A DNA stretch of 50,713 nt from an uncultured Mycoplasma sp. Lineage in GTDB: Bacteria; Bacillota_I; Bacilli_A; RF39; UBA660. The notes under the pieces were generated by a model. It made no database searches and was not told the origin of the DNA. It saw nothing but the letters and a program-made list of their open reading frames with translations. The position numbers were made by a program, and so were the translations under genes. The DNA lies in contig CAMNSE010000008.1 in assembly GCA_946554525.1 (NCBI GenBank), forward strand, positions 1 through 50,713. The letters are read 5' to 3'. Below, in pieces: positions 1 through 50,713 of the stretch (its first letter is position 1; each line of letters begins with the position of its first letter).

Positions 1-68
1 AGTTTCCTATTTGTTGGAGTGTTCGCGTATTACCGTAGCATTGCTCCATTAATGTGTGAAACTAGAAC

Positions 69-99
69 ACCGTCAAACGTGTTCTATTTTTCTACCCAT
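69..99 (+). terminator. Hairpin with T-run in left repeat arm
   Basis: AGAACAC and GTGTTCT pair across an 8-base loop and are followed by ATTTTTCT. The mirror copy lies just downstream of tRNA-Gly on the minus strand (about 2500-2536), where it would serve as the tRNA terminator. It could also be a recombinase recognition palindrome, since it sits near the end of the repeat. Confidence 0.5.
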
Positions 100-155
100 A
101 TATAGCGATTAATAGTGATATTAGTTGCTTTTTTCTTGGAGAAAGGAGCGATTGT

Positions 156-2059
<1,904 letters not shown>

Positions 2060-2137
2060 TTAATATTTTTTCCTTTCCATTAACGTGTGTGTTTTGAAAT
2101 AGATTTATTGTTAGTGATTATAGTTGCTTTCCATAAT

Positions 2138-2443
2138 TTACAATGATTGATTTACAAAATTTAATATTGCCGTTAAACTTCTTTTATTCTCTTTTTCAAT
2201 ACTCCCTATATAGAAATCATACTTGTTTTTGCCATTCACAACACTATTAAGCATAAAACATATAACATTCTTGCGTTTCTTTTTATTAACGAAAACAATC
2301 TTAAATGGTTCTATGAATGATAAGTTAAATATGCTATTCTGTATAGAACTACCACCATAAAAGGAAATATCTATTGTCTTGTTAGTTTTGCGTTTTATAG
2401 TGTATTCAAGTGCCGTTGGAAATGTTAGATATTCTTTAGTCAT
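2138..2443 (-). CDS. Small unknown protein of the recombinase unit
   Basis: The product is 101 aa and not recognised. It has no signal peptide or membrane segment, and is basic with mixed charge. A strong AAAGGAG ribosome binding site lies 8 bases before the ATG. It lies between tRNA-Gly and the recombinase on the same strand, 78 bp upstream of the recombinase start. Its first 56 codons lie in the right inverted-repeat arm and the rest in the unique segment. Small genes beside serine integrases often encode recombination directionality factors; that role here is a guess from position only. Confidence 0.6.
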   Translation of the reverse strand: MTKEYLTFPTALEYTIKRKTNKTIDISFYGGSSIQNSIFNLSFIEPFKIVFVNKKKRKNVICFMLNSVVNGKNKYDFYIGSIEKENKRSLTAILNFVNQSL

Positions 2444-2556
2444 ACAATCGCTCCTTTCTCCAAGAAAAAAGCAACTAATATCACTATTAATCGCTATATA
2501 TGGGTAGAAAAATAGAACACGTTTGACGGTGTTCTAGTTTCACACATTAATGGAGC
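2277..2556 (-). repeat. Right arm of 280-bp perfect inverted repeat
   Basis: Mirror copy of 43-322. The outer boundary is inside the tRNA-Gly gene (2551-2556 are its final GCTCCA). The inner boundary is in the middle of the small gene at 2138-2443, so this arm belongs to the intact gene and the left arm to a truncated duplicate. The arms read inward toward the recombinase. Confidence 0.95.
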
Positions 2557-2624
2557 GGGTGATGGGAATCGAACCCACGTTATCAGCTTGGAAGGCTGAA
2601 GCTCTACCATTAAACTACACCCGC
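2551..2624 (-). tRNA. tRNA-Gly (TCC)
   Basis: Full cloverleaf on the minus strand: acceptor GCGGGTG pairs with CACCCGC, the anticodon loop is CTTCCAA (anticodon TCC), the T loop is GTTCGATTC and the CCA end is encoded. The last six bases, GCTCCA, are also the outer end of the 280-bp inverted repeat. The 3' end of this gene is thus the junction with the recombinase unit. Confidence 0.95.
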
Positions 2625-2629
2625 ATTTC

Positions 2630-2665
2630 TTTTAGATAATATAAATTATATCATATTATCTAAAA
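2630..2665 (-). promoter_or_regulatory. AT-rich palindrome over the tRNA-Gly promoter
   Basis: Thirteen-base arms (TTTTAGATAATAT and its complement) pair perfectly across a 10-base loop, five bases upstream of the mature tRNA. On the minus strand the loop holds a TATAAT -10 box, with TTGAAA about 16 bases upstream. It may end the upstream surface-protein transcript, be a processing signal, or be an operator. A similar palindrome precedes tRNA-Gln. Confidence 0.55.
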
Positions 2666-2672
2666 ATTTCAA

Positions 2673-3368
2673 CTATATTTTATAAATTTTTGTATTCTTT
2701 TTTGCAAATCTTAAAATACCTATAATAGATATTATGCCTAAAGGTAATACAATATAACCATAATCGATACCAGTTTGTGGTCCTTCTTCAATTTCACTAC
2801 ATCTTTCCATAAAAGTATCATAGTCTACTGATTTTCCTTTATTATCAAAATAATACTTATTATCTACTACTGTACAAATATAATTGCAACATTCTTCATA
2901 GTAAGTTACTTCATCTACAACTGATCCATTCTTACCATAAAACTTTTCATCAATAATTGCACATACCATGTCATTAGTTGTTTTCTCAGCTAACACTGGC
3001 ATAATACTTGCTTCGCATTCCTCATCATTTATATTTCCTAAGAAAACTAAATCAGCAACAGAAAATGAACCATTATGACTTGTATTAGAAGTAAATTCCA
3101 TTTTATTTGATAAACCATTTTTATTTACCCAATCTGAACTAGTTTTTACACTATCAAGTACTAAGTTTTTAAGAATTAATTCTAATTTAATATGATTAAT
3201 ATCAAAATCACTAGTTACTAACACATGACATACTTCTTTAAATGTTCCATCATGTTGGTCTTCTTTAGCATCACAATAGTATCCACCAAAGCTATATGAT
3301 TTAGCACTTACATTCATTGGTAATGCTATAGCTAAAATACTAAGTAACACCATACCTAATCTCTTCAT
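2673..3368 (-). CDS. Secreted cell-wall-anchored surface protein
   Basis: The 231-aa precursor has an N-terminal signal peptide (about 1-22, ending NVSAKS). The extracellular part contains many cysteines, including a paired CC. Near the C terminus PQTG is followed by a hydrophobic stretch and a basic tail, RFAKKNTK. That is the layout of a sortase substrate, although the motif is a variant of LPXTG. The first half alternates short hydrophobic and polar stretches like a beta-sandwich and could be cohesin-like, but I cannot confirm this. The ORF has its own AGGGAGG-type ribosome binding site and stands alone. Its transcript may end at the palindrome before tRNA-Gly. No sortase gene is seen in the window. 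Confidence 0.7.
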   Translation of the reverse strand: MKRLGMVLLSILAIALPMNVSAKSYSFGGYYCDAKEDQHDGTFKEVCHVLVTSDFDINHIKLELILKNLVLDSVKTSSDWVNKNGLSNKMEFTSNTSHNGSFSVADLVFLGNINDEECEASIMPVLAEKTTNDMVCAIIDEKFYGKNGSVVDEVTYYEECCNYICTVVDNKYYFDNKGKSVDYDTFMERCSEIEEGPQTGIDYGYIVLPLGIISIIGILRFAKKNTKIYKI

Positions 3369-3511
3369 TTTAAAACCTCCCTTGTTTGTAGTTAACTATA
3401 ATAAAGGCTTTCCTCTTATTTGTCAAGAATTTATTACAAATCAGTTATATTTTGCAAAAATATTTGCAAGTATTAAAAAAATTGATATAATAAATAAAAG
3501 TAGTGATTTTA

Positions 3512-4204
3512 ATGAAATTATTTAAAAATTGGATTAAAAGTGATAATAGGAAGTTTGCTCAAGGCATGAGTTTTTCTAAAATGTTTATTATTTTTGTAAT
3601 TGGTTCATTCTTTGGTGTTATTTATGAAGAAATAGTAGGTTTTATTAAATATCATCATATTACTAGCATTTGGTATTGGCCTAACCGTCAAGGGGTTATT
3701 TATGGCCCATTCAATCCTTTATATGGTGCTGGAATTGTATTTTTAATTCTTTTACTTGGCAAGAAAAAAAGACACCCAGCTAAAACCTTTCTATACGGTG
3801 GAATTTTGGGAGGATTTATTGAATATGTGGTAAGCTATTTAATGGAATTAATTTTAGGTGTTGTATCTTGGGACTATTCTAAGCGCCCACTAAATATTAA
3901 TGGCAGAACTACAGTACCTTATATGATATTCTGGGGCTTTGCTGTTATGTTACTTATTCATATCTTTTATCCAACTATATCTAAATTAATCGAAAAGATC
4001 CCTTACAAAATTGGTAAACCTCTAGTTATTATTTTAGTAATTTTTATGACCTTAGATTTTTCTATATCTATGACCGCTCTTGGTAGACAAGCCCTAAGAC
4101 ATAAGGGATATCATCCCATAACATTTGTAGGAGAATTTTGTGATAAAGTATATACTGATGAATACCTAAAAAAAGTATATACTAACATGAAAGCAAAAAG
4201 GTAG
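3512..4204 (+). CDS. ABC_trans_CmpB-family membrane protein
   Basis: The 230-aa protein has about six hydrophobic segments and matches in style the family annotated as putative ABC transporter type IV (PF06541). The clearest mark is the WDYSKRPLNINGR segment, which family members carry as a W-Y-(S/D)-x-x-P-L-N-x-x-G-R signature. The true transport role of the family is not established. I prefer the ATG at 3512 to the in-frame GTG at 3503, because the weak AAAAG upstream is better spaced for it. The next gene starts 11 bp downstream on the same strand, so the two are probably cotranscribed. Confidence 0.75.
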   Translation: MKLFKNWIKSDNRKFAQGMSFSKMFIIFVIGSFFGVIYEEIVGFIKYHHITSIWYWPNRQGVIYGPFNPLYGAGIVFLILLLGKKKRHPAKTFLYGGILGGFIEYVVSYLMELILGVVSWDYSKRPLNINGRTTVPYMIFWGFAVMLLIHIFYPTISKLIEKIPYKIGKPLVIILVIFMTLDFSISMTALGRQALRHKGYHPITFVGEFCDKVYTDEYLKKVYTNMKAKR

Positions 4205-4214
4205 GTGACTGATT

Positions 4215-5462
4215 ATGTTGTTTGAAATAATTGGTTTAATACTAATATTAATTGGACTTTTAATGCTTTTTACCGTTTCTATTCTTGCTCGTCATAATCA
4301 TAACTATCCAGCTAAAAAAAGAGATAAACTAACTAATTTCTCTATTTTAATACCAGCAAGAGATGAATCAAAGGTTATTGAAGACTTGCTTATAAGTATT
4401 ACCAATCAAACTAAAAAAGTAAATATGAAAGATGTTTATATTATTGTTGAAGCCAAAAGCGACCCTACTATAAATATAGCAAAAAAATATGGAGCTACTA
4501 TTTTTATAAGAAAAAGTTTAGAATTAAAAAGAAAAGGATATGCTCTAAATGAACTTATAGAAGATTTAGTACAAAAAGATAAGTATTATGATGCATATTT
4601 TATTATGGATGCTGATAATGTATTAGATCCTCATTATTTGGAAGAAATGGAAAAAACATATCAAGATGGATATGATATGGCTATTGGATATCGAAATTTA
4701 AAAAATGGTAATGATTCTATTATAGCGGCTTGCTCAGGTATCACATTTTCATTTTTAAATTCTAATGGAAATGAATCAAAAAGTAAACAATCAAGAAATA
4801 TAACATTATCAGGAACAGGATTATATATTGTAGGAGATTTAATTAAAAAATGGAAATGTTTCCCCTTTCATTCACTTACTGAAGACTATGAAATGTCACT
4901 ATATTCTATAGAGCATAATTTTACATCTTACTATAATAAAGATGCAATATTTTATGATGAGCAACCAATATTTTATAAAAATACGATTAATCAAAGAATA
5001 AGATGGGTCAAAGGATATTTTTCTATTCGAAAACAGTATATCCCTAGATTTTATAAAAAGTTAAAAAATAATCCTAACTTTGGTTCATATATAACAGAAA
5101 TATTTGGTATGAGGCCATATATATTAATGATTATAGGTGCTATTCTTTATATACTAAATCAAATAATTATTATGATTAAAATTCATAACTTCGAATATCC
5201 AATTATGTATATATGTCTTTCTAAGATTATTTTAATTTTAGCACATGCATATATTCTATTTGCGTTTATGACTTCATATGTTGCTTTAAAAGATAAAGAT
5301 AAGATTAATTTAAGTAAAGAAATGCAGTTAAAAGCTATATTGTTTAGTCCTCTTTTCTTTGTAACATATGTTCCTTGTGCTATAAAAGCACTATTAAAAA
5401 AAGAAGTAATTTGGGAAAAAGTTGAACATACAAGAAATTTAAATTTAAAAAAAAGTGAATAA
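4215..5462 (+). CDS. Membrane glycosyltransferase, GT2 family
   Basis: The 415-aa protein starts with a membrane anchor (about 4-26). A GT-A domain follows with the metal-binding DAD motif (132-134), the catalytic TED (222-224) and the QRIRW signature (260-264) of processive GT2 enzymes such as cellulose, hyaluronan and poly-GlcNAc synthases. At least three membrane helices follow after residue 300. It should transfer sugar from a nucleotide donor on the inner face and may export the polymer. The polymer cannot be told from sequence. It follows the CmpB-like protein by 10 bp and ends in a terminator, so the two form a small operon, perhaps for a surface polysaccharide or glycolipid. Confidence 0.85.
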   Translation: MLFEIIGLILILIGLLMLFTVSILARHNHNYPAKKRDKLTNFSILIPARDESKVIEDLLISITNQTKKVNMKDVYIIVEAKSDPTINIAKKYGATIFIRKSLELKRKGYALNELIEDLVQKDKYYDAYFIMDADNVLDPHYLEEMEKTYQDGYDMAIGYRNLKNGNDSIIAACSGITFSFLNSNGNESKSKQSRNITLSGTGLYIVGDLIKKWKCFPFHSLTEDYEMSLYSIEHNFTSYYNKDAIFYDEQPIFYKNTINQRIRWVKGYFSIRKQYIPRFYKKLKNNPNFGSYITEIFGMRPYILMIIGAILYILNQIIIMIKIHNFEYPIMYICLSKIILILAHAYILFAFMTSYVALKDKDKINLSKEMQLKAILFSPLFFVTYVPCAIKALLKKEVIWEKVEHTRNLNLKKSE

Positions 5463-5484
5463 CTTACTAGTTGCTCACTTTTTT
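5450..5484 (+). terminator. Rho-independent terminator of the GT2 operon
   Basis: AAAAGTGA pairs with TCACTTTT, with an inner AACT/AGTT stem, and is followed by T residues. It overlaps the stop codon of the glycosyltransferase. Confidence 0.8.
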
Positions 5485-5545
5485 AAACTATAATTCTACA
5501 ATTTAAATATTCTATTAAATTAATAAATTTCTAATATTTGAAAAT

Positions 5546-6124
5546 CTATTTCATTTTGACGTTATTTTTTTTAATGTTGCTTTTTTCAGCGATTATAATA
5601 TTATCAAATAAACTATATAATCTTTCTAATAGGTCTTCATAGTTTTTAGAAGTTAAGTGTGTTTGATAGTAATTATTAACATATTTTATATAACTATCAA
5701 AAAACCATTCCAGCCAACCAATAAACGCTTCTTCTAAGTCATCATCAAAATCATCTGAATTGTAATATTCATAAATATCTTCACTATAATCTTGTCTTTT
5801 ATATGTTTTAGAAGCAACCTCACTTTGAGCATCAGACTGGTTTGCTTGCTCTTCATGTGTTGGGACTCCACTAGAAGAATATTGCCCACGTGATTTTAGC
5901 AAATCATCATATGCTTTTCTAGATTCGGCGTCCTTTAAAACACTATAAGCTTCATTTATCTTACACATCATTTCATGGCAAAAACTATTATTTGCTCCCA
6001 AGTTAACATCGGGATGATATTCCATGCATCTTCGTTTGTAAGCGATTTTAATTTCTGCTAAAGTAGCAGTTTGTGATACTCGTAGTATTTCATAAAATGT
6101 TTGATCTTGTTTATTTTTTACCAT
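5546..6124 (-). CDS. J-domain (DnaJ-like) protein
   Basis: Residues about 8-75 form a J domain with the HPD tripeptide that stimulates Hsp70 ATPase, here in YHPDVN. The rest of the 192-aa protein lacks the Gly/Phe region, zinc centre and C-terminal peptide-binding domains of true DnaJ. It has a polar linker, an acidic stretch (DDFDDDLEEAF) and an aromatic helical segment. It is thus a small, specialised co-chaperone whose client is unknown, not the housekeeping DnaJ. An AGAGGG ribosome binding site supports the ATG. The gene stands alone, on the strand opposite to the GT2 operon. Confidence 0.85.
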   Translation of the reverse strand: MVKNKQDQTFYEILRVSQTATLAEIKIAYKRRCMEYHPDVNLGANNSFCHEMMCKINEAYSVLKDAESRKAYDDLLKSRGQYSSSGVPTHEEQANQSDAQSEVASKTYKRQDYSEDIYEYYNSDDFDDDLEEAFIGWLEWFFDSYIKYVNNYYQTHLTSKNYEDLLERLYSLFDNIIIAEKSNIKKNNVKMK

Positions 6125-6181
6125 ATTATCCCTCTTTTTAATTGGTTAATATTATATAATAATATCCTATTTTTTGCAAGC

Positions 6182-6206
6182 AAAAAAGATGCTAATCTTT
6201 AGCATC
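6182..6206 (-). terminator. Terminator of the BI-1 gene
   Basis: On the minus strand GATGCTA pairs with TAGCATC across a 5-base loop and is followed by six T residues. The last codons of the gene form the upstream half of the stem. Confidence 0.85.
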
Positions 6207-6833
6207 TCCGACTATTTGGATTAGATGTAAGAAAATATTAATAAAGTCTAAATATAATTCAAATGCTCCATTAATTGCTACTACTTCATTATCTACTCCA
6301 GAATCTGATAAAATTTTCATTTTATAAACATCATAAGCAGTAAAACCAAAAAATACTATTAATGCAATAATACTAATAATAAGATCAAATGTTGAAGATC
6401 CTATAAACATATTTACTAATGCACAAATAACTACTGCAAATATCCCCATCATTAAGTATGTTCCTACTTTTGATAAATCAAGTTTAGTAGTATACCCTAT
6501 CGCTCCAAATATTCCAAATACTAAAGCAGCAATTAAGAATACATACATTACACTAGATATATTAAACACTACAAATACACTCGAAAATGTAAGACCACTA
6601 ACAAATGAATATAATAAGAAACAAATCTTAGCTGTTGTTGGCTGCATCTTATGAACTCTTGCAGAAAAAAATATTACTAATGCAAACTCTAAAACAATTA
6701 TAATCCAAAATCCTGATCCTTCAAAAATAGTCTCTAACATTTTAGTATTTATTGATACAACATAGCCTGTTACAAATGTAACGATTAGCCCTATAAACAT
6801 CCATAAAAATGTTTTGGGTAATAATTTATTCAT
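6192..6833 (-). CDS. Bax inhibitor-1 / YccA-family membrane protein
   Basis: The 213-aa protein has seven hydrophobic segments and the C-terminal signatures of the BI-1 (TMBIM/YetJ) family, notably YDVYKMK and GAFELYLDFINIFLHL. B. subtilis YetJ is a pH-sensitive calcium leak channel; other bacterial members interact with FtsH. A role in ion leak or membrane protein quality control is family inference. An AAAGGAGG ribosome binding site precedes the ATG. The stop codon lies inside a terminator hairpin, so the gene is transcribed on its own. Confidence 0.88.
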   Translation of the reverse strand: MNKLLPKTFLWMFIGLIVTFVTGYVVSINTKMLETIFEGSGFWIIIVLEFALVIFFSARVHKMQPTTAKICFLLYSFVSGLTFSSVFVVFNISSVMYVFLIAALVFGIFGAIGYTTKLDLSKVGTYLMMGIFAVVICALVNMFIGSSTFDLIISIIALIVFFGFTAYDVYKMKILSDSGVDNEVVAINGAFELYLDFINIFLHLIQIVGDAKD

Positions 6834-6909
6834 TTTATCCTCCTTTAATGATTATATTATAACATATTTTTAACTTTTAGTAAATATACGCCATTATTAA
6901 AAGCAATTT

Positions 6910-8010
6910 TTAAACATTAAATCTAAAATAAACTATATCTCCATCTTGCATTAAATAATCTTTTCCTTCTAATCTTAATTTACCAGCTTCTTTGACTTTT
7001 AATTCACTGCCAAATTCTTTTAAATCCTCAAATGTCATAACCTCAGCTTTAATAAAACCACGCTCAATATCACTATGAATTAGCCCCGCACACTTTTTAG
7101 CATTCATCCCTTTTCTAAAAGTCCATGCTCGGCATTCATCACTTCCTGCCGTAAAGAATGTTTCTAAGCCAAGAAGGTTATAAGTTGCAAATATTAATTT
7201 ATCAAGCCCACTATTTGTGATTCCAAGCTCATTTAAGAAGACTTTTTTATCATCTTCAGATAGTTCAGATAATTCACTTTCTATTTTAGCACACATTATA
7301 ATTACTCCGCTGTTTTCTTTAGCTGCATATTCCCTAACTTTTTTAGTGTATTCATTTTCTCCAATTACAATGTCATCTTCTAATACGTTGGCAACATATA
7401 TTAATGGTTTTAATGTTATAAAGCTAAAATTTTTCATAGTGTTTAGCTCTTCAATAGAAAAATCTACTAATCTTAAAGGGATGTTTTGCTCTAAGTTAGT
7501 TTTAGCTTTTGTTAAAGTATTTACTTCTAGTACAGTTTCTTTATCTTTTGTAGTCTCAGCTTTTTTTATAATTTTATTTAGTCTATTTTCTATAATCTCT
7601 AAATCGGCTAAAATAAGTTCAACATTTATAATTTCTATATCTCTAATAGGATCAGTTGCACCTTCTACATGAGTAATATTTTCATCGTCAAAGCAACGGA
7701 CTACTTCAACAATAGCATCAGTCTCTCTAATATGACTTAAAAATTTGTTTCCAAGTCCTTCTCCTTTAGAAGCACCTTTAACTAATCCCGCAATATCTGT
7801 AAATTCAAACATTGTTGGCACTACACTTTTAGGCACATACATATTCTCTAAAAATGCTAATCTCTCATCCGGCACAGTTACCATTCCCACATTGGGATCA
7901 ATTGTTGCAAACGGATAATTTGCAGCTAAGATATTCTTCTTTGTAATTGCATTAAAAAGAGTTGATTTTCCTACATTTGGAAGTCCTACTATTCCTGCTT
8001 TTAAACTCAT
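6910..8010 (-). CDS. ychF: Ribosome-binding ATPase YchF (Obg family)
   Basis: The 366-aa protein matches YchF/OLA1 along its whole length. It has the P-loop GLPNVGKSTLFN near the N terminus, the switch motif DIAGLVKGA and a C-terminal TGS-like domain ending in DGDIVYFRF. YchF members prefer ATP to GTP, bind ribosomes and are linked to stress responses. A TATAAT preceded by TGG just upstream forms an extended -10 promoter, and the start has a GGAG-type ribosome binding site. The gene lies between BI-1 and the retron on the same strand. In many Firmicutes it is close to parAB, as here, although the retron and two other genes intervene. Confidence 0.96.
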   Translation of the reverse strand: MSLKAGIVGLPNVGKSTLFNAITKKNILAANYPFATIDPNVGMVTVPDERLAFLENMYVPKSVVPTMFEFTDIAGLVKGASKGEGLGNKFLSHIRETDAIVEVVRCFDDENITHVEGATDPIRDIEIINVELILADLEIIENRLNKIIKKAETTKDKETVLEVNTLTKAKTNLEQNIPLRLVDFSIEELNTMKNFSFITLKPLIYVANVLEDDIVIGENEYTKKVREYAAKENSGVIIMCAKIESELSELSEDDKKVFLNELGITNSGLDKLIFATYNLLGLETFFTAGSDECRAWTFRKGMNAKKCAGLIHSDIERGFIKAEVMTFEDLKEFGSELKVKEAGKLRLEGKDYLMQDGDIVYFRFNV

Positions 8011-8063
8011 AATTAATCACTCCAGTAACGATATTATACCATACTTTATTTCTATATAGAAGA

Positions 8064-8981
8064 TTACTTTTTTATTTTTATAACATTGTCTTCTTTATTA
8101 ACTAAACTAACATAATTTATTCTTCCTTTAATTTTTAGCATGTAATTTTTATCCTTACTATTTATTTTTTCTAAATGATTATCTAGCCCATATTTATTAA
8201 TATAATATAGCTCCTGTCTTAGTTTCTTTCGATAACTTTTAGGTGTATTTAATTTATTATTTACTATTACTCCTGTTACTAATTGTCTAGAATAATTACG
8301 AAGAACTTGCGTTTTTTTCTCATTCAAGTTAAAACCTAATGTGTTTAAAAAAGATTCCACTTTGTTTTTTAATTTATTAGTGTTAAAATCTCCTGAGAAA
8401 GTTAAGTCATCACAATACCTAGTATAACTGATATTCTTTTCTTTACAATATCCTCCAATATATTCATCAAAGTTTTTCATAGCAAGATTTGATAGCATAG
8501 GAGATGTAGGTGCACCTTGGGGTAAATAATCATCATATGTACATAATTTGATTAATAATACTTTTATTTGTGGTGGAAATATATTACTAGGCATTGCCTG
8601 GTATAAATGCTCAAATGTTATATTTTCAAAAAAATTTTTAATATCTAGTTTTAAAATTACTTTTTTATTAATATGTGGTATAGCATTATTTTTGATAGAT
8701 ATATTGGGCAAATAACTAGTAGCATATTCTGAGGCTTTTAATCCATATAAAATATGCTTTAAAATATTTTTTTGAATATTTTTTAAGAATGGATTTGGAA
8801 CCAATAATTCTCTTTTAGTTCCATCTTTTTTATTTATATATTTTTTAGTGTAGTATTTTTTATTATTATTACTAATAGCATATAAAGAATTTAATATTTT
8901 TTCATTAGAATTGTTTTTTTTAATTAAATCTAGGGATAAAATAAATTCCTTTAAGTTTTCTTTATCTAAATACTTCCACAT
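8064..8981 (-). CDS. Retron reverse transcriptase
   Basis: The 305-aa protein has all the RT motifs: LDIKNFF with the first catalytic Asp113, LPQGAPTSP (153-161) and the YCDD box (189-192). Retron-specific marks are present too: NAIPH (99-103, the NAxxH motif) and LVTGVIV (234-240, the VTG motif). There is no maturase or endonuclease domain, which excludes a group II intron. Retron RTs prime on a 2'-OH of the msr RNA and make a branched RNA-DNA molecule that guards a toxic effector in phage defence. The start has AGGTGA 5 bases ahead. A well-formed msr-msd RNA lies directly upstream at 8997-9174. No effector is fused to the RT and none lies downstream, where ychF follows. Confidence 0.93.
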   Translation of the reverse strand: MWKYLDKENLKEFILSLDLIKKNNSNEKILNSLYAISNNNKKYYTKKYINKKDGTKRELLVPNPFLKNIQKNILKHILYGLKASEYATSYLPNISIKNNAIPHINKKVILKLDIKNFFENITFEHLYQAMPSNIFPPQIKVLLIKLCTYDDYLPQGAPTSPMLSNLAMKNFDEYIGGYCKEKNISYTRYCDDLTFSGDFNTNKLKNKVESFLNTLGFNLNEKKTQVLRNYSRQLVTGVIVNNKLNTPKSYRKKLRQELYYINKYGLDNHLEKINSKDKNYMLKIKGRINYVSLVNKEDNVIKIKK

Positions 8982-8996
8982 AGAATCACCTTTTTA

Positions 8997-9174
8997 AAAA
9001 GCAGTACTAAAATATTATCTTATTTTGTGTAAGTGTACATAAGATAACGCAAGTTATCGTTAGCCTTTAGGCGAGGTACACCAAAGCAATAATAAGTTAA
9101 ATGAATTAGATATAAAACTATCTACAACGACTCGCTATAGATCTTACTTAAAGTAAGTAGTGCTACTGCTTTTC
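8997..9174 (-). ncRNA. Retron msr-msd RNA
   Basis: On the minus strand the RNA begins with AAAAGCAGTA (a1, 9164-9173) and ends with the exact complement TACTGCTTTT (a2, 8997-9006), the classical 10-bp a1/a2 pairing. The G directly after a1, in AGTAGC, is the likely branching guanosine. The msr then has a hairpin CTTACT/AGTAAG and a second one ATCTA/TAGAT. The msd half has nested stems: GTGTAC/GTACAC enclosing GCCT/AGGC and GATAAC/GTTATC. The RT start codon follows 15 bases after a2. Stem positions are read by eye, so the msr/msd boundary is approximate. Confidence 0.85.
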
Positions 9175-9180
9175 TGGAAT

Positions 9181-9209
9181 ATTATAGCAAAAAAAGAAGC
9201 TAGTGTAAA
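9181..9209 (-). promoter_or_regulatory. Promoter of the retron
   Basis: On the minus strand TTTACA (9204-9209), a 17-base spacer and TATAAT (9181-9186), with an extended TGC before the -10. Initiation about 7 bases downstream falls at 9174, exactly the start of the retron RNA. The promoter overlaps the terminator of the preceding gene. Confidence 0.85.
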
Positions 9210-9213
9210 CTAG
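9191..9213 (-). terminator. Terminator of the two-TM gene
   Basis: On the minus strand AGCTAGT pairs with ACTAGCT across TTAC and is followed by TCTTTTTTT. It separates the upstream gene from the retron RNA. The retron -35 box lies in its loop. Confidence 0.85.
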
Positions 9214-10251
9214 CTATATTCCTAATTTTGCTTGGCTTTCATCTTCTAGTGATCTTACTACAGGTTTATCTTCACCAGTCAGTTGTTCTCTTAGACTTTC
9301 TTCGATTTGTGCTATAGTTTGATCATATTCAGCATATTGATTTTTATCAACCACAGAATTCATATTTATTTTAGCTTCTAAATTAAGTAATCTTTGGAAA
9401 AATTGCAGATCAATATCATACTCATAAACTAAAGGTTGTTCATCTTTATTTTGGCGTGCTTCTTCTAATTTTACTTTGTAATCTCCTAACATAGCATATA
9501 ATTCTTTTTGATATAATTTTTGACTTTCTATACAAAGATTTTTAATTATATTTTGAATTAAATTTATTTGATTAACAATTTTCTTTTTAATATCACTATT
9601 TGGATTTTTAACGCTTTTAATAGTTTTTTGCTTTTGAATCTCATCTGAATCTATACTACTTTTATAATATTGTCCATTAATAAAAATTCTACCTATTTCT
9701 TTAACAGCACTTAAAAATGCAGGAAAATGCCGTTTTATGAATACTGCTGATGCTTGAGCAATAAGTGACATAAGCATAAAATCAATTATTTTCGTTTGTC
9801 CAAATCCATTTATAAAAATCATACCTAATACTAAAAAAGTCATAGGGGTTATTGCAATTAATAGTTTATTTGCTTTTAAATAGTCCATTAGTTTTACTCT
9901 ATGAATTTCATCTTCTTTTTCTAGAAAACGGTCTATAACAAGTCTCCAGGTAGAATGCTTTTCTGTTTTATATTTTCTTTTATTAAATTGTCTTTTGATA
10001 ATTCCTAATTCTTCTATTATTCTATCTGGCAAATTTTCTTTTGTTATATAGTAATATTCATTATCTTGTTTATAAATTATTTCTTCATCTGTTTCATTAA
10101 ATTCAGTTATATTGCCTTTCCTAACAAGCTCTTTTAACTTTTTGAAATATTTGCTAGTTGGAATGGAATCGCCAAAGCATTTATTTACTCCATATCTTAC
10201 TACAAAATATGGCGCTCCTAAAAAGGAAACTTCAACATAATCTTGTTTCAT
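9214..10251 (-). CDS. Unknown two-transmembrane protein next to retron
   Basis: The 345-aa protein is not recognised. A soluble N-terminal part (about 1-125) is followed by two membrane helices (about 130-149 and 154-172) with a short loop, then a long polar, glutamine- and lysine-rich helical C-terminal part (about 180-345). No enzyme motif is seen. It has its own promoter and a strong AAAGGGGG ribosome binding site, and ends in a terminator before the retron RNA, so it is transcribed separately. Two-TM proteins are known retron effectors (type IV, Ec48), which makes a functional link worth testing. The separate transcription and larger size argue for caution. Confidence 0.6.
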   Translation of the reverse strand: MKQDYVEVSFLGAPYFVVRYGVNKCFGDSIPTSKYFKKLKELVRKGNITEFNETDEEIIYKQDNEYYYITKENLPDRIIEELGIIKRQFNKRKYKTEKHSTWRLVIDRFLEKEDEIHRVKLMDYLKANKLLIAITPMTFLVLGMIFINGFGQTKIIDFMLMSLIAQASAVFIKRHFPAFLSAVKEIGRIFINGQYYKSSIDSDEIQKQKTIKSVKNPNSDIKKKIVNQINLIQNIIKNLCIESQKLYQKELYAMLGDYKVKLEEARQNKDEQPLVYEYDIDLQFFQRLLNLEAKINMNSVVDKNQYAEYDQTIAQIEESLREQLTGEDKPVVRSLEDESQAKLGI

Positions 10252-10278
10252 ATTTTATCCCCCTTTAAATCGCCATAT

Positions 10279-10307
10279 ATGTTATCATATAATCAGCAAA
10301 ATGTCAA
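10279..10307 (-). promoter_or_regulatory. Promoter of the two-TM gene
   Basis: On the minus strand TTGACA (10302-10307), a 17-base spacer and TAACAT (10279-10284), ahead of the AAAGGGGG ribosome binding site. It makes the two-TM gene a separate unit from the peptidase gene. Confidence 0.6.
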
Positions 10308-10337
10308 ATTTCAAAAGAAAAATCACTTTATGCTTGT

Positions 10338-12161
10338 TCATCTTTCAATACTATTATCTAAGTTAGTATTTAATTGGTATAGTTCTTGCTCTACTACTTC
10401 AGGATATGCTGATAAGATATATGAAACCGTATTTTCACTTCCAGCTATCGAATAACTAGCAGCTATTTGTTCATAAGAAAGAGCTTTTTCAATGTTTATT
10501 TTTGATGCACTAATAAATCCCCTATTATTATATTTTTTATTAAAATAATATTTATTAACATAATAATACATATATTCATTTCGAGTCATAATCTTATTTT
10601 TAAATTCTAGAAATGCAGGTGAGGTATTTGCTTCTATCCCTTTATTTAAATAAAATAATTTTTCTATTTCGCTTATAGTCTCTTTTAAATATGCTTCATC
10701 AACATCTAGCTTATTTGTATCATATAACTCTAAAGTGTCAAAACGCCCTACTAATGAAAGAGCGGCAGTATAAGCTTCTTCTCTAGTCATTTCTTTACTA
10801 TAAATATTAGTCAAATATTCAAGTAGTCCTGGCAAGTCTGCATTAACAAAATAATTTAATATAGCTTCTCCATCTGTAGCTTCTAATAATAATTGAGACA
10901 TTGTATGTATGTGAAAATAACTAGCTCTTGCTATATCAGTTTCATCATCCAAATACTCTTCTGTAACAACATTTGTAAGTCCTTCAGTTAATCCTATGCC
11001 ATATCTTGTTTCTATATCTGTAAATCCAACTAGCCCTGTAGCCTCATAATCTGAAGTAAAAGCATGTACTCCTTCATGAATTATTGTATGACTATCTGCG
11101 CGATTAAATATAATTCTATTACTAGTCGGATAATAAGTTCCAGAAGCTGAATTAAATTTATCATTACTTTCAGCGCTCATCATCTTACCAAAAGTGTTAT
11201 TTATACGTGCAAGTGTTTCGGGTTTAAAATCATAATCATTGATTATTTTAGCTAAAGTTTCAAACGGTTGTTTAATTTGTTGACCAACCATATGATTATT
11301 ATTTAAAGTATCTAAAAAATCAGCAGCATCTTTAGAGTATCCAATATGTTCGTCAAATAAATCATATTTTATTATTAGTTTATATATTATTCTAATAAAT
11401 ACTTCTTCTGAGACTATTTGTTTAAGGTTCATATCTTCTTCAATCAAGTTATTCTTTAAAGCCCATCCAACTGCTTTTTTTGCATATTCTGAAATGTTTA
11501 AATCAGAATATAATGCTGAATCATTTAAAACCTGGAAACTTGTATTTGACATGTAGCGATATAATATAGTAACAAATTCTTCACCTGTAATAGGTCTATC
11601 TGGCATAAATTTATTATCATAACCAAATACTATTTTTTTCTCTGATGCAAATCTAATTGCCGCCTCATTTATATGACCGTCTATGTCAGTAAATATAGAT
11701 TGCTCTTGATCTTTAATATTTGGATTTCTCTGTATATTATAAAGTATAGCACAAACATCCGCACGAGTTACAAAATCGCTAATATTTGTTTTATAAAATA
11801 AACCTTTTTCTTTAAAATATTTAATAATATCTTCATATTCTACTTTATCAACTTCCATAGTGGATTCGATAGGATAATCTTCAGGCATTTTAACACTGCC
11901 AATGTTTGCTGCATTGGCGTTACTTACTAAGGTTGATGCTAAAATAATTGCAGCTATTTTTGCTTTAACACTATTTCTTAAGAAAAAAGCTTCAATAGGT
12001 GTGTTATATAATTTATCAAGTTTAAAATAACTATCTAAATCTAAGTTATGGAGACAATTATCTTTGACTTCAAAAAATTCTTTTTTAAAAGTATCTATAT
12101 TTAAATATATAGCTATTTTTTTATATTGAAATGTGATTGTACCACAATAGATATTTTTCAT
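10338..12161 (-). CDS. Membrane-anchored SLH-type zinc metallopeptidase
   Basis: The 607-aa protein begins with about 64 soluble residues, then a hydrophobic segment (about 66-84, AKIAAIILASTLVS). The order suggests a type II membrane protein rather than a cleaved signal peptide. Residues about 105-265 resemble three S-layer homology repeats (DGHINEAAIRFASEKKIVFGY is the clearest part). The catalytic half has HEGVH (362-366), a HExxH zinc site, with a possible third ligand in LTEGLTN (Glu393). The substrate is unknown. SLH domains usually bind secondary wall polymers. It is monocistronic as far as can be seen, with GGAGGG before the ATG. Confidence 0.8.
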   Translation of the reverse strand: MKNIYCGTITFQYKKIAIYLNIDTFKKEFFEVKDNCLHNLDLDSYFKLDKLYNTPIEAFFLRNSVKAKIAAIILASTLVSNANAANIGSVKMPEDYPIESTMEVDKVEYEDIIKYFKEKGLFYKTNISDFVTRADVCAILYNIQRNPNIKDQEQSIFTDIDGHINEAAIRFASEKKIVFGYDNKFMPDRPITGEEFVTILYRYMSNTSFQVLNDSALYSDLNISEYAKKAVGWALKNNLIEEDMNLKQIVSEEVFIRIIYKLIIKYDLFDEHIGYSKDAADFLDTLNNNHMVGQQIKQPFETLAKIINDYDFKPETLARINNTFGKMMSAESNDKFNSASGTYYPTSNRIIFNRADSHTIIHEGVHAFTSDYEATGLVGFTDIETRYGIGLTEGLTNVVTEEYLDDETDIARASYFHIHTMSQLLLEATDGEAILNYFVNADLPGLLEYLTNIYSKEMTREEAYTAALSLVGRFDTLELYDTNKLDVDEAYLKETISEIEKLFYLNKGIEANTSPAFLEFKNKIMTRNEYMYYYVNKYYFNKKYNNRGFISASKINIEKALSYEQIAASYSIAGSENTVSYILSAYPEVVEQELYQLNTNLDNSIER

Positions 12162-12199
12162 ACAACATCCCTCCTAGTCTAAATATATTTTAAACAATT

Positions 12200-12229
12200 T
12201 ATAAAAGCAAGAACTTTAGCCCTTGCTTT
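12200..12229 (-). terminator. Terminator-like hairpin after the AbgT gene
   Basis: AAAGCAAG pairs with CTTGCTTT across 10 bases. On the minus strand it is followed by TTATAAATTG, a weak T-tract. It probably ends the parA-parB-DUF951-AbgT operon. Confidence 0.55.
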
Positions 12230-12250
12230 ACATGAATCTGACAATATTAT

Positions 12251-13798
12251 CTAAATTGCTGTTACACCGTGAATTCCAATTGGAAGACCTACTATGTACC
12301 ATATAATAATTAAAGCGAGCAAGATAATGCCGACTACAATACTATATGGCAATTGATATTTTAAAGTCTTAAATAAATTTATTGGCTTATCATCTTGATT
12401 GTATTTTTCTAAGTAAGCAAGATAAATGATATAGTATGCCATAAGGGGTGTGAGCCCCATCGTTACAGATTCCCCAAAACGGAATATTACTTGAGTAAAT
12501 TCCGGCGATATACCGATGTTCATAAGTGTAGGTACAGCTATTCCTGCCATAATACCCCATTTGAATGTTGAATTAGGAAGAAAAATAGTTGCGATTGCAC
12601 TAATAATAAATAGAATAATGATTAAAGGGAATGCACCTAATCCATTAATAGTTAAAATATTGGCTAGACCGGCTGTAATTACTTCCCCTATATTAGTTTT
12701 TTTAAAAATACTAATAAATGTTGAACCTAAAAATATTAAAACCAAAGTTTTTCCAATTCCATCTAAGCTATGACCTAAATCATCGCATAAATCTTTATTA
12801 TTTTTAATTGTTTTAGCTCCTATTCCATAAAATAATCCTAAAATAATAAACAATAAAGTAATAACAAAGACAAAGCCATGACTAAAAAATGAATCAGCGC
12901 TAAATAATTTATCAATATAAAAACTTTGTGAATGATCTAAAAGCGCTCCAGATAATGGAAGGCCTGGAATAATACAGTAAATAAAGAATAATAAATACAA
13001 AACTCCTGCTATTCCAGCTAAAACTAAACCTTTTATCTCTTTATTTCCAATTATTAATTCTTCTTCGCTGTCACTTTCTGGAAATTCATATAGTGGAATT
13101 TTCGGAGCGATATAATTTTCTGTAATTGCGGTAATGGCTATAGCAAGTAAGATAACTGCTATAAACATAATAAATACAAACGAAGAAGTTCCCAAAGCGT
13201 AATCAGCATTTAATAATCTTGCTCCTAAAATGGTGTTTTGCATTAATGCAGAATCAGCACTTGTTAAGAAAATACTAATACCTGTGCCTGAGGCTAATGC
13301 CGCAAATGATGAAATAATTCCAATATGAGGATTTCTCTTTCCATAAGTAAATATTAATGCTGCAAGTGGTATCATTACAACATAAGGAATATTTCCCATA
13401 ATAGACGATAAAATGCAAATTAACACTAATACAAATGTTACTGTTTTCTTTTTGGCTTTTTTAGTTAAAAGAGTTATTGCTGTTTTTAAAAAACCACTTT
13501 TTTCCATAACTCCAATACCAATTAAGACAATAATTAAACTTGATAATGGTGTAAATGATACAAAATTCGCAACTGTATTTGTGAATATATATTTCATTCC
13601 GCTCAAACTAAATAGTGATTCTACAGATACTAAACTTTCTGTATAGTTTAAAGTAATGTTATTCGTAATCGAATTATATGTTACTTGTACCCCTAATAAA
13701 GATAGAAATCCACTAATAATTATTGTCGCTCCAATTAATATTAACAGGGTCATAATTGGATCTAATGTGATTCTATCCTTGATATTCTTTTTTTTCAC
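12251..13798 (-). CDS. AbgT-family transporter
   Basis: The 515-aa protein has about 12 hydrophobic segments and the signatures of the AbgT family (AbgT, MtrF), including SLLGVQV early and RFGESVTMGLTPLMAYY late. Family members import p-aminobenzoyl-glutamate or act as proton-driven sulfonamide and antimetabolite exporters; which applies here cannot be told. The start is a GTG overlapping the stop of the DUF951 gene by 4 bases (GTGA), so translation is probably coupled. It is the last gene of the parA operon, which is an unusual partner for a folate-related transporter. Confidence 0.87.
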   Translation of the reverse strand: MKKKNIKDRITLDPIMTLLILIGATIIISGFLSLLGVQVTYNSITNNITLNYTESLVSVESLFSLSGMKYIFTNTVANFVSFTPLSSLIIVLIGIGVMEKSGFLKTAITLLTKKAKKKTVTFVLVLICILSSIMGNIPYVVMIPLAALIFTYGKRNPHIGIISSFAALASGTGISIFLTSADSALMQNTILGARLLNADYALGTSSFVFIMFIAVILLAIAITAITENYIAPKIPLYEFPESDSEEELIIGNKEIKGLVLAGIAGVLYLLFFIYCIIPGLPLSGALLDHSQSFYIDKLFSADSFFSHGFVFVITLLFIILGLFYGIGAKTIKNNKDLCDDLGHSLDGIGKTLVLIFLGSTFISIFKKTNIGEVITAGLANILTINGLGAFPLIIILFIISAIATIFLPNSTFKWGIMAGIAVPTLMNIGISPEFTQVIFRFGESVTMGLTPLMAYYIIYLAYLEKYNQDDKPINLFKTLKYQLPYSIVVGIILLALIIIWYIVGLPIGIHGVTAI

Positions 13799-13986
13799 TT
13801 TTCTTCACCTAAAACTTTCTTTAGTTTTCTTGTAAATTCCATACGATCTAACATAACTTCTCGCCCACAATTTAAACAGCGAATTTTAATATCTACGCCA
13901 TCTCGCACGATTACCCATTTATTTTCACCACAAGCATGTGGCTTTTTCATAATGACTGTATCATTTAATTTAAATGTATGTTGCAT
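13795..13986 (-). CDS. DUF951 protein (YyzM-like)
   Basis: The 63-aa protein is a DUF951 member (B. subtilis YyzM): KLNDTVIMKKPHACGENKW and a second CLNCGR pair suggest a small zinc-binding fold. Its function is unknown. The gene is typically found beside parB and ychF in Firmicutes, as here. I start at 13986 because GAGGTG lies just upstream. The in-frame ATG at 13998 would overlap that ribosome binding site and add MRCI, which is not typical of the family. It lies 30 bp after parB and overlaps the AbgT gene. Confidence 0.88.
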   Translation of the reverse strand: MQHTFKLNDTVIMKKPHACGENKWVIVRDGVDIKIRCLNCGREVMLDRMEFTRKLKKVLGEEK

Positions 13987-14016
13987 AATGCACCTCATTT
14001 TTATAGTGTATAATTT

Positions 14017-14919
14017 TTATTCTCTTTCAATATTAATATTTAAATCTTCTAATATTCTGGTTAACTCTTCTTCATCTTTATATGGAATTTCAATTTTTTT
14101 ATTATTAATTTTAACCTTAACGCCTAACTTCTCGCGGCATAAGTTTTCATATATGCTATATTTTATATCATAAGAACTACTACGATTAATGCTATGCTTT
14201 TTAGGAATAGCTTCTATACTAAGTAATTTTTCAGTATCTCTAACACTTAAACCTTCATTAACGATTTTTAATGCTATTTCATTAATTTTATTTTCATCTT
14301 CAAGTTTACTTAATGCTCTTGCATGTCCCATTGATAATTCTTTTGATTCCACTAATTTAATAGTTGTACTTGGAAGTCTTAAAAGCCCTAACATATTTGT
14401 AATATAACTTCTACTCTTAGCGAATTTACGAGCTAATTCTTCTTGGGTTATATTATTAATTTTTAAGATATTGTCATAAGCTTTTGCTTCTTCAATTGGG
14501 TTTAGGTTCTCTCTTTCGATATTTTCAATAAGAGCTATCTCCATCATTTCAACATCATTAAATTCTTTAACAATTGCCGGAATGGTTTTTAAGCCAGCAA
14601 GGCGAGAAGCACGAGTACGTCTTTCACCTGCTACTAATTCATAACCTTTAATGCTTTTTTTAACAATTATAGGTTGAATTAAGCCATGTTCTTTAATAGA
14701 TGCTGCTAACTCTTCTAAAGCAACACTATCAAAAATAACACGTGGTTGATAGGGATTACTTCTAATTTCATCTAGTGGTATCTCTGTTACTCCACCCTTA
14801 TCTTTTTCTTCTTTTACAATGTCATTTTCAAATTTATCAAAATTAATTACTTCATTTGAAAATAATTGTTCAAGTCCTTTACCTAATGCTTTTTTACGGT
14901 TAGTTTCCGTCACGAGCAA
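14017..14919 (-). CDS. parB: Chromosome partition protein ParB (Spo0J)
   Basis: The 300-aa protein carries the ParB/Srx CTPase domain with ELVAGERRTRASR (the GxRR box) and the helix-turn-helix of the parS-binding domain (about 150-190, NITQEELARKFAKSRSYITNMLGLL in two parts). The C-terminal end is the dimerisation part. ParB loads on parS sites, spreads as a CTP clamp and recruits ParA and SMC. It overlaps the parA stop by 20 bp, the usual coupled arrangement. No canonical parS was found in the window by eye. The operon is usually near oriC. Confidence 0.96.
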   Translation of the reverse strand: MLVTETNRKKALGKGLEQLFSNEVINFDKFENDIVKEEKDKGGVTEIPLDEIRSNPYQPRVIFDSVALEELAASIKEHGLIQPIIVKKSIKGYELVAGERRTRASRLAGLKTIPAIVKEFNDVEMMEIALIENIERENLNPIEEAKAYDNILKINNITQEELARKFAKSRSYITNMLGLLRLPSTTIKLVESKELSMGHARALSKLEDENKINEIALKIVNEGLSVRDTEKLLSIEAIPKKHSINRSSSYDIKYSIYENLCREKLGVKVKINNKKIEIPYKDEEELTRILEDLNINIERE

Positions 14920-15685
14920 TCACTTCCTTTGCTAAATTAGAATAAGCTTCTGTAGCTTTGCTTTTTGGATCATATTCATTAATTGGTTTACCGTGGCTTG
15001 GTGCTTCTACAAGTCTTACTAAACGAGGAATTATGGTATTAAACACTTTATCTTTAAAATATTTTCTTACTTCTTCTATTACTTCAAGTCCTATAATAGT
15101 TCTTCCATCTAACATAGTTAGGAGTACTCCTTCTATTCTAAGTGATGGATTCATACTAGATTGGACCATGATAATGGAATTTAATAACTGAGTAATTCCT
15201 TCTAAAGCAAAAAATTCACATTGAACTGGTATAATTACTGAATCACTTGCAACTAGGGCATTCATTGTTGCAAGACCCAGTGCTGGTTGACAATCAATTA
15301 TTATATAATCATACTCATTCCGAATTTCATTTAAAGCATTTCTTAGTTGCTCATTTTGATGAAATTCTGGTTCTTCTAACATTCTTTTTACAAATTCTAC
15401 ATCGACACCTGCTAAATTAATTGTAGATGGTAAAATAGATAAATTCGTAAACTTTGTTTTTTTAATTGCTTCCTTGATACTGCAAACTCCGGCCATTACT
15501 TCATAGATATCGTGATTATAGTCACCACTTGAGAATCCAAGACCTGTCGTAGCATTTCTCTGAGGGTCTAAGTCAATTAATAATGTCTTTTTTCCTTCAA
15601 TCCCCAAAGCTGCAGCTAAATTGATACTAGAGGTGGTTTTACCTACTCCACCTTTTTGATTAACTAATGATATTACTTTTGCCAT
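14900..15685 (-). CDS. parA: Chromosome partition ATPase ParA (Soj)
   Basis: The 261-aa protein has the deviant Walker A motif KGGVGKTTSS (about 10-19), Walker A' DLDPQRNATTG and Walker B IIIDCQPALGL, as in Soj/ParA. ATP-dimers bind the nucleoid non-specifically and are released by ParB, which drives origin segregation; in B. subtilis Soj also controls DnaA. It is the first gene of a parA-parB-DUF951-AbgT operon, with AGAGGTG ahead of the ATG. Confidence 0.96.
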   Translation of the reverse strand: MAKVISLVNQKGGVGKTTSSINLAAALGIEGKKTLLIDLDPQRNATTGLGFSSGDYNHDIYEVMAGVCSIKEAIKKTKFTNLSILPSTINLAGVDVEFVKRMLEEPEFHQNEQLRNALNEIRNEYDYIIIDCQPALGLATMNALVASDSVIIPVQCEFFALEGITQLLNSIIMVQSSMNPSLRIEGVLLTMLDGRTIIGLEVIEEVRKYFKDKVFNTIIPRLVRLVEAPSHGKPINEYDPKSKATEAYSNLAKEVIARDGN

Positions 15686-15791
15686 TTATGCTACACCTCT
15701 TTATAAAATATCAGATAACTAGATTTATTTTATCATATTATTTTTATTTTGTCTTTAACTTTTCATACAATTTAAAAAAATATTTTAAAGT

Positions 15792-15818
15792 AAAAAAATA
15801 CTTTATCATAAGTATTTT
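15792..15818 (-). terminator. Terminator of the CDF gene
   Basis: On the minus strand AAAATACTT pairs with AAGTATTTT across 6 bases and is followed by a T-run. It lies directly after the TAG stop of the cation transporter. Confidence 0.8.
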
Positions 15819-16679
15819 CTAAATTGGATTAACATGAATAATTACTTTATATATTTTTTTAAATTTATTAATGATTTCTTTTTCTAAAAAGTCTGCAATA
15901 TCATGAGATTTAAAGGTACTTAAAGTGCCATCTAGATCAATTGTTAAAATGAGAATATATTTATATCCTGTTGCGGCAGTATTAAAATCACTTATATTTA
16001 TTACATCTTTATGTTCTAAAATAAATTTAATAATGGTTTCTTTTTCTTTTCTTTCTAAAGAAACATCCATAAGTATTTTATAACTTTCTAAAAATATTCC
16101 TAGTCCACTAAACATGATATATAATGAAATGATAGAGCCAAAAAAGCCATCAAAATAATAGTATCCTAAATAACTTAGTAGAACAGATAATAAAGTCCCT
16201 GTAGTAAGTACCATATCATTTCTATGATCTTTCATACTTGCTTTAATTAAAATATTAGAATGCTTTTTATATATTTTTTTAGTATATAAATATAGGCTTA
16301 ACTTTACTAAAATGGTAATAATACATACTATAATTAAATAAATAGAAAACTTAAATTCTTTATGAGTTATAATAGATAAACAAGAATCAACTAATATTTT
16401 AGAAGCTATAAAAAGCATAAATACACTAATAAGTAAGGAAAATATGTATTCAGCTTTCCCATGGCCAAAATTATGATCTTCATCGCTTGGATGTTTTGCT
16501 ATTTTGCTTCCTATAAAGGTCATGATAGAAGAAAAAATATCCCCTGCTGAATTAATAGCATCCGCGAGCATTGCCTCACTTTGGCTAAATATGGATACAC
16601 TAAACTTAATAAGTAATAAAAAAACATTGCCTATGATTCCTAATATTCCCACTTTTTTAGTACTTTCATATCGGTTCAT
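15819..16679 (-). CDS. Cation diffusion facilitator transporter
   Basis: The 286-aa protein fits the CDF family: six membrane helices over about 1-205 and a C-terminal cytoplasmic domain. The metal-site motifs are visible as LADAINSAGDIFSS in helix 2, the linker HPSDEDHNFGHGKAEY and DHRNDM in helix 5. The first site reads DAINSAGD instead of the common HALTD or DSLLD variants, which in the family bears on metal preference (Zn, Fe, Mn). It exports a divalent cation in exchange for protons. It stands alone, ending in its own terminator. Confidence 0.9.
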   Translation of the reverse strand: MNRYESTKKVGILGIIGNVFLLLIKFSVSIFSQSEAMLADAINSAGDIFSSIMTFIGSKIAKHPSDEDHNFGHGKAEYIFSLLISVFMLFIASKILVDSCLSIITHKEFKFSIYLIIVCIITILVKLSLYLYTKKIYKKHSNILIKASMKDHRNDMVLTTGTLLSVLLSYLGYYYFDGFFGSIISLYIMFSGLGIFLESYKILMDVSLERKEKETIIKFILEHKDVINISDFNTAATGYKYILILTIDLDGTLSTFKSHDIADFLEKEIINKFKKIYKVIIHVNPI

Positions 16680-16720
16680 TTGACCATCATCCTTAAATTA
16701 AACATTACTATATTATATAA

Positions 16721-16766
16721 ATAATTTAAAAAAATGATAGGGTTATCTACCATTTTTTTAAATTAT
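16721..16766 (-). terminator. Long terminator hairpin after the S51 gene
   Basis: Twenty-base arms (16721-16740 and 16747-16766) are complementary except one G-T pair, with a 6-base loop and T-runs in both directions. It ends the peptidase gene and sits just upstream of the CDF gene. Confidence 0.75.
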
Positions 16767-16775
16767 TTATTTCTG

Positions 16776-17456
16776 CTATTCTTCACTTCTTATTTCTAAA
16801 ACATGTCCAATTTTTTCTAGCTTTTTTAACTCCCTATTATATATTATTACTCCATCATCAAATATTGCATATATATTTTTATGCTTTTCATTTGCTACAT
16901 TTTGTAATTTATTTAGATAAAATTTATTGTTGATTGAATGAACATCTAAATAAAATGGATCATTTAAGACGCCAAACCCATCATAAAATGCAAAATATTT
17001 GTAATAATTATTTTTTGCAGTAATAAAATATCTTCTTAATTGAAGTACTGATCCTGCACTCTCACCTATAATAATTCCTTTGAAATTTTTTATTTCATAT
17101 AAACATTCAGTTTCATGCGTTACTTTATCATAAAGCATTTCTGGATTTCCTCCAGGTAATAATATTATATCAGTTTGTTTTATCATCTTTTTAATTTGAT
17201 CTGAACTCATACGATAGCAATCAGTGATTACAATTTGTTCTTCTAGAATTCCTAATTTTAATAAATTAGAAACATATTTGTTATACCTTCTACCACCTTT
17301 TTTAAAATAATCATTCATAAGTTTTTCTGAATCTAATTCATTTGGAAATGCCCAAGGGATTATCATAACATGCATATTAGGCTTGATTATTTTTTTCATT
17401 CTTTCCTCAACTAAAGGAAAAGCTAATTCAAAATTACTAAAAAATATATTATACAT
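16776..17456 (-). CDS. Peptidase S51 family protein (PepE-like)
   Basis: The 226-aa protein has the class I glutaminase-like fold of S51 peptidases: a beta-alpha start, LLPGGNPEML, and the nucleophile elbow IIIGESAGSVLQ with Ser in GESAGS. PepE enzymes cleave Asp-X dipeptides and cyanophycinases share the same fold; the substrate here is not known. AAAGGAG lies ahead of the ATG. It is immediately downstream of a degraded reading frame (17449-17634) and the XRE gene. Confidence 0.8.
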   Translation of the reverse strand: MYNIFFSNFELAFPLVEERMKKIIKPNMHVMIIPWAFPNELDSEKLMNDYFKKGGRRYNKYVSNLLKLGILEEQIVITDCYRMSSDQIKKMIKQTDIILLPGGNPEMLYDKVTHETECLYEIKNFKGIIIGESAGSVLQLRRYFITAKNNYYKYFAFYDGFGVLNDPFYLDVHSINNKFYLNKLQNVANEKHKNIYAIFDDGVIIYNRELKKLEKIGHVLEIRSEE

Positions 17457-17634
17457 TTTTTTCTCCTTTCATTTTTTTTAAACATCTTTGAAAATTCATA
17501 TTATCTGCAATACTATTTTTAATTGCTAAATCATATTGTTCTCTTCTAGTTTCTAATGTTTTTCAAATATTTTACTAATTTCTATTATATATAAAAATAT
17601 TGATATATCTTCTAATTGCTTTTTTTCTCTACTT
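17449..17634 (-). pseudogene. Possible frameshifted remnant
   Basis: Between the XRE gene and the peptidase, two minus-strand reading frames join at an A5 run (17559-17563) into one helical, charged peptide. The first frame gives LEDISIFLYIIEISKIFEK; after a one-base shift the second gives TLETRREQYDLAIKNSIADN and a C terminus KKMKGEK. No start codon is seen. It looks like the end of a decayed gene, perhaps the former partner of the XRE gene. It is not recognised and may be chance. Confidence 0.3.
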
Positions 17635-17872
17635 TTTCTATTTTTATTGTATATCCAATAGGTCCAATTATTTTTAATAAACTAAGTATGCTAGGTGAAT
17701 GCATTCCGCTTTCTATACGAGCGATTTTCTCTCTTGATACTTTAGAATACTTAGAAAATAATTCTTGTGTTAAGTTATTCTCTTTTCGAAAACGAATAAA
17801 TTCTTTTATAAATATTTCATTTAATTCATTAGCATCATAAGAAGCCTCTATATAATTTATATCATAATCCAT
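17612..17872 (-). CDS. XRE-family transcriptional regulator (HigA-like)
   Basis: The 86-aa protein has a Cro/C1 helix-turn-helix (about 25-75): RKENNLTQELFSKYSKVS and IARIESGMHSPSILSLLKI. Single-domain proteins of this size are often antitoxins (HigA), but no toxin gene lies beside it, only a degraded frame downstream. I use the ATG at 17872, with GGTGA 5 bases ahead, rather than the upstream GTG. The promoter holds an operator-like repeat between -35 and -10, so autorepression is likely. Confidence 0.8.
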   Translation of the reverse strand: MDYDINYIEASYDANELNEIFIKEFIRFRKENNLTQELFSKYSKVSREKIARIESGMHSPSILSLLKIIGPIGYTIKIEKVEKKSN

Positions 17873-17888
17873 ATATGTCACCAGCTAT

Positions 17889-17917
17889 ATTGTATCATAT
17901 TTGGTACATAAATGCAA
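17889..17917 (-). promoter_or_regulatory. XRE gene promoter with operator-like repeat
   Basis: On the minus strand TTGCAT, a 17-base spacer and TACAAT. The imperfect palindrome TGTATC-(6)-GGTACA (17891-17908 on the plus strand) spans the spacer and -10, where an autoregulator would bind. Confidence 0.4.
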
Positions 17918-17935
17918 TTTTTAAACATTTTAAAC

Positions 17936-17964
17936 TTGAATATTAACTAATTATACGATATATT
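17936..17964 (+). promoter_or_regulatory. Promoter of the YgjV / ligase operon
   Basis: TTGAAT (17936-17941), 17-base spacer and TATATT (17959-17964), about 30 bases ahead of the start codon, followed by GAGGAGG as ribosome binding site. Confidence 0.6.
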
Positions 17965-17992
17965 TAATTCGTAGTTTGAGGAGGTATAAAAA

Positions 17993-18676
17993 ATGGTACC
18001 ATTTATTATCGCTCAAATAATATCAATATTAAGCGGAATATTTTTATTAAAAAGTATGCGTTCGAAGAGCAAAGATAAATTTTTAGTATTAAATTCTATA
18101 TCTAACTTGCTTGGCTTTTTATCACTAGTTGTACTTCAAGCCTATGCTGCTACCGTTGGACCTATAGTTTTAACAATTCAAGGTATTGTAACTCATAATT
18201 ATGAGAAAAAAGGAAAAAAACAACCTAAAGCTTTGCTTGCATTATACTTATTGTTAAACGTTTTAGGTGGCGCTTTTACTGTAAAATCGCTGTTAGGAGT
18301 TTTGCCAGTTATTTCTAGTTCCCTTGCTTGTTTTATGCTTATGAGTAAAGATATGAAAACCTCTAGGAAGATTAATCTAGTTTCTTCTTTACTAGCACTA
18401 CCATATTTAATTGTAAGTAAAGCTTATGTATCAGCTATAATATTTGGCAGTTCATTTATTAATACATTAGATGCTATCAGAAAATTTGATTTTAAAGAAC
18501 AGAGAAACGTATCACAAAATACGATTTTAGATGAACATAAAGATGAGCAAATACAAACATTAAATAAAGACAAAGAAGTAAAGCCACTAAAACCAACTAA
18601 GGATTACGCCGATGAATTATCATACGTAGAAAAAGATGAAGAAATGAAATCAACAAGAAAGAAATATTATAAATAA
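17993..18676 (+). CDS. YgjV-like membrane protein
   Basis: The 227-aa protein has five to six hydrophobic segments over about 1-165 and a charged cytoplasmic tail rich in Lys, Asp and Glu. The membrane part is like the YgjV family of small inner-membrane proteins of unknown function, with SKDKFLVLNSISNLLGFLS and repeated pairs of helices. GAGGAGG precedes the ATG. The acyl-AMP ligase starts 18 bp after its stop, so they share a transcript; a functional link is not known. Confidence 0.65.
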   Translation: MVPFIIAQIISILSGIFLLKSMRSKSKDKFLVLNSISNLLGFLSLVVLQAYAATVGPIVLTIQGIVTHNYEKKGKKQPKALLALYLLLNVLGGAFTVKSLLGVLPVISSSLACFMLMSKDMKTSRKINLVSSLLALPYLIVSKAYVSAIIFGSSFINTLDAIRKFDFKEQRNVSQNTILDEHKDEQIQTLNKDKEVKPLKPTKDYADELSYVEKDEEMKSTRKKYYK

Positions 18677-18694
18677 GTTAAGGAGAAATAAATA

Positions 18695-20539
18695 ATGGAA
18701 AGATTATATGAATTATTAAAACTTTTACAAGAAAAAAAATATAATGAATATCATGAACTTTTAAAAAGCTTAACAAGAGAAGAGCAAATATTATTAGACT
18801 TACATTTAAGAAGGGCTGCCATAGAAAATAATAAAACTTGGAGAACAAATTATCCTAGTATTGATAAATGTCATTTAAAACATTATTCTGAAGAAGCTAT
18901 ATCTGCGGTTAAACCTTATATGACTGCGGTTAATTATCTAAAAGAAATGAATAAAAACAATTTAGATCGTATTGCTGTGGACGCTGTAAGTGAAAAATTA
19001 ACATATAAAGAATTTTTCAAAAGAATTGATGATACTGCAAAAGCGTTTCATAAAAATGGCGTAAAAAAAGGTAGTGTCGTAATAGGCATGATGGCTACAG
19101 ATAATGCATGGGAAAACTATGTTCTTTATGGTGTGGATGCTGCAGGTGGTGCAGTAAGCTATATTATTCCTGAGACTCCAATAGAAGAAATCTGTTCTAA
19201 AATAAACTCTATTTCAGAAGAATATGCTGTAGACTACTATGTAGCTAGTGATTCTTTATTATCAAAAGAACAAGAAGAATATATGTATAATCATACATCT
19301 ATTAAACATGTTATTTTAATTGGAGATAAAACGGGCAGAAATAATAGAACAATCTCTTGGGACGATTTTATTGCTTCTGCTTATGATTATCAAATGCCAT
19401 CAGTAGAAAAAAGTCCTGAAGATTTACTATTTATGGCCAAAACCGGTGGAACAACAGGTAAACCTAAAGAGGTTATGATAAATGATAAAAGTTTTAATTT
19501 AATTGTGCATCAATGTCTTAACTCTTCTTTAGACTATAATGTAGGAGATAAATGGTTAAGACTATGGCCTCTTTTCTCAGCAACTGCAGCTATTTCTGGA
19601 TCTCATATACCACTTTGCTGTGGAATGGTAAATGTCTTTAGACCGGCCCCTACTCCACAAGATTTAATAAAAGTAATCATCGAAGAAAGAATAAATCATT
19701 TAACATTAATTCCTATTATCATTGAAACTATTATTAATATGCTTGAAGGTACTGATGTTGATTTAAGTTTTATAAAAACAATGGGTGTAGGTGGAGTTGC
19801 TATAACTGAAGGTTTTGAAAATAGATATTATAAATTTTGCAAAGAACATAATTTAGATATTCCACTTGGATATGGTTGGGGATGTACTGAACACTCATCT
19901 ACGGCTACTATGCGTACTTGCAAGAAAGATTCAGAAATAGGAAAAGTAGGAGCTCCAGGATTTGATACAATAGTTAGTGCTTTTGATCCGGATACTCTCA
20001 TTGAATTGCCGTATGGAGAAGAAGGAGAGCTTTGTATTCATTCGGATACTTTAATGATAGGATATTATCAGGCAGAAGATCTTACTAAAAAAGCAATTAG
20101 AATGCATAATGATGGCAAATTATGGTTACATTCTGGAGATTTAGGTTATATTGATGAAAATGGTTTAGTAAAAGTCACAGGAAGAATGACAAGAGCTTAT
20201 ATGGTTTATACTGGAGAAAAATTTTATCCCGACCAAATAGAACAAATTATTTCTCAAGCTGAAGGTGTTGAACAAGTAGCAGTCGGATCTTTACCAGATT
20301 CAGAACACATGGACTGTTATATTCCTTGCTGCTTTGTCACAATAAATACCCGCTATAATCCAGAAACAGTTAAAGAAAATATAGAATTATTATGCGTTGA
20401 AGCTCTTGCTCCTTATGCTAGACCTAAAATCATAAGCATAGTAGACTTCTTTCCATTATTACCTAGTAAAAAACCAGATATCCCTGCGTTAGAAGAAAGT
20501 TTAATTTCTCAAAATAAACTTTCAAGACAAAAAAATTAA
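18695..20539 (+). CDS. AMP-forming acyl ligase (ANL superfamily)
   Basis: The 614-aa protein has the ANL core: the P-loop TGGTTGKPKE (250-259), GYGWGCTEHSS where the family has YGxTE, and the hinge region LWLHSGDLGYIDENG with VTGR. Near the C terminus SKKPDIP aligns with the catalytic-lysine motif of acyl-CoA synthetases. It activates a carboxylic acid as acyl-AMP, then transfers it to CoA or a carrier protein. The substrate is unknown. An 80-residue N-terminal extension precedes the usual domain start. No carrier protein or thioesterase is adjacent. AAGGAG is the ribosome binding site and a terminator follows. Confidence 0.87.
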   Translation: MERLYELLKLLQEKKYNEYHELLKSLTREEQILLDLHLRRAAIENNKTWRTNYPSIDKCHLKHYSEEAISAVKPYMTAVNYLKEMNKNNLDRIAVDAVSEKLTYKEFFKRIDDTAKAFHKNGVKKGSVVIGMMATDNAWENYVLYGVDAAGGAVSYIIPETPIEEICSKINSISEEYAVDYYVASDSLLSKEQEEYMYNHTSIKHVILIGDKTGRNNRTISWDDFIASAYDYQMPSVEKSPEDLLFMAKTGGTTGKPKEVMINDKSFNLIVHQCLNSSLDYNVGDKWLRLWPLFSATAAISGSHIPLCCGMVNVFRPAPTPQDLIKVIIEERINHLTLIPIIIETIINMLEGTDVDLSFIKTMGVGGVAITEGFENRYYKFCKEHNLDIPLGYGWGCTEHSSTATMRTCKKDSEIGKVGAPGFDTIVSAFDPDTLIELPYGEEGELCIHSDTLMIGYYQAEDLTKKAIRMHNDGKLWLHSGDLGYIDENGLVKVTGRMTRAYMVYTGEKFYPDQIEQIISQAEGVEQVAVGSLPDSEHMDCYIPCCFVTINTRYNPETVKENIELLCVEALAPYARPKIISIVDFFPLLPSKKPDIPALEESLISQNKLSRQKN

Positions 20540-20559
20540 TGAACATTAAAAATTAAAGG

Positions 20560-20583
20560 CTTATTTATAAAATAAGTTTTTTT
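20560..20583 (+). terminator. Terminator after the acyl ligase gene
   Basis: CTTATTT pairs with AAATAAG across ATA and is followed by seven T residues. The stem is AT-rich and so weak. Confidence 0.65.
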
Positions 20584-20663
20584 ATACTTTTAATGATTCA
20601 AATATATTATTAATATATAGACTTTTTATATTAAAATTGTTATAATTATAATAGGAGGCTAGT

Positions 20664-22511
20664 ATGAATACCGATTTTTTAAGAGTAATTTCTTTAACTG
20701 TAAATATCCTATGTCTAATAATAACTTTATTAATAATGATTTTATATTATCCTAAAAAAAAGATTTCAACAAATGAAAATAATATCTATAGTGCATTATT
20801 ATTAGTAACTTTATTTTGTTTAATTGGTGAATTAATATTTTATACGTTGTCATATAATGTAAAAAATATGGCATTAACTACTTTTTGGGAAAGAATTTAC
20901 TATTCAATAATTACTATTTGGATGATTTTGCATACAATTTATATAACAGTTATTTCAAATAAACCTTTATTCAAGAATATTGATTATAAAACAAAACTTA
21001 GACTATTAATTACAATTATTTTTGCATTTCTTGTATTTATTTTTTTATTACCTATTGAGCACATAATTGAGGATGGAATTTTGCTAGGATCATCAGGTCC
21101 TGCATTAATTTATATTTTTTTCTTAAATATATTTTTAATAATAATAGGTATAGCTTTAGTTATTAGTTCCCGAAAAAGAATTCCTAAAAGTAAAACAATT
21201 CCATTACTAACATTTTTAATAATTATTGCTAGTGAAATTATAGCAAATATATTTGGACTTAAATTATTGTTAATTACTCTTCCAATGACTTTGGTTACCT
21301 TCTTAATGTATCATACTATTGAAAATCCTGATATAATTATGATCGAAAAACTTAATATTGCAAAAGATCAGGCTGATAAAGCAAATCAAGCAAAAACAGA
21401 ATTTTTATCAAATATGTCTCATGAGATTAGAACTCCACTTAATGCTATTGTTGGCTTTAGTGAATTAATGATAGATAATGAAAACTTACCAGAGGAAACA
21501 AAAGAACATGCTAAAGATATCGTAGATGCTTCTCACAATCTTCTTGAGATAGTAAATGGCATTTTAGATATTTCGAAGATTGAAGCAAATAAAATGGAAG
21601 TTATTAATAAACAATATAATCCGAGAGAAGTATTTAATTCTCTTGCTAAACTAGTAAGACCAAGAATTGGAGAAAAGCCAATTGAATTTAAAACCGTTTT
21701 CTCTCCTGATCTACCTGGAGTGTTAAATGGTGATGTTGGAAAAGTTAAGCAAATTGTTTTAAATCTTTTAACAAATGCTTGTAAATATACCGACAAAGGT
21801 GAAATTATATTTAATATTAACTGTGTAAATAGAATTGAAGAACATACTTGTCTATTATATATTTCTGTTAAAGATACTGGTCGAGGAATTAAACAACAAG
21901 ATATGAATAAATTGTTTCAAAAGTTTGAAAGAATCGATGAAGATAAGAACACTACAGTAGAAGGTACTGGACTTGGACTTGCTATTACAAAAAGCTTAAC
22001 AGAAATGATGGGTGGAAGAATTAATGCCGTAAGTAAATATGAAGAAGGTTCAACTTTTAGAGTTTACTTAGAACAAGAAATAGTAAGTATGGAAATACCA
22101 GAAGTAAAAGAAGAAATTATTGAAGTAGATTATAGTGAATTTAAAAATAAAAAAGTATTAATAGTTGATGACTCCAAAATAAATTTAAAAGTTGCTATAA
22201 ATATTATGAAACCCTATAACTTTAATATAACAACAGCAGAAAGCGGTTACGAAGCTTTAGAAAAAGCTGAAACCCAAACTTTTGATATAATATTCATGGA
22301 CATTATGATGCCTAAAATGAATGGTGTAGAGACCCTTAGGAGATTAAAAGAAATGGATCATTTTGATATCCCTGTTATTGCTCTTACTGCTGATGCAATA
22401 GAAGGAACAGAAGAAAAATACTTACAATCGGGATTTAATGGATATTTATCTAAACCAATCGATCGCGATTTACTTAATAAAGTTATTCATAAATATTTAG
22501 GAGGTAAATAA
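20664..22511 (+). CDS. Hybrid histidine kinase with receiver domain
   Basis: The 615-aa protein has an N-terminal membrane sensor of about seven helices (1-220), a HisKA domain with the phosphorylated His253 (FLSNMSHEIRTPLNA), and an HATPase domain with the N box NLLTNACKYTD, DTGRG and GTGLGL. A receiver domain follows with phospho-acceptor Asp546 (MDIMMPKMNG) and the lysine in LSKP. It senses an unknown signal in or near the membrane. AGGAGG lies ahead of the ATG. The stop is two bases before the next gene, which supplies the HPt domain that a hybrid kinase requires. Confidence 0.94.
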   Translation: MNTDFLRVISLTVNILCLIITLLIMILYYPKKKISTNENNIYSALLLVTLFCLIGELIFYTLSYNVKNMALTTFWERIYYSIITIWMILHTIYITVISNKPLFKNIDYKTKLRLLITIIFAFLVFIFLLPIEHIIEDGILLGSSGPALIYIFFLNIFLIIIGIALVISSRKRIPKSKTIPLLTFLIIIASEIIANIFGLKLLLITLPMTLVTFLMYHTIENPDIIMIEKLNIAKDQADKANQAKTEFLSNMSHEIRTPLNAIVGFSELMIDNENLPEETKEHAKDIVDASHNLLEIVNGILDISKIEANKMEVINKQYNPREVFNSLAKLVRPRIGEKPIEFKTVFSPDLPGVLNGDVGKVKQIVLNLLTNACKYTDKGEIIFNINCVNRIEEHTCLLYISVKDTGRGIKQQDMNKLFQKFERIDEDKNTTVEGTGLGLAITKSLTEMMGGRINAVSKYEEGSTFRVYLEQEIVSMEIPEVKEEIIEVDYSEFKNKKVLIVDDSKINLKVAINIMKPYNFNITTAESGYEALEKAETQTFDIIFMDIMMPKMNGVETLRRLKEMDHFDIPVIALTADAIEGTEEKYLQSGFNGYLSKPIDRDLLNKVIHKYLGGK

Positions 22512-22513
22512 AT

Positions 22514-23260
22514 ATGGAAAAAATACAATTATTAGTAGAATATGGTGTAAAAGTAAATGAAGCTTTAGAGTTTTGGGGAGATATGAATTCTTATAATGAA
22601 AATTTAAAAGAGTATGGTGACTCTTTGAAAGAAAAATTAAATAGTTTAGAACATTATAAAAATACTAAAGACTTTGAAAACTACGGTATTCTTGCGCATA
22701 GTATGAAAAGTGAATCTAAATATTTGGGATTCATGGATGATGCAAACGTTTTCTTAAATCATGAAATGGCCGGTAAAGAAAGCAATGAATCATATATCTC
22801 AGAACATTTCTCGGATTTAAGCGAAACAGTTAATAAGATTAATATATTATTAGCAAAATACTTTGGAGAAAGCCAAAGTACTTCCAATCAAAATATTTTG
22901 ATTGCAGATGATTCAACTATTATTTTGAATTTTATTGAAAAAAGTCTTGGAGCTAATTACCAAGTTTTTAGAGCTAGCAATGGCAATGAAGCTATTAATG
23001 TTATTGAAAATACTCCATTATATGCCATATTACTCGATTTAAATATGCCTAGTGCAAATGGGTTCGAAGTACTGAAATATTTAAAAGAACACGATCTAAT
23101 TGAGAAAATACCTGTTATCATAATTACTGGAGATGATACAGAAGAAACTATCAAAAAAGCTTTCACTTATCCAATTCTTGATGTTTTAAATAAACCTTTT
23201 ACAGAAGAAAATATTAATCGCGTACTAGTTTCAATTAAAAGCTTTTATGAACAAAAATAA
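22514..23260 (+). CDS. HPt-receiver phosphorelay protein
   Basis: The 248-aa protein joins a histidine phosphotransfer domain (about 1-118, His62 in AHSMKSESKYLGF, with the usual lysine 3 residues later) to a receiver domain (about 126-245, Asp175 in LLDLNMPSANG and the lysine in NKPF). It lacks any DNA-binding or enzyme output. With the kinase before it a His-Asp-His-Asp relay can be drawn: His253, Asp546, His62, Asp175. The final output must be another protein that binds the receiver or takes phosphate from it. AGGAGG-like GGAGGT lies at the end of the kinase gene. Confidence 0.9.
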   Translation: MEKIQLLVEYGVKVNEALEFWGDMNSYNENLKEYGDSLKEKLNSLEHYKNTKDFENYGILAHSMKSESKYLGFMDDANVFLNHEMAGKESNESYISEHFSDLSETVNKINILLAKYFGESQSTSNQNILIADDSTIILNFIEKSLGANYQVFRASNGNEAINVIENTPLYAILLDLNMPSANGFEVLKYLKEHDLIEKIPVIIITGDDTEETIKKAFTYPILDVLNKPFTEENINRVLVSIKSFYEQK

Positions 23261-23286
23261 ATACATAGATTAAACCTATGTATTTT
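23260..23286 (+). terminator. Terminator of the kinase operon
   Basis: AATACATAG pairs with CTATGTATT across 7 bases, followed by a T-rich stretch. It begins at the stop codon of the HPt-receiver gene. Confidence 0.75.
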
Positions 23287-23301
23287 TATTTTTTAATTAA
23301 A

Positions 23302-23377
23302 TGGTTGCCCCAATAGGATTCGAACCTATGGAATGACGAGGTCAGAGCTCGTTGCCTTACCGCTTGGCTATGGGGCA
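23302..23377 (-). tRNA. tRNA-Gln (CTG)
   Basis: Full cloverleaf on the minus strand: TGCCCCA pairs with TGGGGCA, the anticodon stem is ACGAG/CTCGT around the loop CTCTGAC (anticodon CTG), the T arm is ATAGG/CCTAT and CCA is encoded. A CTG anticodon reads only CAG, which is rare in this AT-rich genome; a TTG isoacceptor must lie elsewhere. Confidence 0.93.
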
Positions 23378-23381
23378 ATAG

Positions 23382-23414
23382 AAATATCTATAATTTATTT
23401 TATCATAGATATTT
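23382..23414 (-). promoter_or_regulatory. AT-rich palindrome upstream of tRNA-Gln
   Basis: Ten-base arms AAATATCTAT and ATAGATATTT pair across 13 bases, four bases from the tRNA. On the minus strand the loop holds TAAAAT, a possible -10 box. It also sits just after the Fic gene and could act as its terminator. It resembles the palindrome before tRNA-Gly. Confidence 0.5.
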
Positions 23415-23459
23415 TTATTTTTAAATCTTTTTTATTCTGTATACCCATCAAGATGTAAA

Positions 23460-24374
23460 TTAATCAATTACTTTCAGGTATCTATCTAACATTTCGCTTT
23501 CTGCTTCTGTTACTAATTTAACAAAATCAGTATAATCTCTTGTAATGTGTGCTTTATCAAGCGCTTCATAATACTTTAATCTGCATTCTTTTTTAATAAT
23601 TACTGGGACATATCCACTTTTCATTAACTCCATATTCATTATCAATCTAGCGGTTCTACCATTTCCGTCTGTAAATGGATGTATTTTAACAAGTTCACCG
23701 TGCAATAATGATGCTTTTATTAAAGGGTGGTATTTGCTCCACTCATCATAATTTAATATTAACTTTTCCATTAGTTCTGGGACTTTAATATATTCTGGAG
23801 GCACATGATTAGCTCCACTAATAAAAACTTTTTCATTCCTATATTTTCCACCATTACTATCATCTATACCTTTTAAAATTAGTTGATGTAATTCTTTAAT
23901 ATTCCATTCGGATATTTCACTATTTGTTTTTAAAAGTTCTTCTAAATATTCAATAGCATTTTCATGATTAATAGCTTCTAAATGTTCTCTTACAGATTTT
24001 CCACCAATTGTAATACCTTCTAATACTACCTTTGTTTCTTTTAATGTTAAGGTATTTCCTTCAATCCCATTACTATTATATGTCCACTCTAAATTTATTG
24101 CATCTTGTAATGATTTACTAGCTTCTTTGGATAAGGGTCTTTTATTATTTAATTTAGTTAATTTTTCATCTACTTCTCTAAAATAATCTTTTGGTAAATT
24201 AATATTAAACTCTAATTCACCTTTAAACCTTTTATCTACTGGTTTATTAGTATCTTCAGGAATATTCCATGTTGTACCTATTTTTTCTGCGCCTTTGATC
24301 CTTCCATCTTGAATTAGTTGTCTTATTCTTCTTTCGCTGATGTTCCATTTTTTGCTAGCATCTTTTATTTGCAT
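23460..24374 (-). CDS. Fic-domain protein with N-terminal HTH
   Basis: The 304-aa protein starts with a MerR/excisionase-like DNA-binding domain (about 1-42, KKWNISERRIRQLIQDGRIK). An inhibitory helix motif SNGIEGN (101-107, Ser-x-x-x-Glu-Gly-Asn) marks it as a class II, self-inhibited Fic protein. The Fic core motif HPFTDGNGRTAR is at 232-243 with the catalytic His232. Fic enzymes transfer AMP from ATP to a Ser, Thr or Tyr of a target; Glu105 blocks this until relieved. The target is unknown. It stands alone behind a near-consensus promoter inside a palindrome, so it probably represses itself. Confidence 0.92.
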   Translation of the reverse strand: MQIKDASKKWNISERRIRQLIQDGRIKGAEKIGTTWNIPEDTNKPVDKRFKGELEFNINLPKDYFREVDEKLTKLNNKRPLSKEASKSLQDAINLEWTYNSNGIEGNTLTLKETKVVLEGITIGGKSVREHLEAINHENAIEYLEELLKTNSEISEWNIKELHQLILKGIDDSNGGKYRNEKVFISGANHVPPEYIKVPELMEKLILNYDEWSKYHPLIKASLLHGELVKIHPFTDGNGRTARLIMNMELMKSGYVPVIIKKECRLKYYEALDKAHITRDYTDFVKLVTEAESEMLDRYLKVID

Positions 24375-24391
24375 AATATTCTCCTTTTGCT

Positions 24392-24423
24392 CATATTATA
24401 CCGTCTTCGGTATAATATGTCAA
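24392..24423 (-). promoter_or_regulatory. Fic promoter embedded in a perfect palindrome
   Basis: On the minus strand TTGACA (24418-24423), exactly 17 bases, then TATAAT (24395-24400): a full consensus promoter. A palindrome with 12-base perfect arms (24392-24403 and 24408-24419) and a 4-base centre covers the spacer and -10 and touches the -35. A repressor bound there would shut the gene. The N-terminal HTH of the Fic protein is the obvious candidate. Confidence 0.8.
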
Positions 24424-24491
24424 TATATATTATTTCATAACTGATATAATGTATACTGCTTTATTATCAAATTATGCTAAAATTTCATTAT

Positions 24492-24635
24492 TTAATTAGT
24501 CCATAATTTCAAATTTATAGAATGAACTTTTATTTGATTTTGATACTTATTTGAATAAATATCTATAATAAAAAGAAAAATCAATTCACAAGCCTTTTCG
24601 GAAGAGACATCATAAGTAGTTTCGAAATTTATCAT
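24492..24635 (-). CDS. Possible small ORF in the recG-Fic gap
   Basis: A 47-codon frame starts MINFETTYDVSSEKACEL and ends at a TAA. It has no good ribosome binding site and is unrecognised. It might be a gene remnant or chance. The rest of the region (about 24424-24740) shows no other feature. Confidence 0.2.
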   Translation of the reverse strand: MINFETTYDVSSEKACELIFLFIIDIYSNKYQNQIKVHSINLKLWTN

Positions 24636-24740
24636 ATAATTTTATTCTTTATTTTAGATATTTTAGCCTTTTAAGTCATAAATAAGTCATAAAATTTCTA
24701 TACAAAATAGCTAGCATTTGTAATTCGTTTATTTTATAAC

Positions 24741-24763
24741 AAAAAATGGAGCCATAAGGCTCC
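24741..24763 (-). terminator. Terminator of the candidate small RNA
   Basis: On the minus strand GGAGCC pairs with GGCTCC across TTAT, followed by A and six T residues. It is the most GC-rich hairpin in this non-coding region. Confidence 0.85.
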
Positions 24764-24836
24764 TTCAGGGGGTTTTGGTCATTCACTTTCACATTAAGTC
24801 GTAAAAGTGAATCGGACATGATGTTAGTATCATGTC
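24741..24836 (-). ncRNA. Candidate small RNA with three hairpins
   Basis: On the minus strand a promoter (TTGACA, 17 bases, TATCAT) points at about 24836. The transcript would hold a stem GACATGAT/ATCATGTC, a stem ATTCACTTT/AAAGTGAAT, a C-rich single-stranded ACCCCCT, and a strong terminator GGAGCC/GGCTCC ending in T6. It has no useful ORF. I do not recognise the family. Its promoter lies between the recG stop and the RNA. It could be a trans-acting sRNA; a 3' part of recG mRNA is less likely given the promoter. Confidence 0.6.
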
Positions 24837-24842
24837 ATATTA

Positions 24843-24871
24843 ATGATATTATGAAAATAATATTTTGTCAA
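24843..24871 (-). promoter_or_regulatory. Promoter of the candidate small RNA
   Basis: On the minus strand TTGACA (24866-24871), 17-base spacer, TATCAT (24843-24848). It faces the three-hairpin region, not recG. Confidence 0.65.
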
Positions 24872-24888
24872 TGGCTTTTTAGATATTT

Positions 24889-26874
24889 CTAGTTTAATCT
24901 ATCTAAATCTTTTACAATAGCGCTGTAAGATAAATTGTTTTTATATAAACCACTTTCAATATATTCTTCACTATCGATTTTAGCTTGCATCATAATTTTT
25001 AAATCTGTTTTTAAATTTGCTATTTTAAAAGTTTTTACGCCACTTTGACGAATTCCAAATAAATCTCCTTCGCCCCTTAATTCTAAATCTTTCTCACTAA
25101 TATAGAAACCATCATTGCTTTCCTCTAGTACTTTTAAACGTTCTATTTCTTTATCACTAATTAAGTAACAATAACTATCTAGGCTATTTCTACCTACTCT
25201 ACCACGTAATTGATGAAGCGTTGCAAGGCCAAACCTATCCGCATCAAATATTATCATTATAGTAGCATTTTTCACATCTACTCCTACTTCAATTACTGTA
25301 GTAGAAATTAGAATTTTCGTTTCATTATTTTTAAAACGTTTCATTATTTCATCTTTTTCTTTTTGCTTTAATTTGCCATGTAATATTTCTGTTGGCACTT
25401 TATTTTGAAAAGCTAAATCAAATTTTTCTTTTAATGTTTCAACACTTTTTAAATCTAATTCTTCATTATCATCAATAATACTTGCAACTACATATATTTG
25501 ATGGCCTCTTTTTATTTCTTCTAAAGTATGCGTTAATACATCTTTTAAATCACTGTATTTTTTTACTTTTGTAATTATTTCTTTTCTTCCGCCTGGTTTA
25601 TCTTTTATAAGCGATACATCTAGATCTCCATATAATGTAAGAGCATAACTTCTTGGTATTGGAGTTGCACTCATATAAAGAGCATCAGGAACCTCTCCTT
25701 TGCTTTTTAATATTTCACGTTGCTTTACTCCAAAGCGGTGTTGTTCGTCTGTTATAACTAGTCCTAAACGATTAAATTTAACACTTTCTTCAATAATAGC
25801 ATGAGTTCCAATTAATATATCTATCTCTTTATTTGTAAGTTTATTTTTTACAATTTCTTTTTCCTTTTTAGTCATACTGCCGACTAACACTTCTACCTTT
25901 AAATCAAGACCATCTAAAAATCTTTTAGCACTTTCTAAATGCTGCTTAGCTAAAACTTCGGTAGGGGCCATTAATACACTTTGATAACCTGCTAAATAGT
26001 TTGCATACATAGCAATAAAGCTAACGATTGTCTTTCCACTTCCTACATCTCCTAAAACTAAACGATTCATTTTTTTATTGCTTCTTAAATCTTTTAGAAT
26101 CAAATTTAAAGCTTCATTTTGACTATTAGTTAAAGGAAAAGGCAATTTATTAATAAACTTGTTAATGTCTTTTTCACTAAACTTTTTTTCTTCTTTAAAT
26201 ATATTAGTATTTTCTTTTTTCATATAGCCGATTTTAAATAAGAATAAAAATAACTCTTCATATTTTAAAAATAAAGTTGCTTGTTTTACTTCTTCATTAG
26301 AGTGAGGTGTATGAATCATTCTAATAGCTTGTTTTTTTGATGTGAAACTATATTTATCAGTAATAGCTTCGGGAATATAATTAGGTAAATCTATGTTATT
26401 ATCTAAAGCTGTATCAATTATTTTTCTTAACTCACTATTTTTAATATCTTTGTTAACATGATAAATAGGGATTATTTCTTTTTTAGTAATTGGCTTTAAT
26501 TTAATATCATCACATATAAAAGTATTTTTTCTAATATCATATTTACCAGTCAAAGTAATTGTATTTCCTACTTTAATATTTGGCTTTAAAAAAGCTCGAT
26601 TAAATATCACTACTTGTAATGACTTATTATTGTGATTAGCTCTAAATTGAAGCTTGTTAAAATTTCTTTTAATATAATTGACTGTTGCCATACTCTCTAC
26701 TGTAGCATTAATAGAAATTTTCTCATTCGTATAATCATCATTTAATATTCCGGGTTCTACTACATCATATCTATAAGGATAATATGTTAGTAAATCTTCT
26801 AAGTTTTCAATATCTAGCTTTTGTAAATTTTTTAATGTTTTAGGACCAATACCTTTAATTTCACAAAGTTCCAT
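24889..26874 (-). CDS. recG: ATP-dependent DNA helicase RecG
   Basis: The 661-aa protein has the RecG order: an N-terminal helix-hairpin-helix start (IKGIGPKTLKNLQKL), the OB-fold wedge domain (about 60-150), then the SF2 helicase core with GDVGSGKTIV (Walker A), TDEQHRFG (motif II), SATPIPRS (motif III) and QLRGRVGRN (motif VI). RecG reverses stalled forks and processes Holliday junctions and D-loops. The ribosome binding site GGAGGG lies ahead of the ATG. It stands alone between the surface-protein gene and the small-RNA region. Confidence 0.97.
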   Translation of the reverse strand: MELCEIKGIGPKTLKNLQKLDIENLEDLLTYYPYRYDVVEPGILNDDYTNEKISINATVESMATVNYIKRNFNKLQFRANHNNKSLQVVIFNRAFLKPNIKVGNTITLTGKYDIRKNTFICDDIKLKPITKKEIIPIYHVNKDIKNSELRKIIDTALDNNIDLPNYIPEAITDKYSFTSKKQAIRMIHTPHSNEEVKQATLFLKYEELFLFLFKIGYMKKENTNIFKEEKKFSEKDINKFINKLPFPLTNSQNEALNLILKDLRSNKKMNRLVLGDVGSGKTIVSFIAMYANYLAGYQSVLMAPTEVLAKQHLESAKRFLDGLDLKVEVLVGSMTKKEKEIVKNKLTNKEIDILIGTHAIIEESVKFNRLGLVITDEQHRFGVKQREILKSKGEVPDALYMSATPIPRSYALTLYGDLDVSLIKDKPGGRKEIITKVKKYSDLKDVLTHTLEEIKRGHQIYVVASIIDDNEELDLKSVETLKEKFDLAFQNKVPTEILHGKLKQKEKDEIMKRFKNNETKILISTTVIEVGVDVKNATIMIIFDADRFGLATLHQLRGRVGRNSLDSYCYLISDKEIERLKVLEESNDGFYISEKDLELRGEGDLFGIRQSGVKTFKIANLKTDLKIMMQAKIDSEEYIESGLYKNNLSYSAIVKDLDRLN

Positions 26875-26899
26875 ATTATCCCTCCTAATTAATTATAGC

Positions 26900-26926
26900 A
26901 AAAAAGAAGAATAACTTCTATTCTTC
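26900..26926 (-). terminator. Terminator between the Ig-like gene and recG
   Basis: On the minus strand GAAGAATA pairs with TATTCTTC, followed by six T residues. It ends the two-gene wall operon before recG. Confidence 0.75.
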
Positions 26927-26930
26927 TTCC

Positions 26931-28466
26931 TTATTTTTTCTTCTTTTTCTTACTCTTTTTTTCATCTGCGAACAAATCATACATCTCTTCAGAAGTCTCT
27001 TCAACTTCCGTAAGTTTTTTACCATCAGACTTTATTTCTTTTATAGTTACATCATTTTCTTTTTCAAGTTTTTCTTCTGTTGCTGTTTTCTCTTTAAGTG
27101 TATTTTCTTCTTTTTTCTTCGAATCTTTTTTAGCTTTATTAGCTTTCTTATTTTCTTCTTCGGTAATCTTTTTTACTTCGGCGACTACATCATTTAATTT
27201 TCTTGTTGCTTCTATTTTAGCTTCTTGTTTTTCAACAAATTTTTTGATTTTATTTTTATTTTTTCTTAAACGATGAATCAATGCTAAAATAAGAACTAAC
27301 ATCAATCCAGAAGCACCTGCTAATATAATTATTATATTGCTATAATTTTTAATGGTCTCATTAGTGTAATTAATAAACTCTTCATCAAAACGAATTGCTT
27401 GATTATTTTTAGTATCATATAAATAAAGCTCTGTTTTGCCATTTTCTAAATTTGTGGCATTAATAATTACAAATTCACTTTTATTACTATATTTAAAAGC
27501 TTCAACATCTACTCCACTAATTTTAACGGTTGTTTTTGTAAAATCCATTTTTTTAGTAAAAGCTGTTGGAATAATATGTAAATCTTCTAAAGTTAATTCA
27601 TTAAATTCTTCATAAGTATTATTGGCATATTTAAATAAAGAAATTTCGCCTTCACTATCCTTCAGCCCAACTAAAATAATATTAGTAGCTGTATTTTTAA
27701 ATGCTGGAATTTCATATCCATCAATCGTAACAGTCGTTTCTTCAAATAATTTAGGAGCTGTTAGATTTTCTTTTAATTTTACTAAAGTATAGTCTTTTTT
27801 ATTTAAAGTAACATTAATTGGATTTTTATCTTTAACTTCAACATTTAATGTATATATTTTTTCTATTCCTGTTTCAGCTCTTACTATAACATTTAGCTTA
27901 TTTATTCCACTAGTTACTTTTACTTTACCAGCACCCTTAATACTTGCATGTGATTCGTTAGCTAATGCTTTAATTTCAATTTCTTCTGTTCCCTCAGGAA
28001 TTACTGCATTATATACTTGAACATCTTTATTAAATGCAGGGGAAATTTCAAACCCAGTTATACTTAAACTTTTTAGATTATTATCATTAGATTTCTCTCT
28101 AGGAAGAGATACTGTTACCCTTATGCTTTTTGCTGGCAAACTAATTGGATTACCATTTGCATCACTAACATTACTAGGTGTTACTGTAATAATTGCAGTT
28201 CCAACATTTAATGCAGATAACGTAATTCCATATGAATTATTTTCTACCCAAGCACGATCTTCGCTAATTGCAACTACTGATGAATTTGAAGTTGTAATAT
28301 TAAATCTTCCTGTTACTCCAGAGCCATAAATTGTTAGCCTTGTAGATCCGCCTTTAATTAAATAACTAGTTCCGGCGCCAATAGAATAACTGGCAGCAAA
28401 AACATTGCTAATTCCAATAAATAAAGATACTAATATCAACCCTATTTTTAAAATATTCTTTTTCAT
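26931..28466 (-). CDS. Membrane protein with Ig- and cadherin-like domains
   Basis: The 511-aa protein has a signal peptide (about 1-24), a Big2/Ig-like domain (about 25-125), a cadherin-like beta-sandwich (about 130-215, LKSLSITGFEISPAF and YNAVIPEGTEEI are typical), further beta-rich sequence, and one membrane helix (about 377-397). A very basic, Lys/Glu-rich cytoplasmic tail of about 110 residues follows. It would present adhesive folds outside and a charged tail inside. It starts 2 bp after the glucosaminidase stop, so translation is probably coupled and the two likely work together at the wall. No enzyme motif is seen. Confidence 0.8.
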   Translation of the reverse strand: MKKNILKIGLILVSLFIGISNVFAASYSIGAGTSYLIKGGSTRLTIYGSGVTGRFNITTSNSSVVAISEDRAWVENNSYGITLSALNVGTAIITVTPSNVSDANGNPISLPAKSIRVTVSLPREKSNDNNLKSLSITGFEISPAFNKDVQVYNAVIPEGTEEIEIKALANESHASIKGAGKVKVTSGINKLNVIVRAETGIEKIYTLNVEVKDKNPINVTLNKKDYTLVKLKENLTAPKLFEETTVTIDGYEIPAFKNTATNIILVGLKDSEGEISLFKYANNTYEEFNELTLEDLHIIPTAFTKKMDFTKTTVKISGVDVEAFKYSNKSEFVIINATNLENGKTELYLYDTKNNQAIRFDEEFINYTNETIKNYSNIIIILAGASGLMLVLILALIHRLRKNKNKIKKFVEKQEAKIEATRKLNDVVAEVKKITEEENKKANKAKKDSKKKEENTLKEKTATEEKLEKENDVTIKEIKSDGKKLTEVEETSEEMYDLFADEKKSKKKKKK

Positions 28467-28468
28467 TT

Positions 28469-30226
28469 TTAACTCCTCATTATACTATTTTTAATTTGAA
28501 CATAGTCTGATGCTCCTATTGAGCCACTTCCATCGACATCAGCGGCTAAGCTTTGAGCTACATTTAAATTACTTCCGCTTTTTTCCATTATATAGTTTTT
28601 AATTTTAACATAATCTGATGCTCCTAAAGCACCGTCGCCATCAACATCACCTTTTACTACAATTGTGTACTTAAAAGTCTTTTTATCTTTTGTTATCGTA
28701 ATTTCTTGACCAGTTTTAATTTTATCTGTATCTTTGGCATTTTTTACGTTCACTGTATATCCTGATAATTTTGTTTTTAATGCTGAAATTGTAGTCCCCA
28801 TTTCAAGATTTGTTAAACAATTTTGTTTTACAGTAGCGTTTATCAGCTTTAACATATCAGCTTCAGTATTTTTATTATCAGTTGTTGGTTCGCTAGGAGT
28901 AGTGTTATTTGAACCACCAACTATTACATCTGGGCTTCCTCCAGTAGCCCATACAAGACCTGCTAAAGCTGGGTTTGTTTCACTAGAGAAGGCGCCTATA
29001 TTAAAGAAGTTATATACACCTTTATACGTTACATCTTTATATGCAAATTGTCCACCGCTTGTTGTAGTTCCCGCTACTGTTCCTGATTCTTGTCTTGCTA
29101 AACTTGCTAAATATACTGCACTAATATTTCCTTTTTTGCCTGCTTCCACAAAAATTGAAGCATATGACTGATTATCTAATATAGAAATTCCTGACATAAA
29201 GGTTCCAGCTAAAATAGAACTAACAACTTTTTCAGTATAAGATTCGCTATATCCTAAATTTTCAAACATTAAAATTCTTTCGGCATTTAAGAAATTACGA
29301 GGATCTAAGTAATATCCTACTGTAGCATCATTAGCAATATACCATCCCGGCTCACTTTGAATTTTTTTGCCAGTAGAAAAATCATAATAAATATCTCCAC
29401 CTTGAATTGAACTTACACTTTTTTCAGCTTTAACAGATTTATTAAAATCTAGTCCAGTATGGATTGCTTTAAATGTCCAATTAGGGTATGTGTTATGCAA
29501 TAATCTTAATTTGCATTTATATGACTCTGGAAACTTTTCTGCATCTAATAATTTCTCAAATTCTTCATCTTTAACCTCAGCTTGTCCAGATTTATCCGTC
29601 TCTCTACCTGGAAGAGTCGTATAATCTGGCATATTATCGTAAATTGGAATGCTAAACTCAAGTGGTAAGCTTAAAAGATTATTATCACGATAACTTCTAA
29701 AGCTGGTATATGCCTCACTATAAGGAGCTGCTAAATTGGCCATATATTGATGTCCATAAGTATTATAAGCTGATTTAGGGTTTACATTAAATTTTTTTAA
29801 ATAAGCAGTGTTTTGCCCTTTGCTAATATATCCATCTGAAATCCAAATTGCTCCACCTACTATAGCAAGTTTAGGACTTGTCCAAGGTCTTCCATAACGA
29901 TCAGTTGAAGGATCAGTAGGATCTTTTACTGAAACATAGGATGCACATACATATCCAGTTGTTGTCCCATATTCAATTTGATACCATCCAGAATCACATC
30001 CACCGTTTTTAGGCTCATCAGCTATAATGTTTTCACTTTTTAAATTATATCTACTACCAGAAGAACCTAAAACATAGTATCCATAATTTGTACCAGGGCC
30101 TTTTCTAATATAAACCCCTGTATTTAATACAACATATTTTGCGGAGGCATTTATTTTGATTGGAAAACTTAAAAATAGAATTGAAAATACTAAAAATAAT
30201 ACAATTTTTCTTTTATGTTTCATCAT
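28469..30226 (-). CDS. Secreted glucosaminidase with SH3 and dockerin
   Basis: The 585-aa protein has a signal peptide, a bacterial SH3 domain (about 29-102, YVVLNTGVYIRKGPGTNYGY), and a GH73-type endo-beta-N-acetylglucosaminidase domain (about 235-430; likely catalytic Glu in LARQESG, with YNFFNIGA). A bridging region leads to a C-terminal type I dockerin with two calcium-binding repeats (GDVDGDGALGASDYVKIKNY and ADVDGSGSIGASDYVQIKN). It should cut the glycan backbone of peptidoglycan outside the cell. A dockerin implies docking onto a cohesin-bearing surface protein. It is first in an operon with the Ig-like membrane protein. AGGAGG lies ahead of the start. Confidence 0.88.
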   Translation of the reverse strand: MMKHKRKIVLFLVFSILFLSFPIKINASAKYVVLNTGVYIRKGPGTNYGYYVLGSSGSRYNLKSENIIADEPKNGGCDSGWYQIEYGTTTGYVCASYVSVKDPTDPSTDRYGRPWTSPKLAIVGGAIWISDGYISKGQNTAYLKKFNVNPKSAYNTYGHQYMANLAAPYSEAYTSFRSYRDNNLLSLPLEFSIPIYDNMPDYTTLPGRETDKSGQAEVKDEEFEKLLDAEKFPESYKCKLRLLHNTYPNWTFKAIHTGLDFNKSVKAEKSVSSIQGGDIYYDFSTGKKIQSEPGWYIANDATVGYYLDPRNFLNAERILMFENLGYSESYTEKVVSSILAGTFMSGISILDNQSYASIFVEAGKKGNISAVYLASLARQESGTVAGTTTSGGQFAYKDVTYKGVYNFFNIGAFSSETNPALAGLVWATGGSPDVIVGGSNNTTPSEPTTDNKNTEADMLKLINATVKQNCLTNLEMGTTISALKTKLSGYTVNVKNAKDTDKIKTGQEITITKDKKTFKYTIVVKGDVDGDGALGASDYVKIKNYIMEKSGSNLNVAQSLAADVDGSGSIGASDYVQIKNSIMRS

Positions 30227-30346
30227 ATAAGTCTACCTCCTTTTTTATAATCTATATAATAATTATATATCAAAACACCGGATGTCTCAATCGCTCCTAT
30301 GTCAATTTTGTCAACTAAATGTAAAAAATATGTATGAATAAAAATA

Positions 30347-30387
30347 TTGAAAGTAATCCTAATATATTATATAATATTTATTAGGAT
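30347..30387 (+). promoter_or_regulatory. LCP promoter with palindrome around the -10
   Basis: TTGAAA (30347-30352), 17-base spacer, TATAAT (30370-30375). The nine-base arms ATCCTAATA (30356-30364) and TATTAGGAT (30379-30387) flank the -10, so a dimeric regulator could bind across it. The 179-bp gap to the divergent glucosaminidase operon holds both promoters. Confidence 0.6.
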
Positions 30388-30405
30388 AAAGTTGAGGGCA
30401 AGATA

Positions 30406-32343
30406 ATGAAAGTATTATTTAATAAATTAAAGCATTCAAACAAGGTTTGTTTGACTATTTATATTATAACACTTATAACTTATTTTATAAGTTATGTTTT
30501 ATTTGTAAGAAGTTTAATTCATTTAAGTGGAATTGAAACTGGTATTCGTACCATTTTAATTATTTTATTTGGTATTTGGTTTTTTATCTACTTTTTATGG
30601 AATTTAATTAATCTTATCTTAAAAAAACATGTTAAACTTACTATAACGTCTATAATCACAATTATATTAATCGTTATATTCTCTTTTGCAAGTTATTATA
30701 TTGATTTTATTTATTCTAGCGTTAATAATTTAGCAGATAGTGAATATGTTGTTTATACGTCTAATTTGGTGGTTTTACAAGATATAACGATAAATGATGA
30801 TAGTAAGCTTGGAATGATTAATTCTAGTGATGATATAGAAGGTAATATTTTAGCAAAAGAATTAATTAAAGATAAAAAATTAGAAAATCTAGAAGTAATT
30901 GAATACTCAAGCTACTACGAAATGATTGATGGACTACTTAATAAAAAACTTGATGGCATATTTTTAAATAGTAATTATTTATCTATATTTGGAGAAGAAG
31001 AAGCTTTTGAAAATTTAAAAAATACTAAAGTAGCTTATTCTTATAAAAAGAAAATGAAAAACCAAGATACATCTATTACTACAAATAAAAGTATTAAGGA
31101 TCCATTTACTATTCTTCTTATGGGTGTTGATAGCAAAGAAGAAGGACTAGATACTAATGCAGCATTTAATGGTGATACGCTTATGCTTATCACATTTAAT
31201 CCTAAAACACTAAACGCTACAATGTTTTCTATTCCAAGAGATACCTATGTACCTATTGCTTGTAATAACAATCAGTATTCAAAAATCAATTCATCCGCTG
31301 CTTATGGTACAACTTGTGTAATAGATACTATAAAAAATTTAACTGGTATTAATATTGACTATTATTTAAAGGTTAATTTTAAAGCAGTAGTAGATTTAGT
31401 AGAAGCCTTAGGCGGAGTTAATGTAGATGTAGAAGTTCCAGATTATAATCTTTATTATCAAGCGCATAATGGTCGCGTATGTGAACAAAATTCCTTAAGA
31501 CAATTTGGTGAAAATCTAATTTGTATGGATACAGGAATGCAACATCTAAATGGTGAGCAAGCCTTAGCTTATGCAAGATGTAGGCATGCATATCTACAAA
31601 GTGATATTGCCAGAACCAAACATCAGCAGCAGATCATTGAAGCAATAGCAAAACAAGTAACTAATGCTTCTAATATTAATAAGATAGAAGAAATTTTAAA
31701 TTCGATTACTAATAACTTAGCAACTAATATGTCTACTAAACAAATATTATCATTCTATGATGTACTAAAAACTATGGTTTTAAATGGCCTTCAAGAAGGA
31801 GAATTTGTAACTCTTGAAAAAACATATTTAGAATATTATAACCTTCCAGTACGCGTTAGTAATAATGGGCCATTTACTTCTGCGATTGGTTATTATCCAG
31901 GATCTCTTGAAGCTATTATTAAACTTATGAAAGAAAATCTTGAGTTGGAGCCACATGAGATGATTAAAACATTTAGTTTTGATGCAAATGAAGAATACAC
32001 AACTAAACCTACAGGTCAAGGAATTTATTCTGGTGGCAAGTTAGAAACATTACCTAATTTTGTTGGCAAGAAAGTAAGTGAAGCTGAAGCATGGGCAAGC
32101 ACTCACCAAATAGTTATAAATAAAGAATATGTTAACTCTGATAATTCATATTTTAATAATAATGTTGCAAAAGATTTAATTGCTAACCAAAGCCTTAATA
32201 ATGGTGTATTAATAAAGGGTATAACAGAGCTTACAATTTATATAAACAACTCTAATCCAATAACAAATAATGTGGATAACAGCGAAGATACTAACACAAA
32301 TGGTGATGATCCGCTTGATGATATTCTTCCAAATGAAAACTAG
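30406..32343 (+). CDS. LytR-CpsA-Psr (LCP) protein with PASTA domain
   Basis: The 645-aa protein has three to four N-terminal membrane helices (about 15-110), an accessory segment, then the LCP catalytic domain (about 245-430) with NGDTLMLITFNP, IPRDTYVPI and ARCRHAYLQSDIARTKHQQQ, which hold the phosphate- and metal-binding residues. LCP enzymes ligate teichoic acids or capsule from polyprenyl carriers to peptidoglycan. A single PASTA-like repeat follows (about 546-615, LPNFVGKKVSEAEAWA), a muropeptide-binding fold. The fusion of LCP and PASTA is uncommon but known in this lineage. A terminator overlaps the stop. Confidence 0.92.
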   Translation: MKVLFNKLKHSNKVCLTIYIITLITYFISYVLFVRSLIHLSGIETGIRTILIILFGIWFFIYFLWNLINLILKKHVKLTITSIITIILIVIFSFASYYIDFIYSSVNNLADSEYVVYTSNLVVLQDITINDDSKLGMINSSDDIEGNILAKELIKDKKLENLEVIEYSSYYEMIDGLLNKKLDGIFLNSNYLSIFGEEEAFENLKNTKVAYSYKKKMKNQDTSITTNKSIKDPFTILLMGVDSKEEGLDTNAAFNGDTLMLITFNPKTLNATMFSIPRDTYVPIACNNNQYSKINSSAAYGTTCVIDTIKNLTGINIDYYLKVNFKAVVDLVEALGGVNVDVEVPDYNLYYQAHNGRVCEQNSLRQFGENLICMDTGMQHLNGEQALAYARCRHAYLQSDIARTKHQQQIIEAIAKQVTNASNINKIEEILNSITNNLATNMSTKQILSFYDVLKTMVLNGLQEGEFVTLEKTYLEYYNLPVRVSNNGPFTSAIGYYPGSLEAIIKLMKENLELEPHEMIKTFSFDANEEYTTKPTGQGIYSGGKLETLPNFVGKKVSEAEAWASTHQIVINKEYVNSDNSYFNNNVAKDLIANQSLNNGVLIKGITELTIYINNSNPITNNVDNSEDTNTNGDDPLDDILPNEN

Positions 32344-32359
32344 CAAAAGCTAGTTTTTT
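32336..32359 (+). terminator. Terminator of the LCP gene
   Basis: AAAACTAGC pairs with GCTAGTTTT across AAAA, followed by T residues. It overlaps the stop codon. Its mirror could also serve the convergent gene. Confidence 0.85.
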
Positions 32360-33170
32360 AATCTCTATTTAATTCATCTCCATATTTTTTACTAACATAT
32401 TCCTTATAAGAGGAAAATAAGTTTTTATTTATAAAATTTGAATATGTGTACTCATATACTTCTAAGAAAAGATTAATATCTTCAATGGAAGTAAAGTGCT
32501 TAAAGCCAAAGAAATTAAAGCCTATAATTGAAAATAAAGATTCATAATCTTCTTCTTTAAAGTTTTTTGATACTACACTGATCATAGTAAAGTATTCATG
32601 AAAAATTTCTAATAAATACTTATACTTTTCATAATACTCTTTACCATACTTCGCATTTAATGAAATATTCTGAAAAATATCTTCATATTCAAGCTTTACG
32701 CTACTATCAAACTCCTCAATAGTCATTGTATTTTCTCTATTCAAATATTCGACATTAAAAATATCTGGAACAGTAAACAGACAACTATAATTATCCATAA
32801 AATGCCTATAAAATTCTGTTGGATCTTCATCAGTTATTATTTTTCCCTTTTTTGTGCATTCATTAGAGAAACTTCCTCTAGCCATTTCTTCTATAATTCT
32901 TAAAACATTTTGATATTTTAAATCTCCATTAAGCATTTCATTAACTTTTGAAAATGAAATTCTTTTACCGTAATAAACACTTAATTTTATCTCTCCAGGA
33001 AAAATATCTAAAATCTTGTTATCATAAAATCTGGGAGCCCCTTCCCAACAATAAAATGCAAACCATTTCTTATGATATTGGGGTAAAGCTTTAATCGTTT
33101 CCTTATTAAAATCAGAAACTTTTACGTACTCCTAGCCATTATTTGTCCTAAATTCAATATATCTTTCCAT
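32358..33170 (-). pseudogene. Unknown gene interrupted by an in-frame TAG
   Basis: A 270-codon frame starts at 33170 behind an AGGTGAT ribosome binding site (MERYIEFRTNNG) and meets TAG at codon 13 (33132-33134). The same frame then runs on unbroken through EYVKVSDFNKETIKALPQYH to the stop at 32358. A later in-frame ATG (32936) would give 192 aa but has no ribosome binding site. TAG is a normal stop in this genome (the LCP gene uses it). The likeliest cause is a CAG to TAG change, in nature or in the assembly. The protein is acidic, helical, has no membrane segment and is not recognised. Confidence 0.75.
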
Positions 33171-33199
33171 ACTATCACCTAACTATAGAAAAAGTATAC

Positions 33200-33227
33200 C
33201 AAAAAAAAGAACCTATTTCTAGGCTCT
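33200..33227 (-). terminator. Terminator of tuf
   Basis: On the minus strand AGAGCCTA pairs with TAGGTTCT (one G-T pair) across GAAA, followed by eight T residues, directly after the tuf stop codon. Confidence 0.85.
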
Positions 33228-33235
33228 AATTTTTA

Positions 33236-34405
33236 TTATTCAATAATTTCTGATACTACACCAGCACCAACAGTACGTCCACCTTCACGGATAGAGAACT
33301 TAGTACCATTTTCAAGTGCAACTGGAGCAATTAATTCAACAGTCATGTCAACATTGTCGCCAGGCATAACCATTTCAACACCAGCTGGAAGTTCAATAAC
33401 ACCTGTAACATCAGTAGTTCTGAAGTAGAATTGTGGTCTGTAGTTTGAGAAGAATGGAGTATGACGTCCGCCTTCTTCTTTACTTAAGACATAAACGCTA
33501 GCTTTGAACTTATGATGAGGAGTAACACTTCCTGGTTTAGCAAGAACTTGTCCACGTTCAACTTCATCACGAGCTATACCACGTAATAATACACCAGCAT
33601 TATCACCAGCTTGAGCATAATCAAGTGATTTACGGAACATTTCGATACCAGTAACAACTGTTTTCTTAGTGTCTCTAAGTCCAACGATTTCAACTTCATC
33701 GTTAAGTTTTAATTGTCCTCTTTCAACACGTCCAGTAACAACTGTACCACGTCCTGAAATTGTGAATACGTCTTCAATACTCATTAAGAATGGTTTTTCA
33801 ATATCACGAGCTGGAGCTTCAATATAAGAATCTACAGCAGCGATTAAATCACGAATACTTTGAGCAGCAGCTTCATCACCTTCAAGAGCTTTTAAAGCTG
33901 ATCCACGAATAATTGGACATTCAGCATCAAAATTGTATTCTCCAAGTAATTCTCTGATTTCCATTTCTACTAAGTCTAGTAATTCTGGATCATCAACTTG
34001 GTCACATTTATTCATGTATACTACAATTTTAGGAACTCCAACTTGACGAGCAAGTAAGATATGCTCTCTTGTTTGAGGCATAGGTCCATCAGATGCAGAT
34101 ACAACTAGTATTGCTCCATCCATTTGAGCAGCACCTGTGATCATGTTTTTAACATAGTCAGCATGTCCTGGGCAATCAACGTGAGCATAATGACGTTTTT
34201 CAGTTTCATACTCAACGTGAGCAGTATTAATTGTAATACCTCTTTCTCTTTCTTCTGGAGCGCTATCGATTGCAGCGTAGTCCATAAATTCTTTACCAAA
34301 ATATTTTGATATAGCAGCTGTTAATGTTGTTTTACCATGGTCAACGTGTCCAATAGTACCAATATTAACGTGTTCTTTAGAACGGTCAAATTTTTCTCTT
34401 GCCAT
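33236..34405 (-). CDS. tuf: Translation elongation factor Tu
   Basis: The 389-aa protein is EF-Tu over its whole length: [14 protein letters not shown] (P-loop), the effector loop with [33 protein letters not shown] and the domain 2 and 3 segments to the C terminus. EF-Tu carries aminoacyl-tRNA to the ribosome. Codon choice is strongly optimised and AAAGGAG lies ahead of the ATG. It has its own promoter although it follows the str operon. Confidence 0.98.
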
Positions 34406-34437
34406 AATTTTTCTCCTTTCAATTTGTTTACTATTCT

Positions 34438-34466
34438 ATTTTATCTAATGCTTGAAGATTTTTCAA
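34438..34466 (-). promoter_or_regulatory. Promoter of tuf
   Basis: On the minus strand TTGAAA (34461-34466), 17-base spacer, TAAAAT (34438-34443), 30 bases ahead of the start codon. The 195-bp gap to the 80-aa ORF holds nothing else clear. Confidence 0.65.
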
Positions 34467-34600
34467 GTATTATTTGAAATTAATGTGTTAATTTTTTCAA
34501 TTAACAATATTTATATTTTCTAAGCATAGCCATAACTCATAAATACAATATAGAAATCTATGATATCATAATTTATTTGTTATTATCACTTTGAGTTATA

Positions 34601-34843
34601 CTATCTTCTTTTTCTTCGTATAGGACATTGCTCAGGTGTATCCACAGAATCAATCTCTTCACCGAAATATTTTTTTATCCGAAGTAGTTTTTCACGATAA
34701 AGTTTTTCGTCTTCTTCTGTATAGTAAGAACCATTTATCGGAAATCCTCTTCCTGATAAAAGATCTCTGTCGATATCTGGTCTTAACAATCCTAGTTCTC
34801 TACGCATGCGTTCTTTCTCACGCTCGGATAGTAATGGAAACAT
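34601..34843 (-). CDS. Unknown 80-aa protein coupled to fusA
   Basis: The start ATG overlaps the last base of the fusA stop (TAATG), so translation is probably coupled to EF-G. The protein is highly charged and helical: basic N-terminal LSEREKERMRRELGLL, a central GRGFPINGSYYTEEDEKLYR, and a basic tail RRKRR. It has no membrane segment and is not recognised. The position in the str operon, between fusA and tuf, suggests a role at the ribosome or in translation, which is inference. It ends 195 bp before tuf. Confidence 0.75.
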   Translation of the reverse strand: MFPLLSEREKERMRRELGLLRPDIDRDLLSGRGFPINGSYYTEEDEKLYREKLLRIKKYFGEEIDSVDTPEQCPIRRKRR

Positions 34844-36915
34844 TATTGAGCTCCGCTTTTCTTAATTATTTCTTCTGAAATAGACTTTGGAACTTCTTCG
34901 TAATGATCAAGTGTCATTGTGAAGTTACCACGACCTTGTGTATTAGAACGAAGGCTTGTTGCATATCCAAACATTTCAGCTAAAGGAACCATTGCTTTAA
35001 TTGATAAAGCATTACCACGTGATTCTTGACCCATAGGTTTACCACGACGGCTTGTTAAATCACCCATAACATTTCCCATGTATTCATCTGGAACGATAAC
35101 TTCTACACTCATAATTGGTTCAAGAAGTACTGGGTTACATTTACTTTTAGCTTCTTTTAAAGCCATTGAAGCAGCAATTTTGAATGCCATTTCTGATGAG
35201 TCTACATCATGGTATGAACCATCAAATAATGTTGCTTTAACATCTACCATTGGATAACCAGCTAAGATTCCACCAGCCATAGCTTCTTGTAATCCTTTGT
35301 CAGTTACTGGAATATATTCACGAGGAACTACACCACCAACGATAGCATCAACGAATTCATATCCTTTTTCAGGATTTGGTTCGAATTTAACCCAAACATG
35401 TCCATATTGTCCACGTCCACCACTTTGTTTAATGTACTTACCTTCACAATCAGCAGCTTGCTTAATTGTTTCGCGGTAAGCAACTTGTGGTTTACCACTG
35501 TTACATTCAACATTAAATTCTCTTCTCATACGATCAATTATAATGTCTAGGTGTAACTCGCCCATACCAGAAAGCACTGTTTGACCAGTTTCATGATCAG
35601 TTTTAACTCTTAGTGTAGGATCTTCTTCTACTAATTTTTGTAGAGCTAAAGCCATCTTATCTTGGTCATTTTTACTCTTTGGTTCAATAGCGATATCAAT
35701 AACAGGTTCTGGGAATTCCATACCTTTCATGATACATGGATTTTTTTCATCACATAATGTATCGGCAGTAGTAGTATTTTTAAGTCCTACAGCAGCAGCA
35801 ATTTCACCAGCATAAACTTCAGTAATTTCTTTACGTTGGTTAGCATGCATTTGTAAGATACGTCCAATTCTTTCTTTTTCACCCTTAGTAGAGTTTAAAA
35901 CATAAGAACCACTATGTAATACTCCTGAATATACACGGAAGAAAGATAATCTTCCAACATATGGATCAGTCATAATTTTAAATGCTAAAGCAGTAAATGG
36001 TTCAGAATCACTTGGATGACGTAAAACATCTTTTCCATCTTTATCTGTACATTCAATAGCTTCAACATCAAGTGGGCTTGGTAAGTATTCAACTATTGCA
36101 TCTAGTAAAGGTTTAATACCTTTATTACTTAGAGCATCAGCACATAATACCGGGAAGAATTCTACTGATAAAGTAGCTTTTCTAATAGCGCTTTTTAAAT
36201 CAGATTCAGTGATTTCAGCACCATCTAAGTATTTCATCATTAATTCTTCATCATAATCTGCTACAGATTCAATTAAGAATGTACGATATTCTTCAACTTT
36301 GTCTTTCATATCTGCTGGAATTTCAACTTCGATTGCATTTTCATGTTCACTTCCGTCAAATTCAATTGCTTTTCTAGTTACTAAGTCAATTACTCCTCTA
36401 AAATCAGATTCAGCTCCGATTGGAAGTTCGATTGGAGCAGCTTTAGCTCCTAATCTTGATTTAATAGTTTCTAAACTGTAATAGAAGTCAGCTCCCATTT
36501 TCCCCATTTTGTTTGCACAAATCATACGAGGAACTTTATATTCGTTTGCTTGTCTCCATACAGTTTCAGTTTGAGGTTCAACTCCAGCTTGAGCATCGAT
36601 TAGGGCTACTGCTCCATCTAATACTCTTAAAGATCTTTGAACTTCAATTGTAAAGTCTACGTGTCCTGGGGTATCAATAATATTTAGACGATATCCTTTC
36701 CAGTGAGCAGTTGTTGCAGCACTAGTAATTGTGATACCTCTTTCTTTTTCTTGAGCCATCCAGTCCATTTGAGATTCTCCATCATGAGTTTCTCCAATTT
36801 TATGTGTTATTCCAGTATGGAATAAAATTCTTTCTGTTGTTGTTGTTTTACCAGCATCAATGTGTGCCATGATACCGATATTTCTTAATTTGTCTAAACT
36901 AACATCTCTTGCCAT
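34843..36915 (-). CDS. fusA: Translation elongation factor G
   Basis: The 690-aa protein is [18 protein letters not shown] (P-loop), [11 protein letters not shown] (effector loop), [18 protein letters not shown], and domains II-V to the C-terminal [20 protein letters not shown] drives ribosomal translocation and, with RRF, recycling. It follows rpsG by 6 bp in the str operon. Confidence 0.98.
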
Positions 36916-36921
36916 AAATGA

Positions 36922-37389
36922 TTACCATCTGTAATGAGCAAATGCTTTATTTGCTTCGGCCATTTTATGTGTATCTTCACGTTTTTTAACTGCTCCACCA
37001 ACACCATTAGCGGCATCAATAAGTTCATTTGCGAGATTAATAGCCATACCCTTTCCATTTCTTGTTTTTGCATAATTTACGATCCAACGGAATGCTAGTG
37101 TATTTTTACGTTCTTCACTAACTTCTACTGGAACTTGGTAGTTTGATCCACCAACTCTTCTTGATTTAACTTCAAGTGTTGGTTTTACATTTTCAAGTGC
37201 ATCATTAAATACTTCTACTGGATCTTTACCAGTTTTTTCTTTAATGATATCAAATGCATCATAAACTATTCTTTGAGCTGTATTCTTTTTACCATCTAAC
37301 ATAATAGCATTAATTAATTTTGTAATTAATTTAGAATTATAAATAGAATCTGGTAATACATCTCTTTTTATTGCACGTCTTTTACGCAT
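36922..37389 (-). CDS. rpsG: 30S ribosomal protein S7
   Basis: The 155-aa protein matches S7 from [14 protein letters not shown] through [18 protein letters not shown] to the C-terminal AFAHYRW. It binds the 3' major domain of 16S rRNA and organises the head of the small subunit. In E. coli S7 is the autoregulator of the str operon. AAAGGAG precedes the start. It lies 26 bp after rpsL. Confidence 0.98.
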
Positions 37390-37415
37390 ATTATTATTTC
37401 TCCTTTCTTAAATGA

Positions 37416-37826
37416 TTATTTAGGTCTTTTTGTACCATATTTGCTACGACCTTGTTTACGATTATTAACTCCTTGAGTATCTAGTGTTCCGCGAACAATG
37501 TGATAACGTACACCGATTAAGTCTTTAACACGTCCACCTCTTACTAGAACTACGCTGTGTTCTTGTAGATTGTGTCCTTCTCCTGGAATGTAGCAATCTA
37601 CTTCTTTACCATTAGATAGTCTTACACGAGCATATTTACGTAATGCTGAGTTTGGCTTCTTTGGTGTTTTTGTTCCAACACGAGTACAAACACCACGTTT
37701 TTGAGGTCCCTTTGTTCCTGTTTGTTTTCTTTCAAGCGCATTAAAACCTACATTTAAAACTGGAGATTTACTCTTTTTAGTTTTACTCTTTCTGTTTTTC
37801 TTTACTAGTTGATTAATTGTTGGCAT
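37416..37826 (-). CDS. rpsL: 30S ribosomal protein S12
   Basis: The 136-aa protein is S12: [10 protein letters not shown] at the start, [20 protein letters not shown] in the middle (the streptomycin-site lysines are in wild-type form) and SKYGTKRPK at the end. I start at 37826, where GGAGGGAGG lies upstream, not at the in-frame codon at 37853, which would add MCVNRREDI. It is first in the str operon rpsL-rpsG-fusA-ORF80. Confidence 0.98.
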
Positions 37827-37882
37827 AATATCCTCCCTCCTATTAACACACATCCTGGTGTATCAAAATGTCTATTAAATTA

Positions 37883-37902
37883 GGTTCTACCTAAATAGAA
37901 CC
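37883..37902 (-). promoter_or_regulatory. Hairpin in the str operon leader
   Basis: GGTTCTA pairs with TAGAACC across 6 bases, about 57 bases ahead of rpsL. It could be an autoregulatory protein-binding site or an RNA-stability element. No T-run follows, so it is not a terminator. Confidence 0.45.
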
Positions 37903-37922
37903 ACAATTTAAAATGCACAAAT

Positions 37923-37951
37923 AATATAACATTATAGTATATGATTGTCAA
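37923..37951 (-). promoter_or_regulatory. Promoter of the str operon
   Basis: On the minus strand TTGACA (37946-37951), 17-base spacer, TATATT (37923-37928). The leader of about 90 bases contains the GGTTCTA hairpin. Confidence 0.75.
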
Positions 37952-37978
37952 GTATTTTCTTGACTATTTTTTAATATT

Positions 37979-39634
37979 TTATGATACTACATAAACTCCT
38001 TGAGAATCTATAGTCACATTATTTATTTTTGTTGGATCTAAGTTTATTACCGGACGAAGACCAAAGGGGTTGTCAACGCGGATATCGCTGTTCACGCCAC
38101 CATAATAAACTACTGTCCACACATTACCATATGAGCCAGAGAAATAAGCTGGGGTCATTGACCAATAGTCTTGTCCGTTATATAAATAATAGGCATAGTT
38201 ATTTGCTCTAGACTCTCCTCCTGCTAATAAAGCTTCATCTGCGCTTATTAATCCTATCAGATATGTTAATGATCCATTTCCATTGGCTGTACCTTTTGTA
38301 TACACATCATTTTTATTTCCATTCGCTAATTTTGAACATTTTAGACTTGGAATTTTATTTACGCCTAATCTTACATATGCTCCATATCTTGTTTTACTTG
38401 TTCCAGTTCCCAGGCTACTATTAGCGGCATACGGACTATCATAATTGTATGTACTTCTATCACCACAGAATCCTGAGTCAGATAAATAACTTGCGTAATT
38501 TGATAATCCACTACTTGTATACCAACTATCTAATTGTGTCTTAGCATTACTACTTTCATTAGTTATTTGCAATGTGCTCGTATATGTTGAAACATATACA
38601 TCTCTAGCGGATGATGCTACCTCCCCAATTTTGTACATCGTTGTACATGTATTACTTGTTGTTTGGCATGTATATGTTCCTTTAAATATTCCATCGTACA
38701 CTGCGGTATGACCGTCTTTATCTATACTACTGCCTAATACAAATTCTCCTGTTTTTGTATTAAATGTGTATGTACTACTTAAGTACCAATCGCCAACAGT
38801 TCCATCTATTCTGTTACTATTTTCATTTATAATTTTTTTGTATTCCTTTTTCGTATAAGCATATCCTACATACATATTATCATTTGAAGATGAATTAAAA
38901 GTTTGTGACGTTTTTGCAATACTATTTGTTGTATTTGTTCCATTAGCATGATACGCCGTTCCATCATATATCATTCTTATTGTTCCATCTCCATTTATAC
39001 GAATGATTCTCCAATAGTATCCTGCAAATTTTACATAATTATTTGTTGGGGTGCCTCTAAAATAATAACTCATCCCATAGTCATCTTCCATTGCCCACAT
39101 TCCTGTTGTGTCTTCTCCACATGTTCTTGAGGTTCCATTATAGACACCACTAGTACATGATGTTTTACTAAAATCTGGATTACCTTTAGTTTTGATTGCT
39201 GATTCTCCTCCATTGGAAGCTAATATTTGATTACAAAATACACTTGTACATGTAGATTTTTCTAAGACTATTGAACACTTTGTTCCTTTTTTTGTTACAT
39301 CTATATATACTTTATTATCCCTATATTCAAAATTTGTATCCAATTTACTTCCTGATTTATCTTTACATATACTCTCAATTGTATTTACAGTATAATTACC
39401 CGCAGGTACTTCATCAACTTGTCTATAACTATCCCCTTCTTTTATTTGGATAGACACTATTTCTAAATCTGTTAGTGTCCAATTAACTTTTGTATTTATT
39501 AAATTTAGTCTTTGTTCATCTTTATAATTTGCTCTTGTTGATACAAAGAACACTACTGATGCTATAGCAAGTATTAATATTGCTCCTATAATATATTTCT
39601 TTCTATTATCTTTTCTTAATGTTTCGAACTCCAT
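37979..39634 (-). CDS. Surface protein under a poly-G promoter
   Basis: The 551-aa protein has an N-terminal membrane anchor (about 12-34, KKYIIGAILILAIASVVFF) with little ahead of it. The rest is an extracellular, Ser/Thr/Tyr/Asn-rich region with scattered cysteine pairs. The last 100 residues contain YWSMTPAYFSG and GLRPVINLD, typical of a Gram-positive surface domain of unknown function often near DUF6273. I start at 39634, where GAGTGATAAT lies ahead of the ATG. An upstream in-frame TTG at 39688 would translate the poly-G as Gly and is rejected. The promoter spacer holds G10, so expression is likely to switch. Confidence 0.78.
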   Translation of the reverse strand: MEFETLRKDNRKKYIIGAILILAIASVVFFVSTRANYKDEQRLNLINTKVNWTLTDLEIVSIQIKEGDSYRQVDEVPAGNYTVNTIESICKDKSGSKLDTNFEYRDNKVYIDVTKKGTKCSIVLEKSTCTSVFCNQILASNGGESAIKTKGNPDFSKTSCTSGVYNGTSRTCGEDTTGMWAMEDDYGMSYYFRGTPTNNYVKFAGYYWRIIRINGDGTIRMIYDGTAYHANGTNTTNSIAKTSQTFNSSSNDNMYVGYAYTKKEYKKIINENSNRIDGTVGDWYLSSTYTFNTKTGEFVLGSSIDKDGHTAVYDGIFKGTYTCQTTSNTCTTMYKIGEVASSARDVYVSTYTSTLQITNESSNAKTQLDSWYTSSGLSNYASYLSDSGFCGDRSTYNYDSPYAANSSLGTGTSKTRYGAYVRLGVNKIPSLKCSKLANGNKNDVYTKGTANGNGSLTYLIGLISADEALLAGGESRANNYAYYLYNGQDYWSMTPAYFSGSYGNVWTVVYYGGVNSDIRVDNPFGLRPVINLDPTKINNVTIDSQGVYVVS

Positions 39635-39659
39635 ATTATCACTCTCTATTCTTATATTT

Positions 39660-39688
39660 ATAATAGCATACCCCCCCCCCGGAGTCAA
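39660..39688 (-). promoter_or_regulatory. Promoter with G10 tract in its spacer
   Basis: On the minus strand TTGACT (39683-39688), a 17-base spacer made of CC, ten G and TATGC, then TATTAT (39660-39665) with an extended TG. The G-run is 39671-39680. A one-base slip changes the spacing from the optimal 17 to 16 or 18, a standard on/off mechanism. Confidence 0.8.
39671..39680 (-). repeat. Homopolymer tract of ten G (C on plus strand)
   Basis: It is the longest G/C homopolymer I noticed in this AT-rich window. It lies between the -35 and -10 boxes of the surface-protein promoter. Confidence 0.95.
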
Positions 39689-39787
39689 TATTTTTATATT
39701 TTTTTTAGAGCTAATTTATTGACTTACAAGTGCTATTTTTATATAATTAGTTATATCATTTTATGATGATAAAGAAAGGAAAATAAA

Positions 39788-42337
39788 ATGTTAGAACTTA
39801 AAAATATAACCAAAAAGTACTTAACAGGTGCTAGTAGTGTTAGTGCCTTAAAAGGTATTAATTTAAAATTTAGAGAAAATGAGTTTGTTAGTATTTTAGG
39901 TCCTTCAGGGTGTGGTAAAACAACTCTTTTAAATATAATTGGTGGACTTGATCAATATACTAGTGGGGATTTAATTATTAATGGTATATCTACTAAAAAG
40001 TTTAAAGATAAAGATTGGGATAACTATAGAAACCATAGTATTGGCTTTGTGTTTCAAAATTATAATTTAATTCCTCATCAAACAGTTTTACAAAATGTAG
40101 AACTAGCTTTAACTCTTGCAGGTGTTAGTAAATCTGAAAGAAGAAAAAGAGCAATAAATGCTCTTAAAGACGTAGGGCTTGAAGATCAAATTCATAAAAA
40201 GCCAAACCAAATGAGTGGAGGGCAAATGCAAAGAGTGGCAATTGCCAGAGCTTTAGTATCTAATCCAGATATATTACTCGCTGATGAGCCTACTGGAGCA
40301 CTTGATACTAAAACTAGTGTTCAAATCATGGAACTTTTAAAGAAAATTGCCAAAGATAAACTAGTTATTATGGTTACTCATAACCCAGAGCTTGCGCAGG
40401 ACTATTCTACGCGTATAATTAAATTGCTAGATGGAAATGTAATAGATGACTCTAACCCTTATAAAAAAGAAGATAAAAAGAAAGCTAAAATAACTGGTAA
40501 AACAAATATGTCATTTACAACAGCATTATCTCTTAGCTTAAATAATTTGCTTACCAAAAAAGGAAGAACTATTCTTACAGCATTTGCTGGTTCAATAGGT
40601 ATTATTGGAATAGCATTAATTCTATCATTATCTAGTGGTATGCAAAACTATATAAGTAAAGTTGAAGAAGATACTTTATCTAGTTATCCTATTACTATTC
40701 AAGAAAAAACTATGGATACTGGTGAACTCTTAAGTGCTGCGCAAGGAACACTTAATGACGAATCAGTAAAAGAAGATGGAAAAATTCATTCAGAGAATAT
40801 TACTACTAAAATGTTATCTCTAATGAGTAGTGGTGCTAAAACAAATAATTTATTTGAATTTAAAAAATATATAGATAATAACTATGAAGATTTTAATAAA
40901 TATATGAATGCTATTCAATATAGTTATAATTTAGATTTAAATATTTATAAACAAAATGAAAATGATTATACTCTTGTAAATCCTGATCAAATAATTGAAA
41001 AACTAGGCATGGCTGAAATGAATGCTATGGAGAATATGTTTATGGGTAATACTACGAGTTATAATGCTTTTTCTGAAATGCTTGATAATAAAGATTTAAT
41101 AAATGAACAATATGAAATACTTGCTGGAGATATTCCTAAGAATTATAATGAAGTAGTAATCACGGTTAATAAAGATAATGCTATAAGCGATTATACTTTA
41201 TATGCTATAGGCCTTCTTGATAGTAATGAACTTGTAGATAATTACAAGACAGTAATGAAGGGTGAAAAAGTTCAGGACTTAGAAGAAAAAAGTTACACTT
41301 ATGAAGAATTACTAAATATTAAATTTAAAGTTCTTTTAAATTCTGATTATTATGTAAAACAAAATAATATGTGGGTAAATAAAAGTAACGATGAAGCTTA
41401 CTTAAATAAATTATTAGATAATGCTTTAGAGTTGAAAGTTGTAGGTATAATAAAACCTAAAGAAGAGACTATATCAACAACAAATTCTTATGGAGGAGTA
41501 TTATATACTTCTGATCTAACTAAATATGTTATTGAAAAAATAAATGATTCTCAAATTGCTAAAGAGCAACTAAAAAATCCAAATATAAATATTTTTACTA
41601 ATAAAGAATTTTCAAATAAAGAATTTAATATTAATAATTTAAGTGTAGAAGAAAGAGCATATCTTGCGTCTTTATCACAAGCTGAACTTGCAAATCTTAT
41701 AAAAAATTATCAAGATAATGCTACAGCTACATATGAAGCTAATCTAAAAAAATTAGGAATTGTTGATTTAGAGCATCCAAGTACAATAAACATTTATGCT
41801 AAAGACTTTGATTCTAAAGAAAGCTTAGGAGATTTAATTGATAAATATAATAAAAATACAACTGAGGAAAATACAATTTCTTATACAGATATAATAGCAG
41901 TTATGATGAGTGGCGTATCAAAAATAATTAATATTATTAGTTATGTATTGATGGGATTCGTTAGCATATCTCTTATTGTTTCATCAATAATGATTGGTAT
42001 TATAACTTATATTTCAGTACTTGAAAGAACAAAGGAAATAGGTATTCTAAGAAGTATAGGAGCTAGTAAAAAAGATATTTCTCGTGTCTTTAATGCAGAA
42101 ACATTGATAGTAGGATTTACTGCCGGCGCTCTTGGAATTATAATTACTATTCTTTTAAATATTCCAATTAACTTAGTTATTAAATCATTAACTAATGTAT
42201 CTCACATTTCTAGTTTGCCAATTGGTGGCGCAGTTATATTAGTACTTATTAGCATATTCTTAACAGTAATAGCAGGATTAATTCCTTCTCGTATGGCAAG
42301 TAAAAAAGATCCTGTAGAAGCGCTAAGAACTGAATAA
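39788..42337 (+). CDS. ABC exporter, ATPase fused to FtsX-like permease
   Basis: The 849-aa protein joins an ATP-binding domain (about 1-225: GPSGCGKTTLLN, MSGGQMQRVAIARAL, ILLADEPTGALD) to a MacB/FtsX-type permease. The permease has one membrane helix near 262, a large extracytoplasmic domain (about 290-700) and three C-terminal helices with VLERTKEIGILRSIGASKKD. MacB-type (type VII) transporters move peptides or lipoproteins, or signal mechanically, rather than pump through the membrane. The fusion makes a homodimer possible. AAAGGAAAA lies ahead of the ATG and a strong terminator follows. The substrate is unknown. Confidence 0.93.
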   Translation: MLELKNITKKYLTGASSVSALKGINLKFRENEFVSILGPSGCGKTTLLNIIGGLDQYTSGDLIINGISTKKFKDKDWDNYRNHSIGFVFQNYNLIPHQTVLQNVELALTLAGVSKSERRKRAINALKDVGLEDQIHKKPNQMSGGQMQRVAIARALVSNPDILLADEPTGALDTKTSVQIMELLKKIAKDKLVIMVTHNPELAQDYSTRIIKLLDGNVIDDSNPYKKEDKKKAKITGKTNMSFTTALSLSLNNLLTKKGRTILTAFAGSIGIIGIALILSLSSGMQNYISKVEEDTLSSYPITIQEKTMDTGELLSAAQGTLNDESVKEDGKIHSENITTKMLSLMSSGAKTNNLFEFKKYIDNNYEDFNKYMNAIQYSYNLDLNIYKQNENDYTLVNPDQIIEKLGMAEMNAMENMFMGNTTSYNAFSEMLDNKDLINEQYEILAGDIPKNYNEVVITVNKDNAISDYTLYAIGLLDSNELVDNYKTVMKGEKVQDLEEKSYTYEELLNIKFKVLLNSDYYVKQNNMWVNKSNDEAYLNKLLDNALELKVVGIIKPKEETISTTNSYGGVLYTSDLTKYVIEKINDSQIAKEQLKNPNINIFTNKEFSNKEFNINNLSVEERAYLASLSQAELANLIKNYQDNATATYEANLKKLGIVDLEHPSTINIYAKDFDSKESLGDLIDKYNKNTTEENTISYTDIIAVMMSGVSKIINIISYVLMGFVSISLIVSSIMIGIITYISVLERTKEIGILRSIGASKKDISRVFNAETLIVGFTAGALGIIITILLNIPINLVIKSLTNVSHISSLPIGGAVILVLISIFLTVIAGLIPSRMASKKDPVEALRTE

Positions 42338-42363
42338 AAAAATCGGAAGATATCCGATTTTTT
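42337..42363 (+). terminator. Bidirectional terminator
   Basis: AAAAAATCGGA pairs with TCCGATTTTTT across AGATA. It serves the ABC gene on plus and the convergent pilin-like genes on minus. Confidence 0.85.
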
Positions 42364-42721
42364 ATTTGTACTTATCATAATTTTTTGTAGTGTATTTTCC
42401 ACATTTAATATAAGCTTTATATTCATATACTGTATTTAGCTTTACTGTTACATAGCCAGTACATTTATCATTTTCTATGTCTAAATTATCTAAGTAGGTT
42501 GATTCTAATAATTCCTCACTAGTAATTTTATAACTTGATACGCCATCACGGTAAATAAATTCTGTATTACCGTATTTTTCAGCACTTGATTTTAATTTAT
42601 TTTCTAATTCATAGTAAACTTCATATTTTTTATTTAACATAAATCCTAGTGTTGTTAATAATACAATTAGAATAACTACAATAACACCCCATATAATCCA
42701 TAATATTTTCTGCTTTTTCAA
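42362..42721 (-). CDS. Small membrane protein, pilin-like paralogue
   Basis: The 119-aa protein has one N-terminal membrane helix (about 6-28) and a short extracellular domain. The C terminus (CTGYVTV and YIKCGKYTTKNYDKY) parallels that of the preceding gene (CSGYVIA and YIKCEKYESKGYEEW), so the two are paralogues. It lacks the Gly-(aromatic)-Glu prepilin motif of its partner. It starts with TTG overlapping the previous stop by 4 bases, so translation is coupled. It ends at a shared terminator with the ABC gene. Confidence 0.65.
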   Translation of the reverse strand: MKKQKILWIIWGVIVVILIVLLTTLGFMLNKKYEVYYELENKLKSSAEKYGNTEFIYRDGVSSYKITSEELLESTYLDNLDIENDKCTGYVTVKLNTVYEYKAYIKCGKYTTKNYDKYK

Positions 42722-43119
42722 TTACTTCTCCACTCCTCGTATCCTTTTGATTCATATTTTTCACATTTAATATAAGGATCTATATGAGTTATCCCCATAG
42801 TTTTATACGCTATGACATATCCACTGCAATCTTTGTTATTTTTATCTTTTAATTCTGTATCTAAATCATAACTTCTAAGTACGCCTCTTGTAATTGTTAT
42901 CTTATCACTAGTTAAATCATCATCATAATAATCATCTAAGTAAACTGATGCTTGGTGTTTCAAATTGCTTTCCAAAGTATCATAATTGTTCTTCATTTCT
43001 TTATTAAAACTATTATAAAGTACATAAGTTAAATAAATTGATACGCCTAAAAATATAATAAGGATTCCAGATAAAATAAGCATTTCTCTAAGTCCCCATC
43101 CATGTTTATTTAGTTTCAT
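42718..43119 (-). CDS. Type IV pilin-like protein
   Basis: The 133-aa protein starts MKLNKHGWGLREMLIL, where a basic leader, Gly, an aromatic residue and Glu at +5 precede a hydrophobic helix. That is the class III prepilin signal processed by prepilin peptidase. The C-terminal domain has the CSGYV and YIKCEKY motifs with two cysteines. Such proteins form pseudopili for competence or secretion. No assembly ATPase or peptidase is seen here. I start at 43119, with AGGTGA ahead, rather than the upstream GTG. It overlaps the next gene. Confidence 0.65.
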   Translation of the reverse strand: MKLNKHGWGLREMLILSGILIIFLGVSIYLTYVLYNSFNKEMKNNYDTLESNLKHQASVYLDDYYDDDLTSDKITITRGVLRSYDLDTELKDKNNKDCSGYVIAYKTMGITHIDPYIKCEKYESKGYEEWRSN

Positions 43120-43194
43120 GCCAATCACCTAATGTTATTATATCATAAACAAAAGAAAAAAAGAACTAAGTTTATTTGTTCTTTATGATTTATA

Positions 43195-43752
43195 TTAATG
43201 AATTCCTGTAGAGCCAAATCCCCCACCTCTATTGAGACCTAGAGTTTGAACTCTTCCTTCTTCTACAACTTCAAATTCCATTGTTTCATAACGGCATAAT
43301 ACTATTTGAGCAATTCTATCTCCTTTTTTAATTTCATATATTCCTGGCTTTCCTCCCGTCTCGTCAACCGAATAAGTAGAACAATAATCGGCTGATATAG
43401 GAGTCATATTTGAAATAATTACGCCTATTTCTCCTCGGTATCCACTATCAATTGTTCCTGGCGCATTAGCTATTCTTAGTGGTGTTTTTAAAGATAATCC
43501 ACTTCTTGGTCTAACTTGTAATTCATATCCTTCTGGAATAGCAACTTTAAGACCAGTTGGAATAACCTTCGTTTCTCCTGGCACCAATTTTGTATCTTCT
43601 GCTGCCCTTATGTCCATTCCTGCATCACCAATATTTGCATATACTGGAAGACTAACACCTTCTCTACATACCTCTATATGCACTTTCTTTGCTATATTTA
43701 ATTCCCTTTTCATTTCTTCTAACAATTCTCTTTTTTCTTCTAAAGTGATCAT
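43195..43752 (-). CDS. dut: Deoxyuridine triphosphatase (trimeric)
   Basis: The 185-aa protein has the five dUTPase motifs in order: AGMDIRA, PRSGLSLK, GTIDSGYRGEIGV, GDRIAQIVL and RGGGFGSTG. It hydrolyses dUTP to dUMP, keeping uracil out of DNA and feeding thymidylate. Two features lengthen it: a 30-residue helical N-terminal extension and an insert between motifs 3 and 4 (about 120-138). AGGG-like GGAGGG lies ahead of the ATG. Confidence 0.95.
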   Translation of the reverse strand: MITLEEKRELLEEMKRELNIAKKVHIEVCREGVSLPVYANIGDAGMDIRAAEDTKLVPGETKVIPTGLKVAIPEGYELQVRPRSGLSLKTPLRIANAPGTIDSGYRGEIGVIISNMTPISADYCSTYSVDETGGKPGIYEIKKGDRIAQIVLCRYETMEFEVVEEGRVQTLGLNRGGGFGSTGIH

Positions 43753-43862
43753 TTATTTCCCTCCATGTACTCATTATAAAAAAAATATATATTTTTCTCA
43801 AATATATATTTGTTTATGATATTATAATATTAGATTATTCCTATAGTCTCTAATTAATAACT

Positions 43863-44777
43863 CTATAACTCTAAATTATAATCAATATAATCTTCAATAA
43901 ATTTTTTGGAAGTTTTTGTTAAATAATTTTCATTATAAACAATATTAATTGCTACATTAGGTAATTTTTCTTTTAGTTTTAAAATTTTTATTTCTCCGGT
44001 TTCTACTTCATTTTCTACTAAGTTAGAAATAACATATCCAATTCCTAAATCTTTTTTTACTGCTGAAATGATCATTTCACTTGTATGAATATTAATGACA
44101 TTTTTAATGTCTACTTTATTATCAATTAAAAGTTCTTCAAGATCATTACGGTTTGCAGTGCCTGGAATCGGTAATATTAAAGGATATGTTTCTAAATCTT
44201 TTAAAGTTTTAATTTCTTTAGTATTTAATATCTTAGTATTACTTTTTACTATAAAAGAGTATTCAACCTTTTTAAGTTCTTTAATTTTCATCTCAGGGTC
44301 TTTTTCTATGTTAATTGGAGATGTATCAATCACAAAGTCTACTTTATGGCTATCAAGTAAATTTAAAAGTACGCTAGTAGATCCAGTAATTATGGTAATT
44401 TCTATGTTAGGATATTTTTTATGAAAATCAATAATATTATCAAATAAAAAGAATGATCCTACATTTGATGGCATACCTATAGATAATTTACCACGTTGCA
44501 TAGTTTCCGTTTCAATCATATTTCTCTCTGCTATAAGTAAGTTATTATATGATTTTTCAACATAGAAAAATAACTCTTTGCCTTTATCTGTTAATTCAAC
44601 ACCATTTAAATTACGATAAAATAGTTTAACACCTAACTCCTCTTCTAATTTTTTTATGGATTTGCTAATAGCCGGTTGAGAAATATAATATTTTTTTGCC
44701 GCTTTAGAAATACTTCCGCAAATTGCTACTTCATAAAATGTTTTATATAAATTTAAATTAATATTACTTTTGTACAT
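43863..44777 (-). CDS. LysR-family transcriptional regulator
   Basis: The 304-aa protein has the N-terminal winged HTH (about 5-65, GSISKAAKKYYISQPAISKS) and the two-lobed periplasmic-binding-like effector domain (about 90-300). The effector is unknown. LysR regulators usually control a divergent neighbour, but the next gene upstream is rplL on the same strand, so the target is elsewhere or itself. AGGAGAAA precedes the ATG. Confidence 0.92.
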   Translation of the reverse strand: MYKSNINLNLYKTFYEVAICGSISKAAKKYYISQPAISKSIKKLEEELGVKLFYRNLNGVELTDKGKELFFYVEKSYNNLLIAERNMIETETMQRGKLSIGMPSNVGSFFLFDNIIDFHKKYPNIEITIITGSTSVLLNLLDSHKVDFVIDTSPINIEKDPEMKIKELKKVEYSFIVKSNTKILNTKEIKTLKDLETYPLILPIPGTANRNDLEELLIDNKVDIKNVINIHTSEMIISAVKKDLGIGYVISNLVENEVETGEIKILKLKEKLPNVAINIVYNENYLTKTSKKFIEDYIDYNLEL

Positions 44778-44848
44778 AAAAATTTCTCCTAATGGTAGTT
44801 ATTATAACATATATTAATTAAAAGGCAATATTTAAATTTTATTGCAAT

Positions 44849-44870
44849 AAAAAATTGACCAATTGGTCAA
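44849..44870 (-). terminator. Terminator of the rplJL operon
   Basis: On the minus strand TTGACC pairs with GGTCAA across AATT and is followed by TTTTTT. It follows the rplL stop. Confidence 0.85.
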
Positions 44871-44876
44871 TCTTTA

Positions 44877-45245
44877 TTAAACTAATTCTACTTCAGCTCC
44901 AGCTTCAGTTAATTGAGTTTTAAGTGCTTCTGCTTCTTCAGCAGGAATATTTTCTTTTAAGTTTCCACCATTGTCAGCGATAGCTTTAGCTTCAACTAAT
45001 CCTAAGCCAGTGATTTCTTTAATAATCTTAATAACAGCGATTTTGTTTCCACCAGCATTTTTTAATACTACAGTTTTTGTAGAAGGTCCTTCTGCTACAG
45101 CAGCTCCAGCTGCAGGTGCAGCAACAGCTACAGCACTTGGATCTACTCCAAATTCTTCTTTCATTGCATCAACTAATTCTTTAACTTCAAGAATAGTCAT
45201 TTCTTTTAAAGCACTTATAAATTCATCTTTTGTTAATTTTGCCAT
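44877..45245 (-). CDS. rplL: 50S ribosomal protein L7/L12
   Basis: The 122-aa protein has the L12 dimerisation part, the Ala-rich hinge (VAVAAPAAGAAVAEG) and the C-terminal factor-binding domain (KIAVIKIIKEITGLGLVEAK). It recruits EF-Tu and EF-G to the ribosome. I start at 45245 (MAKLTKDEF), with AAAGGAA upstream, rather than the TTG two codons earlier. It follows rplJ by 17 bp. Confidence 0.98.
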   Translation of the reverse strand: MAKLTKDEFISALKEMTILEVKELVDAMKEEFGVDPSAVAVAAPAAGAAVAEGPSTKTVVLKNAGGNKIAVIKIIKEITGLGLVEAKAIADNGGNLKENIPAEEAEALKTQLTEAGAEVELV

Positions 45246-45262
45246 TTTCAATCAATTCCTTT

Positions 45263-45754
45263 CTAACTTTCTAATTTTTCGGCATATAAGTTTAAACCAA
45301 TTGATAAGTTTCTTACATGTTCCATCATGCCAGCTGCTAACATTGTTAGTAAACCTTCGTAAGATGGAATATTTGCATATTCATTAATAACATTTAATTC
45401 TGCTTTAGCACCATTAATGATACCAACGCGAACTTTCATGTTTTCATGTTCCTTAGCAAATGTTGTTACTACTTTTATTGGTTCAAGCAATTCTTTACCA
45501 AATACAATAGCATTTGGTCCTTCTAAGAAACCATCAAGTTCAATTTTTAAGTCATCTAATGCTCTTTTTAAAAGAGTATTTTTATAAACTCTAACTTCAC
45601 CTGTAGCTTCTCTTAGTTTTTTTCTTAGTTTGCTTACTTCTGCTACTGTTAAACCTTGATATTCAAATAAAATTACTGATTCACTATTCTTAATTTTATC
45701 AGTTATCTCACTAACAACAGCTTTTTTTGTTTCAAGAACTTTGCTACTTGCCAT
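45263..45754 (-). CDS. rplJ: 50S ribosomal protein L10
   Basis: The 163-aa protein matches L10: LFEYQGLTVAEVSKLRKKLR, VYKNTLLKRAL and a C-terminal helix that binds L7/L12 dimers. It anchors the stalk and, with L12, represses its own mRNA by binding the leader upstream. AGGAGGAG precedes the start. Confidence 0.97.
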   Translation of the reverse strand: MASSKVLETKKAVVSEITDKIKNSESVILFEYQGLTVAEVSKLRKKLREATGEVRVYKNTLLKRALDDLKIELDGFLEGPNAIVFGKELLEPIKVVTTFAKEHENMKVRVGIINGAKAELNVINEYANIPSYEGLLTMLAAGMMEHVRNLSIGLNLYAEKLES

Positions 45755-45775
45755 ATTCTCCTCCTATTATATTTA

Positions 45776-45880
45776 AAAAAGCTTCCGTAAGGGAAGCTAA
45801 AGATTTTTAAAGTCTTAGTACTCTCCCCTCGGTAGGATTATTAAAGCTATAGCTCCCTACTGTCTTTGGTTCGCTTTTTT
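45776..45880 (-). ncRNA. L10 leader with attenuator
   Basis: The rplJ leader on the minus strand holds paired, G/C-rich segments (around GTAGGGAG and CTACCGAGG) and ends in the hairpin AGCTTCC/GGAAGCT followed by T-residues, directly ahead of rplJ. This fits the L10 leader of Firmicutes, which L10(L12)4 binds to favour termination when free stalk protein is in excess. Confidence 0.8.
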
Positions 45881-45888
45881 ATACATGT

Positions 45889-45917
45889 ATTATATTATAA
45901 AAACTCTTAAATGTCAA
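45889..45917 (-). promoter_or_regulatory. Promoter of rplJ-rplL
   Basis: On the minus strand TTGACA (45912-45917), 17-base spacer, TATAAT (45889-45894), a full consensus. The -35 lies in the last codons of rplA. Confidence 0.85.
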
Positions 45918-46605
45918 AAGAATTTTTATCTAATTTAATTCCAGGACCCATAGTGCTTGTAATAGTGATGCTATTAATAAAAACACCTTTAACTGAGCTT
46001 GGTTTAGACTTAGCTACTGTAGTTACTACATAACTTAAGTTTTCAGCTAATTTCTTTTCATCAAATGATGATTTTCCAATGATTGTATGAATATTTCCAT
46101 AAGAATCATTTTTATATGAAACCATACCTTTATTGATGTCACTGATAGCTTTTGCTACATCAGTTGTTACTGTACCAGTTTTTGGGTTTGGCATTAAACC
46201 TTTAGGTCCTAATACTTTACCAATTTTTCCAAGTTCTGGCATCATGTCCGGTGTTGCAACAATAACATCAAAATCAAACCAATTTTCATTAGCAATTTTA
46301 TCGATCATATCTTTATCACCAACAAAGTCTGCTCCGGCTTCTTTAGCTTTTGATGCAGCTTCACCCTTAGCAATAACTAATACTTTCTTAGTTTTACCTG
46401 TTCCATTTGGAAGAACAAAACTTCCTCTTAAATTTTGGTCAGATTTTTTGGCATCAATATTTAAGTTAATAGCAACTTCAATCGTACTATCAAATTTAGT
46501 AACGCTTGTTTCTTTTGCTAATTTTACGCCTTCTTCTAAACTATATAATTTATTTCTATCTAATTTAGAAGCAGCTTCCACATATTTCTTACCATGTTTT
46601 TTCAA
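45907..46605 (-). CDS. rplA: 50S ribosomal protein L1
   Basis: The 232-aa protein is L1 over its length, with VLGPKGLMPNPKTGTVT and SYKNDSYGNIHTIIGK. It binds the L1 stalk of 23S rRNA and, in many bacteria, its own mRNA leader. It follows rplK by 54 bp and carries AGGGAGG ahead of the ATG. Confidence 0.98.
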   Translation of the reverse strand: MKKHGKKYVEAASKLDRNKLYSLEEGVKLAKETSVTKFDSTIEVAINLNIDAKKSDQNLRGSFVLPNGTGKTKKVLVIAKGEAASKAKEAGADFVGDKDMIDKIANENWFDFDVIVATPDMMPELGKIGKVLGPKGLMPNPKTGTVTTDVAKAISDINKGMVSYKNDSYGNIHTIIGKSSFDEKKLAENLSYVVTTVAKSKPSSVKGVFINSITITSTMGPGIKLDKNSFDI

Positions 46606-46659
46606 TTCATTTCCCTCCTAACTGTGGTTTATTTAGAGCGGATGTTTTTTATTTTTTAA

Positions 46660-47253
46660 TTAATTTTCTTCTGCTGTTTCAGAATTTTCTTCACCAATTA
46701 CTGGAACTTCAGCACTAGCTAATTCTTTAGCTTCAGCTTCCATTTCAGCTAGTTCGGCATCACGTTTTGCCATTTCAGCTTCTTCTTTAGCAGCTTCTTT
46801 TGCTTGTTCAGCAAGTTCAGCATCATTAACGCCTTTAATAGCAATACCCATATTACGAGCAGTACCTTCTATGATATTCATAGCAGCATCAACATCATAA
46901 GCATTTAAGTCAGGTAACTTTACCTCAGCTATCTTTCTTAAATCTTCTTTTGAAATAGTAGCAACGATTTCATTAGCTCCTTTTTTAGAACCCTTTTGGA
47001 TTTTAGCAGCTTTCTTAAGTAAGAATCCTGCTGGTGGAGTTTTAAGTACAAAATCGAAACTTCTATCATCATATACTGAGATTTCACAAGGAACTACATC
47101 ACCCATTTTATCTCTTGTTGCATCGTTAAACTTTGTACAAAATTCTTGTAAGTTTACTCCTGCAGGTCCAAGAACTGTTCCAACTGGTGGAGCAGGTGTT
47201 GCTTTTCCAGCTTCAATTTGAAGTTTAATTCTCTTTACGACTTCTTTTGCCAC
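46660..47253 (-). CDS. rplK: 50S ribosomal protein L11 with C-terminal extension
   Basis: The first about 142 residues are a normal L11: [31 protein letters not shown] and MGIAIKGV. About 55 more follow, an acidic Ala/Glu-rich helical tail ([20 protein letters not shown]) and then ETAEEN. Usual bacterial L11 is about 141 residues. L11 forms the factor-binding site with the 23S GTPase centre and controls RelA activation. AGGAGG precedes a GTG start. It heads the rplK-rplA operon. Confidence 0.97.
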
Positions 47254-47295
47254 GAAAACACCTCCTAATAAATTTTTAAATAAGTTTTCGAGTTT

Positions 47296-47327
47296 GTGGT
47301 CTTGGGCAAATCCGCATTCCCTCCCAC
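47296..47327 (-). promoter_or_regulatory. Hairpin in the rplK leader
   Basis: On the minus strand GTGG and CCAC enclose an inner GGG/CCC pair, about 45 bases ahead of rplK. L1 or L11 autoregulation is possible. A second AT-rich hairpin, ATGCAAAA/TTTTGCAT, lies further upstream. Confidence 0.5.
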
Positions 47328-47365
47328 ATAACTAAAATATATGCAAAAAATAATTTTGCATTACG

Positions 47366-47394
47366 ATAATACCATAAAGTCGAGGAAAATACAA
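47366..47394 (-). promoter_or_regulatory. Promoter of rplK-rplA
   Basis: On the minus strand TTGTAT (47389-47394), 17-base spacer, TATTAT (47366-47371) with an extended TGG. Confidence 0.65.
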
Positions 47395-47431
47395 GCTTTT
47401 CCTCATATATTTATGTATTTTTACAATTAAA

Positions 47432-48844
47432 TTATAAAATTCTTGTACGTTTTTTATAGTCTTGTTCTTCTTCTAAAGATCTAAAACTCTTTTTACCTAC
47501 TGAAGGTTCATATAATTGATATAAATCTTGAGCCTTATCGCTAAATGGGTTATAAACTACTAACTCATTAACTGCATAAAATGGAATTAACCTTTTACTA
47601 ATTTCTGCTATTGCAAGTTCTCTTTTTAGGATTTCTTTACTAAGTTCTTCATTACTAATTACTCCCTCTTTTACAAGAGAAAATAGTTCATTAGGCGTAA
47701 GTCTCCTGTCTAAATAGCTATAATATCTGCTATATACTAAATCGTTTAAATATTTCAAATATTCTTCATCTGCTTGTAAATACATCCTTCTTAGTCTTGC
47801 TTGTTTATAAGCAAAGTTATCTACATATAATGTTTTCATCGAAATATTTCCTCTAATATTGATAGGAAGTCTTTCTATAAACATATGATAATAAGCAAAT
47901 ATTTCATATCCATCCATATTATTAGGCACACTAAGACTACTTAAGAATTTACTAACTTTATTCATAAATTCGCTTGCTTCCTTCTCACTACCTATTATTT
48001 CATTTTGTCTTTTAAATAATTCATTTTCCGAAAGTAGTATTTCAACTGGATATAGCATACTAGATATATAACCCAAACTAATATCCAATTCTCTATTTTG
48101 CTGATAATACATCTGTATTTCATCTAAAGTACTTTTAAATCTTGGATTATTATAAATATCTTGGAGTGAAATACCTGAATATTTTGGAGGCACAACTAAA
48201 AACCCTACAGTATTACTCAGTGATTTAGCATTACTTAAATCAATAGAGCTACCAAGATATGCAGTTGCATCAACAATAATTGTTTCCTTATTATTAAGTT
48301 CAATTTCTCCCCATACATGATCTTCTGATGGCTTTCTCATATCTTTTACATGAATTTCAAATCGAGATAGGATATATTTATATAATTGCAACCACTGTGT
48401 ACAAACTACATATGAAAACATTTTAGTTGATTTAGGATTTACTGGAGTATCGACAATAATCCTTTTCACATATGGATCACTTGCTTTTGTATAAGATATA
48501 TCATAATATAAATATTTTGATAATTCTATATATGCACATCTGGCTATCAATTTGGGATCTGTTAAATGTTTTTCTTTAATCAGATAAATAACATATTCTG
48601 TAAGACTGCTTGCCCCACCAATAAAGTTTAAAGTTTCCCATGAACAGTCCAGTATCCTTTTAATAATTACTTCTAATTTTTCAGTTAATACTGAAAATGT
48701 AGCACATTTAAATTTTTTATCTTGTATGGCTTTTAAATATAATCTTGCAGTTCTAATATTTGGAATATTATGTATACCATTCGTAAGATCTTTATCACAC
48801 TGATTTATGAAATCAAATATTTCTCTTATTAACATTTCTTCCAT
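47432..48844 (-). CDS. Transglutaminase-like cysteine protein
   Basis: The 470-aa protein is not recognised in full. Its middle has Cys148 (SYVVCTQWLQLY), His176 (DHVWGEI) and Asp192 (IIVDATAY) in the order and spacing of transglutaminase-like cysteine enzymes (papain-like fold). The N-terminal 130 and C-terminal 250 residues are helical, with no signal peptide or membrane segment, so it acts in the cytoplasm or is exported some other way. Possible acts are proteolysis, cross-linking or deamidation. It lies between rplK and the repeat-protein genes on the same strand, 92 bp after the first of them. Confidence 0.65.
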   Translation of the reverse strand: MEEMLIREIFDFINQCDKDLTNGIHNIPNIRTARLYLKAIQDKKFKCATFSVLTEKLEVIIKRILDCSWETLNFIGGASSLTEYVIYLIKEKHLTDPKLIARCAYIELSKYLYYDISYTKASDPYVKRIIVDTPVNPKSTKMFSYVVCTQWLQLYKYILSRFEIHVKDMRKPSEDHVWGEIELNNKETIIVDATAYLGSSIDLSNAKSLSNTVGFLVVPPKYSGISLQDIYNNPRFKSTLDEIQMYYQQNRELDISLGYISSMLYPVEILLSENELFKRQNEIIGSEKEASEFMNKVSKFLSSLSVPNNMDGYEIFAYYHMFIERLPINIRGNISMKTLYVDNFAYKQARLRRMYLQADEEYLKYLNDLVYSRYYSYLDRRLTPNELFSLVKEGVISNEELSKEILKRELAIAEISKRLIPFYAVNELVVYNPFSDKAQDLYQLYEPSVGKKSFRSLEEEQDYKKRTRIL

Positions 48845-48888
48845 TTATAAAATCCCCTTTAAATATTTATTTAGCGTATATTATACAA

Positions 48889-48925
48889 AAAAAATCAAAA
48901 AAATGCAAATTTTCTGATTTTCTTT
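48889..48925 (-). terminator. Weak terminator of the first repeat gene
   Basis: On the minus strand AAAATCA pairs with TGATTTT, followed by a T-run. The stem is AT-rich. Confidence 0.5.
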
Positions 48926-48929
48926 TTAT

Positions 48930-49260
48930 AATATGCTTATCTTTGCAAGCTTCTTTCTTCTCCAATTAAAATTTCTCTTTGAACTAATTCTTTTAAATTA
49001 ATGCCATATTTTTTACGTAATGCTGAAGGAACATAGCTAAAAATAGAATTTAGTTTCCCGTCAACTATTAAATCAAGATGATTATCGCTTATATAGCGCA
49101 TTAAAACTTTTATTTGAATAACACTTTTTCTAAGATGTGATATCCTAATATATTGTTTTAGCCCAATACTTGTCATATAGCCTAAAACTTCTTTAATTTT
49201 AGAAATAGAAATGATCCAAATGCTTGGTTTTAATAAGTGAGCTAGCTCTGGATCATCCCA
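48930..49260 (-). repeat. Direct repeat of repeat-gene 3' ends (copy 1)
   Basis: Near-identical to 50141-50471 at a fixed offset of 1211 bases. It covers the C-terminal domain and the final divergent repeat. Within 49260-49900 there are also near-identical 90-bp units. Confidence 0.85.
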
Positions 49261-50016
49261 TTCTTTCATTTCCAAAATACTTTTAACATCTTTATAATTA
49301 CTTTGCCAAATAGAAGAAGTTAGAAGCGGAGCAAATTTAGGATCATCCCACTCCTGCATTTCTAAAATGTTTTTAATCTCTTCATAATTACTTTGCCAAA
49401 TAGTGGGAGTAAGAAGTGGAATAAATCTAGGATCTTTCCATTCTTCCATCGCTAAAATACTTTTGATATTTTCATAACTAATTTTCCAAATATTAGAAGT
49501 TAGAAGTGGGGCAAATCTAGAATCATCCCACTCTTCCATTTCTAAAATATTTTTGATATTTTCATAGTTACTATGCCATATATTAGAAGTTAAAAGTGGA
49601 GCAAATCTAGGATCATGCCACTCTTTCATTTCTAAAACACTTTTAACATCTTTATAATTACTTTGCCAAATAGAAGAAGTTAGAAGAGGTGCGAATTTAG
49701 GATTATTCCATTCCTTCATCTCTAGGATACTTTTAACGTTTTCATAGTTGCTTTGCCAAATAGAAGAAGTTAGAAGCGGAGCAAATTTAGGATCATCCCA
49801 CTCCTGCATTTCTAAAATGTTTTTAATCTCTTCATAATTACTTTGCCAAATAGTAGGAGTAAGAAGTGGAGCAAATTTGGGATCATCCCAGTGTTTTAGG
49901 GAAAGAATTAATAGAACTTCTTTATAAGAACGGGCATATACATAGTCGCAAATTAAGTCTTCTTTTCCAACTTCTTTTAAATATTTATTTATTTGTATAA
50001 TTTCATATGGTAACAT
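48937..50016 (-). CDS. 30-residue helical repeat protein, first copy
   Basis: The 359-aa protein begins with a short cap (MLPYEIIQINKYLKEVGKED). From about residue 42 come seven full repeats and one divergent repeat of 30 residues each, consensus EWDDPKFAPLLTSSIW then SNYENVKSILEMK. Each looks like a helix pair, so an alpha-solenoid is expected. The family is not recognised; the LLT...ILE pattern and a C-terminal SYVPSALRKKYGI recall mTERF-type helical repeats, weakly. The last about 115 residues form a C-terminal domain. There is no signal peptide. The DNA repeats are 90 bp and almost identical in places, so copy number can change by recombination. A closely related gene follows upstream at 50148. 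Confidence 0.7.
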   Translation of the reverse strand: MLPYEIIQINKYLKEVGKEDLICDYVYARSYKEVLLILSLKHWDDPKFAPLLTPTIWQSNYEEIKNILEMQEWDDPKFAPLLTSSIWQSNYENVKSILEMKEWNNPKFAPLLTSSIWQSNYKDVKSVLEMKEWHDPRFAPLLTSNIWHSNYENIKNILEMEEWDDSRFAPLLTSNIWKISYENIKSILAMEEWKDPRFIPLLTPTIWQSNYEEIKNILEMQEWDDPKFAPLLTSSIWQSNYKDVKSILEMKEWDDPELAHLLKPSIWIISISKIKEVLGYMTSIGLKQYIRISHLRKSVIQIKVLMRYISDNHLDLIVDGKLNSIFSYVPSALRKKYGINLKELVQREILIGEERSLQR

Positions 50017-50140
50017 CTTATCACACCCTTAGTTTTAGATATATTCGGTATAAATTTCTTTTTTCTTGATGAGTTATTATAGTTGGAACTCACAAAAATG
50101 TCAAATTATAAAGTTACTACTTTCTGATGTTCTTTTTTAT

Positions 50141-50471
50141 AATACGCTTATCTTTGCAAGCTTCTTTCTTCTCCAATTAAAATCTCTCTTTGAACTAATT
50201 CTCTTAAATTAATGCCATATTTTTTACGTAATGCTGAAGGAACATAGCTAAAAATAGAATTTAGTTTCCCGTCAACTATTAAATCAAGATGATTATCGCT
50301 TATATAGCGCATTAAAACTTTTATTTGAATAACACTTTTTCTAAGATGTGATATCCTAATATATTGTTTTAGCCCAATACTTGTCATATAGCCTAAAACT
50401 TCTTTAATTTTAGAAGCAGAAATGATCCAAATGCTTGGTTTTAATAAGTGAGCTAGCTCTGGATCATTCCA
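50141..50471 (-). repeat. Direct repeat of repeat-gene 3' ends (copy 2)
   Basis: Partner of 48930-49260, at the same offset. Recombination between the two would delete or fuse the genes. Confidence 0.85.
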
Positions 50472-50713
50472 TTCTTCCATCTCTAGTACACTTTTAACAT
50501 CATCATAATTACTTTTCCAAATAGTAGATGTTAGAAGAGGAGCAAATTTAGGGTCATCCCACTCCTGCATTTCTAAAATTTTTTTAATATCTTCATAGTT
50601 ACTATTCCAAATATTAGAAGTTAAAAGTGGAGCAAATTTAGGATCTTTCCACTCTTTCATTTCTAAGATACTTTTGATATTTTCATAGTTACTATTCCAA
50701 ATATTAGAAGTTA
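50148..50713 (-). CDS. 30-residue helical repeat protein, second copy (partial)
   Basis: The open frame continues past the right edge, so the start is outside. In the window it has at least two full repeats, part of a third and a divergent one, then a C-terminal domain (about 50148-50471) nearly identical to that of the first copy. Differences are few (ISIS to ISAS, LKEL to LREL, DDPEL to NDPEL). The flanking 3' sequence is also similar. It arose by recent duplication or gene conversion. The ATG at 50660 is inside a repeat and not the true start. Confidence 0.7.
   Translation of the reverse strand, partial: TSNIWNSNYENIKSILEMKEWKDPKFAPLLTSNIWNSNYEDIKKILEMQEWDDPKFAPLLTSTIWKSNYDDVKSVLEMEEWNDPELAHLLKPSIWIISASKIKEVLGYMTSIGLKQYIRISHLRKSVIQIKVLMRYISDNHLDLIVDGKLNSIFSYVPSALRKKYGINLRELVQREILIGEERSLQR

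Follow-up and report, generated by a model that had tools for sequence, protein, structure and literature searches.

A G10 tract in a promoter spacer as a probable phase-variation switch for a surface-protein gene in an uncultured Bacilli lineage

Here, we propose that a run of ten G in the promoter spacer of a surface-protein gene is a phase-variation (contingency) switch of the porA type, operating by slipped-strand mispairing and repeated across the genome, a reading to which we assign a probability of roughly 0.87 and in which both slippage in living cells and the effect of tract length on expression are inferred. The tract lies in the window, the 50.7 kb stretch of DNA analysed here, and slippage in the spacer had already been suggested in an initial annotation. 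This remains the best-supported interpretation, resting on four features that are observed: the anatomy of the promoter, the confinement of G-runs to promoter spacers, differences in tract length between copies with identical flanks, and tracts within coding sequences in sister species. Variation between cells is itself an inference.

In the mechanism that we envisage, the G-run would fill the spacer between the -35 and -10 boxes of a sigma-A-type promoter, DNA polymerase slippage would add or remove Gs at a high rate, and the spacer would shift from about 14 to 20 nt, altering the transcription of the surface protein. Judging by its spacing, the assembled G10 state (17 nt) would leave the promoter ON or strong. 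In addition, the extended -10 box may soften the dependence on spacing and make the response to tract length graded. Because the genome has tract promoters built in this way ahead of surface genes, a dlt-like operon, a GNAT gene and two sigma genes, each cell could display its own ON/OFF combination of surface genes, that is, a phasome.

The tract promoter and the genome-wide set

On the minus strand (39688-39660), the promoter reads TTGACT CC GGGGGGGGGG TATGC TATTAT (Table 1). The initial annotation had described TTGACT, a 17-base spacer containing G10, TATTAT, a short leader and a surface-protein start, and this description is exact in both sequence and coordinates. Its remark that such a run is far from expected in this DNA also holds, as the window has a GC content of 28.7%, its other G/C runs are all of lengths 1 to 5, leaving the tract as the only one of 6 or more, and a first-order model predicts about 0.001 runs of at least 10 per window and 0.02 per genome. 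Similarly, the 29-mer promoter, with up to 3 mismatches allowed, occurs once in the window and in none of 100 shuffles. The promoter boxes alone are not significant, with 17 promoter-like sites in this AT-rich window versus 15.6 in shuffles; the significance comes from the G-tract and from the genome-wide association of tracts with promoters, not from the boxes.

Table 1. Coordinates of the tract promoter, its neighbours and related features
Feature	Position	Strand	Basis
-35 box TTGACT	39688-39683	minus	direct reading; promoter scan, 10/12 matches with TG
Promoter spacer CC-G10-TATGC, 17 nt	39682-39666	minus	direct reading, promoter scan
Run of ten G, non-template strand; site of the proposed slippage switch	39671-39680	minus	all other G/C runs of the window are of 5 or fewer
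Extended -10 TG inside the spacer	39668-39667	minus	direct reading, promoter scan
-10 box TATTAT	39665-39660	minus	direct reading, promoter scan
Leader, 25 nt, to ATG at 39634	39659-39635	minus	direct reading
Weak Shine-Dalgarno-like AGAGAG in the leader	39647-39642	minus	direct reading
Surface protein, 551 aa, membrane-anchored, member of a large paralogous family	37979-39634	minus	sequence, prediction
Promoter of the divergent gene, TTGACT-17-TATAAT, without a tract; serves as internal comparison	39719-39747	plus	promoter scan
Divergent ABC transporter gene (fused ATPase and permease), outside the switch	39788-42337	plus	translation
DltA/DltB/DltD-like genes	L263:2737-7041 (G000:C11)		
Two adjacent sigma-70 genes	G000:C15 (L262:3137-7462)		
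Coding tract in the G022 orthologue of the large sigma factor	L376 (G022:C4), near position 1182	minus	

The initial annotation described one tract site; the assembly holds 17. In its 1.13 Mb, spread over 23 contigs, 19 G-runs of at least 7 were listed, two of which continue across contig ends (C6 into C2 and C9 into C18), giving 17 distinct sites. All 17 are flanked by TTGAC(T/C/A) on one side and a -10 box on the other, with the G always on the strand in which TTGAC comes first, namely the non-template strand, and their spacers measure 14 (one site), 15 (two), 16 (seven), 17 (six) or 18 nt (one). Three of them have G10, including the window copy. Since every long G-run found in the genome occupies the same promoter position, the window tract is most likely a member of a genome-wide switch set.

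Surface genes lie downstream at 13 of these sites, two of them at contig ends, and most genes behind tracts belong to surface families A and B, the latter having the N-terminal MEKKKN...SYAYF. The remaining downstream genes are the dlt-like operon, the GNAT gene and the two sigma-70 genes. The operon, part of a region for glycan synthesis and preceded by a G9 promoter, comprises a DltA-related AMP-binding ligase and, after it, MBOAT (DltB-like) and DltD-like genes. The genes that would be switched are, by prediction, surface or surface-modifying, as they include membrane-anchored paralogues and this operon. The family B, dltB and dltD labels come from sequence reading only, while the DltA-like and sigma labels rest on Pfam/NCBIfam matches below the NCBIfam equivalog cut-offs.

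The window surface protein belongs to family A and is predicted to have a TM helix (residues 11-34) and an extracellular beta-rich region. Its C-terminus weakly matches DUF6273, its structure model is of moderate confidence (pLDDT 71), and neither fold nor sequence gave a significant PDB match. Four other family A paralogues in the same genome have no tract; other species of the genus encode up to 78 family A matches per genome, and the family A promoters inspected in them are tract-free. Thus, the tract is an added feature and not part of the surface gene family. As a separate observation, tract-free surface genes in sister species (L296-L299 and L304, upstream) have in common a long leader with a stem-like motif, AAGCTAGGAAAC...GAAGCCTAGC.

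Tract lengths, coding tracts and competing explanations

The alternative that survives best treats the G-run as a fixed element of the promoter, or as the binding site (operator) of a regulator of a common regulon, with a length that is constrained and not switched. Several observations fit this idea: a near-identical module, TTGACTCC-Gn-TATGCTATTAT, precedes unrelated genes in the genome, the strand preference for G and not C is strict, and the length is almost constant in sets such as G039 and DWWN. In G039, about 24 near-identical sites, TTTCATAAATC-G8-TACTTTTAAT without TTGAC, are nearly all exactly G8, and the six sites of one Faecalibacterium MAG are all G8. However, tract lengths also differ despite identical flanks. 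Among groups of sites that share 8+11-nt flanks within one genome, the length differs in 10 of 21, and the window's own genome has identical-flank copies at G9 and G10. In a MAG of Candidatus Faecalibacterium gallistercoris (DXBJ), three loci have G8, G9 and G10 although their sequences agree exactly over 46 nt upstream and 122 nt downstream. In six surface genes of the sister genus genome G047, which have TTTGACAAATATGC-Gn-TATCCTAGTCA in nearly identical form, n is 9, 9, 10, 13, 14 and 14. All these comparisons are between copies or genomes of assemblies, with no raw reads and no second strain. Moreover, lineages differ in their flanking sequence, and the only part in common is the G-run between the boxes, which argues against an operator.

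Tracts inside coding sequences, both read by eye, also speak against an operator. In G035, a surface-type protein with a family-A-like N-terminus has a G9 in frame inside its TM segment, and in G002 a G10 near the start of a surface-type protein is out of frame and leads to a stop. Because such tracts in related families of sister species act by frame, they cannot be promoter operators. Altogether, we consider a fixed element or operator unlikely. Slippage in the spacer, the reading that we prefer, has points counting against it too, namely the near-constant G8 sets, the intact MutS and the tract-free promoters of the same surface family in the genus.

A translational switch is still less probable. 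With G10, the frame TTG ACT CCG GGG ... that begins at 39688 stays open through the G-run into the ATG of the window copy, forming a 569-aa ORF; in most paralogues, however, the TTG frame runs into stops or is not in phase with the ATG, the TTG-to-ATG distance keeps no constant frame, and the TTG lacks a ribosome-binding site, the conserved start being the later ATG. An invertible promoter, switched by site-specific recombination with the G-run playing no part, would draw on a phase-variation mechanism known in gut bacteria (Jiang et al. 2019, as it appears among the references of PMC11868660), but it can hardly be sustained at the window promoter, where no strong flanking inverted repeat was found and the longer pairs nearby, themselves imperfect, fail to enclose the boxes. 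Finally, poly-G calls arising as a sequencing or assembly artefact can be practically dismissed, for although Illumina G-tract templates give false Gs towards read ends (PMC9187656), promoter boxes bound all tracts, on either contig strand, across many independent assemblies including those of cultured isolates.

Contig ends give some further support to slippage in the spacer. C6 closes with the 55 bases that open C2, the last of them being the final G of the tract, and C9 stops inside its tract at G8 while C18, with a 54-base overlap, extends it to G10; both breaks would be expected from a k=55 graph that branches at the tract end. In named genomes, among the matches listed, 31 of 114 tract sites are no more than 150 bp away from a contig end, versus 2.3 expected. 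These breaks are supporting evidence only, because paralogous repeats could also cause them, as could Illumina errors, since reads degenerate into Gs after G-tracts (PMC9187656).

Loss of mismatch repair was considered as a cause and rejected: MutS is intact in this genome and in most of the genus, and there is thus no sign of a hypermutator.

Sigma factor genes behind tract promoters

Both sigma-70 genes in the set have tract promoters. One encodes a 444-aa relative of SigK/SigE that has sigma-70 regions 2 and 4; the other encodes a 930-aa RpoD-related protein with regions 2-4 plus repeated C-terminal (sigma-4-like) units, and nothing else in the assembly matches sigma-70 as strongly. Orthologues of the 444-aa protein in three species (39-40% amino acid identity) keep the tract, at G9, G10 and G14, with spacers of 17, 17 and 20, respectively. 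For the large sigma factor, the gene in the sister species G022 carries a G10 early in its coding sequence, and at the assembled length the start frame hits a stop; G019 has an intact relative of it (68% identity) in which the run is interrupted.

We could speculate that G-tract switches act at two levels, on single surface genes and through the two sigma factors, in which case a length change in a single spacer would turn an entire regulon on or off; this is a tentative idea that we rate somewhat below an even chance. Such switches would also offer a concrete case in which to test whether a sigma factor is phase-variable. A G8 promoter before the RpoD-like sigma gene is odd if OFF means no expression, a point that also counts against slippage in the spacer.

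Distribution in relatives and comparison with known systems

In relatives, the design was searched for as TTGAC-N1-4-G7-N3-6-TATNNT in 148 genomes. It is present in 17 of them, all within the taxonomic family of the window (89 genomes) and none among the 59 genomes from other families; the reversed pattern, used as a control, had no match in the 148 genomes. A wider draw gave the pattern in 4 of 19 genomes of the family and in 3 of 373 outside it. A poly-C version was found in only one of the 148 genomes, and G is preferred over C on the non-template strand of relatives almost without exception. No viral contig carried the strict pattern.

A stricter pattern with the extended -10 identified at least 110 stretches in genomes of named species, and the matches listed come from Bacilli, Clostridia, several Faecalibacterium species, Pumilibacter, Dethiobacter and others. 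Tract promoters also occur in cultured isolates (Faecalibacterium sp. An122 and Pumilibacter muris). Among the matches listed, the spacers range from 14 to 20, most being 15-17, although the pattern itself partly limits this range, and 67 of 93 downstream ORFs in other taxa begin with a hydrophobic segment. A small-genome uncultured Bacilli lineage appears to carry whole G-tract switch sets for surface proteins, for a dlt-like operon of the cell wall and for sigma factors. Gut Clostridia and Faecalibacterium, which show the same signature, appear to carry such sets as well. If this is true, the clonal surface heterogeneity of commensals would be readable directly in ordinary metagenome reads.

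Slippage-based phase variation is best known in mucosal pathogens of other phyla. A homopolymer tract at a surface-gene promoter is also found in fetA and opc of Neisseria and fim of Bordetella, but those tracts are poly-C, in contrast to the G found almost always on the non-template strand here. The vlp genes of Mycoplasma hyorhinis similarly form a surface-protein family in a small AT-rich genome, with a tract promoter for each gene; however, their tracts are poly-A, the protein family is different and the genes are clustered, whereas the poly-G promoters described here are dispersed in the genome. Repeats in the vlp promoters are cited in PMC3899988. There, van der Ende 1995 is also cited for Neisseria meningitidis porA, in which a poly-G lies between the -35 and -10 boxes and transcription depends on its length. 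The likeness to porA is close in that a poly-G spacer belongs to a surface-protein promoter and one-base changes alter the spacing. In contrast, porA is one locus, while here 17 promoters, including those of the dlt-like operon and the sigma genes, are found in a small Bacilli-class genome, and the extended -10 abuts the tract, with a transcriptional effect that is inferred.

In Bifidobacterium breve, which is also a gut commensal, slippage of pilus G-tracts has been shown by deep sequencing, and the same authors mention promoter-spacer G-tracts (PMC9187656); those pilus tracts differ in being in coding sequences, in another phylum and at few loci per genome. Since transcription that follows the length of a spacer poly-G is documented in porA, and G-tract slippage in Bifidobacterium breve, the mechanism is already known. 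What seems to be new is the lineage, the number of sites and the sigma and dlt-like targets, as the open-licence literature, to which our search was limited, gave no report for this lineage, for such a switch set or for sigma or dlt-like genes under such tracts.

Other arrangements of G-runs were also seen among relatives. In G036 (L365-L367), an AT core separates runs of G8-10 from CCCC in a palindromic arrangement, GGGG-TAAATATTTA-CCCC, which is a different design. In G056, there are 19 matches to the reversed poly-C pattern, the control for the poly-C search, equivalent to AACTG-G7-ATAnnA, and these possibly represent another tract design.
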